A stretch of DNA of 53,717 nucleotides. Source: a bacterium (GTDB lineage: Bacteria > Bacteroidota > Rhodothermia > Balneolales > M1805). Position 1 is the stretch's first letter. Each line of letters begins with the position of its first letter. Under the pieces are notes generated by a model. It was not told where the DNA came from. It did no database searches and was given only the letters and a program-made list of their open reading frames with translations. The translations under genes were made by a program, and so were the position numbers. Below are positions 1 through 53,717 of this stretch, one piece after another. The stretch is from contig SBGQ01000019.1 in the NCBI GenBank assembly GCA_006226965.1, positions 1-53,717 of the forward strand, written 5' to 3'.

Positions 1-508
1 CATCCGGTGCATCAACAATTTGTCCAGTGTCATTGGTCACCAGATGCAGTTTGAAGCCAAAAAACCATCCTATGCTGCATTGTCCACGCTGTGCAAGTCC
101 ATCAAATACCTTGTGGGAGTGAATTCTTCGATTATGGCAAACACGTAGTGGAGTGGAGTCAATAAAGCTGATACCCGAGCAAGGGCCGGTTGCAAATTCC
201 TTGAGATAAACGCCTAAGTGCAAGATTGTTGATGAACACAATTCGACCATGCGCGAATAGCTAGGCAGTCCAGGAAACCACTCACCAAGCTGTGTAGACA
301 CATAATCCAGATAGTACTTTTTAAAGGTTCGGATACCTGAAAAATGAAACAAGACCTGAATGGTCATAATCTCAGAATCCGTTAAAGAGTTAGGTTTAAG
401 TCGAGATTTACCAGATGCGAGTTGTTGGGAATGAAGTTTAGGGACAAAAGCGGAACAAAAATCATCAATATGACAGAAAATCTCGGTAATTTTAAGTGGG
501 TCAATCAT
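1..508 (-). CDS. IS982-family transposase, N-terminal part (cut by window edge)
   Basis: Reading the minus strand from an ATG at 508 gives 169 uninterrupted codons to the window edge. The N-terminal half matches the IS982 family as I remember it: a helical N-terminus, then the first catalytic Asp in 'GISFIDSTPLRVCHN', followed by 'GWFFGFKLHLVTN' with a second acidic region just after it. The rest of the DDE domain and the stop lie outside the window. The reading frame is intact as far as seen, so the element may be functional. It lies downstream of and codirectional with fliA. A plausible end of the element is the A/T-rich stretch around 545-585, but no second terminal repeat is available to define it. 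Confidence 0.85.
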   Translation of the reverse strand, partial: MIDPLKITEIFCHIDDFCSAFVPKLHSQQLASGKSRLKPNSLTDSEIMTIQVLFHFSGIRTFKKYYLDYVSTQLGEWFPGLPSYSRMVELCSSTILHLGVYLKEFATGPCSGISFIDSTPLRVCHNRRIHSHKVFDGLAQRGQCSIGWFFGFKLHLVTNDTGQIVDAPD

Positions 509-585
509 GGGTAATCGTAGTTGTAAGTTATTGATATTGAACAACTTAATATACGAATAATTGCGCCATTTTTGACCCATTTTTA
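1..585 (-). mobile_element. IS982-like insertion sequence, right part only
   Basis: The transposase start at 508 and about 75 bp of non-coding DNA before it form one end of an insertion sequence. Minus-strand sequence near 561-583 (GGGTCAAAAATGGCGC and flanks) is a candidate terminal inverted repeat because it lies at the expected distance before the ATG. The boundary is a guess, since the other end and any target-site duplication are outside the window. Confidence 0.5.
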
Positions 586-743
586 TTGCTTTTCTTATAT
601 CGAACTCACGTTATTTAAAATCAAATAGAATAAATCAAACAGGCGAATGAACAGCTTACGAACTGCCTAGAAGTTTCTTATTGTTAGATTTTCAAACTGA
701 TAGAATCAAGTATCAAAAAATGACTTAAACAGAAACAGTCGAA

Positions 744-1514
744 TTATTTTTTAAGTTGAAGGGCCTCAGCGTTGAGTGATACTTTAAGTTGTAATAACAA
801 CTTTCCTAAGATTTGTGAAATACGAGCTTCTGTTAAACCCAAAACGGCTGCAATTTCTTTTAATGTAAGATCTTCGAAATAATACAAGGCTAAAATCAGT
901 TGCTCTCTCTCTTTTAACTTTTTTATTTCACGCTCTAATTTTTGGCGCATGGTTAGGCGCTCTAATTCAGCATCCGGACTTTCTGTTTCTTCATCAGGAA
1001 TAAACTCGCTGTTGGTTTGTCCCTCTTCATCACCATATCGGTAATCATTTAGACTTAAAACGGAGCGCTGTTGCACGTTTGCTAATAAATCGGAATACTC
1101 TTCTAAGCTGATCCCCATTTCATTGGCTACTTCTTCATCATTAGGATAACGCCCTAATTTTTGCATAAGAAGTTCAATGGTTGTTTGGGCTTTTCCGTAA
1201 GCAGCACGTTGTAAACGAGGAACCTGATCAATTTTGCGTAAATAATCGACAATATTTCCTCGTATTCGGTAATACGCGAAGGTATTAAACTGTACTTGAT
1301 GTTCTTTACTGTAATTATCAAGTGCTTGAATTAAACCCATCATTCCGGCACTTTCCAAATCCTCAAACTGAGAAAGCGGTGTATCCGGCTTACTAATTTT
1401 TCCGACAATACTACGAACTAATGGAACCGATTTGGTGATAATAGCATTCTTCAAAGCCATTGTCGGCTCTTCACAATAGGCATCCACTAAATCCTGTAAA
1501 CTCATGTTACTCAT
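744..1514 (-). CDS. fliA: RNA polymerase sigma factor FliA (sigma-28)
   Basis: This 256-residue protein is a group 3 flagellar sigma factor that directs RNA polymerase to late flagellar and chemotaxis promoters. Sigma region 2 covers roughly residues 25-95, with the -10 recognition and melting segment at 76-94 (FNTFAYYRIRGNIVDYL). Region 3 spans about 100-150. Region 4 ends in a helix-turn-helix at 217-237 (LTLKEIAAVLGLTEARISQI). Length is typical of FliA/WhiG. It is the last gene of the flhB-flhA-flhF-flhG-orf-fliA run. ATG at 1514 is used; ATG at 1505 is an alternative, and no strong Shine-Dalgarno decides between them. No anti-sigma factor FlgM is seen in the window. Confidence 0.93.
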   Translation of the reverse strand: MSNMSLQDLVDAYCEEPTMALKNAIITKSVPLVRSIVGKISKPDTPLSQFEDLESAGMMGLIQALDNYSKEHQVQFNTFAYYRIRGNIVDYLRKIDQVPRLQRAAYGKAQTTIELLMQKLGRYPNDEEVANEMGISLEEYSDLLANVQQRSVLSLNDYRYGDEEGQTNSEFIPDEETESPDAELERLTMRQKLEREIKKLKEREQLILALYYFEDLTLKEIAAVLGLTEARISQILGKLLLQLKVSLNAEALQLKK

Positions 1515-1530
1515 AGTAAATCAAACACCT

Positions 1531-1746
1531 TTATGCTTCTCGGTATTCATCCGAAGATGTACTCACAGCCCTTCTGCCACGAGTGATGGTAATTAACAAA
1601 ACACTGGCGTAAAACACAATCATCAAGATTAAGTAAGCAATTACTGAACGCATTAATGCTATTTGCCACATCATCCCGATTCCCATCAGAACCAAAAAGA
1701 TGAGTACAGAAAGCAAAAGTGCTATTTTCATTGATACTTTAAGCAT
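1531..1746 (-). CDS. small two-TM membrane protein in flagellar operon
   Basis: A 71-residue protein with two hydrophobic segments (about residues 6-27 and 33-54) joined by a short loop and ending in a basic then acidic tail (RGRR...DEYREA). I do not recognise the family. Its ATG at 1746 overlaps the end of flhG by 8 bp, which suggests translational coupling. A second ATG (codon 6, at 1731) would avoid the overlap. It sits between flhG and fliA, so a role in flagellar placement or membrane anchoring of FlhF/FlhG is possible, but that rests on position only. Confidence 0.7.
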   Translation of the reverse strand: MLKVSMKIALLLSVLIFLVLMGIGMMWQIALMRSVIAYLILMIVFYASVLLITITRGRRAVSTSSDEYREA

Positions 1747-2554
1747 GACTCACTTTAGGTACGGGTTTTTTAGCTGCCATTCCTGTTTTTTTCTGTGAAA
1801 GACCCACAAGTGCCGACGAAACAAAGTTTATTTCTTTTGAAACGTGAGAATCCGGATTGGAACGTGTTACCGGAAGTTGGTCAGACACTGATTTTCGAAC
1901 CAAATCATCCATCGGCACAAAACCCAAATAAGGGAATTCTCGGTTCATAAAGTGATTTACAATGGTATTAAAACGCTTTAAAACGTTATGTGCATCGTCT
2001 TCATTTTCAGCAAAATTTACAACCGCAGCAAACGGATAGGTCGGGTCTACTTCCAAAACAAATTTGCAAAAACGATACACATCTGAAATGGCTGTCGGTT
2101 CACCAACAACTACTAATAAACCGATATCAGCACGGTCTAAAGCCCAAAAACTTAAGTCCGAAGCCCCTGCAGGTGTATCAATTAAAATAAAATCGTTTTC
2201 CGTTCTGAGTTTACGCAAAACCTGATCTAGAGTCGGGTATAAAACGGACCAATCCATTACATCTACATCGGGCTCATCTGCACCGGTAACTAAACTGTAC
2301 CCGCCATCGGTTTCCAGAATAATTTCGTTAATGGTCGATTTTCCGTTCATCACATCTAAAACGGTTCCGGGTATGGATTCGTTAATTAAAGCTGCACAGT
2401 TCGAAAGACCTAAATCGGCATCAACAACAGCTACGCGATAACCCATTTGCACCAAGGTTTCGGCCAAGTTTACGGTTACAATGCTCTTCCCGACTCCGCC
2501 TTTTCCACTTGCGATTCCAACGATATACGATTGATTAAACTTTCTTTGAATCAT
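1739..2554 (-). CDS. flhG: MinD-like ATPase FlhG (FleN/YlxH)
   Basis: A 271-residue ParA/MinD-type ATPase that controls flagellar number and position, normally as the partner and activator of FlhF. The deviant Walker A motif is at residues 14-24 (IASGKGGVGKS) with both lysines of the family. The switch I/Walker A' region follows (VVDADLGLSN), and the switch II region is 'FILIDTPAGASD'. The N-terminus is only about 10 residues ahead of the P-loop. FlhG proteins often carry a DQAxxLR FlhF-activating motif there, and none is obvious, only 'MIQRKFNQSY'. It directly follows flhF with a 14-nt gap. Confidence 0.92.
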   Translation of the reverse strand: MIQRKFNQSYIVGIASGKGGVGKSIVTVNLAETLVQMGYRVAVVDADLGLSNCAALINESIPGTVLDVMNGKSTINEIILETDGGYSLVTGADEPDVDVMDWSVLYPTLDQVLRKLRTENDFILIDTPAGASDLSFWALDRADIGLLVVVGEPTAISDVYRFCKFVLEVDPTYPFAAVVNFAENEDDAHNVLKRFNTIVNHFMNREFPYLGFVPMDDLVRKSVSDQLPVTRSNPDSHVSKEINFVSSALVGLSQKKTGMAAKKPVPKVSHA

Positions 2555-2568
2555 ATAATTTCTGCTCT

Positions 2569-4002
2569 CTAATTGGCTGAGGATAATACTTGTTCGGCAA
2601 ACCAGGTCGGGCTAAATGCCTGAATGGAATCAGGAACTTCGGCGCCGAGTGTGACATAGCGAACTCCCACACCTAAGGTTTTCAAAAACGGGATTAGATG
2701 TCCCCAGCGATTGGTTTCATCCAAATGAGTAATGGCAACATAATCCGGTTGTAAAGGATGGTTTGTAGCGTAAGCTTCGCGGAAATAATAATTTTCCATC
2801 GTTGCATTTACCACAAAATGCACTTCAACGGGCATTACAGATGCTAAAATCTGACGAATTTTCCAGTATTCACGGAAAGCCGTCTTTTTCTCCAAACTGA
2901 TACTTGGGGTATCGAACAAAACATGGTCAAAGTCCACCAATTTCACCATCAACTTGGAAACATCAATTCCATCATGAACGACGAAATACGGGATATCCAT
3001 ATCTCTGGCGAATAATTCTAATACAGAATATTTCTGCGCTGAATTTCTCGGCATTACTGAGACCAAGGCTACTTTTTTTCCGCCAAAGAAGGATTCATTT
3101 GCCGCTAATTTCATGATTAAGGATGTTTTTCCTGAACCTGATGGTCCAACAAAAACCAAATTCGGTTGCGTTGCCTGTAATGAATCCATCGATATTGATG
3201 TACGAATTAATTTTGCGAGTTCGTACATAAATGGTTCTTTGTCTTCAAACGGGTCAATTCCGTTATCCATTATCTTCTTAAACCAACCTGAAATTGTAGT
3301 GGCACGAATTCCTGTTTGTAATAATTGCTGAAACGCACCATGTGAAGCATAATCCAAACTCGCAGAAATCAACGATTCGCTTAACATCGATTCTAATTGC
3401 TCTAATCTGCGATGTAAAGCTGAAATCTCACGGCTTACTGATGTTTCTTTGATATATCCATTGGTAGTTGGCGCCGCTTCCGACTGGCGAATTTCAATCA
3501 GAGGAGTTGTTCTGCGCGACATGGAAGCACCGGGTGCATCTAAACCTTTGGGTTCCGGTAATTCATCTTCAGCTTCTACTTTTACAGCTTTAGATTTCTT
3601 GAAGCCCATTTTTTCGACAGGTTGTGTTTTTGGCTCTTCTTTCGCCTGTTCCTGTACAACTTTTTTCTTTGGTGTTTCTTTTACAACAGGCTTTTCTTCA
3701 TCAGTAGCTTGTTCTGCAACAGCAATATCTGAATCACCAAATAAATCCCCGCCGCTTGCGCCAGCTTTTTTATAGGCATCGCTACGTTTGTAAAATACAT
3801 TACGGAATTCCTCTTTATCAGCAGGATTTTCCTGAACTGGTTGTGTCGCAGCTAATTTATCATCAAGCATCACTGTAACACTTGCCTGTTTATCTCCTTG
3901 CGGTGCAACTGACTCGATAAGCATTACGCTCGGACCGAGTTGTTCTTTTGCCGCTTTTAAGGCTTCTTGAATGCTTGAACCAAAATACTTTTTAAGAATC
4001 AT
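2569..4002 (-). CDS. flhF: SRP-type GTPase FlhF with divergent G motifs
   Basis: The 477-residue protein has FlhF architecture: a basic-hydrophobic N-terminus (MILKKYFGSSIQEALKAAK), a long charged low-complexity linker (about 50-180), a helical N domain and an SRP-like G domain. The P-loop is intact at 286-293 (GPSGSGKT). G3, normally DTAGR, reads DTPSI at 364-368. G4, normally TKLDE, reads THLDE at 425-429. The closing motif is 'GAEVPDSI'. FlhF recruits early flagellar components to the pole with FlhG. It is 5 nt from flhA and 14 nt from flhG. The changed G3 and G4 motifs may alter nucleotide hydrolysis or specificity. Confidence 0.88.
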   Translation of the reverse strand: MILKKYFGSSIQEALKAAKEQLGPSVMLIESVAPQGDKQASVTVMLDDKLAATQPVQENPADKEEFRNVFYKRSDAYKKAGASGGDLFGDSDIAVAEQATDEEKPVVKETPKKKVVQEQAKEEPKTQPVEKMGFKKSKAVKVEAEDELPEPKGLDAPGASMSRRTTPLIEIRQSEAAPTTNGYIKETSVSREISALHRRLEQLESMLSESLISASLDYASHGAFQQLLQTGIRATTISGWFKKIMDNGIDPFEDKEPFMYELAKLIRTSISMDSLQATQPNLVFVGPSGSGKTSLIMKLAANESFFGGKKVALVSVMPRNSAQKYSVLELFARDMDIPYFVVHDGIDVSKLMVKLVDFDHVLFDTPSISLEKKTAFREYWKIRQILASVMPVEVHFVVNATMENYYFREAYATNHPLQPDYVAITHLDETNRWGHLIPFLKTLGVGVRYVTLGAEVPDSIQAFSPTWFAEQVLSSAN

Positions 4003-4007
4003 AGCGC

Positions 4008-6104
4008 TTAGTGTTTATCCCCATTCGCATTGCTTGTTAAAGACAGTTTATCAAACGTTTTGATTTGGGTATCCATCGTAACATCGTTGTATGACAATAC
4101 GGAAATTTCGGGTAAAATTGGCGAAAGAAACTCATATACGGTAGGTCTGAGCACAGGTGATGTAAGTAGAACAGGCTCATGTCCGTTGTTCATCATCTTC
4201 TCAAAAACCTTTGTTGCCGCTATGTAAATTTTCTCCACGGTTTCCGGTGTAAAGCCTAAAGTGCTCGGGTTTAAATTTCCTTGCTGAGCCTGACCTATTA
4301 AATGAGATTCCAAATTGGACTCAAAAACAGTTACATGAATTTCATTATTTGAATCGCGGAATTGACGTGTAATCGTTTCTGCTAATCCGGCGCGAACATA
4401 TTCCGTTAATACATCAGTATTTTGCGTATTGGCACGTTGGTCAGCTAGCGTTTCCAAAATGGTAACCATATCGCGAACGGGCACGCGTTCACGCAACAAC
4501 TTGCGTAATACTTTCTGGATATCACCCACTTTCATTTGATCCGGAATCAGCTCATCCACTAATTGAGCATGCGTTTCTTTCACATTATCAATTAAGCGTT
4601 TCACCATCTGACGATCGAGCACTTTATAAGCGTTCTTCTTCAGCATTTCCATCAAATGAGTTGTAATAACAGCACCTGCTTCAATTACAGACAGTCCGTA
4701 TTTCTCGGCCTCCATTCTGTTTTTAGCACTTACCCAAACGGCATCCAATCCAAATGTCGGGTCTTTTGTTTTGATTCCGGGAATATCAATATCAAAATCC
4801 TGTGGAATCAACGCCAAGAAATAACCGGGTAACAAATCGCCTTTTCCAATGGGAATACCGCGCATTTTAATCGCATAATTATTGGCATCAAGCTGAACAT
4901 TATCACGAATTCGAATCGGCGGAACAATTATTCCCAACTCTACAGCCAATTGTTTTCTTAATGATGACATACGCTCCAATAAATCACCGCCTTGGTCGGG
5001 GTCAACCAACGAAATTAAGCTGTATCCGATTTCTAATTCGAGAGTATCAACCAATAAATAATCTTCTACTTTATCTTCTTTTTTAGGAGGGAGCGCTTGT
5101 TGCATAACTTCTTGTTCACGCTCAACTTGAATCTGGTTGTTTTTGCGGAATGAAACGAATAAGAATAAACCTGCCAAAGACCAAAATGGAAGAATTGGCA
5201 TTCCCGGGATTAGTCCTAAGAAGAATAAGAAAATAGCCCCCAAGGCAACAACTTTCGGGTTTCCGAATAATTGTCCGGTAAAATCATCGCCTAAGTCGCC
5301 TTCGCTAGCCGCTCTGGTTACAATAATACCCGCAGCCGTAGAAATAATTAAAGCAGGAATCTGAGATACAAGACCATCACCAACTGTTAATAAGGTATAT
5401 ACTTGGGCCGCATCACCTAAAGGCATTCCTTTTTGTACGGAGCCAATAATTAAACCGCCAATTATGTTGATGAAAGTGATTAATAAACCGGCAACTGCAT
5501 CTCCACGTACGAACTTTGAAGCACCATCCATCGCCCCGTAAAAATCGGCTTCTCGTGAAATCTCTTCTCTTCGTTTTTTGGCTTCCGCATCTGTTATAAG
5601 TCCGGCACCTAAATCGGCATCGATGGCCATTTGTTTACCGGGCATGGCGTCTAAAGTAAAACGTGCGGTTACTTCGGCAATACGAGTAGCACCTTTAGTA
5701 ATTACCACAAAGTTGATAATTACTAAAATGGAAAACACGATGATACCGACTATAAAATTCCCCTGAACCACATAATTACCGAAGGTGTAAATCAACTCAC
5801 CTGCGTAGCCTTCCGTTAAAATGGAACGTGTTGTGGCAATGTTCATCGCCAAACGGAATAAGGTGAGCATTAAAAGCAAACCGGGAAAAACCGCAAAATC
5901 GAGAGGACGAACCGTGTAAAAACCGACTAAGAGTACAATTAGAGAAAGAGCGATACTGATAGCCAATAAACTATCAATCAGAACAAAAGGAATCGGTAAA
6001 ATCATTACCAAAATAATGGCAATCACACTCGAAGAAATGAAAATATCACCTCTTCCGAGTACCGAAGAAAGAAAATTTTTCCCTTGTATTGCTGTACTAG
6101 CCAT
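4008..6104 (-). CDS. flhA: flagellar export gate protein FlhA
   Basis: A 698-residue FHIPEP-family protein, full length for FlhA. The N-terminal ~330 residues hold about eight membrane segments and the conserved cytoplasmic loop 'ARFTLDAMPGKQMAIDADL' of the export gate. Residues ~345-698 form the cytosolic domain, which makes a nonameric ring and binds chaperone-substrate complexes; its typical segments include 'KVNxxx-like' gate contacts and 'VPVRDMVTILETLAD'. It works with FlhB, FliP, FliQ and FliR in the type III export apparatus. It sits between flhB (12 nt) and flhF (5 nt) in the same operon. ATG at 6104 fits the N-terminus of the family. Confidence 0.96.
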   Translation of the reverse strand: MASTAIQGKNFLSSVLGRGDIFISSSVIAIILVMILPIPFVLIDSLLAISIALSLIVLLVGFYTVRPLDFAVFPGLLLMLTLFRLAMNIATTRSILTEGYAGELIYTFGNYVVQGNFIVGIIVFSILVIINFVVITKGATRIAEVTARFTLDAMPGKQMAIDADLGAGLITDAEAKKRREEISREADFYGAMDGASKFVRGDAVAGLLITFINIIGGLIIGSVQKGMPLGDAAQVYTLLTVGDGLVSQIPALIISTAAGIIVTRAASEGDLGDDFTGQLFGNPKVVALGAIFLFFLGLIPGMPILPFWSLAGLFLFVSFRKNNQIQVEREQEVMQQALPPKKEDKVEDYLLVDTLELEIGYSLISLVDPDQGGDLLERMSSLRKQLAVELGIIVPPIRIRDNVQLDANNYAIKMRGIPIGKGDLLPGYFLALIPQDFDIDIPGIKTKDPTFGLDAVWVSAKNRMEAEKYGLSVIEAGAVITTHLMEMLKKNAYKVLDRQMVKRLIDNVKETHAQLVDELIPDQMKVGDIQKVLRKLLRERVPVRDMVTILETLADQRANTQNTDVLTEYVRAGLAETITRQFRDSNNEIHVTVFESNLESHLIGQAQQGNLNPSTLGFTPETVEKIYIAATKVFEKMMNNGHEPVLLTSPVLRPTVYEFLSPILPEISVLSYNDVTMDTQIKTFDKLSLTSNANGDKH

Positions 6105-6116
6105 TCATTTTTTTGA

Positions 6117-7193
6117 TTATGCAGCCTTTTGCTGGTTCATTTTGTAAACGTAAGCGAGAATTTCAGCTACAACCTGATACATTTCAGGTGGAATAGCTTG
6201 TCCTTCCTCAGCAGCAGCGTACAAAGCACGTGCCACAGGAGGATTTTCCAAAATCGGAACATCGTAATGTTTTGCATATTCCCGAATTTTTAATGCTCGG
6301 TTTCTCATCCCTTTTACCATCACAACCGGAGCATCCATTTCATCTGTTTTATATCTGATGGCAACGGCGTAGTGGGTCGGGTTGGTAATAACCACATCTG
6401 AGTTTAGCACAGCATGGTCTATCCTTCTTGTGCGAGATAATTTAATAGCAAATCGTTTTCGAGCACCTTTTACCTGCGGATCACCTTCCATTTGTTTGTA
6501 CTCGTCTTTCACCTCTTGTTTAGTCATGCGGAGGTCTTTTCGATACTTATATCGCTGATATATAGCATCAAAGATGGACAAAATTAATAGTGCTGATAAA
6601 ATTCGTGCTGTAACTAATACAACCCACTCTCCTGCTCGAATTAGAATATGCTGTAAGGGCATTACCGGAAGTGAGATCATCGCTTCTAAATCTCCCCGAA
6701 CCGTAAACCAAATAATGGTTGTTACTATGCCAATCTTAGAAATGCCTTTTACCAGTTCAACTAAACCACGTGTTGAGAATATTTTTCCGAAGCCCTTTGC
6801 CAGACTTAATCGTTCAGGTTTAAACTCTAAAACTTTTGTCGAAAACACGACTCCTGTCTGAATTATATTGGTTAAAACAGACCCGATTACCAACATCAAA
6901 ATAACCGGACTTGATAAAATTACAGTGTAATAAAGCGTTGCACTCCAATAAACTGAGGCATTATCGATGTTATTTACAGGATCGATTGCCATCTTATAAA
7001 ACTCTTCAAACATCTCATTTGCGGTAGTCCACATCCAACCACCGGAAGCATATAAAACGATAGTAGCCAAAGTGAGTAAAATCACCGAGTTTACTTCAGC
7101 ACTTTTACTGACATTACCTTCCTCTTTAGCTTGTTCAAGCTTTTTACCGGTAGGTTCTTCCGTTTTTTCTTGGTCTTTTGAGTCATCTGCCAT
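6117..7193 (-). CDS. flhB: flagellar export switch protein FlhB
   Basis: A 358-residue protein with a charged N-terminus (KDQEKTEEPTGKKLEQAKEEG, trimmed here to its start: KTEEPTGKKLEQA), four membrane segments (about 34-52, 86-110, 150-166, 186-210) and a cytosolic tail carrying the autocleavage site NPTH at 271-274. Cleavage between N and P switches export from rod/hook to filament substrates. Length is normal. It is the first gene of the minus-strand flagellar operon. The divergent SCO/chemoreceptor pair starts about 150 bp away, so the operon promoter should lie in 7194-7340, though I could not identify it with confidence. Confidence 0.95.
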   Translation of the reverse strand: MADDSKDQEKTEEPTGKKLEQAKEEGNVSKSAEVNSVILLTLATIVLYASGGWMWTTANEMFEEFYKMAIDPVNNIDNASVYWSATLYYTVILSSPVILMLVIGSVLTNIIQTGVVFSTKVLEFKPERLSLAKGFGKIFSTRGLVELVKGISKIGIVTTIIWFTVRGDLEAMISLPVMPLQHILIRAGEWVVLVTARILSALLILSIFDAIYQRYKYRKDLRMTKQEVKDEYKQMEGDPQVKGARKRFAIKLSRTRRIDHAVLNSDVVITNPTHYAVAIRYKTDEMDAPVVMVKGMRNRALKIREYAKHYDVPILENPPVARALYAAAEEGQAIPPEMYQVVAEILAYVYKMNQQKAA

Positions 7194-7294
7194 GGTTTTG
7201 CTTTAATGCAAAGCCCGTACCAAAATAATCGTTCACACATGGAACGATAAACCACAATTAATGCTTTCTAACTGTACTCAGGCCAAGAACTTAA

Positions 7295-7302
7295 TATTTT
7301 TG
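7295..7302 (+). promoter_or_regulatory. candidate Bacteroidota-type -7 element for the SCO/MCP pair
   Basis: TATTTTTG matches the TAnnTTTG -7 consensus of Bacteroidota and lies about 40 nt before the proposed ATT start at 7342. This spacing gives a short leader and supports a start upstream of the GTG at 7486. No clear -33 TTG was identified. Confidence 0.4.
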
Positions 7303-7341
7303 GCACGAAGCTAATTCCCATTTGTCAGATAAGAGCGAAGC

Positions 7342-7866
7342 ATTAAAAAGATATTTATAGCAATCATAAGTATTGCTGTTCTAGGATTTATTCCATTTTC
7401 ATTCGGCTATTTTCAACAACAAAAAACTCTCCGACACATCCCGAGAAGTATACAAGAAGAACCGAATTTATCCCCATCACTACTTGTGATTTATGTGGGC
7501 TATGCGGGCTGTTCCCTAGAATGCCCGATAACCCTAACCTCGTTGGCATCATTAAAAGAATTAAGACCCGATTTAGCTGTTTATATGATGGATTTACTTT
7601 CTGAGAGCGATTCTCAAGCTCCAAAGTATGCCGAACAATTCCATCCAAGTTTTAAAACGATAGCTAAACACAATGAACTCTTACAAGAGCTTGGGGTTTG
7701 GTATCAAAAAACACAAAAAGACGATCAGCCGGTTTCACATTCAGATCGTGTTTATCTCATTGAATTTATTGACCATAATTACGCACTAATTAACCAATAC
7801 GCAGGAAGCTCTCCTGAATTGAATTCACATCTACAGTACACCATACAAAGACATACACAGCCCTAA
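7342..7866 (+). CDS. SCO1/SenC-like membrane-anchored protein (probable ATT start)
   Basis: The first conventional start in this frame is GTG at 7486, but that would remove the first strand of the thioredoxin fold just before 'GCSLECP'. The frame is open from 7333. From ATT at 7342 it encodes [18 protein letters not shown], a good signal anchor, then a linker and the core, 174 residues in all. The CxxxCP motif and the later 'SHSDRVYLI' His match the copper ligands of SCO proteins. SCO proteins insert copper into CuA or act as thiol-disulfide reductants. It ends 5 nt before the chemoreceptor gene. An AAGAG stretch lies about 7 nt ahead of the ATT. The family call is fairly safe; the start is an inference. 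Confidence 0.72.
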
Positions 7867-7871
7867 CTATT

Positions 7872-9212
7872 ATGAACAACACCTTAAAAACACTATTTCC
7901 TACTTATTCAAATGATTTAAGTGATGCACTAAAAAATGCCCTCCAACACGATTATGAGCGTACCGATCGGTTTATGCTCAGAATTCAAGTCGTATTGATG
8001 ATTTTAATAAGTACGTTCGGAGCCTACTCAAGCGGGCAATTTCTTTTTACAGGATTCAGTATGGGCTTAACAACGGCAATAACTTTTTTAGCCTATTCTT
8101 TCTTTAAAGGAAGTGCTCTTTCCCGATCTATTATGGCATCAGCATTTATGGTTGATAGCGCCATACTTATTCAGATTAATGGTGGTTTGATTGAAATGCA
8201 CTTTCTCATTTTTGTCTTATTAGCTGTTTTAATCCTTTACAAAGACATTCTACCGTTAGTTGTTGCTACGGTTGTTGTTTATGTTCATCACTTGGGCTTT
8301 AGCTTTTTACAAGGTATAGATTACAGAGTATTCGACACTCCCATTATGATTTTTAATTATGGTTGTGGATTTGGTATCGTAATGTTACACGCCATATTTG
8401 TGATTGGTGAATTAATAGCGGGTGCATTTATCGTAATTCGTTTAACCCGACAATTCATGCGCATTTCTGATTTGGAAGACATTGTAGATTCTTTGAACTC
8501 AATTTCTGATGAAACAAGACAAGCCGCGTCTGAATTATCTGTAACAAGTAATACCATTGCAGAAGGTGCTTCAAAATCATCTGATTCCTTAAATCACATC
8601 AAATTCAGATTAAATGAAATTCTGGAATCTGTAAAAACCTATTCACAGACAACAAAAGGCGCGGGTGAAATGACAAACAAAGCTTCAGCCTCTGTTCATA
8701 TGCTTAACGAAGCACTGCAAGAAATCAATAATTCATCAAAAAATATCTCCGGTATTATTAAAACAATTGACGGCATTGCATTTCAAACCAATATTCTTTC
8801 TTTAAATGCCGCTGTAGAAGCTGCAAGAGCCGGTGAAGCAGGCAAAGGATTCGCCGTTGTTTCCGAAGAGGTACGAAATCTTTCCCAATTAACTTCGAAT
8901 GCCGCTTTAGATATCGAACAAAAAATTACTGCCAATATTAAGCGCACTGAATCAGTTGAGCACTTGTTAGAAGAATTGGTGTCTATTTTTGAAGATTTAC
9001 AAGTTGGCATTAACAATGTTGAACAAATCAGCCAGAATCAACAAATAAAAATAAAAGAGATTCATTCTAAGACGATGGAGATTGATCAAATCACCCTTAG
9101 TAATTCTGTTATGTCTGTTCAGCACAAAGAGTCAGCAAAAGAACTCTTAGAACAAGTGGATAGACAACAAGATGTGGTAAACCAACTCACTTATAAATTC
9201 CGCATCAATTAG
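7872..9212 (+). CDS. methyl-accepting chemotaxis protein with histidine-containing membrane domain
   Basis: A 446-residue receptor. Residues ~35-190 form about six hydrophobic segments with no periplasmic ligand-binding domain. They carry a conserved-looking set of polar residues: E108 and H110 (GLIEMH), H139-H140 (YVHH) and H173 (IVMLHA). No clear HAMP domain follows; a coiled coil leads straight into the signalling domain, whose CheA/CheW-binding hairpin lies near residue 301 ([18 protein letters not shown]). Similar histidine-bearing membrane domains occur in chemoreceptors of other bacteria as I recall them, and the ligand is not known to me. Coupling to the SCO-like gene (5-nt gap) points to copper, heme or redox sensing, as inference. 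Confidence 0.9.
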
Positions 9213-9230
9213 AAACCTATATAAATAGAA

Positions 9231-9258
9231 AAAGGCTGTCATTTCACTGACAGCCTTT
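9231..9258. terminator. bidirectional intrinsic terminator
   Basis: An 11-bp perfect stem (9231-9241 with 9248-9258, arm AAAGGCTGTCA) closes a 6-nt loop. Read on the minus strand it is followed by a T run (TTTTTC), so it suits the outer-membrane protein gene ending at 9300. On the plus strand it lies 19 nt after the chemoreceptor stop. Confidence 0.85.
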
Positions 9259-9299
9259 AACTTGAGCTTAGCTTTGTTTGTTTGAGAAGCTTTTTTTGA

Positions 9300-10592
9300 T
9301 TAGAAGCTGATTGCGGCTTCGATCATGAAACCGTTGAATTTAGCACCTTCCCATTTAGATGATGCGAATCCTGCACCGTCCCATGTTTGGTTTACATATT
9401 CAATTTTGGTTACTACGTTGTTGGTCATGAACCAGCCACCGCCGATGTTAATTCTAGTAATGTTTTTTTCTGCAGCTGAACCACTGTCTTTGCCAGATAC
9501 TTTATTGAAACGGCCACCTACGTAGAAGTTTTCTTTTGCACCTAAGCGGTAAAGTAATTCTTCACCAATTTGAGTATAGCTACCATCTGGATTTGAAGTA
9601 GCATCTTTTGCATTGCTAGCAAGATCGAATACTGTGAAAGACTCTAAACCTCTCCATTTAATGAAACCTGCAAATTGTAAAGCTGTGATTTCTTTGAAGT
9701 TTGGGTTCCAACGAGCATTTCTGAAAGCTGAAGTAGCTGTTGTACCTGCACCGGCTTCAGTAGTAGTGATTGCAATGTTGTAGTAACGGTCACCTGCACG
9801 GTCGCCAGCGTATAAATAACCACCAGTTGAAGTACCTGAGTTAGTGTAGATAGAACCAGTCACACGAACTCTTAAATCTTCATTGATTTGTTTGTCATAA
9901 CCTAATTTACCGAAGTAAGAGAGTGTATAAGCGTCATCAGTAGCAGCTGCAACTGTGGATTGGTTTAATTTACCGTTTGATACACCGAGTACTGCTAAAA
10001 TACCATTGTATTGGAAAGTAGCATCTAAGAATGGTTCAGTTGTGAATGAATCCATGATGAAGTTACCTACGAATGGGTTGTAAATAGCACGACCGTTGTC
10101 AGTTCTTCTAAAGTGAGTATCACCAAAGTTAACTTCGTCCATACCGGCACGGAAAGTAGTGTATTGCATTACATTGTCTAAGAAACCTTCGCTAATGAAG
10201 CTTAAGTCGTCAATTTGCATATAACCACCTTTTACCCAAGATTCGTTGTGGTGACGAGCAGACAAATATGTTCTTAAGTGCATACGAACACCTTTATCCA
10301 ATTGAACATCAATGTTCAAGTTTGCTGTAGGTAGGTTTAAGTTTTTTTCTAAATCTAAGAAATCATTATTTGTGTTTTCTTGTGATAGACCTTGGATTTG
10401 AAGAGCAAAGTCGCCACCCATTCTTACTTTTAAACCTTCAAATGCTTTAGCAGGAGCTTTTGGTGTTTCAAAAACATTCAAACCTGCTTTGTCATTGGTT
10501 CTGAAAAAATCGAGTTCTGGTTGTTGTGCTGAGGCTACGGTTACAGTTGCAAGAGATAATGCCACTGTAAAAATTCGGGATAAGGTTTTCAT
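9300..10592 (-). CDS. outer-membrane beta-barrel (porin-like) protein
   Basis: A 430-residue exported protein with a clear signal peptide (MKTLSRIFTVALSLATVTVA, cleavage after ASA before QQ). The rest alternates polar and hydrophobic residues, is rich in Gly, Asn and aromatic residues, and ends in a C-terminal Phe (AAISF), as expected for a porin-type barrel. There is no recognisable enzyme motif. The substrate is unknown. A good ribosome-binding site (AGAGGATT) precedes the ATG at 10592. The gene stands alone with its own terminator at 9231-9258. Barrel proteins of this size could be general, phosphate- or anion-selective porins; the sequence alone does not decide. Confidence 0.75.
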   Translation of the reverse strand: MKTLSRIFTVALSLATVTVASAQQPELDFFRTNDKAGLNVFETPKAPAKAFEGLKVRMGGDFALQIQGLSQENTNNDFLDLEKNLNLPTANLNIDVQLDKGVRMHLRTYLSARHHNESWVKGGYMQIDDLSFISEGFLDNVMQYTTFRAGMDEVNFGDTHFRRTDNGRAIYNPFVGNFIMDSFTTEPFLDATFQYNGILAVLGVSNGKLNQSTVAAATDDAYTLSYFGKLGYDKQINEDLRVRVTGSIYTNSGTSTGGYLYAGDRAGDRYYNIAITTTEAGAGTTATSAFRNARWNPNFKEITALQFAGFIKWRGLESFTVFDLASNAKDATSNPDGSYTQIGEELLYRLGAKENFYVGGRFNKVSGKDSGSAAEKNITRINIGGGWFMTNNVVTKIEYVNQTWDGAGFASSKWEGAKFNGFMIEAAISF

Positions 10593-10649
10593 AATAATCC
10601 TCTAAAAGTTGTTTTATGTGTGAGGTGAAAATTAGTTTGAGAAATTTGT

Positions 10650-11228
10650 TTAGAGATGTGGAGCGCTTGTGTTTCCCACGTGGAGATGAATATCAAAGTC
10701 AACTGTGATTTCATTTCCTGTTTTGAGTGCACCCAACATGAATGATGGAGGTTTGATACCGAAATCAGTCATTTTTAATTCTTTTGTTCCGGTAATCTGA
10801 ACACCGTCATTTTCTACTGGAATTGCAGCTGCTTCAATTTCGACTTCTTTCGAGTTGCCTGAAATCTCTACATTAAACAATCCAATAACTTTTTGATTTT
10901 CTTTGTCAGCTTTAACTACTTTGACAAGTGAGAATTTTATTTGTGGGAAGTCTTTGTAATTCAAAGTTTTGTAAGCGTTTTTGTCCATTTGGTCTTTTCC
11001 GCTTTTTAGACTTGTTACATCCAAGATGCCTACAAATGAATCTACTTTTATGTCTTGGCCGTCAGTAAGAATAACTGCGCTTGCATCCATTTGGCTAGAT
11101 GTCAATTCCCAGTCGTGCATGGTAGATGTGCCTTTTACAGTAATAGAACTGTTGTTGGCTGAACGTAATTCTACTTTTTCGTAGTTAAAAAAGCTAAGCA
11201 GGGTTATAAGTGCAATAATCGTTTTCAT
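10650..11228 (-). CDS. YceI-family exported protein (paralogue 1)
   Basis: The YceI family forms a lipocalin-like beta barrel that binds long polyisoprenoids or amphiphiles in the periplasm. Here the N-terminal signal sequence (MKTIIALITLLSFF) precedes 'VKGTSTMHDWELTS', 'FVGILDVTSLKSGKDQMD', 'FPQIKFSLVKV' and 'MTDFGIKPPSFMLGALKTG', the usual YceI landmarks in order. I start it at ATG 11228, not at the upstream 11255, because GGAG sits 8-9 nt ahead. That gives 192 residues. A related gene lies about 970 bp upstream on the same strand, and the two share an upstream motif (11264-11298 and 12812-12845). Confidence 0.87.
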   Translation of the reverse strand: MKTIIALITLLSFFNYEKVELRSANNSSITVKGTSTMHDWELTSSQMDASAVILTDGQDIKVDSFVGILDVTSLKSGKDQMDKNAYKTLNYKDFPQIKFSLVKVVKADKENQKVIGLFNVEISGNSKEVEIEAAAIPVENDGVQITGTKELKMTDFGIKPPSFMLGALKTGNEITVDFDIHLHVGNTSAPHL

Positions 11229-11263
11229 GAGTTCTTCTCCTATAGTTTGAAACACTTTTTCTT

Positions 11264-11298
11264 TTGTTTCTTGATTAAAGATAAAAGACTCCTAAATA
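11264..11298 (-). promoter_or_regulatory. upstream motif shared by both yceI genes (copy 1)
   Basis: Plus-strand reading TTGTTTCT, then AAGATAAAA 7 nt later, then a GACTCCTAAATA-like tail, lies 36 nt before the yceI ATG. The same blocks in the same order occur before the second yceI gene at 12812-12845. It is likely a shared promoter or operator; on the minus strand it contains TATCTTTA, close to the TAnnTTTG -7 element. Confidence 0.5.
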
Positions 11299-11336
11299 CT
11301 AAGCAAGTTTAATTGAGATAAAATATTCCGAAATAC

Positions 11337-11350
11337 TTGATTCAAATCAC
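11337..11350. promoter_or_regulatory. candidate CRP/FNR-type box
   Basis: TTGAT-TCAA-ATCAC differs at one position from the FNR consensus TTGAT-N4-ATCAA. It lies about 109 bp upstream of the yceI start at 11228. A single site in AT-rich DNA could be chance. Confidence 0.3.
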
Positions 11351-11449
11351 AAACCCGCTCAATTGTCTCAAAATTGCCTTTATCACCATATTTTTTACAA
11401 AAATTTACTTACACAAGCCGACCAATTTCACTCGAAATCCAAATTATAA

Positions 11450-11496
11450 CATCTGTAAATCCTTAATTTTGTTACAGATGACTACAAATTAGGATT
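11450..11496. repeat. interlocked inverted repeats (alternative hairpins)
   Basis: CATCTGTAA (11450-11458) pairs perfectly with TTACAGATG (11472-11480). The loop segment AATCCTTAATTT (11458-11469) is complementary, with a one-base bulge, to AAATTAGGATT (11486-11496). The order A-B-A'-B' means the two helices compete or form a knot. No transcript is established. Confidence 0.55.
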
Positions 11497-12130
11497 ATTT
11501 TGTCCGATTTTTAACACAACACGAAATTTCGAAACCATTGGCGAGTGATTTTAAGTGATTCCCAACTTCAGAAATAAATGCTTTCGGTTAAACTGAGATT
11601 ATATGCGTAGCTGCTCCAATCTGATTTATATATAACTCACTTGTTTTAAGACTTGAAGCGTCTTCTACTTGTATATCTTACCACTATAATGTTGCCACTC
11701 GACATTTCTTGAATACCTTTTTTTGTTCAGGTACAAAATATCTGCATATATATCGTCTATATATATGTCTCACTTTCAGGTATAAGCTTGATCCCGTTCG
11801 AAAGAATTTGAGGATGATCAAATTAATCAGCAAGAATCTAACTTCACCAAAACATCAGCAACAAATAATTTTTGCTTTTGACTTCCGATTAAACCTGAAT
11901 CGTTTCAAAGGCTTCATCATTTCTATTTTTCATTTTACTAGGTTAATACTTATCAAAATTTCGTTTTACTCATTTCTACACAAGACACAAATGTAGAATT
12001 GCACATACTAGCCTAGCTCTGCTGTGTTTATTTATTGATGTCTGATTTTGTCTTTTCATTGCTCGATTTATCGTAAATGAAAATAATCTCAAATCATATG
12101 CGCATCACTCTTCTAATGGATGTAAAAAAA

Positions 12131-12160
12131 AAAAGCTCAACCATCCCTGGGTGAGCTTTT
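12131..12160 (-). terminator. intrinsic terminator of the second yceI gene
   Basis: A 9-bp stem (12131-12139 with 12152-12160, arm AAAAGCTCA) is followed on the minus strand by an uninterrupted run of 11 T in total. It lies 35 bp after the yceI stop at 12195. Confidence 0.88.
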
Positions 12161-12194
12161 AACCTGTTTAATCTAACGTAATCTATGGTAAAAT

Positions 12195-12791
12195 TTATTC
12201 GAGCGAAGTTTTGTTAGCCTTCGGTAGTTCTGATATCGGTACATACATTTCAAAGCGAATTACGATATCATCATTTGCTTGAATCGCACCGCTAAAAAAG
12301 TTGGGAGGTTGTACACCAAAATCAGTCATTTTCATGCCTTTCCAGCCGCTTAACTTCGCATATTCTTCACTTACAAGTTCAGTTTTAACTACAAAATCTA
12401 TGTTCTTTTTAACTCCGGCTATAGTTAAATCAACTTTACCGAGCACCTCTCCTGTTACAGCATTCTGAGAAATCACTTTTGTTAAGTTGAAAGTAATAGT
12501 CGGGAAATCGAACCCTTTTAATGCTTGGTAAGCATCTTGTGTCATTAATGGATTATCATTCTTTAGTTCTGCTACAGGAACAGTTCCTTTAAATCTATCT
12601 ACTTTAATAACTTCGTTATCATTAAATACAATAACATCTAAATCTGCTACTTCTGCTTCTAAGGCCCATTCGTGTGCATTTGAAGTTCCCTGAACAACAA
12701 ACACACTTTTCATATAATCTGTTTTAGGATCAAATTCATTATTAATCCCCATTAAGCCAACCAATACTAATAATCCTACCAAGGTTTTCAT
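12195..12791 (-). CDS. YceI-family exported protein (paralogue 2)
   Basis: A 198-residue YceI-family protein. The N-terminal hydrophobic segment (MKTLVGLLVLVGLMG) is followed by the family landmarks 'VQGTSNAHEWALEAEV', 'FKGTVPVAELKNDNPLM', 'FPTITFNLTKV' and 'MTDFGVQPPNFFSGAIQAND', colinear with paralogue 1 at 10650. GGAG stands about 7 nt before the ATG. It has its own terminator (12131-12160) and an upstream motif shared with paralogue 1. Expected place is the periplasm, binding a lipid or quinone-like ligand. Two copies with matching upstream DNA suggest duplication with retained co-regulation. Confidence 0.87.
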   Translation of the reverse strand: MKTLVGLLVLVGLMGINNEFDPKTDYMKSVFVVQGTSNAHEWALEAEVADLDVIVFNDNEVIKVDRFKGTVPVAELKNDNPLMTQDAYQALKGFDFPTITFNLTKVISQNAVTGEVLGKVDLTIAGVKKNIDFVVKTELVSEEYAKLSGWKGMKMTDFGVQPPNFFSGAIQANDDIVIRFEMYVPISELPKANKTSLE

Positions 12792-12811
12792 TTCAGTCTC
12801 CGTGCTAAGTG

Positions 12812-12845
12812 TTGTTTCTGTTTTAAGATAAAATAGTCTTAAATA
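12812..12845 (-). promoter_or_regulatory. upstream motif shared by both yceI genes (copy 2)
   Basis: Plus-strand TTGTTTCT, AAGATAAAA and a TAGTCTTAAATA tail occur in the same order as at 11264-11298. The first block is an 8/8 match, the second 9/9 and the tail 9/12. It lies 21 nt upstream of the yceI start. Confidence 0.5.
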
Positions 12846-12914
12846 AAACGCAATAGAATTAAGATATTTTTGTCTTATAAATTTTACACGGAAGATTTAT
12901 TGATTTTTATAGAC

Positions 12915-14900
12915 TTACAAATCAAGCATTTGCTCAAATGCTACTTTTGACTGAACGGGAGACTGACAAACGAACTGTTCGCACCAATACAAGGTTGGTT
13001 TTTCCTGAAGAGATTTCTTCCCTTTTAGAACTGTGAAACGCGAGTCAACCGAGGATTGAATAGTAAAAAAGTATGTCTCTAAAAATTGTTTATCTGATAA
13101 TACATCAATCCAGCTTAAACTTTCCTCGCCCAAACAAACACATTCATTTTTACCCCTGGTTGAACGTATTCCGTTCAATAAATGATAAGAACTGGAACTT
13201 GGATATTTCTGAATCAACGTAAACATCTTAGATAGTGAAAACTCAGCTAAAATCGCCAGATTTTGATTTTCTGTTAGATAACCAAGTTCTTCGAAAAAAC
13301 GAGTACAAACTGCTTGAGTACTTGGCACGGCATTATCAAAAAGCTCTTTTGGTGTATGAATCAACTGATGCGTATTACTTGCTAAACTAAACGCACCTGT
13401 CTCTGCATCAAAAAAGCCTTCTCTTATTTCGTCTGCTATTAACATTGCCTCATCCAAATAATAATCGCTTCCAGTTAACTGAAATGCTCGTAATAACGCT
13501 AAACCAAAGTGCCCTAAATCATCTCCAAATGCTCTTACACCATGTACCCGTTCATAATAACCTGTTTCGTTTTTTCTGTTGATGAAGAAATCTACAAGGT
13601 TTATTGCGTTCGTTTTTATTTCTATATCGGGCTGCACACAATACCACGTGAAATAAGCTTGAATCAACATCGCATTCCAAGCTAATATCACTTTTGAGTC
13701 CTTTTCAGGTTTTATTCGATGTTCCCTTACAGCAAACAACTTAGATAACACAAGAGAAACATCCCCCAATGTGTCTGTATTCACTTCTTTAATAAAGCGA
13801 AGAATCGTTTTTCCTTCCCAATTTCCATTTTCCGGCAATTCGACACCGGCATTGCTAATGGTTTGTAGTTCATCGGCGGTTAATACTTGCTTTAATTCGT
13901 CTTGAGTCCAACAATAAAACATCCCTTCTTCTCCGTCAGAATCTGCATCCCAAGCTGAACCATATCCGCCTGTATGATTCTTAAAATCGCGTTCTAAACA
14001 AGCATAGATTCCTTCTGCAACTTGTTTAAACCATTCATTTTTGGTGATTCTAAACGCCAATGCATAAACATGAAGCAATTGAGCATTATCGTATAACATT
14101 TTCTCAAAATGAGGAACCAACCATTCTTTATCCGTTGAATATCGATGAAATCCGCCCCCGACATGGTCATGAATTCCGCCTTTTGCCATTTCATTCAACG
14201 TTTTTAGAGCCATTTCCAAGGCTGATTTATCTTCTAACTGAACACCTATTCTTAATAACGACTCAATGATCATGGGTTGCGGAAATTTGGGAGCTGTTGA
14301 AAAACCGCCAAAATCATTTTCAAATGCGAAGTCGAAGTGTTCAATAATCTTTTGGAAATCAAGGTGTGCCGCATTCCCTGAAATAACATGTTCCAGAAGA
14401 TCATTCCCGATTGCTTGACTTAATTGCTCAGCTTTTTGATTTAATTCAGTTCTCCTTTCAGTAAATAATTCGTTTATGCGATGGAGAACTTGTAAAAAAC
14501 TTGGGCGCCCATACATGGGTCTGGGCGGAAAATAGGTACCACCATAAAACGGTTGTTGATTCGGAGTTAAAAACATATTCAATGGCCAACCGCCTTGCCC
14601 GGATAAAGTTTGCAAGGCTTCCATATATATGTGGTCCAAATCGGGGCGTTCCTCTCTATCAACCTTAATCGAAATAAAATGCTCGTTTAAAAAGGAGGCA
14701 ACTTCATCCGACTCGAATGACTCACGTTCCATTACGTGGCACCAATGGCAGCTTGAATAACCAATACTCACCAATATCGGTTTATCTTCGACTATTGCTT
14801 TTTGTAAAGCCTCGTCTCCCCAAGGATACCAACTTACAGGATTGTTTGCATGTTGCTTTAAATATAGAGATGCCTCTGTACTCAGTTTATTTTGAGCCAT
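12915..14900 (-). CDS. yyaL: YyaL/DUF255-type thioredoxin-domain protein
   Basis: A 661-residue protein of the family represented by Bacillus YyaL and human SPATA20. Residues ~1-165 form a thioredoxin-like DUF255 domain with '[15 protein letters not shown]' (CxxC) and '[17 protein letters not shown]'. The rest is an (alpha/alpha)6 glycosidase-like toroid with '[12 protein letters not shown]', '[14 protein letters not shown]', '[14 protein letters not shown]' and '[15 protein letters not shown]', all family signatures. Length is normal. No signal peptide, so it should be cytoplasmic. The family's reaction is unsettled; a link to sugar or redox chemistry is often proposed. The GWxTD lipoprotein gene ends 14 nt upstream on the same strand. 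Confidence 0.9.
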
Positions 14901-14914
14901 TAAATTTAATTCAC

Positions 14915-16315
14915 TTAGTTAGCACGAAGAACAAAACCGTTTAACCATTCTTCTATTATTCTTCTGTTTGTTTGAAAATAAGATTGATTTCTGCGTAATA
15001 GATATTGTTCGTATCCGAGTATCGCACTTCCTGTTATTACTTCATAGAAAATAAATGTGCGTTCAGGGTCATATAATTGCGGATTCTGATACATTCCATA
15101 TGCCCAATAAATATCCCGGAAGTTCTGATCAACCATTTTTGGCGATCCAAATAGGATATAAATCATTCCGGCGTCGGTTTTCCACCCTTCTTTATAAGAT
15201 GTAAATCGTTGGTTGGCCTCTTCCACTCGTTCGTAATACAACTTTAAAGTCTGTCGAGCTAGATTTACATTTTGCAGATTTGATAACCAAAAGTGGTCAA
15301 TTTTCTTTTTTAATGTATCCGGGTGAGTATTTGACATCAACTGTTGATACTCTTTTTCGTCCATCAAATAAACAAGAGGAGCAGCTAATTCCTTGGCCGT
15401 TCTCAATTGCGGGAAATAGGGAGATGTTACAGAAAACAAGAGATTTTTAGACAAAACTTCCTTTCCGTTTTGCCAAATATTTACTCTACTCGCATAATTA
15501 CCGACAGGCGGTACAACAAACGTTGGGTTGATTTCAATAAAACCTTCCGAATCATTATAGTGAGTGGTTGATTCTCTGTGAACTAATTTGGAATTAGTCA
15601 CGTCAATACCTTGATAACCGATTTGTCCGGGAGTAAAATTATACATGAACATGGGACGAGCAGCCAAGGTATCCGACTCCAATTTCTCTATGGTAAACGT
15701 GATACTATCCGGCAATGATTTTCCATTAAAAACCTGAGCATACAAACGAACACTGTCATATCGCTGTGAAATCGCATTTTTCAGATACGGCAGATATTCG
15801 CCTTTATCTTTAACTAAAAAAGCCAAATTTGTCATAGCCAATGAATCGGTTTGCGGATTTGGAACTGATGTAGGCAAAGAAACAGTTGCAACTTTATTAC
15901 TCTGCATATCAGTAACGTTTACATAAACCGTAAAATCGCCGGATGGAACTGTTACTTGAGCTTGATATAGATACGGTTCTATCCCCTTCTTTTCTATTTC
16001 ATCTATCAAATTGATGGTTTTATGAGTTGAAAAACTTTTTGGAGCGCCATCAATAACACCTGAAACAATGAGTTCTATTTGTATTTCTGCGGTTTTGCCT
16101 TCAGGTAACTGCTTAGAAACAATACTTTGTAATTGAATTTCAACAAAACAGCTTATCGCTGTTTTCGACTCAAGATTTACCAATCCCATCGTATAGAGTC
16201 GTACTTCGGGATAACCTTCTTTTCGAAATGTTGATGAATAACTATTTTGGTTGTATTGCACACCGGAACAGGCATATACAATTAGAGCTAGTATTAAATA
16301 GGATAAACGTTTCAT
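14915..16315 (-). CDS. GWxTD domain-containing lipoprotein
   Basis: A 466-residue exported lipoprotein: the N-terminus [18 protein letters not shown] has a lipobox with Cys at 16. The central region is beta-rich, with several Ig-like or surface-protein-like segments. Near the C-terminus '[19 protein letters not shown]' is the defining GWxTD motif, followed by '[15 protein letters not shown]'. The family is common in Bacteroidota, Chlorobiota and Acidobacteriota, and its function is unknown. A TATTTTTG -7 element lies about 40 nt upstream. It appears to be co-transcribed with the YyaL-type gene. Confidence 0.88.
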
Positions 16316-16351
16316 ACAGGTATAATTTCATAAATGATAACAAACTCTGCT

Positions 16352-16359
16352 CAAAAATA
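16352..16359 (-). promoter_or_regulatory. candidate -7 element for the GWxTD lipoprotein gene
   Basis: Minus-strand TATTTTTG matches TAnnTTTG and lies 37-44 nt ahead of the ATG at 16315. The rest of the interval to 16499 must also hold the pyk promoter, which I could not pick out. Confidence 0.4.
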
Positions 16360-16499
16360 GTTTATATGATGTGATAAGCCGTGAAGCGCTTTTTACATTT
16401 AAGTCTTTAATCAATTCATATTCTTTTTTGGATGTGTTACCGATTCGTTAACTTGTGAACCGAATTTAATCGTGTTTAACATTATATAACCCAATTTCA

Positions 16500-17933
16500 A
16501 TGAGTATTCTAGATCGTCGCACAAAAATTGTTTGTACAATCGGTCCTTCAACCAATACACGTGCAAAAATAAAAGAACTTGTTTTATCCGGAATGAACGT
16601 AGCGCGTTTGAATTTTTCTCATGGCTCACATCAGGATCATGCAGCCGTTATCGAGGCTATTAGAAGTGTTTCTGCAGAATTAAGTTACAATATTCCGATT
16701 CTGATGGACTTACAAGGTCCGAAAATTCGTGTAGGAAAAATGACTGATGACGGGCAAACCCTCGTTGAAGGCAGCTACGTAACCATTACTCCTGAGGATG
16801 TACTTGGTACTCCGGAGATAATACCCATTGATTTTCCCAACTTGGTTGAAGATGCCGAAGAAGGCGACGTTATCTTAATGGATGATGGTTTATTAGAACT
16901 ACGTATCGTTAAAAAAATGGACAGAAGCTTACAAGCGGTTGTAGTTGTTGGCGGTTTATTGAAACCAAGAAAAGGGGTAAACCTTCCAAATGTTAAAATC
17001 ACCATTTCATCACTTACAGAAAAAGATATCGAAGATTTAGACTTCGGATTAAGCCAAGGTGTTGATTTTGTTGCCCTTTCGTTTGTACGTCACCCACGCG
17101 ATGTACAGGAATTGGCTTCCAGAATTCGTGCTAAAGGAAGTAATGCAGCAATTATATCAAAAATCGAAAAACCGGAAGCACTCGACTACATAGACGATAT
17201 TATTGAAGAAAGTGACGGCATTATGGTTGCTCGAGGCGACCTTGGTATCGAAATTCCGAACGAACGTGTTCCGCTTGTTCAAAAAATGATTATTGATAAA
17301 TGTAAAGCCGCAGGAAAACCGGTTATTACCGCTACTCAAATGTTGGATTCTATGATTAACAATCCAAGACCTACTCGCGCAGAGAGCTCCGACGTTGCTA
17401 ACGCAGTACTAGACGGAACCGATGCCGTAATGCTTTCAGGTGAATCAGCATCAGGTAAATATCCTTTTGAAGCGGTAAAAACAATGGCAAAAATCTGCAA
17501 AAATGTAGAACAAGGCACAGATCGCATTTATCATACTTTAGAATTTATTAAGCCGGACTGGCAAGACAAACAAGTTGTTGAATCTATTAGTTATGCATGT
17601 ATGCGAATGGCCAGTTTTGTTGATGCAAAATTAATTGCTGTTCTAACCCACTCAGGAACAACTGCAAAACGTATTGCCAAATACCGCCCGAAAGTCCCAA
17701 TTTTAGCCTATGCAGAAAATTTAGAAGTACGCAGACAATTGAATTTAGTATGGGGCGTTAAGTCGGTAAAAATTGACGAACTTTTTGACACAGATACCAG
17801 CGTTCAAGTTATGGAGCAATATTTAAAAGACAGCGGTTTGGTTAGTAAAGGCGACCGTGTTATTATTGCTACCGGTATGCCGATGTCAGAAAAAGGGCGT
17901 ACCAATATGCTAAAGGTTGCCACAATCAATTAA
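16500..17933 (+). CDS. pyk: pyruvate kinase
   Basis: A 477-residue pyruvate kinase, which converts phosphoenolpyruvate and ADP to pyruvate and ATP. The N-terminal 'RRTKIVCTIGPSTNT', 'MNVARLNFSHGSH' and 'LMDLQGPKIRVG' are the usual A/B-domain motifs. The active-site signature 'IISKIEKPEALDYIDDII' is followed by 'DGIMVARGDLGIEIP' and 'KPVITATQMLDSM'. The C-terminal regulatory domain ends 'IIATGMPMSEKGRTNMLKV'. The protein is cytoplasmic and acts in glycolysis. The TPR lipoprotein gene begins 3 nt after the stop, so the two are likely one transcript. There is no Shine-Dalgarno, which is normal for this group. Confidence 0.97.
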   Translation: MSILDRRTKIVCTIGPSTNTRAKIKELVLSGMNVARLNFSHGSHQDHAAVIEAIRSVSAELSYNIPILMDLQGPKIRVGKMTDDGQTLVEGSYVTITPEDVLGTPEIIPIDFPNLVEDAEEGDVILMDDGLLELRIVKKMDRSLQAVVVVGGLLKPRKGVNLPNVKITISSLTEKDIEDLDFGLSQGVDFVALSFVRHPRDVQELASRIRAKGSNAAIISKIEKPEALDYIDDIIEESDGIMVARGDLGIEIPNERVPLVQKMIIDKCKAAGKPVITATQMLDSMINNPRPTRAESSDVANAVLDGTDAVMLSGESASGKYPFEAVKTMAKICKNVEQGTDRIYHTLEFIKPDWQDKQVVESISYACMRMASFVDAKLIAVLTHSGTTAKRIAKYRPKVPILAYAENLEVRRQLNLVWGVKSVKIDELFDTDTSVQVMEQYLKDSGLVSKGDRVIIATGMPMSEKGRTNMLKVATIN

Positions 17934-17936
17934 TTC

Positions 17937-20408
17937 ATGCAGGTTATAAAAAGCCGTTTCGTTATCATTTTATTGAGTTTGACTGCACTTTCATGCAGTA
18001 CAATTAAAGACGAATGGGGCAACTTTACGGCTTATTATAACACCTTTTATAACGCCAAGACCTACTATCAAAAAGGTTACGATGCCATTGTTAAAGCTCA
18101 GGAACAAATCAATTCTGAGAAGCTAATCAGAGTAACAGAAACTCCATCTAAAGCAGGTTTCATCGAGTTTGACAAATCGATTGATAAAAGTGCTAAAATT
18201 CTTCGTGAATATGATAAAACAAAGTGGGTTGATGACGCTCTTCTGCTGATTGGAAAATCCTATTACTTTCAGGTAAACTATTTTTCAGCAGAAGAAAAGT
18301 TCGTAGAGTTATATGAAAACACTACTGACAAACGTCTGATTCAACTTGCCGTTTATTGGAATGCCAGAGCCAAATTTGAGCTTCGTCAGTACGAAGAAAC
18401 ATTAGAGTTTATTGACAATGAACTCTCTGCCCTTAATCGTGTTTGGGATAAAAAAATATTAGCTGAAATTCGATTGGTAGAAGCTGAAACCTATGTGAAA
18501 CTCGAAAACTTCGACAAAGCCACCGAATTGCTTCATCAGTCCATTAAAGACTTAGATAATAAACAATACGAAGCAAGAGCATGGTTCCTGCTTGGCCAAT
18601 TAGAAGAAAAGCTCGGAAATACAAGAGAATCGTTAAACGCTTATTCTAATGTTGCCCGCAATACAAATGATTATAACTTAGTACTCATATCAAAAAGAAA
18701 ACAGGCTGAGATAGCACGAAATACTGGAAAATTAAAAGAATCGCTTGCCTTGTATAACGGGATGTTAAGCGACGATAAAAACTACGACATCTATTACGAT
18801 TTGCTCTATGAAGTCGGGAAAATTGCTGAATTACAAGGCAATTATTCAAAAGCAGAAAGTATCTATAAAGAAGTACTCTATAATAAAATTAAACAACCTA
18901 CTAAAGAAACTGCCGCGAAAACGCATTATGGGTTAGCTCAAATACAACTCAATGCTTATAAAAATCTTACTAAAGCAGCGGCTTATTTTGATACATCAAG
19001 TGTACGCTCTAATGGGTCGGAAGCTTTACCTGAAGATTTTGACGCCCCAATACTAGCCAAAGCCTATGGCGAATATGCACGCTTAGAAAAAAAACGTGTG
19101 CGTTATGACAGTTTGTTACACCTATCAACATTAACTACCGCAGAACTGGACTCTGTTATAGAAAAACTAAAAGAGCAAAAAAAAGCAGAGTATGAGGCTA
19201 TTTTAAAGAAGCAAGATGAAATAAGCTCTTCAATGATTAATGCAAGTGCCGGAAACGCATCGAACCAACAAAATCTAGATGAGAGCAATTCTGCTCAGAA
19301 CGGATTTTTAAACTATAAAAATCAAGTGTTGGTACAACAAGCAAGAGACCAGTTTATGGCTATATGGGGAAATAGACCATTAGCCGATAACTGGAGAAGA
19401 CAGGATGCCATCAAGAACATCAATTTAGGAACTCAATCAAGCAAAAACCAACAAAAAACTGGTAATGCAAGTGGTGCTAAAGAAACTCTGCTTGCTTTGA
19501 AAATTGATTTAAATGAAATTCCCAAAGACTCGGCAAAAAAAGCTGATATGAAAGAGCAGTTATCGAAAACGCTGTATGAAATGGGTAATGTGTTTTATTT
19601 AAATCTGAGTGAAGCCGATTCCGCGAAACGTTATTATGAACGTATTCTAAATGAATTCCCTAGCAGTTCTGTATATATTCAAACTCAGTATACCTATTCT
19701 GAATTACTAGCTGAGTTTGGCAACTCTAATGAAGCATTTGAAATCGCAAAAGACATTCATACAAAACACCCAAAAAGCATTTTTGCCAGCACGCTTCGCA
19801 ATAAATATGATGCATTAGTTGATACCAGTTCTTCCGAAATCAAAGAATCGAATGATGTAATTCTTGCAAAACAATTAAACGAAGCTGAACAATTAAACGG
19901 TACTGAAAAAGCTGAAAGGCTAAAAGCCATAGCAAAAGAGGCGTCTTCTCCACAAATTGTATCCAAATTATTATCGGAGGCGGCACTCACATATATAGAA
20001 CTAGCCAGAACTACTACAGACTTTGACCAAAAAAATGCTATTTACATACAATTGAAAAATGATTGGGAGTCAATGTATACTACGTTTAACCTACAAAAAG
20101 ATAGTTTACGTGTTCAATTAAACGATTCTTTAAAGGGTGTAGACTCAATTCGTTACTTTACTATCAAACAAATCGTCGACTCGACACTAGTAAAACCTGC
20201 GTTTAATGAAGAGTTTCCTTTTGTTGGTTCATTATGGGATAGTACTCGAGTGGTTTTTCAACTGCTTAAAACAAAATATTCGAACTCTAAAGAAACAAAA
20301 AGGTTTGATAAACTCATTCAAGAGATTCAGTTACCGGCTGCTTTAAAAGAGAAAAAAGTTGCCCCGGAAATGAAAAGTGATTCACTCCAATCTGGAATTA
20401 AACCCTAG
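17937..20408 (+). CDS. TPR lipoprotein, PorW/SprE-like
   Basis: An 823-residue lipoprotein: signal MQVIKSRFVIILLSLTALSC with the lipobox Cys at 20. 'NFTAYYNTFYNAKTYYQKG', just after it, resembles the start of PorW/SprE proteins, which are outer-membrane-anchored TPR components needed for type IX secretion and gliding. Many TPR-like helix pairs follow: 'KWVDDALLLIGKSYYFQ', 'EARAWFLLGQLEEKLGNT', 'YYDLLYEVGKIAELQGNY', and a second block at ~540-620 with 'YERILNEFPSSSVY'. The last third is charged and helical. A C-terminally sorted protein at 51463 fits a T9SS host. The assignment to PorW/SprE is by resemblance only. The stop overlaps the convergent ytxJ stop by 4 bp. Confidence 0.75.
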   Translation: MQVIKSRFVIILLSLTALSCSTIKDEWGNFTAYYNTFYNAKTYYQKGYDAIVKAQEQINSEKLIRVTETPSKAGFIEFDKSIDKSAKILREYDKTKWVDDALLLIGKSYYFQVNYFSAEEKFVELYENTTDKRLIQLAVYWNARAKFELRQYEETLEFIDNELSALNRVWDKKILAEIRLVEAETYVKLENFDKATELLHQSIKDLDNKQYEARAWFLLGQLEEKLGNTRESLNAYSNVARNTNDYNLVLISKRKQAEIARNTGKLKESLALYNGMLSDDKNYDIYYDLLYEVGKIAELQGNYSKAESIYKEVLYNKIKQPTKETAAKTHYGLAQIQLNAYKNLTKAAAYFDTSSVRSNGSEALPEDFDAPILAKAYGEYARLEKKRVRYDSLLHLSTLTTAELDSVIEKLKEQKKAEYEAILKKQDEISSSMINASAGNASNQQNLDESNSAQNGFLNYKNQVLVQQARDQFMAIWGNRPLADNWRRQDAIKNINLGTQSSKNQQKTGNASGAKETLLALKIDLNEIPKDSAKKADMKEQLSKTLYEMGNVFYLNLSEADSAKRYYERILNEFPSSSVYIQTQYTYSELLAEFGNSNEAFEIAKDIHTKHPKSIFASTLRNKYDALVDTSSSEIKESNDVILAKQLNEAEQLNGTEKAERLKAIAKEASSPQIVSKLLSEAALTYIELARTTTDFDQKNAIYIQLKNDWESMYTTFNLQKDSLRVQLNDSLKGVDSIRYFTIKQIVDSTLVKPAFNEEFPFVGSLWDSTRVVFQLLKTKYSNSKETKRFDKLIQEIQLPAALKEKKVAPEMKSDSLQSGIKP

Positions 20409-20755
20409 TATCCAACTTGCTGTTTGATATCAATCAGTATTTTCTCTTTTCTTATTGCACTATGGGAGTAATTTAGTATTGCCTCACCTTTATTTATAAA
20501 CAACACTTGCGGCGACTCGTGGCGAACCTGCAATTTATCAGCAATTGCCATTGATACAGCGCGATTGGAAATCACATCTATCATAAAGATTTTAAGGGAG
20601 TCAGGCAGTGACTCATTCATCACTGCCTGTAATTCCAAATAGGCACGATAACTTACCGGGCACATCGTTGAATGTTTATAAATCAAACAAATATGCGTGT
20701 TTGATGCTTCTAGCGCATTCTGTAAATCATCGGCTGTAGTAATCTGATGAAGCAT
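20405..20755 (-). CDS. ytxJ: monothiol bacilliredoxin YtxJ/BrxC-like
   Basis: A 116-residue thioredoxin-fold protein. 'IYKHSTMCPVSYRAYLEL' carries the single conserved Cys at 32 in a TMCPVS variant of the family's TCPIS site. 'RHESPQVLFINKGEAI' holds the cis-Pro region. YtxJ/BrxC proteins remove bacillithiol from S-bacillithiolated proteins, so the organism probably makes bacillithiol. It overlaps the convergent TPR lipoprotein gene by 4 bp and follows yciO after 7 nt. Confidence 0.88.
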   Translation of the reverse strand: MLHQITTADDLQNALEASNTHICLIYKHSTMCPVSYRAYLELQAVMNESLPDSLKIFMIDVISNRAVSMAIADKLQVRHESPQVLFINKGEAILNYSHSAIRKEKILIDIKQQVGY

Positions 20756-20762
20756 CTGTTAC

Positions 20763-21428
20763 CTAGACTTCGACTTCTCTTCCGAGTTGAGCCAATACTT
20801 CTTCTACTTGCTCATAGCCAATTCCTTTTCGGACAATAACAGGATTATCACTAGTTAAATCTATGACAGTTGATTCTTGAACAGATAAATCTTGTTGATC
20901 ATCAATAATTACATCAACAAATTTTTCCATACTTTGAATGAGCTCTTCTCTATCGAGATATAATTTTTCTTTCCCGTTCCAATCAGGCAGTTTTGCTGTT
21001 GTAGCTATAATAGGACCGCCTAATTCGGCTATTAACTTCTGGCAAATCGGATAATCCGGCACGCGAAAACCAACCGTTTTACGCTTTGGGTGTACAATTA
21101 ACTTCGGCAACTCTTTAGTAGCCGGAAGAATAAATGTATATGGACCGGGAATTAATTTTTTTACGATTTTGAAATTATCATCTCGTAAATGAGCAAACTT
21201 TGAAATCCCAGTCAACGAATCACATAGAAGGGTCAACAAATGGCTATCGTCTAATTTCCGGATAGCTCTAATCTGATCGATTCCTTTTTTGTTAGAATAA
21301 ACACAACCGATTGCATATTGTGTATCTGTCGGGAATACAGCTACTTTTCCGGATTTAAGTGCGTCAGCAACTTCAAAAATTCGCTTTTGATGAGGTGTAA
21401 TTGGGTGGATTTTTACTTTATCAGCCAT
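20763..21428 (-). CDS. yciO: YciO-type Sua5/YrdC-family protein
   Basis: A 221-residue protein with the YrdC fold. The YciO-like landmarks are 'VAVFPTDTQYAIGC', 'IRAIRKLDDSHLLTLLCDSL', 'IPGPYTFILPATKELPK', 'HPKRKTVGFRVPDYPIC' and 'STVIDLTSDNPVIVRKGIG'. Sua5/TsaC enzymes make threonylcarbamoyl-AMP for the t6A modification of tRNA. The YciO branch has the same fold but its role is less certain. Because 'RKTVGFRVP' and the C-terminal arrangement match E. coli YciO better than TsaC, I do not call it tsaC. AAGGAG 6 nt before the ATG fixes the start. It is cotranscribed with ytxJ. Confidence 0.85.
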   Translation of the reverse strand: MADKVKIHPITPHQKRIFEVADALKSGKVAVFPTDTQYAIGCVYSNKKGIDQIRAIRKLDDSHLLTLLCDSLTGISKFAHLRDDNFKIVKKLIPGPYTFILPATKELPKLIVHPKRKTVGFRVPDYPICQKLIAELGGPIIATTAKLPDWNGKEKLYLDREELIQSMEKFVDVIIDDQQDLSVQESTVIDLTSDNPVIVRKGIGYEQVEEVLAQLGREVEV

Positions 21429-21502
21429 AGTAACTCCTTAAAATCAGTGTGTCTAAACCAATTGGCTTAAGCCGTTTAGCTGATATTATAAAAATCCGTC
21501 TT

Positions 21503-21520
21503 AATTAGTATCTACTAATT
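21503..21520. repeat. near-perfect palindrome between DUF420 gene and yciO
   Basis: AATTAGTA (21503-21510) and TACTAATT (21513-21520) are separated by 2 nt. The tiny spacer makes it look more like a protein-binding palindrome than a hairpin. It lies 16 nt after the DUF420 stop and 75 nt before yciO. Confidence 0.35.
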
Positions 21521-21535
21521 TTAAGATTTACAATT

Positions 21536-21970
21536 CTATCCTAATAAATCGTAACTACCGGTAAAGTGCATAAATAAATAGATAATAACTCCGGTTACGG
21601 ATACATACATCCAAAGTGGCCAAGTTATTTTTGCAATTTTTCTGTGTAAAACAAAATTCTTTTTAATGGCTCTTGTAAGAGTCAGTAAAATCATAGGCAC
21701 AATTGCTGCCGCTAAAATAATATGTGTAATTAAGATGGTGAAATAAATCGGACGAATTAATCCTTCACCCATAAACTTCACAGAGCCCACTTGATAATGA
21801 AAAACGAGGTAGTTAATCAAGAACAACCCTGAAACTGAAAATGCAGCCCACATTACTTTTTGGTGTTGTTCCTTTTTCCCGGATTTAATCAGAATAAATC
21901 CGATAGTTAATAGAATAGTTGCGATAAAGTTTAAAATTGAATTAATAAGGGGTAAGTGAATCAATTCCAT
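21536..21970 (-). CDS. DUF420 membrane protein, possible oxidase assembly factor
   Basis: A 144-residue protein with four to five membrane segments and conserved-looking His residues: 'KEQHQKVMWAAF', 'INYLVFHYQVG', 'ITHIILAAAIVP' and 'FVLHRKIAKITWPLWMYV'. These are DUF420 features. The Staphylococcus member CtaM is needed for assembly of heme-copper oxidase, and here the gene is divergent from a cytochrome island. It has its own -7 element at 22032-22039, identical over 12 bases to the one for actA. Role in the caa3 or ACIII pathway is inferred from family and position. Confidence 0.83.
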   Translation of the reverse strand: MELIHLPLINSILNFIATILLTIGFILIKSGKKEQHQKVMWAAFSVSGLFLINYLVFHYQVGSVKFMGEGLIRPIYFTILITHIILAAAIVPMILLTLTRAIKKNFVLHRKIAKITWPLWMYVSVTGVIIYLFMHFTGSYDLLG

Positions 21971-22031
21971 CGGGTAAAAATTTATTTCAATTAAATGAAT
22001 ATGAAGATTTATACATTACATTTCGACGGGA

Positions 22032-22039
22032 CAAATATA
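22032..22039 (-). promoter_or_regulatory. -7 element of the DUF420 gene
   Basis: Minus-strand TATATTTG followed by TCCC lies about 62 nt before the ATG at 21970. The 12-base string TATATTTGTCCC is repeated on the plus strand for actA at 22110-22121. Confidence 0.6.
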
Positions 22040-22109
22040 GTCAGAATGATTCGCAATTTAGATTCTTTTTAAATAGAAAAAATGCTATTAAATGAGTAAA
22101 AATGTGCCT

Positions 22110-22117
22110 TATATTTG
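22110..22117 (+). promoter_or_regulatory. -7 element of the act/cox operon
   Basis: TATATTTG followed by TCCC is a full match to the TAnnTTTG consensus, 73 nt before the actA ATG at 22191. With the divergent copy at 22032-22039 it makes a symmetrical two-promoter region. Confidence 0.6.
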
Positions 22118-22190
22118 TCCCCTGAACGGTTTGGGCGGGTCAAATCGCCGTAAATTCCTGTTTTTATTTAAAGTAATCTAGCAAAATTGT

Positions 22191-22838
22191 ATGTCACAAC
22201 TATTCCCTAAATGGGCGAATAAGATACCCTTGCAATTGCAAATCGCACTTGCTGTAAAACTCATTGCTATAGTTTTTGGTGTTACGTATTTCTTTTCACC
22301 AAAATTTACTGATGTAGGATATGCACCTGAACAAGTAGTTCCATATAGCCACAGACTTCATGTTGGCCAACTTGGAATCGATTGCCAGTACTGCCACACT
22401 ACAGTAAAGGTTTCAGCTAAAGCGGCTATCCCTCCTACTGCAACTTGTATGAACTGCCACAGCCAGATTAAACCTGATTCACCAAAACTTGAAAAAGTTC
22501 GTGAAAGCTGGGCAAACGATGTTCCTGTAGAATGGACTCGTGTTCATATGTTACCCGACTATGCAATGTTCAACCACAGCGCGCATATTAATGTGGGCGT
22601 AGGTTGTGAAAGTTGCCATGGCAGAGTTGACAGAATGGAAGTTGTGACACAAAAACAACCTTTAAGTATGAGCTGGTGTATTGATTGCCACAGAAACCCT
22701 GCTCCAAATCTCCGTCCTGTATCAGAGGTTACCACCATGGGGTGGACCGCACCTGAGAATCCGCAGGCTTTCGGTGAAAAGATTATCAAAGCAAAAAATA
22801 TTCACGCCCCAACCTATTGCAACGGTTGTCACTATTAA
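22191..22838 (+). CDS. actA: ACIII subunit ActA, pentaheme cytochrome c
   Basis: A 215-residue cytochrome with five CxxCH heme c sites, at residues 65-69, 86-90, 139-143, 163-167 and 210-214. One N-terminal membrane segment (about 16-36) anchors it. Pentaheme ActA is the electron exit side of alternative complex III, a quinol:cytochrome c/oxidase oxidoreductase with no relation to bc1. It is the first gene of actABCDEF. A TATATTTG promoter element lies 73 nt upstream. Length and heme number fit the Rhodothermus and Flavobacterium subunits. Confidence 0.93.
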   Translation: MSQLFPKWANKIPLQLQIALAVKLIAIVFGVTYFFSPKFTDVGYAPEQVVPYSHRLHVGQLGIDCQYCHTTVKVSAKAAIPPTATCMNCHSQIKPDSPKLEKVRESWANDVPVEWTRVHMLPDYAMFNHSAHINVGVGCESCHGRVDRMEVVTQKQPLSMSWCIDCHRNPAPNLRPVSEVTTMGWTAPENPQAFGEKIIKAKNIHAPTYCNGCHY

Positions 22839-22859
22839 GAATTGATTGATACAAAGACT

Positions 22860-25800
22860 ATGAGTAAAACAATAGAAGGCAAAACATACTGGAGAAGTCT
22901 GAACGAACTTTCACAGACTAAAGAATACCAGCAATTCCTTCATCGTGAATTTCCAGAAAATGCCTCTGAATTAAACGACGGACAGTCACGACGTCATTTC
23001 TTAAAAATTATGGGGGCGTCTATCGCTCTTGCAGGTTTTGCAGCTTGTAGAAAACCTGTTCAAAAAATTCTTCCTTACACTAAACGTCCAGTAGAAGTAA
23101 TTCCGGGTAACCCGATTTATTACGCTTCTGCAATTCCTTTCCAAGGTAGCTTAACAGGCGTTTTAGTTCAGTCGAACGAAGGTCGTCCTACTAAAATTGA
23201 AGGAAATCCAGACCATCCGGCAAGTAAAGGCAGCACTTCAACTCACCATCAGGCAGCCATTTTAAATTTATACGACCCAGATCGTTCAAGAAAAATTACT
23301 CACAATGGTGAAGCAAAGACCGTTTCTGATTTAGCAGCTTTTATAAAAGCAAATGCAACGGCAGACAAAAAAGTAGTTTTCGTTAGTGAAGCATCAAGTT
23401 CATTAACATTAGCAGCTGTGAAAGCTAAATTGGGTAAGAAATTCAAAAACTTTACTTGGTTTACTTACGAACCATTTAATAGCTCGTCAGTTGAATCAGG
23501 TAACGAAATTGCATTTGGAACACGTTTAAGAACCATCAACTACTTAGATAAAGCAGAAGTAATTGTCAGTATTGATGATGATTTCTTAGGTTCAGCTGTA
23601 AACAGTGTAATTAATACTAAACGTTTTACTTCCGGTAGAAAATTATCAGACAGCAAAGGTTCATTAAATCGTTTATTAGCGGTTGAAAGTGCCCTAAGTT
23701 TAACCGGCTCAAACGCAGATGCTCGTTTCCAAGTAAAATCATCTGACTTAAATGCATTTGTATTCGCACTTGCCGCACAATTAGGTGTTGATTCTTTTAA
23801 AGGTTATTCAAACGATTTCAGCCAACACGAAGGTGTTGCTGCTTTAGCAAAAGAATTAAGTTCAGCTAAAGGAAAATCAGTTATCACTGGCGGTGTAACT
23901 CTTTCAAAAGAAGCTAATGCAGCTATAGCTTTAATAAACGAAGCCTTAGGTAATGTAAACAAGACTGTTTCTTACGTTAAAGCTGAGTCTTCCGGAGAAT
24001 CTACAGAAGCATTCAAAATGCTAGTTGATGATTTAAAGAAAAACGCAGCTGACTTATTAGTATTTGTTGGAACCAACCCTATTTACACTACCAATTCTGA
24101 TGTAGATGTTGAAGGTGCCATTAAAGCAGCAAAAAACACTTTACATTTAAGTGATTATGTTGATGAAACCAGCAAGTTATGCGCTTGGAACATAAATAAA
24201 GCTCATTTCTTAGAAACTTGGAGTGATGGTCGTGGATTTGAAGGTGAAGAATCTATTATTCAACCTTTAATACAACCTTTATTCAGCGGATTAAGTGATA
24301 TTGAATTTGCCAATCTTTTTGTTGATGGAAATTTCACTACCGGATATGAATTAGTTAAAGAAACCTGGAAATCTGCTCTTTCAACTAAAGAATGGGAAAA
24401 AGCATTGCACGATGGTATTTCACCAAAGGCATCTGCTTACAAAGCTGAAAAAGTTTCTGTTTCATCAAAAATTTCAACCGTATTAGCAAGCGCATTATCT
24501 GCTGCTAAAAAGTCTTCCGGTGATTCAGTTGAATTAGTAATTAAACCGGACGCAAAACTATTTGACGGTCGTTTTGCAAATAACGGTTGGTTACAAGAAT
24601 TACCAGACCCAATTTCAAAAATTACTTGGGATAACGTTGCGTTAATGAACACAGCTACTGCAAAAAAATTAGGTTTGCCAATAGTTGATTCAAACGCCAA
24701 TACTTATGAAAGCTATCAGAATATGGCACCTATGGTTACCATTTCTGCAAATGGTAAATCTATTGAAATGCCGGCTTGGATTTTGCCAGGTGTTGCTGAC
24801 AACAGCGTAACTGTAACTACCGGTTATGGTCGAAAAGGTGTAGGTAGAGTTGCATCAAGCTATGAATTCAGTGACTTTGAAATCGTTGGCTTCGATGTTA
24901 AAGGTATTCGCATAACAGGTTCTGAATTTGTAGTAAACAACGTTTCAGTAAGTGCAACAGGCAAAGAGTATAAAATTGCTTGTGTTCAAGACCACCACTC
25001 TATGGAAGGTCGTGCAATTGTACGTTTTGCTAATCTTGATGAATACAAAGAACAGCCTATGTTCGCGCCGGATATGGTTAAAACTCCAGGTGTGAAATCC
25101 GGCAAAATGTTCGCTGATCCATTATTCACAGAACAAAGTTTCCCTGAATATGAACCACAATGGGGTATGGCAATAGACTTGACTGCTTGTACAGGTTGTG
25201 GAGTTTGTACAATAGCATGTCAGGCTGAAAACAATATCCCTGTAATTGGTAAACGAGAAGTTAGCCGCGGACGTGAATTACACTGGATTCGTGTTGACCG
25301 TTATTTTGTAGGTGATGAGTCTAACCCGAGTGTTGTTTACCAGCCAATCCCTTGTATGCATTGCGAATTGGCTCCTTGTGAGCAAGTTTGTCCAGTGGCA
25401 GCGACCACACACAGTGATGACGGATTAAACCAAATGACTTACAACCGTTGTATTGGTACCCGTTATTGTGCTAACAACTGTCCATATAAAGTTCGTCGTT
25501 TCAACTTCTTTAACTACGCAAAAGAATATTTAACTACCGGTGATGATCCTGAAATCGTACAAATGGCAATGAATCCAGATGTTACGATTCGTTTCCGTGG
25601 GGTTATGGAAAAATGTACTTACTGTGTACAGCGTATTAATCGTGCAAAAATTGAAACCAAAAATGCAACGGGTGGCTCTGTTAAACCGACCGACGGAACA
25701 GTTGTTACTGCATGTCAACAAGCTTGTCCGGCTGATGCAATCTATTTTGGTGACATCAACGATGCAAACAGTAAAGTTGCTAAAATGAAGGCTAATGAGC

Positions 25801-25895
25801 GTAATTATCGTTTATTGGATGAGTTAAACACTCGCCCCAGAACTTCTTACTTAGCGAAAATCACTAACAAACCAGCTGACTTAGTAACAGCTTAA
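22860..25895 (+). CDS. actB: ACIII subunit ActB, molybdopterin-like fold with Fe-S clusters
   Basis: A 1011-residue ActB. The N-terminus 'YWRSLNELSQTKEYQQFLHRE' is the usual ACIII start, then SRRHFLK (43-49) and a hydrophobic stretch ending GFAAC (Cys 63), so both a Tat signal and a lipobox are present. The middle is the molybdopterin-oxidoreductase-like domain that lost its cofactor. The C-terminal third has the ferredoxin cysteines: 'CTGCGVCTIAC', 'CMHCELAPCEQVCP', 'CIGTRYCANNCP' and 'CTYCVQRI...ACPADAI', for three 4Fe-4S and one 3Fe-4S cluster. I start at ATG 22860; TTG at 22842 is unlikely. Confidence 0.94.
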   Translation: MSKTIEGKTYWRSLNELSQTKEYQQFLHREFPENASELNDGQSRRHFLKIMGASIALAGFAACRKPVQKILPYTKRPVEVIPGNPIYYASAIPFQGSLTGVLVQSNEGRPTKIEGNPDHPASKGSTSTHHQAAILNLYDPDRSRKITHNGEAKTVSDLAAFIKANATADKKVVFVSEASSSLTLAAVKAKLGKKFKNFTWFTYEPFNSSSVESGNEIAFGTRLRTINYLDKAEVIVSIDDDFLGSAVNSVINTKRFTSGRKLSDSKGSLNRLLAVESALSLTGSNADARFQVKSSDLNAFVFALAAQLGVDSFKGYSNDFSQHEGVAALAKELSSAKGKSVITGGVTLSKEANAAIALINEALGNVNKTVSYVKAESSGESTEAFKMLVDDLKKNAADLLVFVGTNPIYTTNSDVDVEGAIKAAKNTLHLSDYVDETSKLCAWNINKAHFLETWSDGRGFEGEESIIQPLIQPLFSGLSDIEFANLFVDGNFTTGYELVKETWKSALSTKEWEKALHDGISPKASAYKAEKVSVSSKISTVLASALSAAKKSSGDSVELVIKPDAKLFDGRFANNGWLQELPDPISKITWDNVALMNTATAKKLGLPIVDSNANTYESYQNMAPMVTISANGKSIEMPAWILPGVADNSVTVTTGYGRKGVGRVASSYEFSDFEIVGFDVKGIRITGSEFVVNNVSVSATGKEYKIACVQDHHSMEGRAIVRFANLDEYKEQPMFAPDMVKTPGVKSGKMFADPLFTEQSFPEYEPQWGMAIDLTACTGCGVCTIACQAENNIPVIGKREVSRGRELHWIRVDRYFVGDESNPSVVYQPIPCMHCELAPCEQVCPVAATTHSDDGLNQMTYNRCIGTRYCANNCPYKVRRFNFFNYAKEYLTTGDDPEIVQMAMNPDVTIRFRGVMEKCTYCVQRINRAKIETKNATGGSVKPTDGTVVTACQQACPADAIYFGDINDANSKVAKMKANERNYRLLDELNTRPRTSYLAKITNKPADLVTA

Positions 25896-25920
25896 GATTT
25901 TAACCACTTAGATTCGGAAA

Positions 25921-27324
25921 ATGAGTACATACGAATACGTACCGGAACAACCCCTAATTAAAGGGAAGCATAATTTTAGCAGTATTACTGCATTAGTTGG
26001 CGACTTAGTGGAAAAACCAGCTCCTGCTGGATGGTACATTGCCTTTGGAATCGCCGTTACCTTATTAGCCGTTTTATTAGGCTCAATCGGATACTTGGTT
26101 TGGGAAGGAACCGGTATTTGGGGTCTAAACAATCCAGTTGGCTGGGGTTGGGCGATTGTAAACTTTGTATGGTGGGTTGGTATTGGCCATGCCGGTACTC
26201 TTATCTCCGCTATTCTTTTCTTATTCCGTCAGGATTGGAGAACTGCAATTAACCGATTTGCTGAAGCAATGACTATTTTCGCGGTTATTTGTGCTTTAGT
26301 TTTCCCAGGTATTCACGTAGGACGTATTTGGGTTGCCTATTGGATGTTCCCATTACCGAATCAAATGGGAATGTGGCCAAATTTCAACTCTCCTTTACTT
26401 TGGGACGTATTTGCGGTTGGAACTTACTTCACTGTTTCATTATTGTTTTGGTTTGTAGGCTTAGTTCCTGACTTTGCAACATTACGTGACCGTGTTAAAA
26501 GTAAAGTGGGTCGTATCGTTTACGGAATCTTCGCTTTAGGCTGGAGAGGCGGTAACCGTCAGTGGCAAAACTATGAAAAGGCTTATATGATTTTAGCCGG
26601 TTTAGCTACACCACTTGTACTTTCCGTGCACACGATTGTATCCTTTGACTTTGCCGTATCAATCGTACCCGGATGGCACACCACTATTTTCCCTCCATAT
26701 TTCGTTGCTGGTGCTGTATTCTCAGGATTTGCGATGGTATTAACACTTATGATTATTGCCAGAAAAATTTATGGCTTATCTGATATTATGAGTGATGACC
26801 ATATTGAAAAAATGAACATCGTTTTAATGACGACAGGTTCAATGGTTGGGTTTGCTTATATCATGGAATTCTTTATCGCATGGTATGGCGCTGTTGAATA
26901 CGAACGTTTCGCATTTATTAACAGAGCTTTTGGCCCATATGCTTGGGCTTATTGGACAATGATGGCTTGTAACGTATTTTCGCCTCAGTTCTTCTGGTCT
27001 AAGAAATTAAGAAGAAGCGTTGGTTTCACATTCTTCATTTCAATCGTTGTAAACATTGGTATGTGGTTCGAGCGTTTTGTAATTACAGTAACATCTCTTG
27101 CAAACGATTATTTACCGTCTGCTTGGGATTATTACACACCTACACTTTTCGATGCTTCAACTTACATCGGAACATTTGGATTATTCTTCACCTTCTTCCT
27201 TTTATTCTTGCGCTTCTTCCCTATGGTAGCTATCGCAGAGGTGAAAATGATTATGCCGCAAGCAGATCCGCATTATTATGACAAGCACGATCATGCTGAA
27301 GTAAACGAAAAACAGACTGTTTAA
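25921..27324 (+). CDS. actC: ACIII subunit ActC, NrfD-like quinol-binding membrane protein
   Basis: A 467-residue integral membrane protein with about ten hydrophobic helices, of the NrfD/PsrC family. ActC carries a quinol site on the periplasmic side, next to the Fe-S domain of ActB. '[19 protein letters not shown]', '[13 protein letters not shown]' and '[19 protein letters not shown]' are conserved features of ActC. The start ATG at 25921 follows actB by 25 nt. Proton translocation through ActC and ActF has been proposed for the complex; that is family knowledge, not seen here. Confidence 0.93.
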
Positions 27325-27343
27325 ACATCGAATATCAGAAACA

Positions 27344-27883
27344 ATGGCAAATAAGTTATTTGGAATTTTAGCGGAATATGAGCACCCTGGGGCTCTTTTA
27401 AAAGCAGCTGAAAAAGTTCGTGATGCAGGTTATCAGAAATTTGATACCTACAGTCCGTTCCCGGTTCACGGAATGGATGATGCAATGGGGTTAAAAAATT
27501 CAAAATTAGGGTGGATTGTTTTAGTTCATGGTTTATTAGGATTGACTGGTGCACTCACCATGATTACATTCATGGCACACTTCGATTATCCTGTAAATAT
27601 ATCAGGTAAGCCATTTTTAAACTGGCCGGCATTTGTACCTGTAACATTTGAATTAACAGTTTTGCTTTCTTCATTTGGAGCCGTATTTGGAATGTTCTTT
27701 TTAAATGGACTTCCAAAACATCACCATCCATTATTCAATAGTTCAAACTTCTTAAGAACAACAGATGATAAATTTTTCATTTGTATTGAATCTGAAGACA
27801 CTTTATTTACCGAAGACAAGGCAACGCAATTGCTTAAAGACGCCGGTGCTGTTACAATTGAAAAGATTTACGATAACGATTGA
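27344..27883 (+). CDS. actD: ACIII subunit ActD (DUF3341)
   Basis: A 179-residue DUF3341 protein. An N-terminal soluble part with 'GILAEYEHPGALLKAAEKV' and 'KFDTYSPFPVHGMDDAMGL' precedes two membrane helices (about 60-80 and 100-122). A cytosolic C-terminal part follows, with 'FLRTTDDKFFICIES'. ActD packs beside ActC in alternative complex III and its precise role is not settled. The gene lies 19 nt after actC and 13 nt before actE. Confidence 0.93.
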   Translation: MANKLFGILAEYEHPGALLKAAEKVRDAGYQKFDTYSPFPVHGMDDAMGLKNSKLGWIVLVHGLLGLTGALTMITFMAHFDYPVNISGKPFLNWPAFVPVTFELTVLLSSFGAVFGMFFLNGLPKHHHPLFNSSNFLRTTDDKFFICIESEDTLFTEDKATQLLKDAGAVTIEKIYDND

Positions 27884-27896
27884 TTGATATTTTAGA

Positions 27897-28883
27897 ATGA
27901 AACAATCTTATACATCCCAATTATTTAAAATCCTTTTAGCCGGTATCATATTATCAGCTTGTAGAGGAACTCCAACTACTAAAGCTCCGATTCATCTCAA
28001 CCAAAACATGGACTTTAGTTACGCCTACAAAGCGCAAGAACAAAATCCATACTTTGCAGATGCAAGAGGTATGCGTCCTAAAATTGAAGGCACGATCGCA
28101 CGTGGACATTTAATCGACAATCCTACGTTACAGTTGGGTAAAGATGAAGCTGGCAAACTTGTTAAAACTATTCCTTTGAATGTTGATAAAGCTTTCATCG
28201 AAAAAGGAAAAGACAAATACAACATCTTTTGTGCACCATGCCACGGTGGTCTTGGTGACGGCAAAGGTATGATCGTATCATTTGGCTTGGTTCCTCCTCC
28301 ATCCTATCATGATGACAGGCTCAGAAATGTTGAAGACGGGCACTTCTTTGATGTAATTACAAACGGAATCAGAAGCATGTATGGTTACGAAGCTCAAATT
28401 CCTGATATAAAAGACAGATGGGCAATTATTGCATACATCAGAGCTTTACAACAAAGTCAAAATTCTACTGAAAAAGATTTAGCTGGATATACTTTATCCC
28501 AAGAAGAATTAGATCGCTATAAATCTGCAGAACAAGCGGCACAGGCTGAAAAAGAACGTGCAGCTGCAAAACTGGCTGCTATGTCTAGTGATGAATTAGT
28601 TAAAATGGGTAAAGAGTTATTTACTACCAAAACATGTAATGCTTGTCACTCTTTAGATGGTTCTAATTTAGTTGGACCAACTTTTAAAGGTGTTTACAAC
28701 CATTCTGTAGAATTTACTGATGGATCAAAGACAAAAGTTGACGATGCCTATTTAACAGAATCTATTTTAAATCCAAGTGCAAAAATCGTAAAAGGTTATG
28801 CACCGGCAATGCCAAACTTTAGAGATTTACTCACTGATGTTGAAGTAAAAGCATTAGTTGAATACATCAAAACTGTAAAATAA
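27897..28883 (+). CDS. actE: ACIII subunit ActE with an extra C-terminal cytochrome c domain
   Basis: A 328-residue lipoprotein (lipobox ILSAC, Cys 22). Residues ~40-190 are the mono-heme ActE domain, heme site CAPCH at 112-116. A charged helical linker (about 200-235) leads to a second cytochrome c domain with CNACH at 247-251, 'LVGPTFKG' and an axial-Met candidate in 'YAPAMPNF'. The second domain matches the C-terminal domain of CoxB (31317-32258) closely, including 'FTDGS', 'SILNPS' and 'AP.MP'. So this ActE is diheme. It may pass electrons directly to the caa3 oxidase. Confidence 0.9.
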   Translation: MKQSYTSQLFKILLAGIILSACRGTPTTKAPIHLNQNMDFSYAYKAQEQNPYFADARGMRPKIEGTIARGHLIDNPTLQLGKDEAGKLVKTIPLNVDKAFIEKGKDKYNIFCAPCHGGLGDGKGMIVSFGLVPPPSYHDDRLRNVEDGHFFDVITNGIRSMYGYEAQIPDIKDRWAIIAYIRALQQSQNSTEKDLAGYTLSQEELDRYKSAEQAAQAEKERAAAKLAAMSSDELVKMGKELFTTKTCNACHSLDGSNLVGPTFKGVYNHSVEFTDGSKTKVDDAYLTESILNPSAKIVKGYAPAMPNFRDLLTDVEVKALVEYIKTVK

Positions 28884-28908
28884 AACGCGGATATATTTAA
28901 ATCGAGCA

Positions 28909-30099
28909 ATGAAACACACAGAAACTCACGATTCTTACGAATTCCCTTCCGGAAGCAAGGTTGTTCAAGGTTTATTTACCATATCTGCAGCTGCTATTTT
29001 AATCAGTATTGCTGGATATTTTGTTATTGAGGATAAAGCTCAGTTTTACTTCTCTTGGTTAACTGCATTTTCATACGTTGCTAGTATTAGCTTAGGCGCC
29101 TTGGCTTTTGTTGTAATTCAGCATATAACTCGCGCAAAATGGAGTGTAGTTGTTCGCCGAATCCCAGAAGTAATTGGCTCTAACATTTGGGTATTAGCGA
29201 TTCTATTTATTCCAGTTATTCTCGGAATGCACAGTTTATATCACTGGACTCACCATGAAGCTGTTGAGGCTGATAAATTATTACAAGACAAAGCTCCTTA
29301 TTTGAACGTTCCGTTTTTCGTTATACGTAACGTTGTTTACTTCTTAATCTGGGGTTTTATTGGTTATTTCTTGTACAGTAAATCTAAAAAGCAAGATGAA
29401 ACTGCTGATCATGGTATTCAAACACAATTGCGCAGATTTTCCGGTCCGGCAATTCCGATTTTAGGCTTTAGCTTGGCGTTTGCTTCATTTGACTGGTTAA
29501 TGTCGCTTGACCCACACTGGTTTTCAACCATGTTCGGAGTTTATTTCTTCTCTATTAGTTTCCAAGCCATTTTCCCTGTAATGATTCTAATTACACTTTA
29601 TTTACGTGGAAAAGGCTTATTAACTCACACCATCAATATGCCGCATATTGAGAGTTTAGGTAAACTTTTCTTCGGATTTACTGTGTTTTATGCATACATC
29701 GCATTCTCACAATTTATGTTGATTTACTACGCAAACATCCCGGAAGAAGTGCTTTGGTTCCAACATCGTGTTGAAGGTGGATACAAATTTATTGCTTATG
29801 CATTATTGTTAGGTCGTTTTGTACTTCCATTTGTTCTCTTATTGAAAAAGAGTAACAAATCTAACTTTGGAATTTTAAAATTCACTTCTGTTTGGATTCT
29901 TTTTATACATGCTGTTGAGTTATACTGGATTATCATGCCGACACACAGTGCACATGGTGTTCATCTAAGTGTACTTGACTTCACAGCACTAATAGGAACT
30001 ATCACGCTTATGTTAGCCCTCTTCTTTCAGAAATTTTCTAAAGGAAGTATGGTTCCAAAAAACGACCCCTTTTTATCTGAATCTATCCATCAACACTAA
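28909..30099 (+). CDS. actF: ACIII subunit ActF, NrfD-like membrane protein
   Basis: A 396-residue integral membrane protein with about ten helices, related to ActC. 'HSLYHWTHHEAVEADKLLQ', 'FRNVVYFLIWGF'-like (read VIRNVVYFLIWGFIGYFL) and 'FASFDWLMSLDPHWFSTMFG' are standard ActF segments. ActF lacks the Fe-S-facing quinol site of ActC in solved complexes; its half-channels are proposed for protons. It follows actE by 25 nt and precedes a small one-TM protein by 18 nt. Confidence 0.92.
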   Translation: MKHTETHDSYEFPSGSKVVQGLFTISAAAILISIAGYFVIEDKAQFYFSWLTAFSYVASISLGALAFVVIQHITRAKWSVVVRRIPEVIGSNIWVLAILFIPVILGMHSLYHWTHHEAVEADKLLQDKAPYLNVPFFVIRNVVYFLIWGFIGYFLYSKSKKQDETADHGIQTQLRRFSGPAIPILGFSLAFASFDWLMSLDPHWFSTMFGVYFFSISFQAIFPVMILITLYLRGKGLLTHTINMPHIESLGKLFFGFTVFYAYIAFSQFMLIYYANIPEEVLWFQHRVEGGYKFIAYALLLGRFVLPFVLLLKKSNKSNFGILKFTSVWILFIHAVELYWIIMPTHSAHGVHLSVLDFTALIGTITLMLALFFQKFSKGSMVPKNDPFLSESIHQH

Positions 30100-30117
30100 T
30101 TTTTAACTGTTGCATAC

Positions 30118-30468
30118 ATGTATAACTCAAACGAACATCATACAGAAGAAGAATTGGTTGCACGCTCTATTGAAATAGGGGCAATGGAAGACCAATTAGA
30201 TGTCAAATCTTTAGCAAAATGGACTGTTATTACAATCATATTTGTGTTAGGTCTTATTTTCACCGGATTTGAATTGTATAAAGGATATTCATATAAAGTA
30301 GCTGAGGAGCTTGGAATCAATGCTCAATACAGCGACTTGATTAACGCTAAAACCTCTGTTAAAGAGCGTCTTAGCACATATGGTGTTGTAGACGAAACCA
30401 AAAAAATCTATCATATACCAATTGATAAAGCTATTGACCTTACTGTACAAGCGTATCAGTCTAAATAA
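30118..30468 (+). CDS. one-TM protein of the act operon (ActG/H-like)
   Basis: A 116-residue protein with a single central membrane helix (about 36-55), an acidic N-terminus ('HHTEEELVARSIEIGAME') and a periplasmic tail containing 'YGVVDETKKIYHIPIDKAI'. That IPIDKAI-type motif recurs, in my memory, in small proteins linked to caa3 oxidases and SCO genes of other bacteria. It may be a small accessory subunit of ACIII or of the ACIII-caa3 supercomplex, or an assembly factor. I do not assign ActG or ActH because those are not clearly homologous. It ends 11 nt before the ATT at 30479. Confidence 0.72.
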   Translation: MYNSNEHHTEEELVARSIEIGAMEDQLDVKSLAKWTVITIIFVLGLIFTGFELYKGYSYKVAEELGINAQYSDLINAKTSVKERLSTYGVVDETKKIYHIPIDKAIDLTVQAYQSK

Positions 30469-30478
30469 CAAGTTTAGC

Positions 30479-31294
30479 ATTAGGCTAAGCTTTTACTTTT
30501 TATTTGTTCTTTGTTTTATTGACGGTAGTAAAGAGTTAAGCAGAGCTCAAACTACAAATCAGTTTGCTGATGAAAAACTGGAAGCCATAGGTATAGATGA
30601 GAGACTAGGGCAAACCGTAGATTTATCAGTAAAATTTGCATTGAGCAACGGAGACAGTGTTTTACTTTCCGATTTATTGGAAGAGGGTAAACCCATAGTT
30701 TTAAATCCTGTCTATTACGAATGTCCAATGCTCTGTGGTTTAGTTCTTAATGGTTTACTAAAAAGTGCATCTAATGTTGATTGGACTCCCGGCAAAGAGT
30801 ACAACATCATCACCTTCAGTATTAATCCTGAAGAAAAGCATGAATTAGCTAGCCAAAACAGAACCTCATACATTGACTCTTTAGGAAGAACTGATGCTTT
30901 GAACGGTTGGTATTTTCTAACAGGAACTCAGGAAAATATTACGAAGCTGACAAATAGTATTGGATTCAGATTCTTCTACGACGAACTTAATAAACAGTAT
31001 TCTCACCCTGCGTCTTTAGTTATTCTAAGTCCGGAGGGAGTTATCACTCGCTATTTATATGGAATAGAATACGAACCTATTCAATTTAAAAAAGCACTTA
31101 GTGAAGCTGTTAACGGGGAAATCGGCTCTACCGTAGATAAAATCATCTTGTACTGTTTCAGTTACGATCCGGATTTAAACTCCTATGTCCCAGAAGCTCT
31201 TCAAATTATGAAGCTCGGGGGTGTGGTAATTATGCTTGGTCTAGGACTGTTTCTTGGCATTTTGTGGTTCAAAGAAAAATTTAAAACAACATAA
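30479..31294 (+). CDS. SCO1/SenC copper chaperone of the cox operon
   Basis: A SCO protein with 'YYECPMLCGLVLNG' (CxxxC) and the ligand His in 'QYSHPASLVILSPEG'. A signal-like N-terminus and a C-terminal membrane helix (GGVVIMLGLGLFLGILWF) flank the domain. SCO delivers copper to CuA of CoxB, encoded 22 nt downstream. No ATG exists in the early frame. Options are TTG at 30422, which overlaps the previous gene by 47 bp, or ATT at 30479, which starts right at a plausible signal peptide (RLSFYFLFVLCFIDG). I use the ATT (271 residues); the TTG version has 290. Confidence 0.85.
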   Translation: MRLSFYFLFVLCFIDGSKELSRAQTTNQFADEKLEAIGIDERLGQTVDLSVKFALSNGDSVLLSDLLEEGKPIVLNPVYYECPMLCGLVLNGLLKSASNVDWTPGKEYNIITFSINPEEKHELASQNRTSYIDSLGRTDALNGWYFLTGTQENITKLTNSIGFRFFYDELNKQYSHPASLVILSPEGVITRYLYGIEYEPIQFKKALSEAVNGEIGSTVDKIILYCFSYDPDLNSYVPEALQIMKLGGVVIMLGLGLFLGILWFKEKFKTT

Positions 31295-31316
31295 AACATC
31301 TATAAAATCGTAATCT

Positions 31317-32258
31317 ATGGATAAATTAGGCAGTTTATTTTTGCCACCGGCAAAATCTACAAACGCTGCAGATGTTGATGCTCTATTCGGGTTTATCAGC
31401 ATTACCAGCGTGATCATCTTTGTCGGCATTTTAATTGCTACAATAGCATTTATCATTATTTACAAGAGAAAATCAGATAATGATGTAACCTCATTAAATG
31501 ACCATAACACAACATTGGAAATTGTATGGTCTATAATACCTGTATTCTTAATTGTATATGTGTTCTATTGGGGTTTTACTGATTACTTAAAACTAAATAT
31601 ACCTCCTGCAAATGCATATGAGGTACAGGTAATTGGTCAGAAATGGAATTGGGCATTTAAGTATAACAACGGATATACTTCACCAAATGAATTACACGTT
31701 CCTAAAGGTCGCCCGGTAAAATTGGTTATGCAATCACGCGATGTTTTACACTCTTTTTATATTCCTGATTTCCGAATTAAACACGACGTTATTCCAAACA
31801 GATATACAACTGTTTGGTTTGAGGCTATTGAATCAGGTGAATCAGTAATCTTCTGTACAGAATATTGCGGAACTTCACACTCTGACATGCTTGCAAAAGT
31901 TATCGTTCATGAAGAAGAAGATTTCCAAAAATGGTTAAAAGAAAGTGGTGGTCGTCCCGCTGATATGCCTTTAGCTGATTACGGTAAAATGTTATACACT
32001 AAAAGCGGTTGCCAAACTTGCCATTCAACAGACGGCAGTAAATTAGTTGGTCCTTCTTACAAAGGCTTATTTGGAAGTAAGAAAACCTTTACTGATGGTT
32101 CATCCTTAGTTGCAGATGAAACATACATCAAAAGTTCAATTTTGAACCCAAGTGAACATGTTGTTGCCGGTTTTGCTCCGGTAATGCCTACTTATCAAGG
32201 TATTTTAAGTAACGACGACATTGACGCTATCATCGAATTTATTAAAGAACAGAAATAA
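31317..32258 (+). CDS. coxB: caa3-type cytochrome c oxidase subunit II with fused cytochrome c
   Basis: A 313-residue subunit II. Two N-terminal membrane helices (about 25-50 and 68-90) precede the CuA domain with H145, C180, C184, H188 and M191 ('FCTEYCGTSHSDM'). A C-terminal cytochrome c domain has CQTCH at 232-236 and an axial Met candidate in 'FAPVMPTY'. The fused heme defines the caa3 type. This domain resembles the extra domain of ActE in the same operon. Electrons would move from heme c to CuA and on to CoxA. Confidence 0.95.
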   Translation: MDKLGSLFLPPAKSTNAADVDALFGFISITSVIIFVGILIATIAFIIIYKRKSDNDVTSLNDHNTTLEIVWSIIPVFLIVYVFYWGFTDYLKLNIPPANAYEVQVIGQKWNWAFKYNNGYTSPNELHVPKGRPVKLVMQSRDVLHSFYIPDFRIKHDVIPNRYTTVWFEAIESGESVIFCTEYCGTSHSDMLAKVIVHEEEDFQKWLKESGGRPADMPLADYGKMLYTKSGCQTCHSTDGSKLVGPSYKGLFGSKKTFTDGSSLVADETYIKSSILNPSEHVVAGFAPVMPTYQGILSNDDIDAIIEFIKEQK

Positions 32259-32264
32259 ACAACT

Positions 32265-34004
32265 ATGAGTACATCATCAGGTATTAATGCCGACCTCGGA
32301 TTAAAACTTAAAAGATTTGTAACTCCTGATCATCCGGAAGTGAATTACGCTCAGGCTGAAAAAGGAATTAAAGCATGGTTGACCACTGTTGATCACAAGA
32401 AAATCGGACTCATGTACTTAGGTGCAATTGCGTTCTTCTTCTTTATCGGTGGTTTACTTGCGCTCTTATTAAGAGCAGAATTATGGACACCTGCTAAAAC
32501 TTTCTTGGATGCCGATGCATACAACCAAGTGTTTACTTTGCATGGTGCTATCATGATTTTCTTGGTACTTGTACCGTCTGTACCAGCTGCCTTAGGTAAC
32601 TTCTTCTTACCTATTATGGTTGGTGCCAAAGACGTTGCATTCCCGCGATTAAACTTGTTAAGTTTCTATATTTACTTAGCTGGTGCTACATTCTCTTTGT
32701 ACAGTATTGTTACCGGTGCTGTTGATACTGGTTGGACATTCTATACCCCTTATTCAGCTACAACAGGAACATCTGTTGTCTCAATGACTTTGGGAGTATT
32801 TATTTTAGGTTTCAGCTCCATTTTAACTGGTTTGAACTTCATTGTAACTCTACACAAATTAAGAGTTCCTGGTTTAACTTGGGGTAAATTACCCTTGTTC
32901 TGTTGGTCATTGTATGCAACATCTGTAATTCAGATTCTTGCTACTCCTGTATTAGCTATTACTTTGATGCTCTTAGTAATGGAAAGAACATTAAAAATTG
33001 GAATCTTCGACCCAGCTTTAGGCGGAGACCCAGTATTGTATCAGCACTTTTTCTGGTTCTATTCTCACCCTGCTGTGTATATCATGATTCTTCCCGGTTT
33101 TGGAATCATATCTGAAATCATTGCCATTTTCTCAAAAAGAAGAATTTTCGGATACTGGTTTATTGCTCTTTCTTCAATGGCGATTGCATTAATCGGTTTC
33201 TTGGTATGGGGTCACCACATGTTCGTATCAGGTCAATCAACATTATCTTCTATTGTTTTCTCCTTGATTACCTTCTTTGTTGGTATCCCGACTGGTATCA
33301 AAATCTTTAACTGGGTTGCTACCATGTATAAAGGTTCTATCAGCATGAGAACACCAATGTGGTATGCCATGATTTTCCTTTTCTTATTTACAATCGGTGG
33401 TTTTACAGGCGTAACACTTGGTACATTAAGTGTTGATGTTCACTTACACGATACGTATTACGTAGTTGCTCACTTCCATTATGTAATGATGGGTGGTATG
33501 CTTATCGCTTTCTTAGGTGGTTTACACTTATGGTGGCCAAAAATGACCGGTAGAATGTACAATGAGAGATGGGCAAACATTGCTGCTTTCTTAATTTTCA
33601 CCGGCTTTAACATGACATTCTTCACCCAATTCATTTTAGGTGCTAAAGGGATGCCACGTCGCTATTACAATTACATTGATCAATTTCAAAGTTTGCACCA
33701 ATTCTCAACAGTTGGAACTTGGGTATTAGCACTTGGCTTTACAATTATTTTGATTTACTTATTACAATCTTTAGGTAAAAAAGGTGTAATTGCTTCAAAA
33801 AACCCATGGAATGGTCGTTCATTAGAGTGGTTAACCACTACACCTCCTGTATTGGAAAATTTCACTTATACGCCAGTTGTAATTCATGGTCCTTATGACT
33901 TCCATAAACCTATTGCTGAGTTTGAATATGGAATCGAAAGCCATGGACACGGACATCATGATGCATCAGTTCATCATTCCAACGAAGAATCAGTTAACGC
34001 TTAA
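32265..34004 (+). CDS. coxA: cytochrome c oxidase subunit I, A2 type
   Basis: A 579-residue heme-copper oxidase subunit I with twelve expected helices. '[11 protein letters not shown]' has the heme a ligand, '[19 protein letters not shown]' the CuB His and cross-linked Tyr, 'WGHHMFVSG' two CuB His, and '[14 protein letters not shown]' the heme a3 and heme a ligands. The helix VI site reads YSHPAVY, without the HPEVY glutamate, which is the A2-type D-channel variant known from Rhodothermus marinus. It reduces oxygen to water and pumps protons. The C-terminus is His-rich. Confidence 0.96.
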
Positions 34005-34015
34005 TTCAAATAAAC

Positions 34016-34666
34016 ATGTCGCATAATTCATCTGCCGTACAAAGCCATGTTGCTCACCACTTTGTTGATTCAGAGCAACAATTTGATGCTGCAAAATTTG
34101 GAATGTGGATTTTCCTCGTAACTGAGATTCTTTTCTTTGGAGGACTATTCGCTGCATACATTATTTATCGTGCTTGGTACCCTGACCTCTATACTATGGC
34201 ATCTACTCAGTTAGATACCACAATGGGTGCTATTAACACTGGAGTTTTAATTTTCAGTTCATTGACAATGGCTCTAAGTATTTGGGCTGCACAACACAAT
34301 GACAAAAAGAAAACAGGCATCTTTTTACTTGTTACTATAGCTTGTGCTTTTGCCTTCATGGTAATCAAGTACTTTGAATACACTCATAAATTCCATTTAG
34401 GAATTTTCCCTGGTGAAGCTTACACCTTTACAGGTATAGACCACCCAAAAGCTCACATCTTTTTCAGCATATATTACATGATGACCGGTTTACACGGTAT
34501 TCACGTAATTATTGGGATCGGTTTGATTTTCTGGTTGTGGATGAAGAATAATAAAGGTTCATTCAACAGTGCGTATTACACTCCAATTGAAATCGTTGGT
34601 TTGTACTGGCACTTAGTTGATATCATCTGGATTTTCTTATTCCCATTATTATACTTAATCGATTAA
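34016..34666 (+). CDS. coxC: cytochrome c oxidase subunit III
   Basis: A 216-residue subunit III with five hydrophobic helices. 'AKFGMWIFLVTEILFFGGLF' and 'GLHGIHVIIGIGLIFWL', then 'YWHLVDIIWIFLFPLLYLI' at the C-terminus, are the standard motifs, including the conserved Glu in 'VTEILFF'. Subunit III stabilises the proton-uptake path of subunit I. Spacing is 11 nt from coxA and 12 nt to coxD. Confidence 0.95.
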   Translation: MSHNSSAVQSHVAHHFVDSEQQFDAAKFGMWIFLVTEILFFGGLFAAYIIYRAWYPDLYTMASTQLDTTMGAINTGVLIFSSLTMALSIWAAQHNDKKKTGIFLLVTIACAFAFMVIKYFEYTHKFHLGIFPGEAYTFTGIDHPKAHIFFSIYYMMTGLHGIHVIIGIGLIFWLWMKNNKGSFNSAYYTPIEIVGLYWHLVDIIWIFLFPLLYLID

Positions 34667-34678
34667 GAGGAAATTGTT

Positions 34679-34984
34679 ATGAGTAGCGGACATCACGCAT
34701 TATCATTTAAAGTATTAATCAGCACTGCAATTGCTTTGGCTGTGTTAACAGTTATTACTGTTGCAGTACGTTCCATTCACATTCCATCTCCTTTTAACAT
34801 TATCGTAGCAATTTCAATTGCGGTTGTTAAGGCTTATTTGGTTGTGATGTATTTCATGAACTTAAGAAATGACAGCAGGTTTAACTTATTGTCATTTGTT
34901 TTCTCCGTGTTATTCCTTCTCATCTTAGTTGGATTAACCATGTTAGATACTATGTTTAGAGTTCCGATAGTTCCCGGTTTCTAA
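34679..34984 (+). CDS. coxD: caa3 oxidase subunit IV
   Basis: A 101-residue protein with three hydrophobic helices. 'IAVVKAYLVVMYFMNLRNDS' is the typical motif of the bacterial subunit IV family (COX4_pro/CtaF type). GAGGAAATTGTT upstream provides a fair ribosome-binding site. It is the last gene of the act-cox operon and is followed by a strong terminator at 34997-35046. Confidence 0.92.
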   Translation: MSSGHHALSFKVLISTAIALAVLTVITVAVRSIHIPSPFNIIVAISIAVVKAYLVVMYFMNLRNDSRFNLLSFVFSVLFLLILVGLTMLDTMFRVPIVPGF

Positions 34985-34996
34985 TCCTAGATTCAA

Positions 34997-35046
34997 ATTA
35001 CATAAATAAAAAAGGCTCCGATTGGAGCCTTTTTTATTTATGTAAT
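34997..35046. terminator. bidirectional terminator, 23-bp perfect inverted repeat
   Basis: Positions 34997-35019 and 35024-35046 are perfect reverse complements around a 4-nt loop GATT. The core is GGCTCC/GGAGCC flanked by A6 and T6. It lies between the convergent coxD and ctaA genes and works in both directions. Confidence 0.95.
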
Positions 35047-35060
35047 GTTTTATTGCTGAG

Positions 35061-35990
35061 TTAGTTTGAGTTCTTCTTTCTCAGTATTAAAATCATCCAC
35101 ATTTCTGCAAGAACTAAGAGCGTAATATTTACTAAATGCAATACCTGAAAAGGCTTTGGCATTCCCCAATACGCTAATACGATACCATAGCTTATCTGCA
35201 CTATAGTTAATCCCCATATCACATAAAAGTTTTTTATTACATGTGAAGATGTAATCTTTCTTACAGCTAAGGTCATTAACACTAACACTACAATAATAAG
35301 CCAAGAACCCGACCTGTGAATTTCATGAAGAAACTCTACATGGGGTTGATTTAGCCATTCTCCACGTGTTAAACTAGGGTAATTATTCGTAATAAAATCG
35401 ATGCCTTCACGAACTCGGGTACCAAGAACTACTTGAACCATTGTAAATAGAAAGAGAAGCCAATTATAACGTGATAATTTAACTCTTGCCGACTCTTCTA
35501 GTTCAATTTGTATTTGCTCCTCAAAGCTTTGATAAATAGCATACAATAACAAACAAACAATTACCAATGCCATTACCATATGTATAGTAATCATTCCTTC
35601 GTGTAATTCAGTTTCAACAACTACTTTACCAAGCCATCCTTGAAATACCACACCAATAAAAGCCAAAGCAGATGTTACAAAAACAGATTTCTTTGACTTT
35701 CTGAATTGAAATGATGAAATAAATGTAAGCAGTATCAGAAAACCAATAGTAACTCCTACTAAACGGTTTACATACTCAATCCAAGTTAAAGTCGGGTTAA
35801 AAAGTGCCGAATCAAACTGTGGCGGTAACTGACTTACATCTGTTGGTGGCACCCACAAGCCAAAGCATTTAGGCCAATCAGGGCAACCTAAACCGGCACC
35901 GGCAACGCGAACTAATGAGCCAACCAATATTAAAAACACCGTCGCCACTATAGTAATCAAAGCGAGTTTTTGATAGGTATTTAGTTTCAT
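35061..35990 (-). CDS. ctaA: heme A synthase (COX15/CtaA)
   Basis: A 309-residue membrane protein with eight expected helices. 'VGSLVRVAGAGLGCPDWPKC' carries the conserved Cys pair, and 'WIEYVNRLVGVTIGFL', 'HEGMITIHMVMALVIV', 'FLHEIHRSGSWLI' and 'QVLHLVNITLLVLAEMW' hold the four heme-liganding His. It oxidises the C8 methyl of heme O to a formyl, giving heme A for the CoxA described at 32265. It converges on coxD and is divergent from ctaB. Candidate -7 element TATTTTTG at 36034-36041 lies about 45 nt upstream. Confidence 0.95.
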   Translation of the reverse strand: MKLNTYQKLALITIVATVFLILVGSLVRVAGAGLGCPDWPKCFGLWVPPTDVSQLPPQFDSALFNPTLTWIEYVNRLVGVTIGFLILLTFISSFQFRKSKKSVFVTSALAFIGVVFQGWLGKVVVETELHEGMITIHMVMALVIVCLLLYAIYQSFEEQIQIELEESARVKLSRYNWLLFLFTMVQVVLGTRVREGIDFITNNYPSLTRGEWLNQPHVEFLHEIHRSGSWLIIVVLVLMTLAVRKITSSHVIKNFYVIWGLTIVQISYGIVLAYWGMPKPFQVLHLVNITLLVLAEMWMILILRKKNSN

Positions 35991-36033
35991 GATATATCTT
36001 TAACAATCAATTTTATTGATGATATTTATTGGT

Positions 36034-36041
36034 CAAAAATA
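36034..36041 (-). promoter_or_regulatory. candidate -7 element for ctaA
   Basis: Minus-strand TATTTTTG matches TAnnTTTG and lies 44-51 nt before the ctaA ATG at 35990. Confidence 0.42.
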
Positions 36042-36090
36042 GTCTTTTTTTGCTAAATTAAGCCGATTTCAACCCACAAATAAAAGATAA

Positions 36091-36996
36091 ATGCGTCAGA
36101 ATTCGGAAACCCTGTCTCTGTACTCTAGCAGTGACATTTTAAAGGCATATTGGGAATTGACCAAACCAGGTATTACACTGATGGTTTTAATCAGTATGAT
36201 GATTGGTTATTTCCTAGGCTCAGGTTTAGCAGGTTTTGATTTTTTGATGCTAATAAACGCTTCAATCGGGACATTTTTTACCGCCGCCGGTACATCAGCA
36301 TACAATCAATATATTGAGCGTGATTTAGATAAAAAGATGAAACGAACCAGCAAGCGCCCACTGCCCTTGCAAAAAATTGGAGCAGCAAATGCCATCTTAT
36401 TTTCTACCGGATTAATTGCTACCGGACTCACCTATCTAATCTTTTTTGTTAACCCTGTTGCTGCTTTGGTAAGTGCAGTTACAACGATTCTTTACTTGGG
36501 ATTTTATACTCCTTTAAAACGAGTGTCTTTTCTGAATGTATTTGTTGGCTCGATTCCCGGAGCATTACCACCTGTTGGCGGTTGGGCTGCTGCAACAGGA
36601 TCGGTTTCAGATTTAGGGATGTGGTTCTTATTTGCTATTGTATTCTTATGGCAAATTCCGCACGTAATTGCAATTGCTTGGCTTTGTAATGATGATTATT
36701 GTAATGCGGGCTTTGTAATGCTTCCTCAAAATGATAAAAAAGGTCACATTTCCAGTTTGTCAGCTTTTGCGAGCGCACTTTTATTAATTCCGGTTGGAAT
36801 CGGAATGTATTTTAACGGTATCAGCAGTGAAATTTTCTTAGTGGGTTCAATTATAGCAGGTTTAGGATTTTCACTTTATGCCATGGCTCACATCAAAGAG
36901 AAAACAAACGTATCTGCCAAAAAACTCATGTTTGCTTCGCTGATTTATTTACCAGTTGTTTGGGTAATCATTGTAATTGACGCAATCATCCTATAA
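36091..36996 (+). CDS. ctaB: heme O synthase (protoheme IX farnesyltransferase)
   Basis: A 301-residue UbiA-family prenyltransferase that farnesylates heme B to heme O. 'TSAYNQYIERDLDKKMKRTS' is the first Asp-rich motif, with 'RPLPLQKIG' right after it. The second motif region is 'FLWQIPHVIAIAWLCNDDYC'. Seven to nine helices are expected. It starts 100 bp from ctaA on the opposite strand, and its product feeds CtaA. 37000-37025 is a hairpin shared with fumC. Confidence 0.95.
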   Translation: MRQNSETLSLYSSSDILKAYWELTKPGITLMVLISMMIGYFLGSGLAGFDFLMLINASIGTFFTAAGTSAYNQYIERDLDKKMKRTSKRPLPLQKIGAANAILFSTGLIATGLTYLIFFVNPVAALVSAVTTILYLGFYTPLKRVSFLNVFVGSIPGALPPVGGWAAATGSVSDLGMWFLFAIVFLWQIPHVIAIAWLCNDDYCNAGFVMLPQNDKKGHISSLSAFASALLLIPVGIGMYFNGISSEIFLVGSIIAGLGFSLYAMAHIKEKTNVSAKKLMFASLIYLPVVWVIIVIDAIIL

Positions 36997-36999
36997 AAA

Positions 37000-37025
37000 A
37001 AGCCTGACTCTTTCGAATCAGGCTT
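37000..37025. terminator. terminator between ctaB and fumC
   Basis: AAGCCTGA (37000-37007) pairs with TCAGGCTT (37018-37025) across a 10-nt loop. On the minus strand the stem is followed by a T7 run ending in the ctaB stop region, so it serves fumC. A weaker plus-strand version serves ctaB. Confidence 0.85.
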
Positions 37026-37049
37026 AGTAATATTTTCAGCTTTTTAGAC

Positions 37050-38450
37050 TTAGTGCATCGGTCCGCACATTTCTTCCGGTTTTACCCACTCGTCGAATTG
37101 TTCGCTGGTTAACAAACCTAATTCAACGGCTGCTTCTCGAAGAGTCTTATTCTCTTTATGCGCTTTCTTAGCAATCTTAGCAGCATTGTCATAACCGATA
37201 TGTGTATTCAATGCAGTTACAAGCATCAATGAATTCTCTAAATGCTTTTGGATTACCGGCTTGTTTGGCTCAATACCAACCGCACATTTATTGTTGAACG
37301 AAACGCATGCATCACCTAATAAACGGGCTGATTGTAATACATTCGCAGCAATTACAGGTTTAAACACGTTCAACTCAAAATGCCCTGTTGAACCACCGAT
37401 TGAAACCGCTACATCATTACCCATTACCTGCGCACAAACCATTGTTAATGCTTCCGGTTGAGTAGGGTTAACTTTTCCAGGCATAATGGATGAGCCCGGT
37501 TCATTATCAGGAATTATAATTTCGCCGATTCCACAACGTGGTCCTGATGATAGCATTCTGATGTCGTTTGCGACTTTCATCAAAGAAACAGCTGAACGTT
37601 TTAATGCTGACGATAATTCAACCATAGCATCGTGTGCAGCTAAAGCTTCGAATTTATTAGGTGCCGTTTTAAAAGGATATCCGGTTAATTCTGCAATTTT
37701 ACCGGCAACTAAAGCATCATAACCAAGCGGAGCATTTAAACCTGTTCCAACAGCAGTTCCACCAATTGCTAATTCACTAACCATTTCGAGCGCATTTTTA
37801 ATAGCGCGAATACTGTTCGTAATTTGTTGCGCATAGCCACTGAATTCCTGACCTAATGTCAAGGGAGTCGCATCCATAAAGTGCGTACGACCGGTTTTGG
37901 TGATACTTTTATACTCTTCTGCTTTTTGAGCTAAGGTATCTCTAAGCAATTCCATTCCCGGAATAGTAATCTCTACCACTTGTTTGTAAGCGGCTACGTG
38001 CATAGCAGTAGGAAATGTATCGTTTGACGACTGAGACTTATTTACATCATCATTTGGATGAAGCATTTTCTTTTCATCACTTAACTGACCGCCTCCAATT
38101 ACATGTCCGCGATAAGCTATAACTTCATTCGCATTCATGTTCGATTGTGTACCCGAACCCGTTTGCCAAATCACTAACGGAAACTGAGTATCTAATTTAC
38201 CCGCAATAATTTCATCGCAAGCTTTTGCAATCAAATCTTTTTTCTCAGTTGATAAAACACCTAATTGATGATTAGCCATAGCCGCAGCTTTTTTCAAATA
38301 GCCGAATGCATAGATAATTTCTTTCGGCATTGAAGCCTCTGGGCCAATTTTAAAATTATTTCGTGAACGCTCAGTTTGTGCTCCCCAGTATTTATCAGCA
38401 GGAACCTGAACTTCACCCATTGAGTCTTTTTCAATTCTATAACCACTCAT
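37050..38450 (-). CDS. fumC: class II fumarate hydratase
   Basis: A 466-residue FumC, which interconverts fumarate and malate in the TCA cycle without an Fe-S cluster. The aspartase/fumarase signature '[15 protein letters not shown]' is intact, with '[18 protein letters not shown]', '[17 protein letters not shown]' and '[10 protein letters not shown]' in the right order. Length is normal. It follows the DUF1573-cytochrome gene (13 nt) on the same strand and has a terminator at 37000-37025. Confidence 0.97.
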
Positions 38451-38463
38451 TGTTGTGATCCGT

Positions 38464-39957
38464 TTAACTGTTAGGTATTGATTTTAAATAAGCTACCAAA
38501 CTCTCAACCTGTTTTTTTGTCAACGGGCCTCCGAATTCTGTTTGGAAGCCGGGCATCATGCCCTTTTTCTGAATATTTGGAGTGCCTTCAGCTATTACTT
38601 GATGTAAGCTTTTAACTGAAGACGAAGCTAACCATTGTGCAGTAAAAACTGTCCCAGGATGATGTTTCCCATCATTTACTCCGGCTGGACCATGGCACAT
38701 TTGGCAACTTGCTGTATATAATTCTTTTCCGAATTTCCCTACACCTCTATCTACATGGCAAGAGCGACAAGTCCCTTCAAAAATGGATGAATTAGCCCCC
38801 ATCTTCTCTCTCATTGCTGCCATTACAGCTTTATCAGGATGTTCAACCACATTTGCTTCGAGAACAAGTAACATCTCAGGTTTATCAGGGTCGTTCGATT
38901 TAACGACAATTTCTTTGCGAATAATCCCAAATTTATCTTCTGCATCAAACGTAATTTTCAATGTATCTGTCTCATTCTTTTGGTATTTACCCTTGATGGT
39001 CTCCACAACAGTACATCCACAACTTGGCTCAACATCAGTAATCTCAAGAACAGATGAACCCGAATTTTTAAATGCAAATGAAATATGAGCAACATCGTGC
39101 TGAATTACATTTCCTAAGTCGATATAGGTTTTATTAAACTCTATAGATGGGGAACCAACATTTGATTGATCAGTACCTGCAAGTACTCCACGAATTTGAA
39201 TCTGCTTTTCTTCTAGATTCTTGTCATTCGTCTTCATCTTAACGGGTAAGATTAACTTCCCAGATTTCACATCTTTTGCATTGAGAAGTAATGTGATGTT
39301 TACTTTTTCACCCGGTAAAATTGAATATGGCGGGAACGCTAATTTTAAATATTCCGGGGCATCAGTAGATAAAATTTTAATGGGATAATCAGCGATATTT
39401 TGCACTTTTAGTACATGGCGAAATACCTTTTCTTTTTCCCAGTTTCCAATATCAATAATTCCCTCAGAAAATAATAAACCACCTTGGGTTGATAAATCTT
39501 TTCCTTGAAGCGGTGCAGGACTAGCTTTTCCTTGAATAGTTAAAACTATCATTGATGGGTTACCATCATTTTCAACAAAGATTTTTTTATTAAAAGCACC
39601 GGGTCGGCCTTGACTATTATATTGTACATCAATAAAACCGGAAGCCTTAGGCTTAACAGCATCTTTTGAGTAAGCCGGGGTCGTACAACCGCATGATGCA
39701 CGAACATTGGTAATTTTCACATCAGAATCACCAAGATTCACAAACTCGAATCGATGTTTTACAATTTCGCCTTCACTAAACTCCCCAAAATCGTGTGTTG
39801 TATCTAAAAAATTTAGTTCTCCGCCTGTTTGCTCAACACTTTGTGCATTTTCGGAAATAAAAAAGGATTGAGGCACTCCTACAAGTGCCGTCAATCCTAG
39901 AATTACGGGAAAACCAATTAATAAAAAGAGTTTTGGTTGTGTAATTTGCGTATTCAA
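38464..39957 (-). CDS. DUF1573 repeat protein fused to a diheme cytochrome c domain
   Basis: A 497-residue exported or N-anchored protein (hydrophobic segment about 9-28). Two DUF1573-type Ig-like modules are visible by their 'SCGCT' cysteines, the first at 89-92 with '[19 protein letters not shown]' ahead of it. The second has '[19 protein letters not shown]' and '[11 protein letters not shown]'. The C-terminal ~100 residues form a cytochrome c domain with CxxCH at 397-401 and 418-422 and 'MMPGF' as Met ligand. DUF1573 proteins are abundant in Bacteroidota with no firm function. Electron-transfer role is inferred from the hemes. Confidence 0.85.
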
Positions 39958-39971
39958 ATCATTTGCGTTGG

Positions 39972-42044
39972 TTAATATTCCAGTAATTTACGCAACGATT
40001 TTTGAATTTTCTCATCATTTGGCAGAATAAAATCTTCCATTGGGGCAGCAAATGCAATCGGCGAATACGTTGCCGCTAACCTTGCTACTGGAGCATCCAA
40101 ATAGGCAAATGCTTTATCTGCAATTTGAGCTGCAATTTCAGCACCAAATCCACAAAACTCAACATCTTCATACAGCACTAATACTCTGTTAGTCTTTGCT
40201 ACTGAATTAAGAATAGTTTCAGAATCTAAAGGCACTATTGTGCGCAAATCGATTACTTCAACTGAGAAACCTTCTGATTCTAATTGTTTTGCTGATTGTA
40301 ATGCACGCTGAACTAAGGCTCCGTAGGTTACGATCGTAACGTCTGAACCCTCTTTTACAACTTTAGCTTTACCAATTTCAACTAAATAGTCAGCATCCGG
40401 TTCTGGACGACGTGCAAATCCTTGTCTGTATAAAAATTTATGCTCTAAGAACATAACAGGATCATCGCTACGGATAGCTGTTTTTAAAAGTCCTTTTGCA
40501 TCAGCAGAGTTGGAAGGCATTACTATTTTATAACCTGGAATGTGAGCAAAGAAAGACTCAATATTTTGGCTATGACATAATCCGCCGTGAATATACCCAC
40601 CAATAGGAACTCGAATTACCATAGGACAGCCAAATTGATTGTGCGAACGATAACGTAAGTTCGGAATTTGGTTTCTTAACATTTGCATACCGGGCCAGAT
40701 GTAATCTCCGAATTGGATTTCAACGACAGGCTTTACACCTTTTACGGACATTCCCACTGCAGCACCTAAAATGGAAGCTTCTGCTAATGGTGAGTTAAAG
40801 CATCGTTTTGCACCAAATTTTTCTGTTAAACCACGAGTTGCAGTAAATACACCGCCTTTACCACCGCCAACATCTTCACCAAATACAACCACGTTTTCAT
40901 CACGTTCCATTTCTTCAGCGATGGCGTGATTAATAGCATCAACTAAAACAATCGGTTCACCAGATGGCTCAGAAGCTTCATAAGTTAATCCGAGTTCTTT
41001 CTCAGAATAGACAAACTTTAAAGCGTCTTCCGGTTGCGGCTCATCTTGTTCCAAAACCCAAGCAGTATCTTCATCAATTTGTTTTTTAACTTCTTCACGA
41101 ATTCTCAAAAAATCAGCTTCTGATAAAATTCTGGCAGCTAACAAACGCTGTTCGAAGTTTGAAATCGGATCATGCAGTAAATCACTTTCCAGGTCATCAG
41201 GATTACGATATTTTTTATGATCGTCTGATGAAGAGTGTGGCAATAAACGAACCGTGTGCGCATGAACTAAACTAGGCCCATCCCCTTTTCTCGCTCTTTC
41301 AACAGCTGCTTCAAATGCGGCAGAAGCGTGGAAAAAGTCCGTTCCGTCAACTTCAAAAATTTCTAAGTTTTCAAATCCGCGAACAGTTTTAGATATTGAA
41401 CCGTTTGAAGTTTGATCGGCTACAGGAACTGAAATTGCATATTTATTATCCTGAACTACAACAACTACCGGCGCTTTAATACGAGTTGCCCAGTTCAATA
41501 ATTCGAAAAATGAACCTTGAGATGTACCTCCATCACCCATAGAAATGTAAACTACTTCATCATGATTCATGTACTGAATACCCATCGCAACACCTAAACC
41601 CGGTAGGTTTTGTGCTCCAATAGCTGAGGAAACGGTTACTAATCGATGCTCTTTACTATTGAAATGCGACGGCATTTGTTTACCGTGAGAAGTATCAGTA
41701 ACACGACTCAAATGAGCAGAAAGCAATTGCTTGGATGTCATTCCCATCCCCAAGGCAAAAGCCATATCGCGATAATAGGTTAAACCCCAATCTTTGCCGG
41801 AAATCATATGTTTAGCTGCAGCCATTTGTACAGCTTCGTGACCAGAGCCGCCTATATGAAAGAAACCTTTTCCTTGCTTCAATAAGTTCAACATTTTCTC
41901 ATCTAATCGACGAGAAATAAGCATGGTTCGGTAAACATCAATGAGCTCTTCAGAAGAGAATTTTTTGATGGATTTTGCTCTGATTTTGAATATAGAATCA
42001 GTAGGGACGAGAGATTCTGTCCTGTTTAATGTAGATATACTCAT
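39972..42044 (-). CDS. fused 2-oxoacid (branched-chain) dehydrogenase E1 alpha-beta
   Basis: A 690-residue fusion. Residues ~1-340 are E1 alpha with the thiamine pyrophosphate motif 'GDGGTSQGSFFELLNWA' and 'HSSSDDHKKYR' in the phosphorylation-loop position. Residues ~365-690 are E1 beta with 'VVVFGEDVGGGKGGVF', 'VVEIQFGDYIWPGMQ' and 'RVPIGGYIHGGLCHSQ'. The enzyme decarboxylates a 2-oxoacid and acylates lipoyl-E2. The branched-chain substrate (2-oxoisovalerate type) is the usual annotation for this fused form and is inferred. E2 and E3 genes are absent from the window. Confidence 0.9.
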   Translation of the reverse strand: MSISTLNRTESLVPTDSIFKIRAKSIKKFSSEELIDVYRTMLISRRLDEKMLNLLKQGKGFFHIGGSGHEAVQMAAAKHMISGKDWGLTYYRDMAFALGMGMTSKQLLSAHLSRVTDTSHGKQMPSHFNSKEHRLVTVSSAIGAQNLPGLGVAMGIQYMNHDEVVYISMGDGGTSQGSFFELLNWATRIKAPVVVVVQDNKYAISVPVADQTSNGSISKTVRGFENLEIFEVDGTDFFHASAAFEAAVERARKGDGPSLVHAHTVRLLPHSSSDDHKKYRNPDDLESDLLHDPISNFEQRLLAARILSEADFLRIREEVKKQIDEDTAWVLEQDEPQPEDALKFVYSEKELGLTYEASEPSGEPIVLVDAINHAIAEEMERDENVVVFGEDVGGGKGGVFTATRGLTEKFGAKRCFNSPLAEASILGAAVGMSVKGVKPVVEIQFGDYIWPGMQMLRNQIPNLRYRSHNQFGCPMVIRVPIGGYIHGGLCHSQNIESFFAHIPGYKIVMPSNSADAKGLLKTAIRSDDPVMFLEHKFLYRQGFARRPEPDADYLVEIGKAKVVKEGSDVTIVTYGALVQRALQSAKQLESEGFSVEVIDLRTIVPLDSETILNSVAKTNRVLVLYEDVEFCGFGAEIAAQIADKAFAYLDAPVARLAATYSPIAFAAPMEDFILPNDEKIQKSLRKLLEY

Positions 42045-42103
42045 GTTAATCCATTGTTTGCGTTAATAAAAAGCGAACAATCGGATATTAGGTTCAAACT
42101 CGG

Positions 42104-43240
42104 CTAGCTTAATTCCTTACCATAAATGCGGTAGGTCTTATCTATTACAGCACCTATTCTTTCAGCTACTCGAATCATACTGACATTGGTTTCTAAAACC
42201 CAGCTTAATTCGGCCGATTGATAACCTTTTTCTATTCCATTGACAATAGCCTGCTTGTGCATCAACGAATCTATACCTTTACCTTGAAATTCAGGAATAA
42301 CCCCCATTAAGGCAACACGCATCTGATTAATTGTGCGCTTGTAATATAACAATTTAAACAGTCCGAAGGGTAATAATCTGCCGTTAATCTTTTTCAGAAT
42401 TTGGTTAAAATTTGGTAAAGCAATCGAAAATGCAATTGGGACGCCATCAACCTCTGCTACAAAAGCAAAGTCGGTATCAATCACCATCTTTAAATCTTTA
42501 CCTAACTTTGTAAATATTTTATCTGCAATCGGATAAAAACTCCAATTGTTTGCCCAAGCTTTATTAAAAATGTCTTTTATTATTTCTACTTCCTGATCCA
42601 TCTTCTTCAAGTTCACCTTTCGGATAGACAGATTTGGGTAACGTTTCCTTACAATGGTCTCTCCACGTTCGATATGCTCAAAGTTCACCACATCTTTGGA
42701 AACGATATACGCATACATATCCATTTCTTTTGCATATCCTGCATTTTCAAGTAATTTCGGATAGTACGATTTTGTATAGGGCATCATTACAAACGGATCT
42801 TTATCAAATCCATCAACCAGAAAGCCAATGGTATCCATATTGCTCGGATTAAACGGCCCCATCATTTTAGTTCTGCCTTTTTCTTTTAGCCAATCGGCAG
42901 CAACTTTTAATAATAGATTCGCAACTGTTTGGTCATCAACACACTCAAAAAAACCAAAGAACCCAACGTTTTCATTTTTGAAAGAATTATAGGCGTGATT
43001 ATCAATCACTCCGATTCTTCCGGCTATTTCACCATTCTTTTCTGCTATAAAAAATGCGGCATCTGCATTTTCATAAAACGGATTGTGTTTTACATCAACC
43101 AATTTTTTTTCATCCATCAGTAATGGAGCAACCCAATGTTCGTCATTTTTATAATGCGAATAGGGGAAAAGAACAAAGTCCCGAAATTGGGACTTTGTGG
43201 TAACTAAATGAACTCCGTTAAGTTGTGGCACCTTAGCCAT
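42104..43240 (-). CDS. GNAT-like protein, candidate bacterial ceramide synthase
   Basis: A 378-residue protein from ATG 43240. 'FRDFVLFPYSHYKNDEHWV' and 'LVDVKHNPFYENADAAFFIA' are the N-terminal features of a family near serine palmitoyltransferase genes in Bacteroidota, with 'MMGPFNPSNMDTIGFLVDGF' in the middle and 'VALMGVIPEFQGKGIDSLM' as the acyl-CoA-binding motif of a GNAT fold near the end. The ATG overlaps the SPT stop by 8 bp (ATGGCTAA), so they are translationally coupled. Caulobacter bCerS, which N-acylates sphingoid bases, is a GNAT-type enzyme; the identity here is inferred from that and the neighbour. GTG at 43249 is an alternative start. Confidence 0.68.
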   Translation of the reverse strand: MAKVPQLNGVHLVTTKSQFRDFVLFPYSHYKNDEHWVAPLLMDEKKLVDVKHNPFYENADAAFFIAEKNGEIAGRIGVIDNHAYNSFKNENVGFFGFFECVDDQTVANLLLKVAADWLKEKGRTKMMGPFNPSNMDTIGFLVDGFDKDPFVMMPYTKSYYPKLLENAGYAKEMDMYAYIVSKDVVNFEHIERGETIVRKRYPNLSIRKVNLKKMDQEVEIIKDIFNKAWANNWSFYPIADKIFTKLGKDLKMVIDTDFAFVAEVDGVPIAFSIALPNFNQILKKINGRLLPFGLFKLLYYKRTINQMRVALMGVIPEFQGKGIDSLMHKQAIVNGIEKGYQSAELSWVLETNVSMIRVAERIGAVIDKTYRIYGKELS

Positions 43241-44483
43241 GTGATTCACCGATTAATGAATTTCCATTTCCATCGATAATTCCATTTTTTATACCGACAG
43301 TTCGGAACGCATCTAATATTTGGTCTAATTGGTCATTAGTATGTGTTGCCATGTAAGAAGTTCTAACTAATGATAAATCTTTTGGTACGGCCGGAGGAAC
43401 AACTGCGTTCACATATACACCGGCTTCGAATAAATCTTTCCAAAATCTGAAACATCTTTCCATTTCGCCAACAACTACAGGAATTATTGGAGATTGTGAA
43501 GCTAATACATTAAAACCTAATTTTTTGAACCCATTTCGCATGTAAACAGCAATTTCTTCTAATCGGTCTAAGCGCCATGTTTCTTGTTTCAAAATTTCTA
43601 AAGCTTTTAAAACAGTAGCTACGTTTGCCGGAGGCATAGATGCACTAAAAATGTGTGCCGGTGAAAAGTGACGTATGTATTCAATAATTTCGCGTCCACC
43701 TACTAAAAATCCACCCAAAGATGCGAATGATTTTGAAAATGTTCCTGACACTAAATCGACATCGTCTAATAAACCAAATGCTGAAGCGGAACCTCTACCG
43801 CCTTCACCTACAACACCAACCGCGTGGGCATCGTCTAAATACAATCTGGCACCGAATTCTTTAGCCAATTTCACCAAGCCTGGAACATCAGCTAAGCGGC
43901 CACTCATTGAGAATATACCATCAGAAACAATAATTTTACCTTTCGATGGATCTTCTCTTTCTAGAAGCATACGTAAATGCTCTAAATCATTATGTTGATA
44001 GCGAACGGTTTTTGCATTTGAAACTAATGTTCCAACTACAATACAAGCATGGTTTTCTTTATCTGAGAAAATAACGTCATTTCTTCCGGCTACCGTTTGA
44101 ATAGAACCCTCGTTTGTTTGGTAACCTGTTGAAAAAAGAACACAAGCTTCTTTATTCATAAAAGCCGCTAACTCAGCTTCTAATTGTAAGTGTAAATCTA
44201 GCGTTCCGTTTAAATATCTTGACCCCGTACAACCCGTTCCATATTGAGTAATTGCTTTTTGAGCTGCTTCCATAACTCTTGGGTCGTTTGTTAAACCTAA
44301 GTAGTTATTTGAACCCGCCATAATAACTTCATGTCCCTCAATCGTAACAACCGTTCCGTCAGTAGCAGTTAATGGTTTGAAATATGGGTATAAGCCTGCT
44401 GCTTTAACTTCATCTGCTCGCTTAAATTCAAATGCTTTAGCGAAAATATCAACATGGTTGATTCCGGTACTATTTGTAGGCAT
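43233..44483 (-). CDS. spt: serine palmitoyltransferase-type alpha-oxoamine synthase
   Basis: A 416-residue PLP enzyme of the alpha-oxoamine synthase family. 'GSNNYLGLTNDPRV', 'GTGCTGSRYLNGTLDLH', 'FSDKENHACIVVG' (stacking His), 'YLDDAHAVGVVGEGGRG' and the PLP-Lys motif 'SGTFSKSFASLGGFLVGG' are all intact. The latter reads like serine palmitoyltransferase, whereas Kbl and BioF have TLGKA-type sequences. The enzyme would join serine and an acyl-CoA to 3-ketosphinganine. ATG 44483 is chosen because AGAGGTGA stands 8 nt ahead; the longer GTG at 44531 lacks that. It is coupled to the candidate ceramide synthase. Confidence 0.82.
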   Translation of the reverse strand: MPTNSTGINHVDIFAKAFEFKRADEVKAAGLYPYFKPLTATDGTVVTIEGHEVIMAGSNNYLGLTNDPRVMEAAQKAITQYGTGCTGSRYLNGTLDLHLQLEAELAAFMNKEACVLFSTGYQTNEGSIQTVAGRNDVIFSDKENHACIVVGTLVSNAKTVRYQHNDLEHLRMLLEREDPSKGKIIVSDGIFSMSGRLADVPGLVKLAKEFGARLYLDDAHAVGVVGEGGRGSASAFGLLDDVDLVSGTFSKSFASLGGFLVGGREIIEYIRHFSPAHIFSASMPPANVATVLKALEILKQETWRLDRLEEIAVYMRNGFKKLGFNVLASQSPIIPVVVGEMERCFRFWKDLFEAGVYVNAVVPPAVPKDLSLVRTSYMATHTNDQLDQILDAFRTVGIKNGIIDGNGNSLIGESHG

Positions 44484-44549
44484 TCTTAATTCACCTCTAT
44501 GCTTTTGATAATAATGTGTTAATATAGCCACTAATCCAATTCAATCAAA

Positions 44550-45695
44550 TTAGGCATTTAGGGCTAGTTGAGTTTCTTTTTTGTCTTGAACTTTTTGTTG
44601 GAGATAACTGATATAGTGCTTAGCTACCTGATCCCAACTAAAGGTTTCCGTAACATATTTTTTTGTTGAACTTCGTAACTCAATTAAGTTATCATTCAAT
44701 ACAGAATCTATTTTTAGTGCAAAAGAATCGGCGTCCAACGCTTTAATCTTGTACCCGCTAATTCCATCGATAATTACATCACGAATTCCTTCTAAATCAG
44801 CAGCAATGCTTGGTGTTCCGGCCAATCCTGCCTCAAGCATTACAATTCCAAATCCTTCCATATCTCCCGGAACAGGGATATTTGGCATTAAAAATAAGTC
44901 GGCACCCGAGTAAGCATTATATAAAACATTATCAGGTTGGCGTCCGGCTAATATAGCTTTCTTCTGTTGACCGGCACTTTTTAACGTTTGGTCCAATGTC
45001 GCTAATTCATTCCCATCACCAATAACTAACCAAGTTACTTTTGATTTTATTGATGGAAGTACGTTTTTAGCAAACCAAGCATGCCCTTTTCTTTTGACCA
45101 TTCTACCAACAGTTAATAAAATGAAATGGTCTTCTGGAATGGAGAATGTCTTTTTTAAAAAGTTCTGCGCTTGTTTTCGTTCAATCATGTGTCCAAGCCA
45201 CTCATCCGGAAAACCATTTGGCAGTGCTACCCCTTTTTCAGGAGCTAATCCTCTTTTAATACTTTCTTCTCTTGTGGCATTAGAAACAGATATTACTCCA
45301 TCTAAAGCCTTAAACACTTGAGGCACATAAGATTGATAAACACGAACCGGCATGGTAACATCCTGTCCGTGATTAATTGTAATCAAAGGAATTGAAACTT
45401 TCTTACGGATGAGAGGCGCCAATGAAGCTGTAACCATCGATGAAAACAAAATCACATCTGCATTAAACTCTTTTGCGATAGCAGGTAATTTTCTAGCAAG
45501 TTTCATCAAAAAGCCAGCCGTCTTAAATCCTACATGCTTCCATTTTGCGTGTAAGGTGATTGGCAACAATTCAACGCCATCGAGTCGTTCTAAATGCTCC
45601 ACCAATTGCATACTAACACGTTGCATTCCACCCATGTTTTCTAACTGCATGTCATGCGGAGGGTGCAAATGAGATATGTAAACTATTCGGAGCAA
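44550..45695 (-). CDS. GT4-family glycosyltransferase 2 of the sphingolipid locus
   Basis: A 381-residue GT-B glycosyltransferase. The N-terminal strand 'LRIVYISHLHPP' begins at a TTG codon (45695) only 7 nt after the upstream gene, and no nearby ATG would keep it. 'MGGMQRVSMQLVEHL' is the usual acceptor loop. The donor side has 'LLTVGRMVKRKGHAWFAKN', 'WLVIGDGNELATL' and 'EGFGIVMLEAGLAGTPSIAA', including the EX7E-type Glu pair. It should use a nucleotide-sugar. Its position between the first glycosyltransferase and spt suggests glycosylation of a sphingolipid; that is inference. Sugar and acceptor are unknown. Confidence 0.85.
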   Translation of the reverse strand: MLRIVYISHLHPPHDMQLENMGGMQRVSMQLVEHLERLDGVELLPITLHAKWKHVGFKTAGFLMKLARKLPAIAKEFNADVILFSSMVTASLAPLIRKKVSIPLITINHGQDVTMPVRVYQSYVPQVFKALDGVISVSNATREESIKRGLAPEKGVALPNGFPDEWLGHMIERKQAQNFLKKTFSIPEDHFILLTVGRMVKRKGHAWFAKNVLPSIKSKVTWLVIGDGNELATLDQTLKSAGQQKKAILAGRQPDNVLYNAYSGADLFLMPNIPVPGDMEGFGIVMLEAGLAGTPSIAADLEGIRDVIIDGISGYKIKALDADSFALKIDSVLNDNLIELRSSTKKYVTETFSWDQVAKHYISYLQQKVQDKKETQLALNA

Positions 45696-45702
45696 GGTGA
45701 AC

Positions 45703-46857
45703 TTAGAATTTTAATTCAGGAATCGGCTGAGCTAATGCTTCGTAATAGTTACTTAGAAGTCCGTCGTTCACTTTATCCCAAGAATAAGGCAATGCTTTCT
45801 GGCGGGCGACTTCACTCATTTTTTTACGAGTCTCTTCACTTTCTACAAGCTGACCAATAGCCTCAGCAAATAAAACCGTTTTCTTTGGCGGACAAATCAA
45901 ACCATTCACACCATGTTCAACTAAAGATTTAGAACCTGTGGCATCGGCAACAACAGCAGGAACACCGCTAGACATTGCCTCGAGTGTAACATTTCCAAAG
46001 GTTTCGGTGTCTGATGGGAAGAAGAAAATATCACTACTAGCATAAGCTGTTGCTAATTCTTCCCCAGATAAAAAGCCGGTAAATACGGCTTGAGGCATCA
46101 TGTGCATCAACTCGTTTTTAGCGGGGCCATCACCCACAATCATTACTTTTAGATTCGGGTATTTCGGGTATAATTTTTTGAGTGTATCAACAACGGTTTG
46201 AAGATCTTTTTCCCAAACTAAACGAGATACAAATGTCACAACAACTTGATCATCTTCAATGCCCAGCTTTCTGCGCCACTCCATCGAGCGTTTTTCAGGA
46301 CTAAATAAATCGATATACACACCACGAGCCCAAATTCTCAGCCCTTCATCTATCTGATGTTCTCTCAGTTCATCAGCCATAGATGCACTTGGCACATACA
46401 CATGCTTACATTGGCTATAAAACCAACTCAAATACTTCCATCCTAAAATCTCGAGCATTTCCATATTGTAATACTTCAGATAGCTCGTGAAATGCGTGTG
46501 ATAAGACGATACCACTTGAATGTTATTCATCTGTGCAAATCGCATCGAACGGAAACCCAATAAATCGGGGGTTGCGATGTGAATTAAAGTCGGGTCGAAT
46601 TCTCTTAGTCTTTTCTGAGCTTCTTGCGGAAAACCTATGGTAACTCTGTACTCAGGACGCCCCGGCATTGGGATGGAAGGCACCGAAACAAATTCACCAT
46701 TATGCTCAATGGCTGGTTCATCGCAAGTTGGCCCGTAAACAATTACCGGAATATTTCTTTTCTCTAAATGCGCTACTAGTCGATTTAACGTGAGGGAAAC
46801 ACCATCTCTGATGTGATTATAATTTCCCGTGAAAATAGCTACGCGTAAATCTTTCAT
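45703..46857 (-). CDS. GT4-family glycosyltransferase 1 of the sphingolipid locus
   Basis: A 384-residue GT-B enzyme of GT4. 'RVAIFTGNYNHIRDGVSLTL' is the N-terminal glycine-containing loop. 'VVSSYHTHFTSYLKYY' and the donor motifs 'FVSRLVWEKDLQTVVDTL', 'VMIVGDGPAKNELM' and 'FPSDTETFGNVTLEAMSSG' are typical of the MgtA/SQDX/glycolipid branch, with the two Glu of the EX7E motif. Its neighbours are a second GT4 enzyme (7 nt), spt and the candidate ceramide synthase. A role in glycosphingolipid synthesis is inferred; other glycolipids are possible. ATG at 46857 is clear. Confidence 0.88.
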   Translation of the reverse strand: MKDLRVAIFTGNYNHIRDGVSLTLNRLVAHLEKRNIPVIVYGPTCDEPAIEHNGEFVSVPSIPMPGRPEYRVTIGFPQEAQKRLREFDPTLIHIATPDLLGFRSMRFAQMNNIQVVSSYHTHFTSYLKYYNMEMLEILGWKYLSWFYSQCKHVYVPSASMADELREHQIDEGLRIWARGVYIDLFSPEKRSMEWRRKLGIEDDQVVVTFVSRLVWEKDLQTVVDTLKKLYPKYPNLKVMIVGDGPAKNELMHMMPQAVFTGFLSGEELATAYASSDIFFFPSDTETFGNVTLEAMSSGVPAVVADATGSKSLVEHGVNGLICPPKKTVLFAEAIGQLVESEETRKKMSEVARQKALPYSWDKVNDGLLSNYYEALAQPIPELKF

Positions 46858-46912
46858 ATAAATTAAAAATCGTTTAGCCTATTTTAATCCGTCTAATGGG
46901 CTTATGTTTTAG

Positions 46913-46920
46913 TATTTTTG
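46913..46920 (+). promoter_or_regulatory. candidate -7 element for the divergent SDR gene
   Basis: TATTTTTG matches the TAnnTTTG element and lies 62 nt before the ATG at 46982, in the 124-bp gap to the divergent glycosyltransferase operon. No equally good element was found on the minus strand in this gap. Confidence 0.42.
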
Positions 46921-46981
46921 CGTTGATTGCAGTTAAACTGTGAACTACGTTCATTTTTAGCCTCGAAATATACAGATTTTT

Positions 46982-47953
46982 ATGAAAGCTTTTGTGACCG
47001 GTGGTACCGGATTTATTGGAAGTCACTTGGTTGATCGCCTGTTACAACAAGGAGATACAGAAGTTTCATGTTTAGTTCGCGGAAATGAAAAATGGCTAAA
47101 GGGCAGAAAATACAATCAGATAAAAGGCGATTTACAAGATTTAGATGTTTTAAAACACGCACTTAAAGGTGTTGATATCATTTTCCACAATGCCGCTTTA
47201 GTAAAAGCCCCAAATTGGCAACAATTCGAAGTTGCCAATGTTGATGCTGCTGAAAATCTCGTACGAATTGCACAAAAAGTTGGTGTCAGTAAAGTAGTTA
47301 TTCTTTCCTCACAAGCTGCTGCGGGACCAAGTTCAGGTATTCCTGTTTCAGAAGATTCACCAATGAAGCCCGTAAGCATGTATGGTGAGTCCAAAAAACT
47401 GATGGAAGAACGAATTGAGAAAATCTGCAAAGACGGATATCCCGTTACGATTGTTCGTCCGCCGGCTGTTTACGGTCCACGAGAGGAAAACATTTTTTCA
47501 TTCTTCAAATCAGCTTCAAAAGGTTTGTGCCCGATTGTTGGCAATGGAAAAAGCCCAAAAATTTCGCTTACTCATGTTCATGATTTAGTGAGCGGTATTA
47601 TTTTAGCAGCCAATTATCCGCATGAAGGAATTGAAAAGTTTTATATCTCGAGCGAAGAAACCTACAACTGGAATCAGATTAAAGATGCAACATCCTTTGC
47701 TCTCGGTAGAAAGTTGTTACCTTTAAAAATAAATGCGAACCTTGTAAAAAAAGCCGGTGTTTTATCCGAAACCGTAAGTTCATTATTCGGTAGTTACCCG
47801 ATTTTCAACAAAGAAAAAGCCATTGAAATGACTTTAGAATGGACCTGCTCCGTTGATAAAGCCAAAAAACTACTAGGGTATCGCCAAACAGTTTCTTTAG
47901 AACACGGAATCTTGGATACGATTCGTTGGTATCAAAAACATCACTGGATTTAA
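46982..47953 (+). CDS. extended SDR, candidate ceramide/3-ketosphinganine reductase (CerR-like)
   Basis: A 323-residue NAD(P)-dependent epimerase/reductase of the extended SDR class. The nucleotide motif is 'VTGGTGFIGSHLVDRL' (TGGTGFIG at 6-13). The active site is Ser110 in 'VVILSSQAAAG' with Tyr134 and Lys138 in 'SMYGESKKLM'. 'IVRPPAVYGPREENIF' follows. Caulobacter CerR, which reduces the keto group in bacterial ceramide synthesis, belongs to this class. Divergence from the spt operon makes CerR a good candidate. A sugar epimerase linked to the glycosyltransferases is the main alternative. Confidence 0.62.
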   Translation: MKAFVTGGTGFIGSHLVDRLLQQGDTEVSCLVRGNEKWLKGRKYNQIKGDLQDLDVLKHALKGVDIIFHNAALVKAPNWQQFEVANVDAAENLVRIAQKVGVSKVVILSSQAAAGPSSGIPVSEDSPMKPVSMYGESKKLMEERIEKICKDGYPVTIVRPPAVYGPREENIFSFFKSASKGLCPIVGNGKSPKISLTHVHDLVSGIILAANYPHEGIEKFYISSEETYNWNQIKDATSFALGRKLLPLKINANLVKKAGVLSETVSSLFGSYPIFNKEKAIEMTLEWTCSVDKAKKLLGYRQTVSLEHGILDTIRWYQKHHWI

Positions 47954-47962
47954 TTGATTAAC

Positions 47963-49489
47963 ATGTCAGTTTTACGATTCACACTTCTACTTTTAATTAT
48001 CCCGATTCTTGGTTTTGCTCAATCTCCCTTGGTTGAAAAAGACTTGAGTTACCACATGAGAATTCCCGGAATCACACAAATTAATACAACCGAAATCCAT
48101 GCTTACGTTCTCAGTGAAAAAGAAGGCTTAGCCGTTTTCAGAACGCACAAAGATTCCTTGCAGTGGTTATTTACGATTGAAGATGTAGAAGAACGCGGAT
48201 TTCATTTACAATCTGATATTCGTTTTGCCTATTTATATGGTGGTTCTACTCAATTACACATTATTGAACCAACTTCTTTATTGGGAATTTACTCTGTTGC
48301 TGATTTAGGCTTTGAAGCGCACGATGTTGCGCGGATTGATGCTCAATTGTATATATGCGGTAAAAACGGTGAGTTTGGCTTTCTTGATTTGAGTCATCCT
48401 GATTCAGTTGTGAGTTCTTTTAAAGCGTGGGATAATCAACTTGGAATCAAAAAAGTAAAACAAATTGAGTCCTATTTTGAAACGCTGTTTATTTTGGGTA
48501 ATGATGATAGTCTTTCCATTATTGATAAATCCAAGACAGGTTTTGAACTAAAGAAAAAATTGAAAATCCCATATCCGATTGAATCCGTGTTTCTCAAAAA
48601 CAAGACGATTTACGGAACTACTTATGAGGGCGAACTTATTCAGATTGATGCTCTTAGCGGAGAAACTAAACTTCTTGGCAAAGCCGACGGTTATATCACC
48701 AAACTTGATTTCTGGAATGGTTTTTTAATCACCCGAACCGAAAACGGACTCGTTCATTTATTTGATAGCGGAAACTTCTTCAACTTTAATGAAAATCCTG
48801 AATCAGGAAATCATTTCGGTGTTTCTAAAGGCAATTTGTGGTTTACTGAATATGCCGATGTGTTTCGTTTAAAATGGATACAAGACTCTGAACGCGAACA
48901 AGTTGCAAAATCGGTTGAGCAATCTGAATGGAAACTGAAACCCGTTCGTGATTACATTTTACCTTATCCGAAACCACTATTAGTTCATGTTGAAACCGAG
49001 CCTAGAAGTGTAGAGTCCAACGTTGTTTACACGATTTTTTCACCTTTTGAAAATGTAACTCAAGTTGAAAACAACTTTACTTGGCAACCCGGTGCCAGAG
49101 ATATTGGGGTGCACATTTTCAAAGTTGTTGCAACTGACCAATTCGGTAAAAATGACTCTCTTTCCTTTACGGTTGATATTCGTCCATTCAATTTACCACC
49201 AAAATTCGCTCCGGTTAGACCCATGAGCCTCCCCGTTTCGGAACCCTTTTCTATCACATTTTCCGCTTTAGACCCCGACGGAATGGAAAAAAATTTGGTT
49301 CGATATGTCGGTGTTGATATGCCTTCCGGTGCTCATTTAGAAGAAAAAACAGGCGTTCTTACCTGGACTCCAAACTTAGAACAAGTTGGTAAACACGATT
49401 TCAGAGTTATTGCTACAGACCAATACGGTACTGCCGCATCAATGGATGTTTCCTTAACCGTTATTGATGTTAAACGCTCAGGCAATTAA
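47963..49489 (+). CDS. exported protein with Ig-like C-terminal domain
   Basis: A 508-residue protein from ATG 47963 (the TTG at 47954 is not needed). Signal peptide MSVLRFTLLLLIIPILGFA, cleaved near AQS. Residues ~25-300 contain repeated strand-rich units (for example 'LYICGKNGEFGFLDLSHPD', 'LFILGNDDSLSIIDKS') that look like a beta propeller. The C-terminus has two cadherin/Ig-like modules: 'FTWQPGARDIGVHIFKVVAT' and 'GVLTWTPNLEQVGKHDFRV', of the putative-Ig type. I do not recognise a function. It begins 9 nt after the SDR gene and precedes mutY by 3 nt. Confidence 0.75.
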   Translation: MSVLRFTLLLLIIPILGFAQSPLVEKDLSYHMRIPGITQINTTEIHAYVLSEKEGLAVFRTHKDSLQWLFTIEDVEERGFHLQSDIRFAYLYGGSTQLHIIEPTSLLGIYSVADLGFEAHDVARIDAQLYICGKNGEFGFLDLSHPDSVVSSFKAWDNQLGIKKVKQIESYFETLFILGNDDSLSIIDKSKTGFELKKKLKIPYPIESVFLKNKTIYGTTYEGELIQIDALSGETKLLGKADGYITKLDFWNGFLITRTENGLVHLFDSGNFFNFNENPESGNHFGVSKGNLWFTEYADVFRLKWIQDSEREQVAKSVEQSEWKLKPVRDYILPYPKPLLVHVETEPRSVESNVVYTIFSPFENVTQVENNFTWQPGARDIGVHIFKVVATDQFGKNDSLSFTVDIRPFNLPPKFAPVRPMSLPVSEPFSITFSALDPDGMEKNLVRYVGVDMPSGAHLEEKTGVLTWTPNLEQVGKHDFRVIATDQYGTAASMDVSLTVIDVKRSGN

Positions 49490-49492
49490 CAC

Positions 49493-50575
49493 TTGGAATC
49501 CGAACAAATCGCATTATTCCAACATCAACTGTTGAACTGGTTTACCAAGAATCAGCGTTCATTACCGTGGCGTGATAACAGAACTGCTTGGTTCACACTC
49601 CTTTCAGAAGTGATGCTTCAACAAACGCGAGTTGACCAAGCCCTTCCCTACTTTTTAAAATTCACTCAACATTATCCGACTATTCAAGATTTTGCAAAAG
49701 CTGATAGAGACGAAATCTTATTGCTTTGGGAAGGATTAGGCTATTATTCACGTGCACGAAATCTTTATGAAACAGCACAGATTATCGTTCGCGATTTTGA
49801 TGGTAACATTCCAAACGATTATCAAACACTTTTATCAATTAAAGGAATCGGTCCGTATACAGCAGCAGCTATCGCCTCACAGGTTTTCAATCAAGTTTAT
49901 GCGGTAGTTGACGGGAATGTAATTCGTGTTCTGTCCAGATTTTTTGGATTAACTGATGATGTTACAAAGTCGAAAACCAAGAAGCAGATTCAGGAACTGG
50001 CTGATACATTAATTGATTCCAAAAATCCCGGTGAGTTTAATGAAGCGATAATGGAACTTGGAGCTACGATATGTAAGCCTAAAAATCCAATTTGTGAAAC
50101 TTGCCCTATTTCGTCTCAATGTATGGCATTTTCAACCTTACAGACCGATTCAATTCCCTATAAAGCACCTAAAAAGAAAGTTCCGCATCACCATATCGGA
50201 ATTGGTGTAATCGCGAATCATGAAGGAAAAATACTTATTGCCAAACGTCCGGACGACAAAATGCTTGGCGGTTTATGGGAATTTCCGGGTGGAAAACAAG
50301 AAATCGGTGAAACTATCGAGGAAACCATCATTCGTGAGTTTGATGAAGAAATCGGGGTTCACATTGAGCTTCATTACCCTTATCCCATCATAAAACATGC
50401 ATATTCCCATTTCAAAATAAGCTTGCATTCTTGGAAAGGAATACTGATTTCAGGAGTGCCGCAAGCCAAAGAATCCAGTGAAATAAAATGGATTTGGCCT
50501 GATGAATTAGCAAATTACGCTTTCCCAAAAGCCAATCGAAAACTGATTGACTACATCTTAACGGAACAAAAATGA
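49493..50575 (+). CDS. mutY: A/G-specific adenine glycosylase
   Basis: A 360-residue MutY, which removes adenine opposite 8-oxoguanine or guanine. 'SEVMLQQTRV' holds the catalytic Glu39. 'IKGIGPYTAAAIAS' is the helix-hairpin-helix, Asp140 lies in 'AVVDGNVIRVL', and the 4Fe-4S cysteines are 194, 201, 204 and 210, a C-X6-C-X2-C-X5-C pattern. The C-terminal NUDIX-like domain has 'GGLWEFPGGKQEIGETIEE' for 8-oxoG recognition. The start is TTG at 49493, since no ATG lies near the N-terminus. It overlaps the next gene by 4 bp (ATGA). Confidence 0.95.
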   Translation: MESEQIALFQHQLLNWFTKNQRSLPWRDNRTAWFTLLSEVMLQQTRVDQALPYFLKFTQHYPTIQDFAKADRDEILLLWEGLGYYSRARNLYETAQIIVRDFDGNIPNDYQTLLSIKGIGPYTAAAIASQVFNQVYAVVDGNVIRVLSRFFGLTDDVTKSKTKKQIQELADTLIDSKNPGEFNEAIMELGATICKPKNPICETCPISSQCMAFSTLQTDSIPYKAPKKKVPHHHIGIGVIANHEGKILIAKRPDDKMLGGLWEFPGGKQEIGETIEETIIREFDEEIGVHIELHYPYPIIKHAYSHFKISLHSWKGILISGVPQAKESSEIKWIWPDELANYAFPKANRKLIDYILTEQK

Positions 50576-51354
50576 ATTCCGATTTACAAATCTTTCTTGA
50601 CGATGTAATTAAACAAGTTGAAGTTCCGGAGTACATCCATTCCGATCCGGTTCAGTTTATGCATGCATTCGAGGAAAAAGCTGACCGCGAAATAGCCGGT
50701 TTTTTCGCCGCAATTATGGCTTGGGGACACCGAACTATCGTAAACAATAAAGTGGCAGAGTTATTGGAACGCATGAATCATCAACCTGCCAAATTTATTC
50801 AAGATTTTGATGATTCCACTTTTGCTGCGATATCTGGGTTTAAGCATCGCACATTCAAAGACGAAGATGTTTACTGGTTGATTTCAGGATTACAACGCAT
50901 TTACAAAACTCATGGTGATTTAGAAGCTTTTTGGACTTTCATCAAAGAAAAATCAACCTCCTCGCATTTTGTCCAAGATTTTCATCATGCTTTTTTTGAT
51001 GTAATTCCGGATGCACCAAGCCGAACTCGTAAACACATTGCAAACGGACAAAAGAAGTCGTCTTGTAAACGTTTATTGTTGTTTTTACGCTGGGCAGTCC
51101 GCCAAAATTCTTGCGTCGATTTAGGTATTTATCATCATATAAAACCTTCAGATCTCATTATTCCATTTGATGTTCATGTTGCGAGAGTTGCCAGAAAATT
51201 GGGTTTAATTCAACGTCCGCAAGATGATTGGCAAGCCGTAATGGAATTGCATTCAGAGTTAGTAAATTTCGATCCAAACGACCCATCTAAATACGATTAC
51301 GCCTTGTTTGGCATTGGCGTGAAAGGCATTCCGATTGATGACTTCATGATTTAG
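50572..51354 (+). CDS. TIGR02757 (DUF2400) family protein
   Basis: A 260-residue protein. 'DPVQFMHAFEEKADREIAGF', 'FAAIMAWGHRTIVNNKVAEL', 'KRLLLFLRWAVRQNSCVDLG' and 'IIPFDVHVARVARKLGLIQR' are TIGR02757 landmarks, and the protein ends at 'YDYALFGIGVKG'. The family has a helical fold resembling HhH-GPD glycosylases. Its function is not known to me. The ATG overlaps the mutY stop (ATGA), so it is translationally coupled to a DNA repair enzyme. A role in base-excision repair is a guess from the fold and neighbour. Confidence 0.88.
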   Translation: MNSDLQIFLDDVIKQVEVPEYIHSDPVQFMHAFEEKADREIAGFFAAIMAWGHRTIVNNKVAELLERMNHQPAKFIQDFDDSTFAAISGFKHRTFKDEDVYWLISGLQRIYKTHGDLEAFWTFIKEKSTSSHFVQDFHHAFFDVIPDAPSRTRKHIANGQKKSSCKRLLLFLRWAVRQNSCVDLGIYHHIKPSDLIIPFDVHVARVARKLGLIQRPQDDWQAVMELHSELVNFDPNDPSKYDYALFGIGVKGIPIDDFMI

Positions 51355-51462
51355 ATTTGCTTAACGAGTAACATTTTAACATCTTAAGCAACTTATTACA
51401 GCAGTAAGTTCCTGTTTTGACTTACCATTGTAAACTACACTTTATCATCTACACGTACATTC

Positions 51463-53717
51463 ATGAATACTAACGTTCTAGGTTTGGGGCTCATCTTACC
51501 TTTGTTTTTTATTTTCACTTCTGAAATAAGCAGCGCACAAACTAAACCATCTTTTTCACACAATCCGGGTTATTATTCGGCATCCTTCAACCTTGAAATT
51601 ATTGCCGGCGAAAGCGACGAAATCTTTTACACCTTAAATGGCGATACACCTGATTCTACTTCCTTTAAATATACTACCGCCGTTTTAATTGATGACCGAA
51701 GCTCTGATTCGCCATCGTACAGTTCCATTCAAAGTGTTACAACTTCATATTACCCTTGGGTTGCGGCAAGTGGCCCCATACAACTTGCAACCGTTGTAAG
51801 AGCGCGTTCAAAAAACGGAACGGCATGGAGTGAAACCACAACCGGAACGTTTATAGTTCACCAAGACGGTTCAAATCGTTACCAAATTCCGGTTGTTTCA
51901 TTAGTTACCGATTCTCTGAATTTGTTTGATTATAACACCGGGATTTATACGCTCGGAAAAATCTATGACGATTGGAAAGCTGCCAATCCGGGTGCTTCTG
52001 AAGGACTTTCAACTCCTGCAAATTACACACAAAAAGGTGATGAATGGGAACGTCCTGCACATTTTGAATACTTCAATGAACATGGCGAAGAAGACCTTTC
52101 CATGAATATCGGTATTCGAATTCATGGTGGCGGTTCCCGCGCTTTTCAACAAAAAACATTTCGTCTGTACGCAAGAAAAGAATATGGTGAATCGAAGTTC
52201 GAATATCCGTTTTTCGTAGATCAGGAATTAGCAGAGTACAAACGTCTTCAATTGAGAAATTCAGGTCAAGATTGGATGAAAACCGCTTTGCGCGATGGCT
52301 TTGCTCATTCTTTAGTTCGCCATCTTCCCTTTGAAACCATGGCTTTTCGACAGGCTGTATTGTTTCTAAACGGCGAGTTTTGGGGAATTGCCAACATTAG
52401 AGAACGATATGACGATAAATATTTGAGCATAAAATTCGACATTCCTGATGATGAAATTGATTATTTATCCGGAGATGCTTCTATCGAAGAAGGCAGTGCC
52501 GACCACTATAACGCGATGATGAATTATATCGCTCAAAATGGCGTTTCCGGCAATGCCCATTTTGAATACATCCAAACACAAATGGATACCGAGAGTTTTA
52601 AATATTACTATCTCTCCAATATTTTCTTTAATAACAGAGATTGGCCGCATAACAACATCGAATACTGGCGTTTTCAAACAGAATATTCACCGGAAGACGG
52701 TGCAGGAAAAGACGGAAGATGGCGCTGGATGTTATTCGATACTGATTTTGGTTTTGCCTGGACAGATATTCATACCGAAGAAAAATATCAGGGACATGTG
52801 AAGCAAGATTATCTTGCACATGCTACTCGAGCCGATCATTGGAGCACATTTCTGATTCGCGAATTGCTTAAAAATGATGAATTCAAAAACGATTTCATTA
52901 ATTCTTACCGAGATTTAGCAAATACAGCTTTTAAAAAGGAACGTGTTGTTAGCATTTTAGATTCACTTGAAACCCTAATTACACCTTACGCATTAGAACA
53001 TTTGGAACGTTGGGGAAATTCAAATCATCGTTGGAGTATGCCGCACGATATAGAAGAATGGCATACCAATGTAAATTACATCCGACGTTTTGCGAATGAG
53101 CGTGAATCGTATATGAATCAATTTTTCAGAACAAAATTCGGATTGGATACACTGTACATGATTCAGGTTGGTGTAAATGATTCAACTATGGGTTTTGTTC
53201 GGGTTAATAAATTGGATATAACTCATTCCAATCCCGGAATTGGTGATTATCAGGCGCCTAATATGTGGAGTGGTAATTATTTCAAAGGGCAACCTATTAC
53301 CATTACTGCCGTTGCCAAAGATGGGTTTACATTTTCGCATTGGGAACATGCACAATCTGATTCTTCCAGTTTTGTTCAATCGGATGTTGGACTAGCTGCT
53401 ATAGCCGTTTTTGAACCGGACAACGGTTTATACGTTGAGTCAATTGGTGAAACAGTTTCAAAACAAATTCAGCTACATCAAAACTATCCGAATCCGTTTA
53501 ACCCAAGTACTACCATTCAATTCGAATTACCAAAAGCTGATTTTATAACGATTTCTGTTTATTCCATTACCGGACAAAAAGTAAAAGACGTGTATTCCGG
53601 AACCTTAAAAAGCGGATTACACAAGGTTAATATTTCCATGCAGAATTACGCCTCAGGCATGTATTATTACGAGTTGAAGTCAAGTATCGGAACTGCCGTA
53701 AAATCAATGTTATTAAT
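51463..53717 (+). CDS. CotH-like secreted protein with T9SS C-terminal sorting domain (cut by window edge)
   Basis: 751 codons are open from ATG 51463 to the window edge, with no stop. A signal peptide (MNTNVLGLGLILPLFFIF..SSAQ) is followed by a chitobiase/Ig-like module with 'IFYTLNGDTPDSTSFKYT'. A CotH-kinase-type domain comes next: 'IPVVSLVTDSLNLFDYNTG', 'IGIRIHGGGSRAFQQKTFRL', 'RLQLRNSGQDWMKTALRDG', 'GIANIRERYDDKYL', 'WRWMLFDTDFGFAW'. A repeat module with 'GQPITITAVAKDGFTFSHWE' follows. The last ~75 residues ('HQNYPNPFNPSTTIQFELP') are a type IX sorting domain. Only the last one to three residues and the stop should be missing. Confidence 0.88.
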   Translation, partial: MNTNVLGLGLILPLFFIFTSEISSAQTKPSFSHNPGYYSASFNLEIIAGESDEIFYTLNGDTPDSTSFKYTTAVLIDDRSSDSPSYSSIQSVTTSYYPWVAASGPIQLATVVRARSKNGTAWSETTTGTFIVHQDGSNRYQIPVVSLVTDSLNLFDYNTGIYTLGKIYDDWKAANPGASEGLSTPANYTQKGDEWERPAHFEYFNEHGEEDLSMNIGIRIHGGGSRAFQQKTFRLYARKEYGESKFEYPFFVDQELAEYKRLQLRNSGQDWMKTALRDGFAHSLVRHLPFETMAFRQAVLFLNGEFWGIANIRERYDDKYLSIKFDIPDDEIDYLSGDASIEEGSADHYNAMMNYIAQNGVSGNAHFEYIQTQMDTESFKYYYLSNIFFNNRDWPHNNIEYWRFQTEYSPEDGAGKDGRWRWMLFDTDFGFAWTDIHTEEKYQGHVKQDYLAHATRADHWSTFLIRELLKNDEFKNDFINSYRDLANTAFKKERVVSILDSLETLITPYALEHLERWGNSNHRWSMPHDIEEWHTNVNYIRRFANERESYMNQFFRTKFGLDTLYMIQVGVNDSTMGFVRVNKLDITHSNPGIGDYQAPNMWSGNYFKGQPITITAVAKDGFTFSHWEHAQSDSSSFVQSDVGLAAIAVFEPDNGLYVESIGETVSKQIQLHQNYPNPFNPSTTIQFELPKADFITISVYSITGQKVKDVYSGTLKSGLHKVNISMQNYASGMYYYELKSSIGTAVKSMLL

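Follow-up and report, generated by a model that had tools for sequence, protein, structure and literature searches.

Organization of the locus

The stretch of DNA analysed here (the window, 53,717 nucleotides) contains five genes between positions 42104 and 47953, and an ORF check showed that all five are intact at the positions given by the first-pass annotation. Based on Pfam and NCBIfam, their products were assigned as a GNAT protein, an aminotransferase I/II protein, two GT4 proteins and an extended SDR. The genes and adjoining features are the following:

39972..42044, minus strand: fused 2-oxoacid dehydrogenase E1 alpha-beta (Pfam E1_dh, Transket_pyr and Transketolase_C)
42104..43240, minus strand (ORF 42104-43249, ATG at 43240): cerS (bCerS), predicted tandem-GNAT N-acyltransferase (Pfam, homology, fold)
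43233..44531, minus strand: spt, predicted serine palmitoyltransferase, an alpha-oxoamine synthase (NCBIfam, PDB, residues, tree)
44550..45695, minus strand: GT_B, second GT4 glycosyltransferase, variable member of the cluster (Pfam GT4 domains)
45703..46857, minus strand: GT_A, GT4 glycosyltransferase, invariant member of the cluster (Pfam GT4 domains)
46858..46981, no strand: spacer between the divergent genes GT_A and cerR, which probably holds promoters for both directions (position only)
46982..47953, plus strand: cerR candidate, extended SDR with Rossmann TGxxGFxG and YxxxK motifs (best matches, tree)
47954..49489, plus strand: secreted-looking Ig-domain (He_PIG) protein, directly 3' of cerR (Pfam)

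The four minus-strand cluster genes are separated by -8 to about +18 bp. The overlap reported earlier between the spt stop and the cerS ATG is exactly 8 bp (ATGGCTAA), and the two GT4 genes described upstream of spt on the same strand are likewise intact, tightly spaced and recognized by Pfam as GT4. The SDR gene diverges from GT_A across a gap of about 125 bp and heads a plus-strand run of SDR, Ig-domain protein, mutY and TIGR02757. A promoter scan of the GT_A-cerR intergenic region gave no consensus promoter exceeding the shuffled level. On the other side of the cluster, the fused E1 gene starts 60 bp downstream of cerS.

Serine palmitoyltransferase

By sequence comparison, the PLP enzyme encoded at 43233-44531 is a serine palmitoyltransferase. 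Its best NCBIfam model was SerpalmtaseCFB (Bacteroidetes serine palmitoyltransferase) with 489 bits, short of the equivalog cut-off of 640 bits, which is a naming threshold and not a biochemical criterion; the model was probably built on narrower Bacteroidetes members. The closest solved relative in the PDB was the Sphingobacterium SPT (8guh/3a2b, E 1e-118), with E-values of about 1e-79 for Kbl-type enzymes and about 1e-74 for the Sphingomonas SPT. The catalytic and PLP residues (N/H/D/H/K/R) were complete at the aligned positions, and the enzyme is in this respect the intact alpha-oxoamine synthase with an SPT-type PLP motif that had been described before. In a maximum-likelihood tree Spt fell into a clade (support 99/98) with the homologues from Caulobacter, Bacteroides/Prevotella, Rubrobacter, Aureispira and an E. 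coli plasmid, apart from the few outgroup rows, which were E. coli Kbl, E. coli BioF and the host genome's own separate BioF. Tree, residues and PDB search agree on the SPT-type identity that was proposed for the enzyme, as opposed to Kbl or BioF.

Candidate ceramide synthase and CerR

The gene that overlaps spt encodes a protein with Pfam Acetyltransf_1 in its C-terminal half. It matched the Caulobacter protein located near spt-cerR, at the position of CC_1154, over its full length (residues 13-380; 36-38%, E 1e-70 to 1e-73). CC_1154 is an N-acyltransferase that is needed for ceramide in Caulobacter (PMC11324152). The window protein is also homologous to YghO of the E. coli plasmid locus that carries spt and cerR, and 26 positions were invariant among 40 aligned sequences drawn from several phyla. 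A sequence search of the PDB found no relative beyond weak GNAT matches. Structure prediction, which had been suggested as a check, yielded a confident tandem GNAT fold (pLDDT 88.9), and the top PDB structure matches were tandem GNATs. None of the 70 genomes sampled from the class (Rhodothermia) lacked a homologue, and the window genome has exactly one. The GNAT-like protein, put forward by the first-pass annotation as a ceramide synthase candidate, groups with the family of the Caulobacter CerS locus and YghO, and this supports its gene as bCerS of the CC_1154/YghO family, with N-acylation as the predicted activity.

The divergent SDR was compared with Caulobacter in both directions. Its best match in four of four Caulobacter genomes was the SDR beside spt, which we take as CerR because of that position. 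It is the reciprocal best match of Caulobacter segnis CerR, which hits only this SDR within the window genome (E 3.5e-36); its identity to Caulobacter CerR proteins is 27-33%. The motifs TGGTGFIG and YGESK are present and the key residues were invariant across the aligned rows. In the SDR tree the protein clustered with SDRs encoded at other spt loci (97/97). Of eight further Caulobacter SDRs, seven lay outside this group; since the eighth, which is long-branched, falls inside the CerR side, the details of this tree are unsure. The best matches in both directions and the tree are in line with the earlier suggestion that this divergent extended SDR is CerR, and they support it as a candidate CerR counterpart.

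Caulobacter CerR has been reported to be periplasmic (PMC11087976). In the window SDR the Rossmann motif begins at residue 6, which leaves no space for a classical signal peptide, and the Caulobacter CerR sequences have a similar Rossmann start near the N terminus.

Alternative identities of the enzymes

Sulfonolipids have been found in Bacteroidetes, and the sulfonolipid synthase SulA is closely related to Spt (PMC9304779). The locus could accordingly be read as a sulfonolipid (capnine) locus, in which the PLP enzyme is SulA or CFAT and the CerS and CerR proteins build sulfonolipids. Lys281 of SulA versus Ala in Spt has been proposed as the distinguishing residue (PMC9304779). The window enzyme has Ala at this position, within FSASMPP and with the PLP lysine at +30, and the same holds for all Spt homologues from the order (Balneolales) and the class in the alignment. 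Moreover, the similarity to SPT was far higher than that to SulA (7u7h, 3e-65) or to the cysteate acyltransferase CFAT (28eh, 8e-62). The Lys281/Ala test speaks against the sulfonolipid reading, which we have set aside as very improbable.

It could also be argued that an ordinary Kbl/BioF-type enzyme has as neighbours an acetyltransferase to which it is unrelated and a sugar epimerase that belongs to a polysaccharide or hopanoid pathway, as Pfam alone returns broad families and the best NCBIfam label of the SDR is HpnA (hopanoid epimerase), well under its cut-off. The Spt tree and catalytic residues argue against this, as do the separate BioF in the genome and the linkage of the three genes, which recurs among distant bacteria. 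The HpnA label itself is unlikely to be correct, because no squalene-hopene cyclase was found in the window genome and because known or probable CerR proteins, including that of Caulobacter, receive the same weak label from NCBIfam; the hopanoid reading of the SDR was rejected on these grounds. The Kbl/BioF-type explanation is largely refuted and in our view hardly credible. Synthesis of a ceramide backbone by spt, cerS and cerR is in our view very likely.

Conservation of the gene order

The loci of 33 members of the order were fetched, of which 32 were complete as one contig (the 33rd) ends early. All complete loci, and thus 32 of the 33, had the arrangement of an SDR gene divergent from GT_A-(GT_B)-spt-cerS, while the five proteins of the cluster were about 43-81% identical across the order. 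This recurrence of the gene order is far beyond chance and bears out the conservation in related genomes that had been named earlier as a check. The fused E1 gene adjoins cerS in four families (f1, f2, f4, f5); it is possible, but speculative, that it serves as a source of branched acyl primers.

Outside the order the picture was different. In 16 of the 19 fetched loci of the class spt and cerS were adjacent, without an SDR or GT homologue in the vicinity. One SDR orthologue each was located elsewhere in 12 class genomes outside the order (39-51%; one weaker, 32%), and each of these 12 genomes also had a single strong GT_A orthologue (49-56%) elsewhere. Since the rest of the class keeps spt-cerS, the SDR and the GT pair at separate places, the joint cluster that persists from family to family in the order is an arrangement of its own, and the window cluster looks like an assembly of three older modules.

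In the order loci that reach far enough, the Ig-domain (He_PIG) gene adjoins the SDR gene. In the loci examined outside the order, no such gene was seen next to the SDR.

Glycosyltransferases GT_A and GT_B

Both glycosyltransferases carry Pfam GT4 domains. None of the 32 complete loci of the order lacked GT_A, and 25 of them had GT_B; in the remaining seven GT_B was either absent, as in one family (L147, L155, L156 and L168), or replaced by a different GT4 protein, as in one genus (L142, L146 and L151). GT_B adjoined GT_A in seven of eight loci outside the order. Neither protein matched a ceramide glycosyltransferase model, no such profile being available for the comparison. Near the GT genes, five of the eight GT loci outside the order encode a protein family of about 850 residues. 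The member tested belongs to the MMPL/RND transporters and is closest to HpnN, and an orthologue (47%) is encoded in the window genome away from the cluster.

The acceptor of these enzymes can be argued in two ways. GT_A and GT_B may be bystanders that are co-located with a sphingolipid backbone pathway and act on glycerolipids, of the hexosyl-DAG or GlcN-PG type. The best NCBIfam scores of GT_A, all below cut-off, include GlcN-PG and monoglucosyl-DAG synthases, and GT_B is lost or exchanged in some loci. A glycerolipid acceptor also has to be considered because in the 12 other class genomes GT_A lies outside the spt-cerS neighbourhood, unlinked to spt. Against this, no complete locus of the order has lost the linkage of GT_A and spt, and two Caulobacter genomes have a GT_A homologue (39-40%) just beyond cerS. 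Among the plasmid matches that carry a name, the best for GT_A were, moreover, from Sphingomonadales, which are known sphingolipid makers; in the sphingomonad loci examined no GT_A homologue stood beside sphingolipid genes. We regard the glycerolipid acceptor as the main live rival, possible but not favoured, and lean, on linkage, towards at least one of the two glycosyltransferases acting on a sphingolipid acceptor. It is a tentative and rather doubtful extension of the sphingolipid reading that GT_A founds a class-wide family of ceramide glycosyltransferases whose partner enzyme, GT_B or its replacement, is exchangeable, that the glycosylceramide is passed to the HpnN-like exporter, and that the cell surface is covered with glycosphingolipids.

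Proposed pathway

From the enzyme identities, catalytic residues, orthology and gene order we infer a chemistry, an order of steps and a glycosylation as follows. By analogy with Caulobacter and Sphingobacterium, Spt would condense L-serine with a long-chain acyl thioester to 3-ketosphinganine. The tandem-GNAT protein CerS would N-acylate the Spt product, and the extended SDR CerR would carry out the 3-keto reduction to dihydroceramide, either before or after acylation. The order of these two steps is disputed in Caulobacter, where recent localisation data favour acylation first (PMC11087976). As their linkage suggests, the ceramide would most likely then receive one or two sugars from GT_A and, where it is present, GT_B, and the glycosylated ceramide may afterwards be exported to the outer membrane.

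The first-pass annotation had described a complete (glyco)sphingolipid locus. This holds for the ceramide backbone, for which the three genes were identified; for the glyco part the argument is one of linkage. Taken as a whole, the cluster is likely to be a chromosomal ceramide-synthesis locus of the host that is combined with two probable ceramide glycosyltransferases.

Comparison with known ceramide loci

The ceramide pathway is already known from Caulobacter and Bacteroides. In sphingolipid-producing Bacteroidota the three ceramide genes have been reported to be scattered (PMC11334938). In contrast, our data show a complete, linked set of ceramide genes across an entire order, and in the class the spt-cerS pair occurs in most of the sampled loci. 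New is the order-wide conservation of the three-gene linkage, with GT4 partners retained alongside. Searches of the open-access literature by title and abstract returned nothing relevant on sphingolipids in Balneola, Rhodothermia or Rhodothermus, the lineage to which a T9SS tail and the gene content tentatively point, and the order-wide union of ceramide genes with two GT4 genes appears to be undescribed there. Few bacterial ceramide glycosyltransferases have been identified so far, and the present analysis names two GT4 proteins as candidates for glycosphingolipid synthesis, together with a transporter that might export the lipid.

A ceramide acceptor was shown for the Bacteroides fragilis alpha-galactosylceramide synthase BF9343_3149 (PMC9692976) and for Caulobacter Sgt1 and Sgt2 (PMC6445935). 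These enzymes belong to the same GT4 superfamily as GT_A and GT_B, the likeness being at the level of the superfamily. The locus tags of Sgt1/Sgt2 (CCNA_00793/00792, PMC6445935) are far from that of spt (CCNA_01220), unlike the glycosyltransferases of the window. The Sphingobacterium multivorum SPT (3a2b, 8guh) has the same catalytic residues as the window Spt, which differs from it by an N-terminal extension.

Homologous Spt, CerS and CerR proteins are encoded in one region also in Caulobacter crescentus (aasR-cerR-acpR-spt ... cerS, CC_1165-CC_1154), and in two Caulobacter genomes a GT_A homologue follows past cerS. The window locus differs from that of C. crescentus in being compact, with spt and cerS overlapping. 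It is also without the lptF/lptG copies of the Caulobacter locus and without a dedicated acyl carrier protein (AcpR) or acyl-ACP synthetase (AasR), both of which are present in Caulobacter. Their absence from the cluster fits with the acyl-CoA use that has been reported for Bacteroidetes Spt (PMC11324152).

Related sets of genes were also found on plasmids. Rubrobacter radiotolerans carries spt-cerS-SDR in tandem, and the E. coli plasmid carries spt-acp-SDR-(acyl) ligase together with yghO. The plasmid of Aureispira anguillae has an SDR gene divergent from spt-cerS, the same three genes in the divergent layout of the window, with 37-47% identity; unlike the window locus it is plasmid-borne and has no glycosyltransferases between the SDR and spt.

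Genes flanking the ceramide locus

Two genes border the locus, one beyond the tandem-GNAT gene cerS and one beyond the divergent SDR gene cerR:

39972-42044, minus strand: 2-oxoacid dehydrogenase E1 with alpha and beta parts fused, lying 60 bp past the 3' end of cerS
47954-49489, plus strand: apparently secreted Ig-domain protein, immediately 3' of cerR and before mutY

The E1 gene adjoins cerS in loci of families f1, f2, f4 and f5 of the order, and this enzyme, of either pyruvate or branched-chain type, could supply branched acyl primers. The Ig-domain protein neighbours cerR throughout the order (31-38% identity), placed cerR-Ig-mutY, and is possibly a cell-envelope partner of the ceramide pathway. 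Diverged additional CerS (YghO-type) copies were observed in several relatives (e.g. related genome G051, contig C5, 49577-50680), and family f3 has such paralogues at 26-33%.

Glycosyltransferases and loci outside the order

In one genus (loci L142, L146, L151) a different GT4 takes the place of GT_B, the second of the two GT4 genes, and one family (L147, L155, L156, L168) has lost GT_B. This exchange and loss suggests that glycan head groups vary on a constant lipid core. Two further arrangements were found among the comparison loci:

L257, 8082-12412: GT_A/GT_B with an HpnN-like MMPL/RND transporter and a DUF3047 protein; relatives L256, L258, L261, L262
L135, 10707-14074: spt-cerS-SDR in tandem, then an LTA-synthase-family gene, on a plasmid of the actinobacterium Rubrobacter radiotolerans

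The first, outside the order, is a candidate glycolipid export module, and some of these five loci carry a third conserved protein as well. The ceramide-synthesis genes of R. radiotolerans were probably acquired by horizontal transfer.
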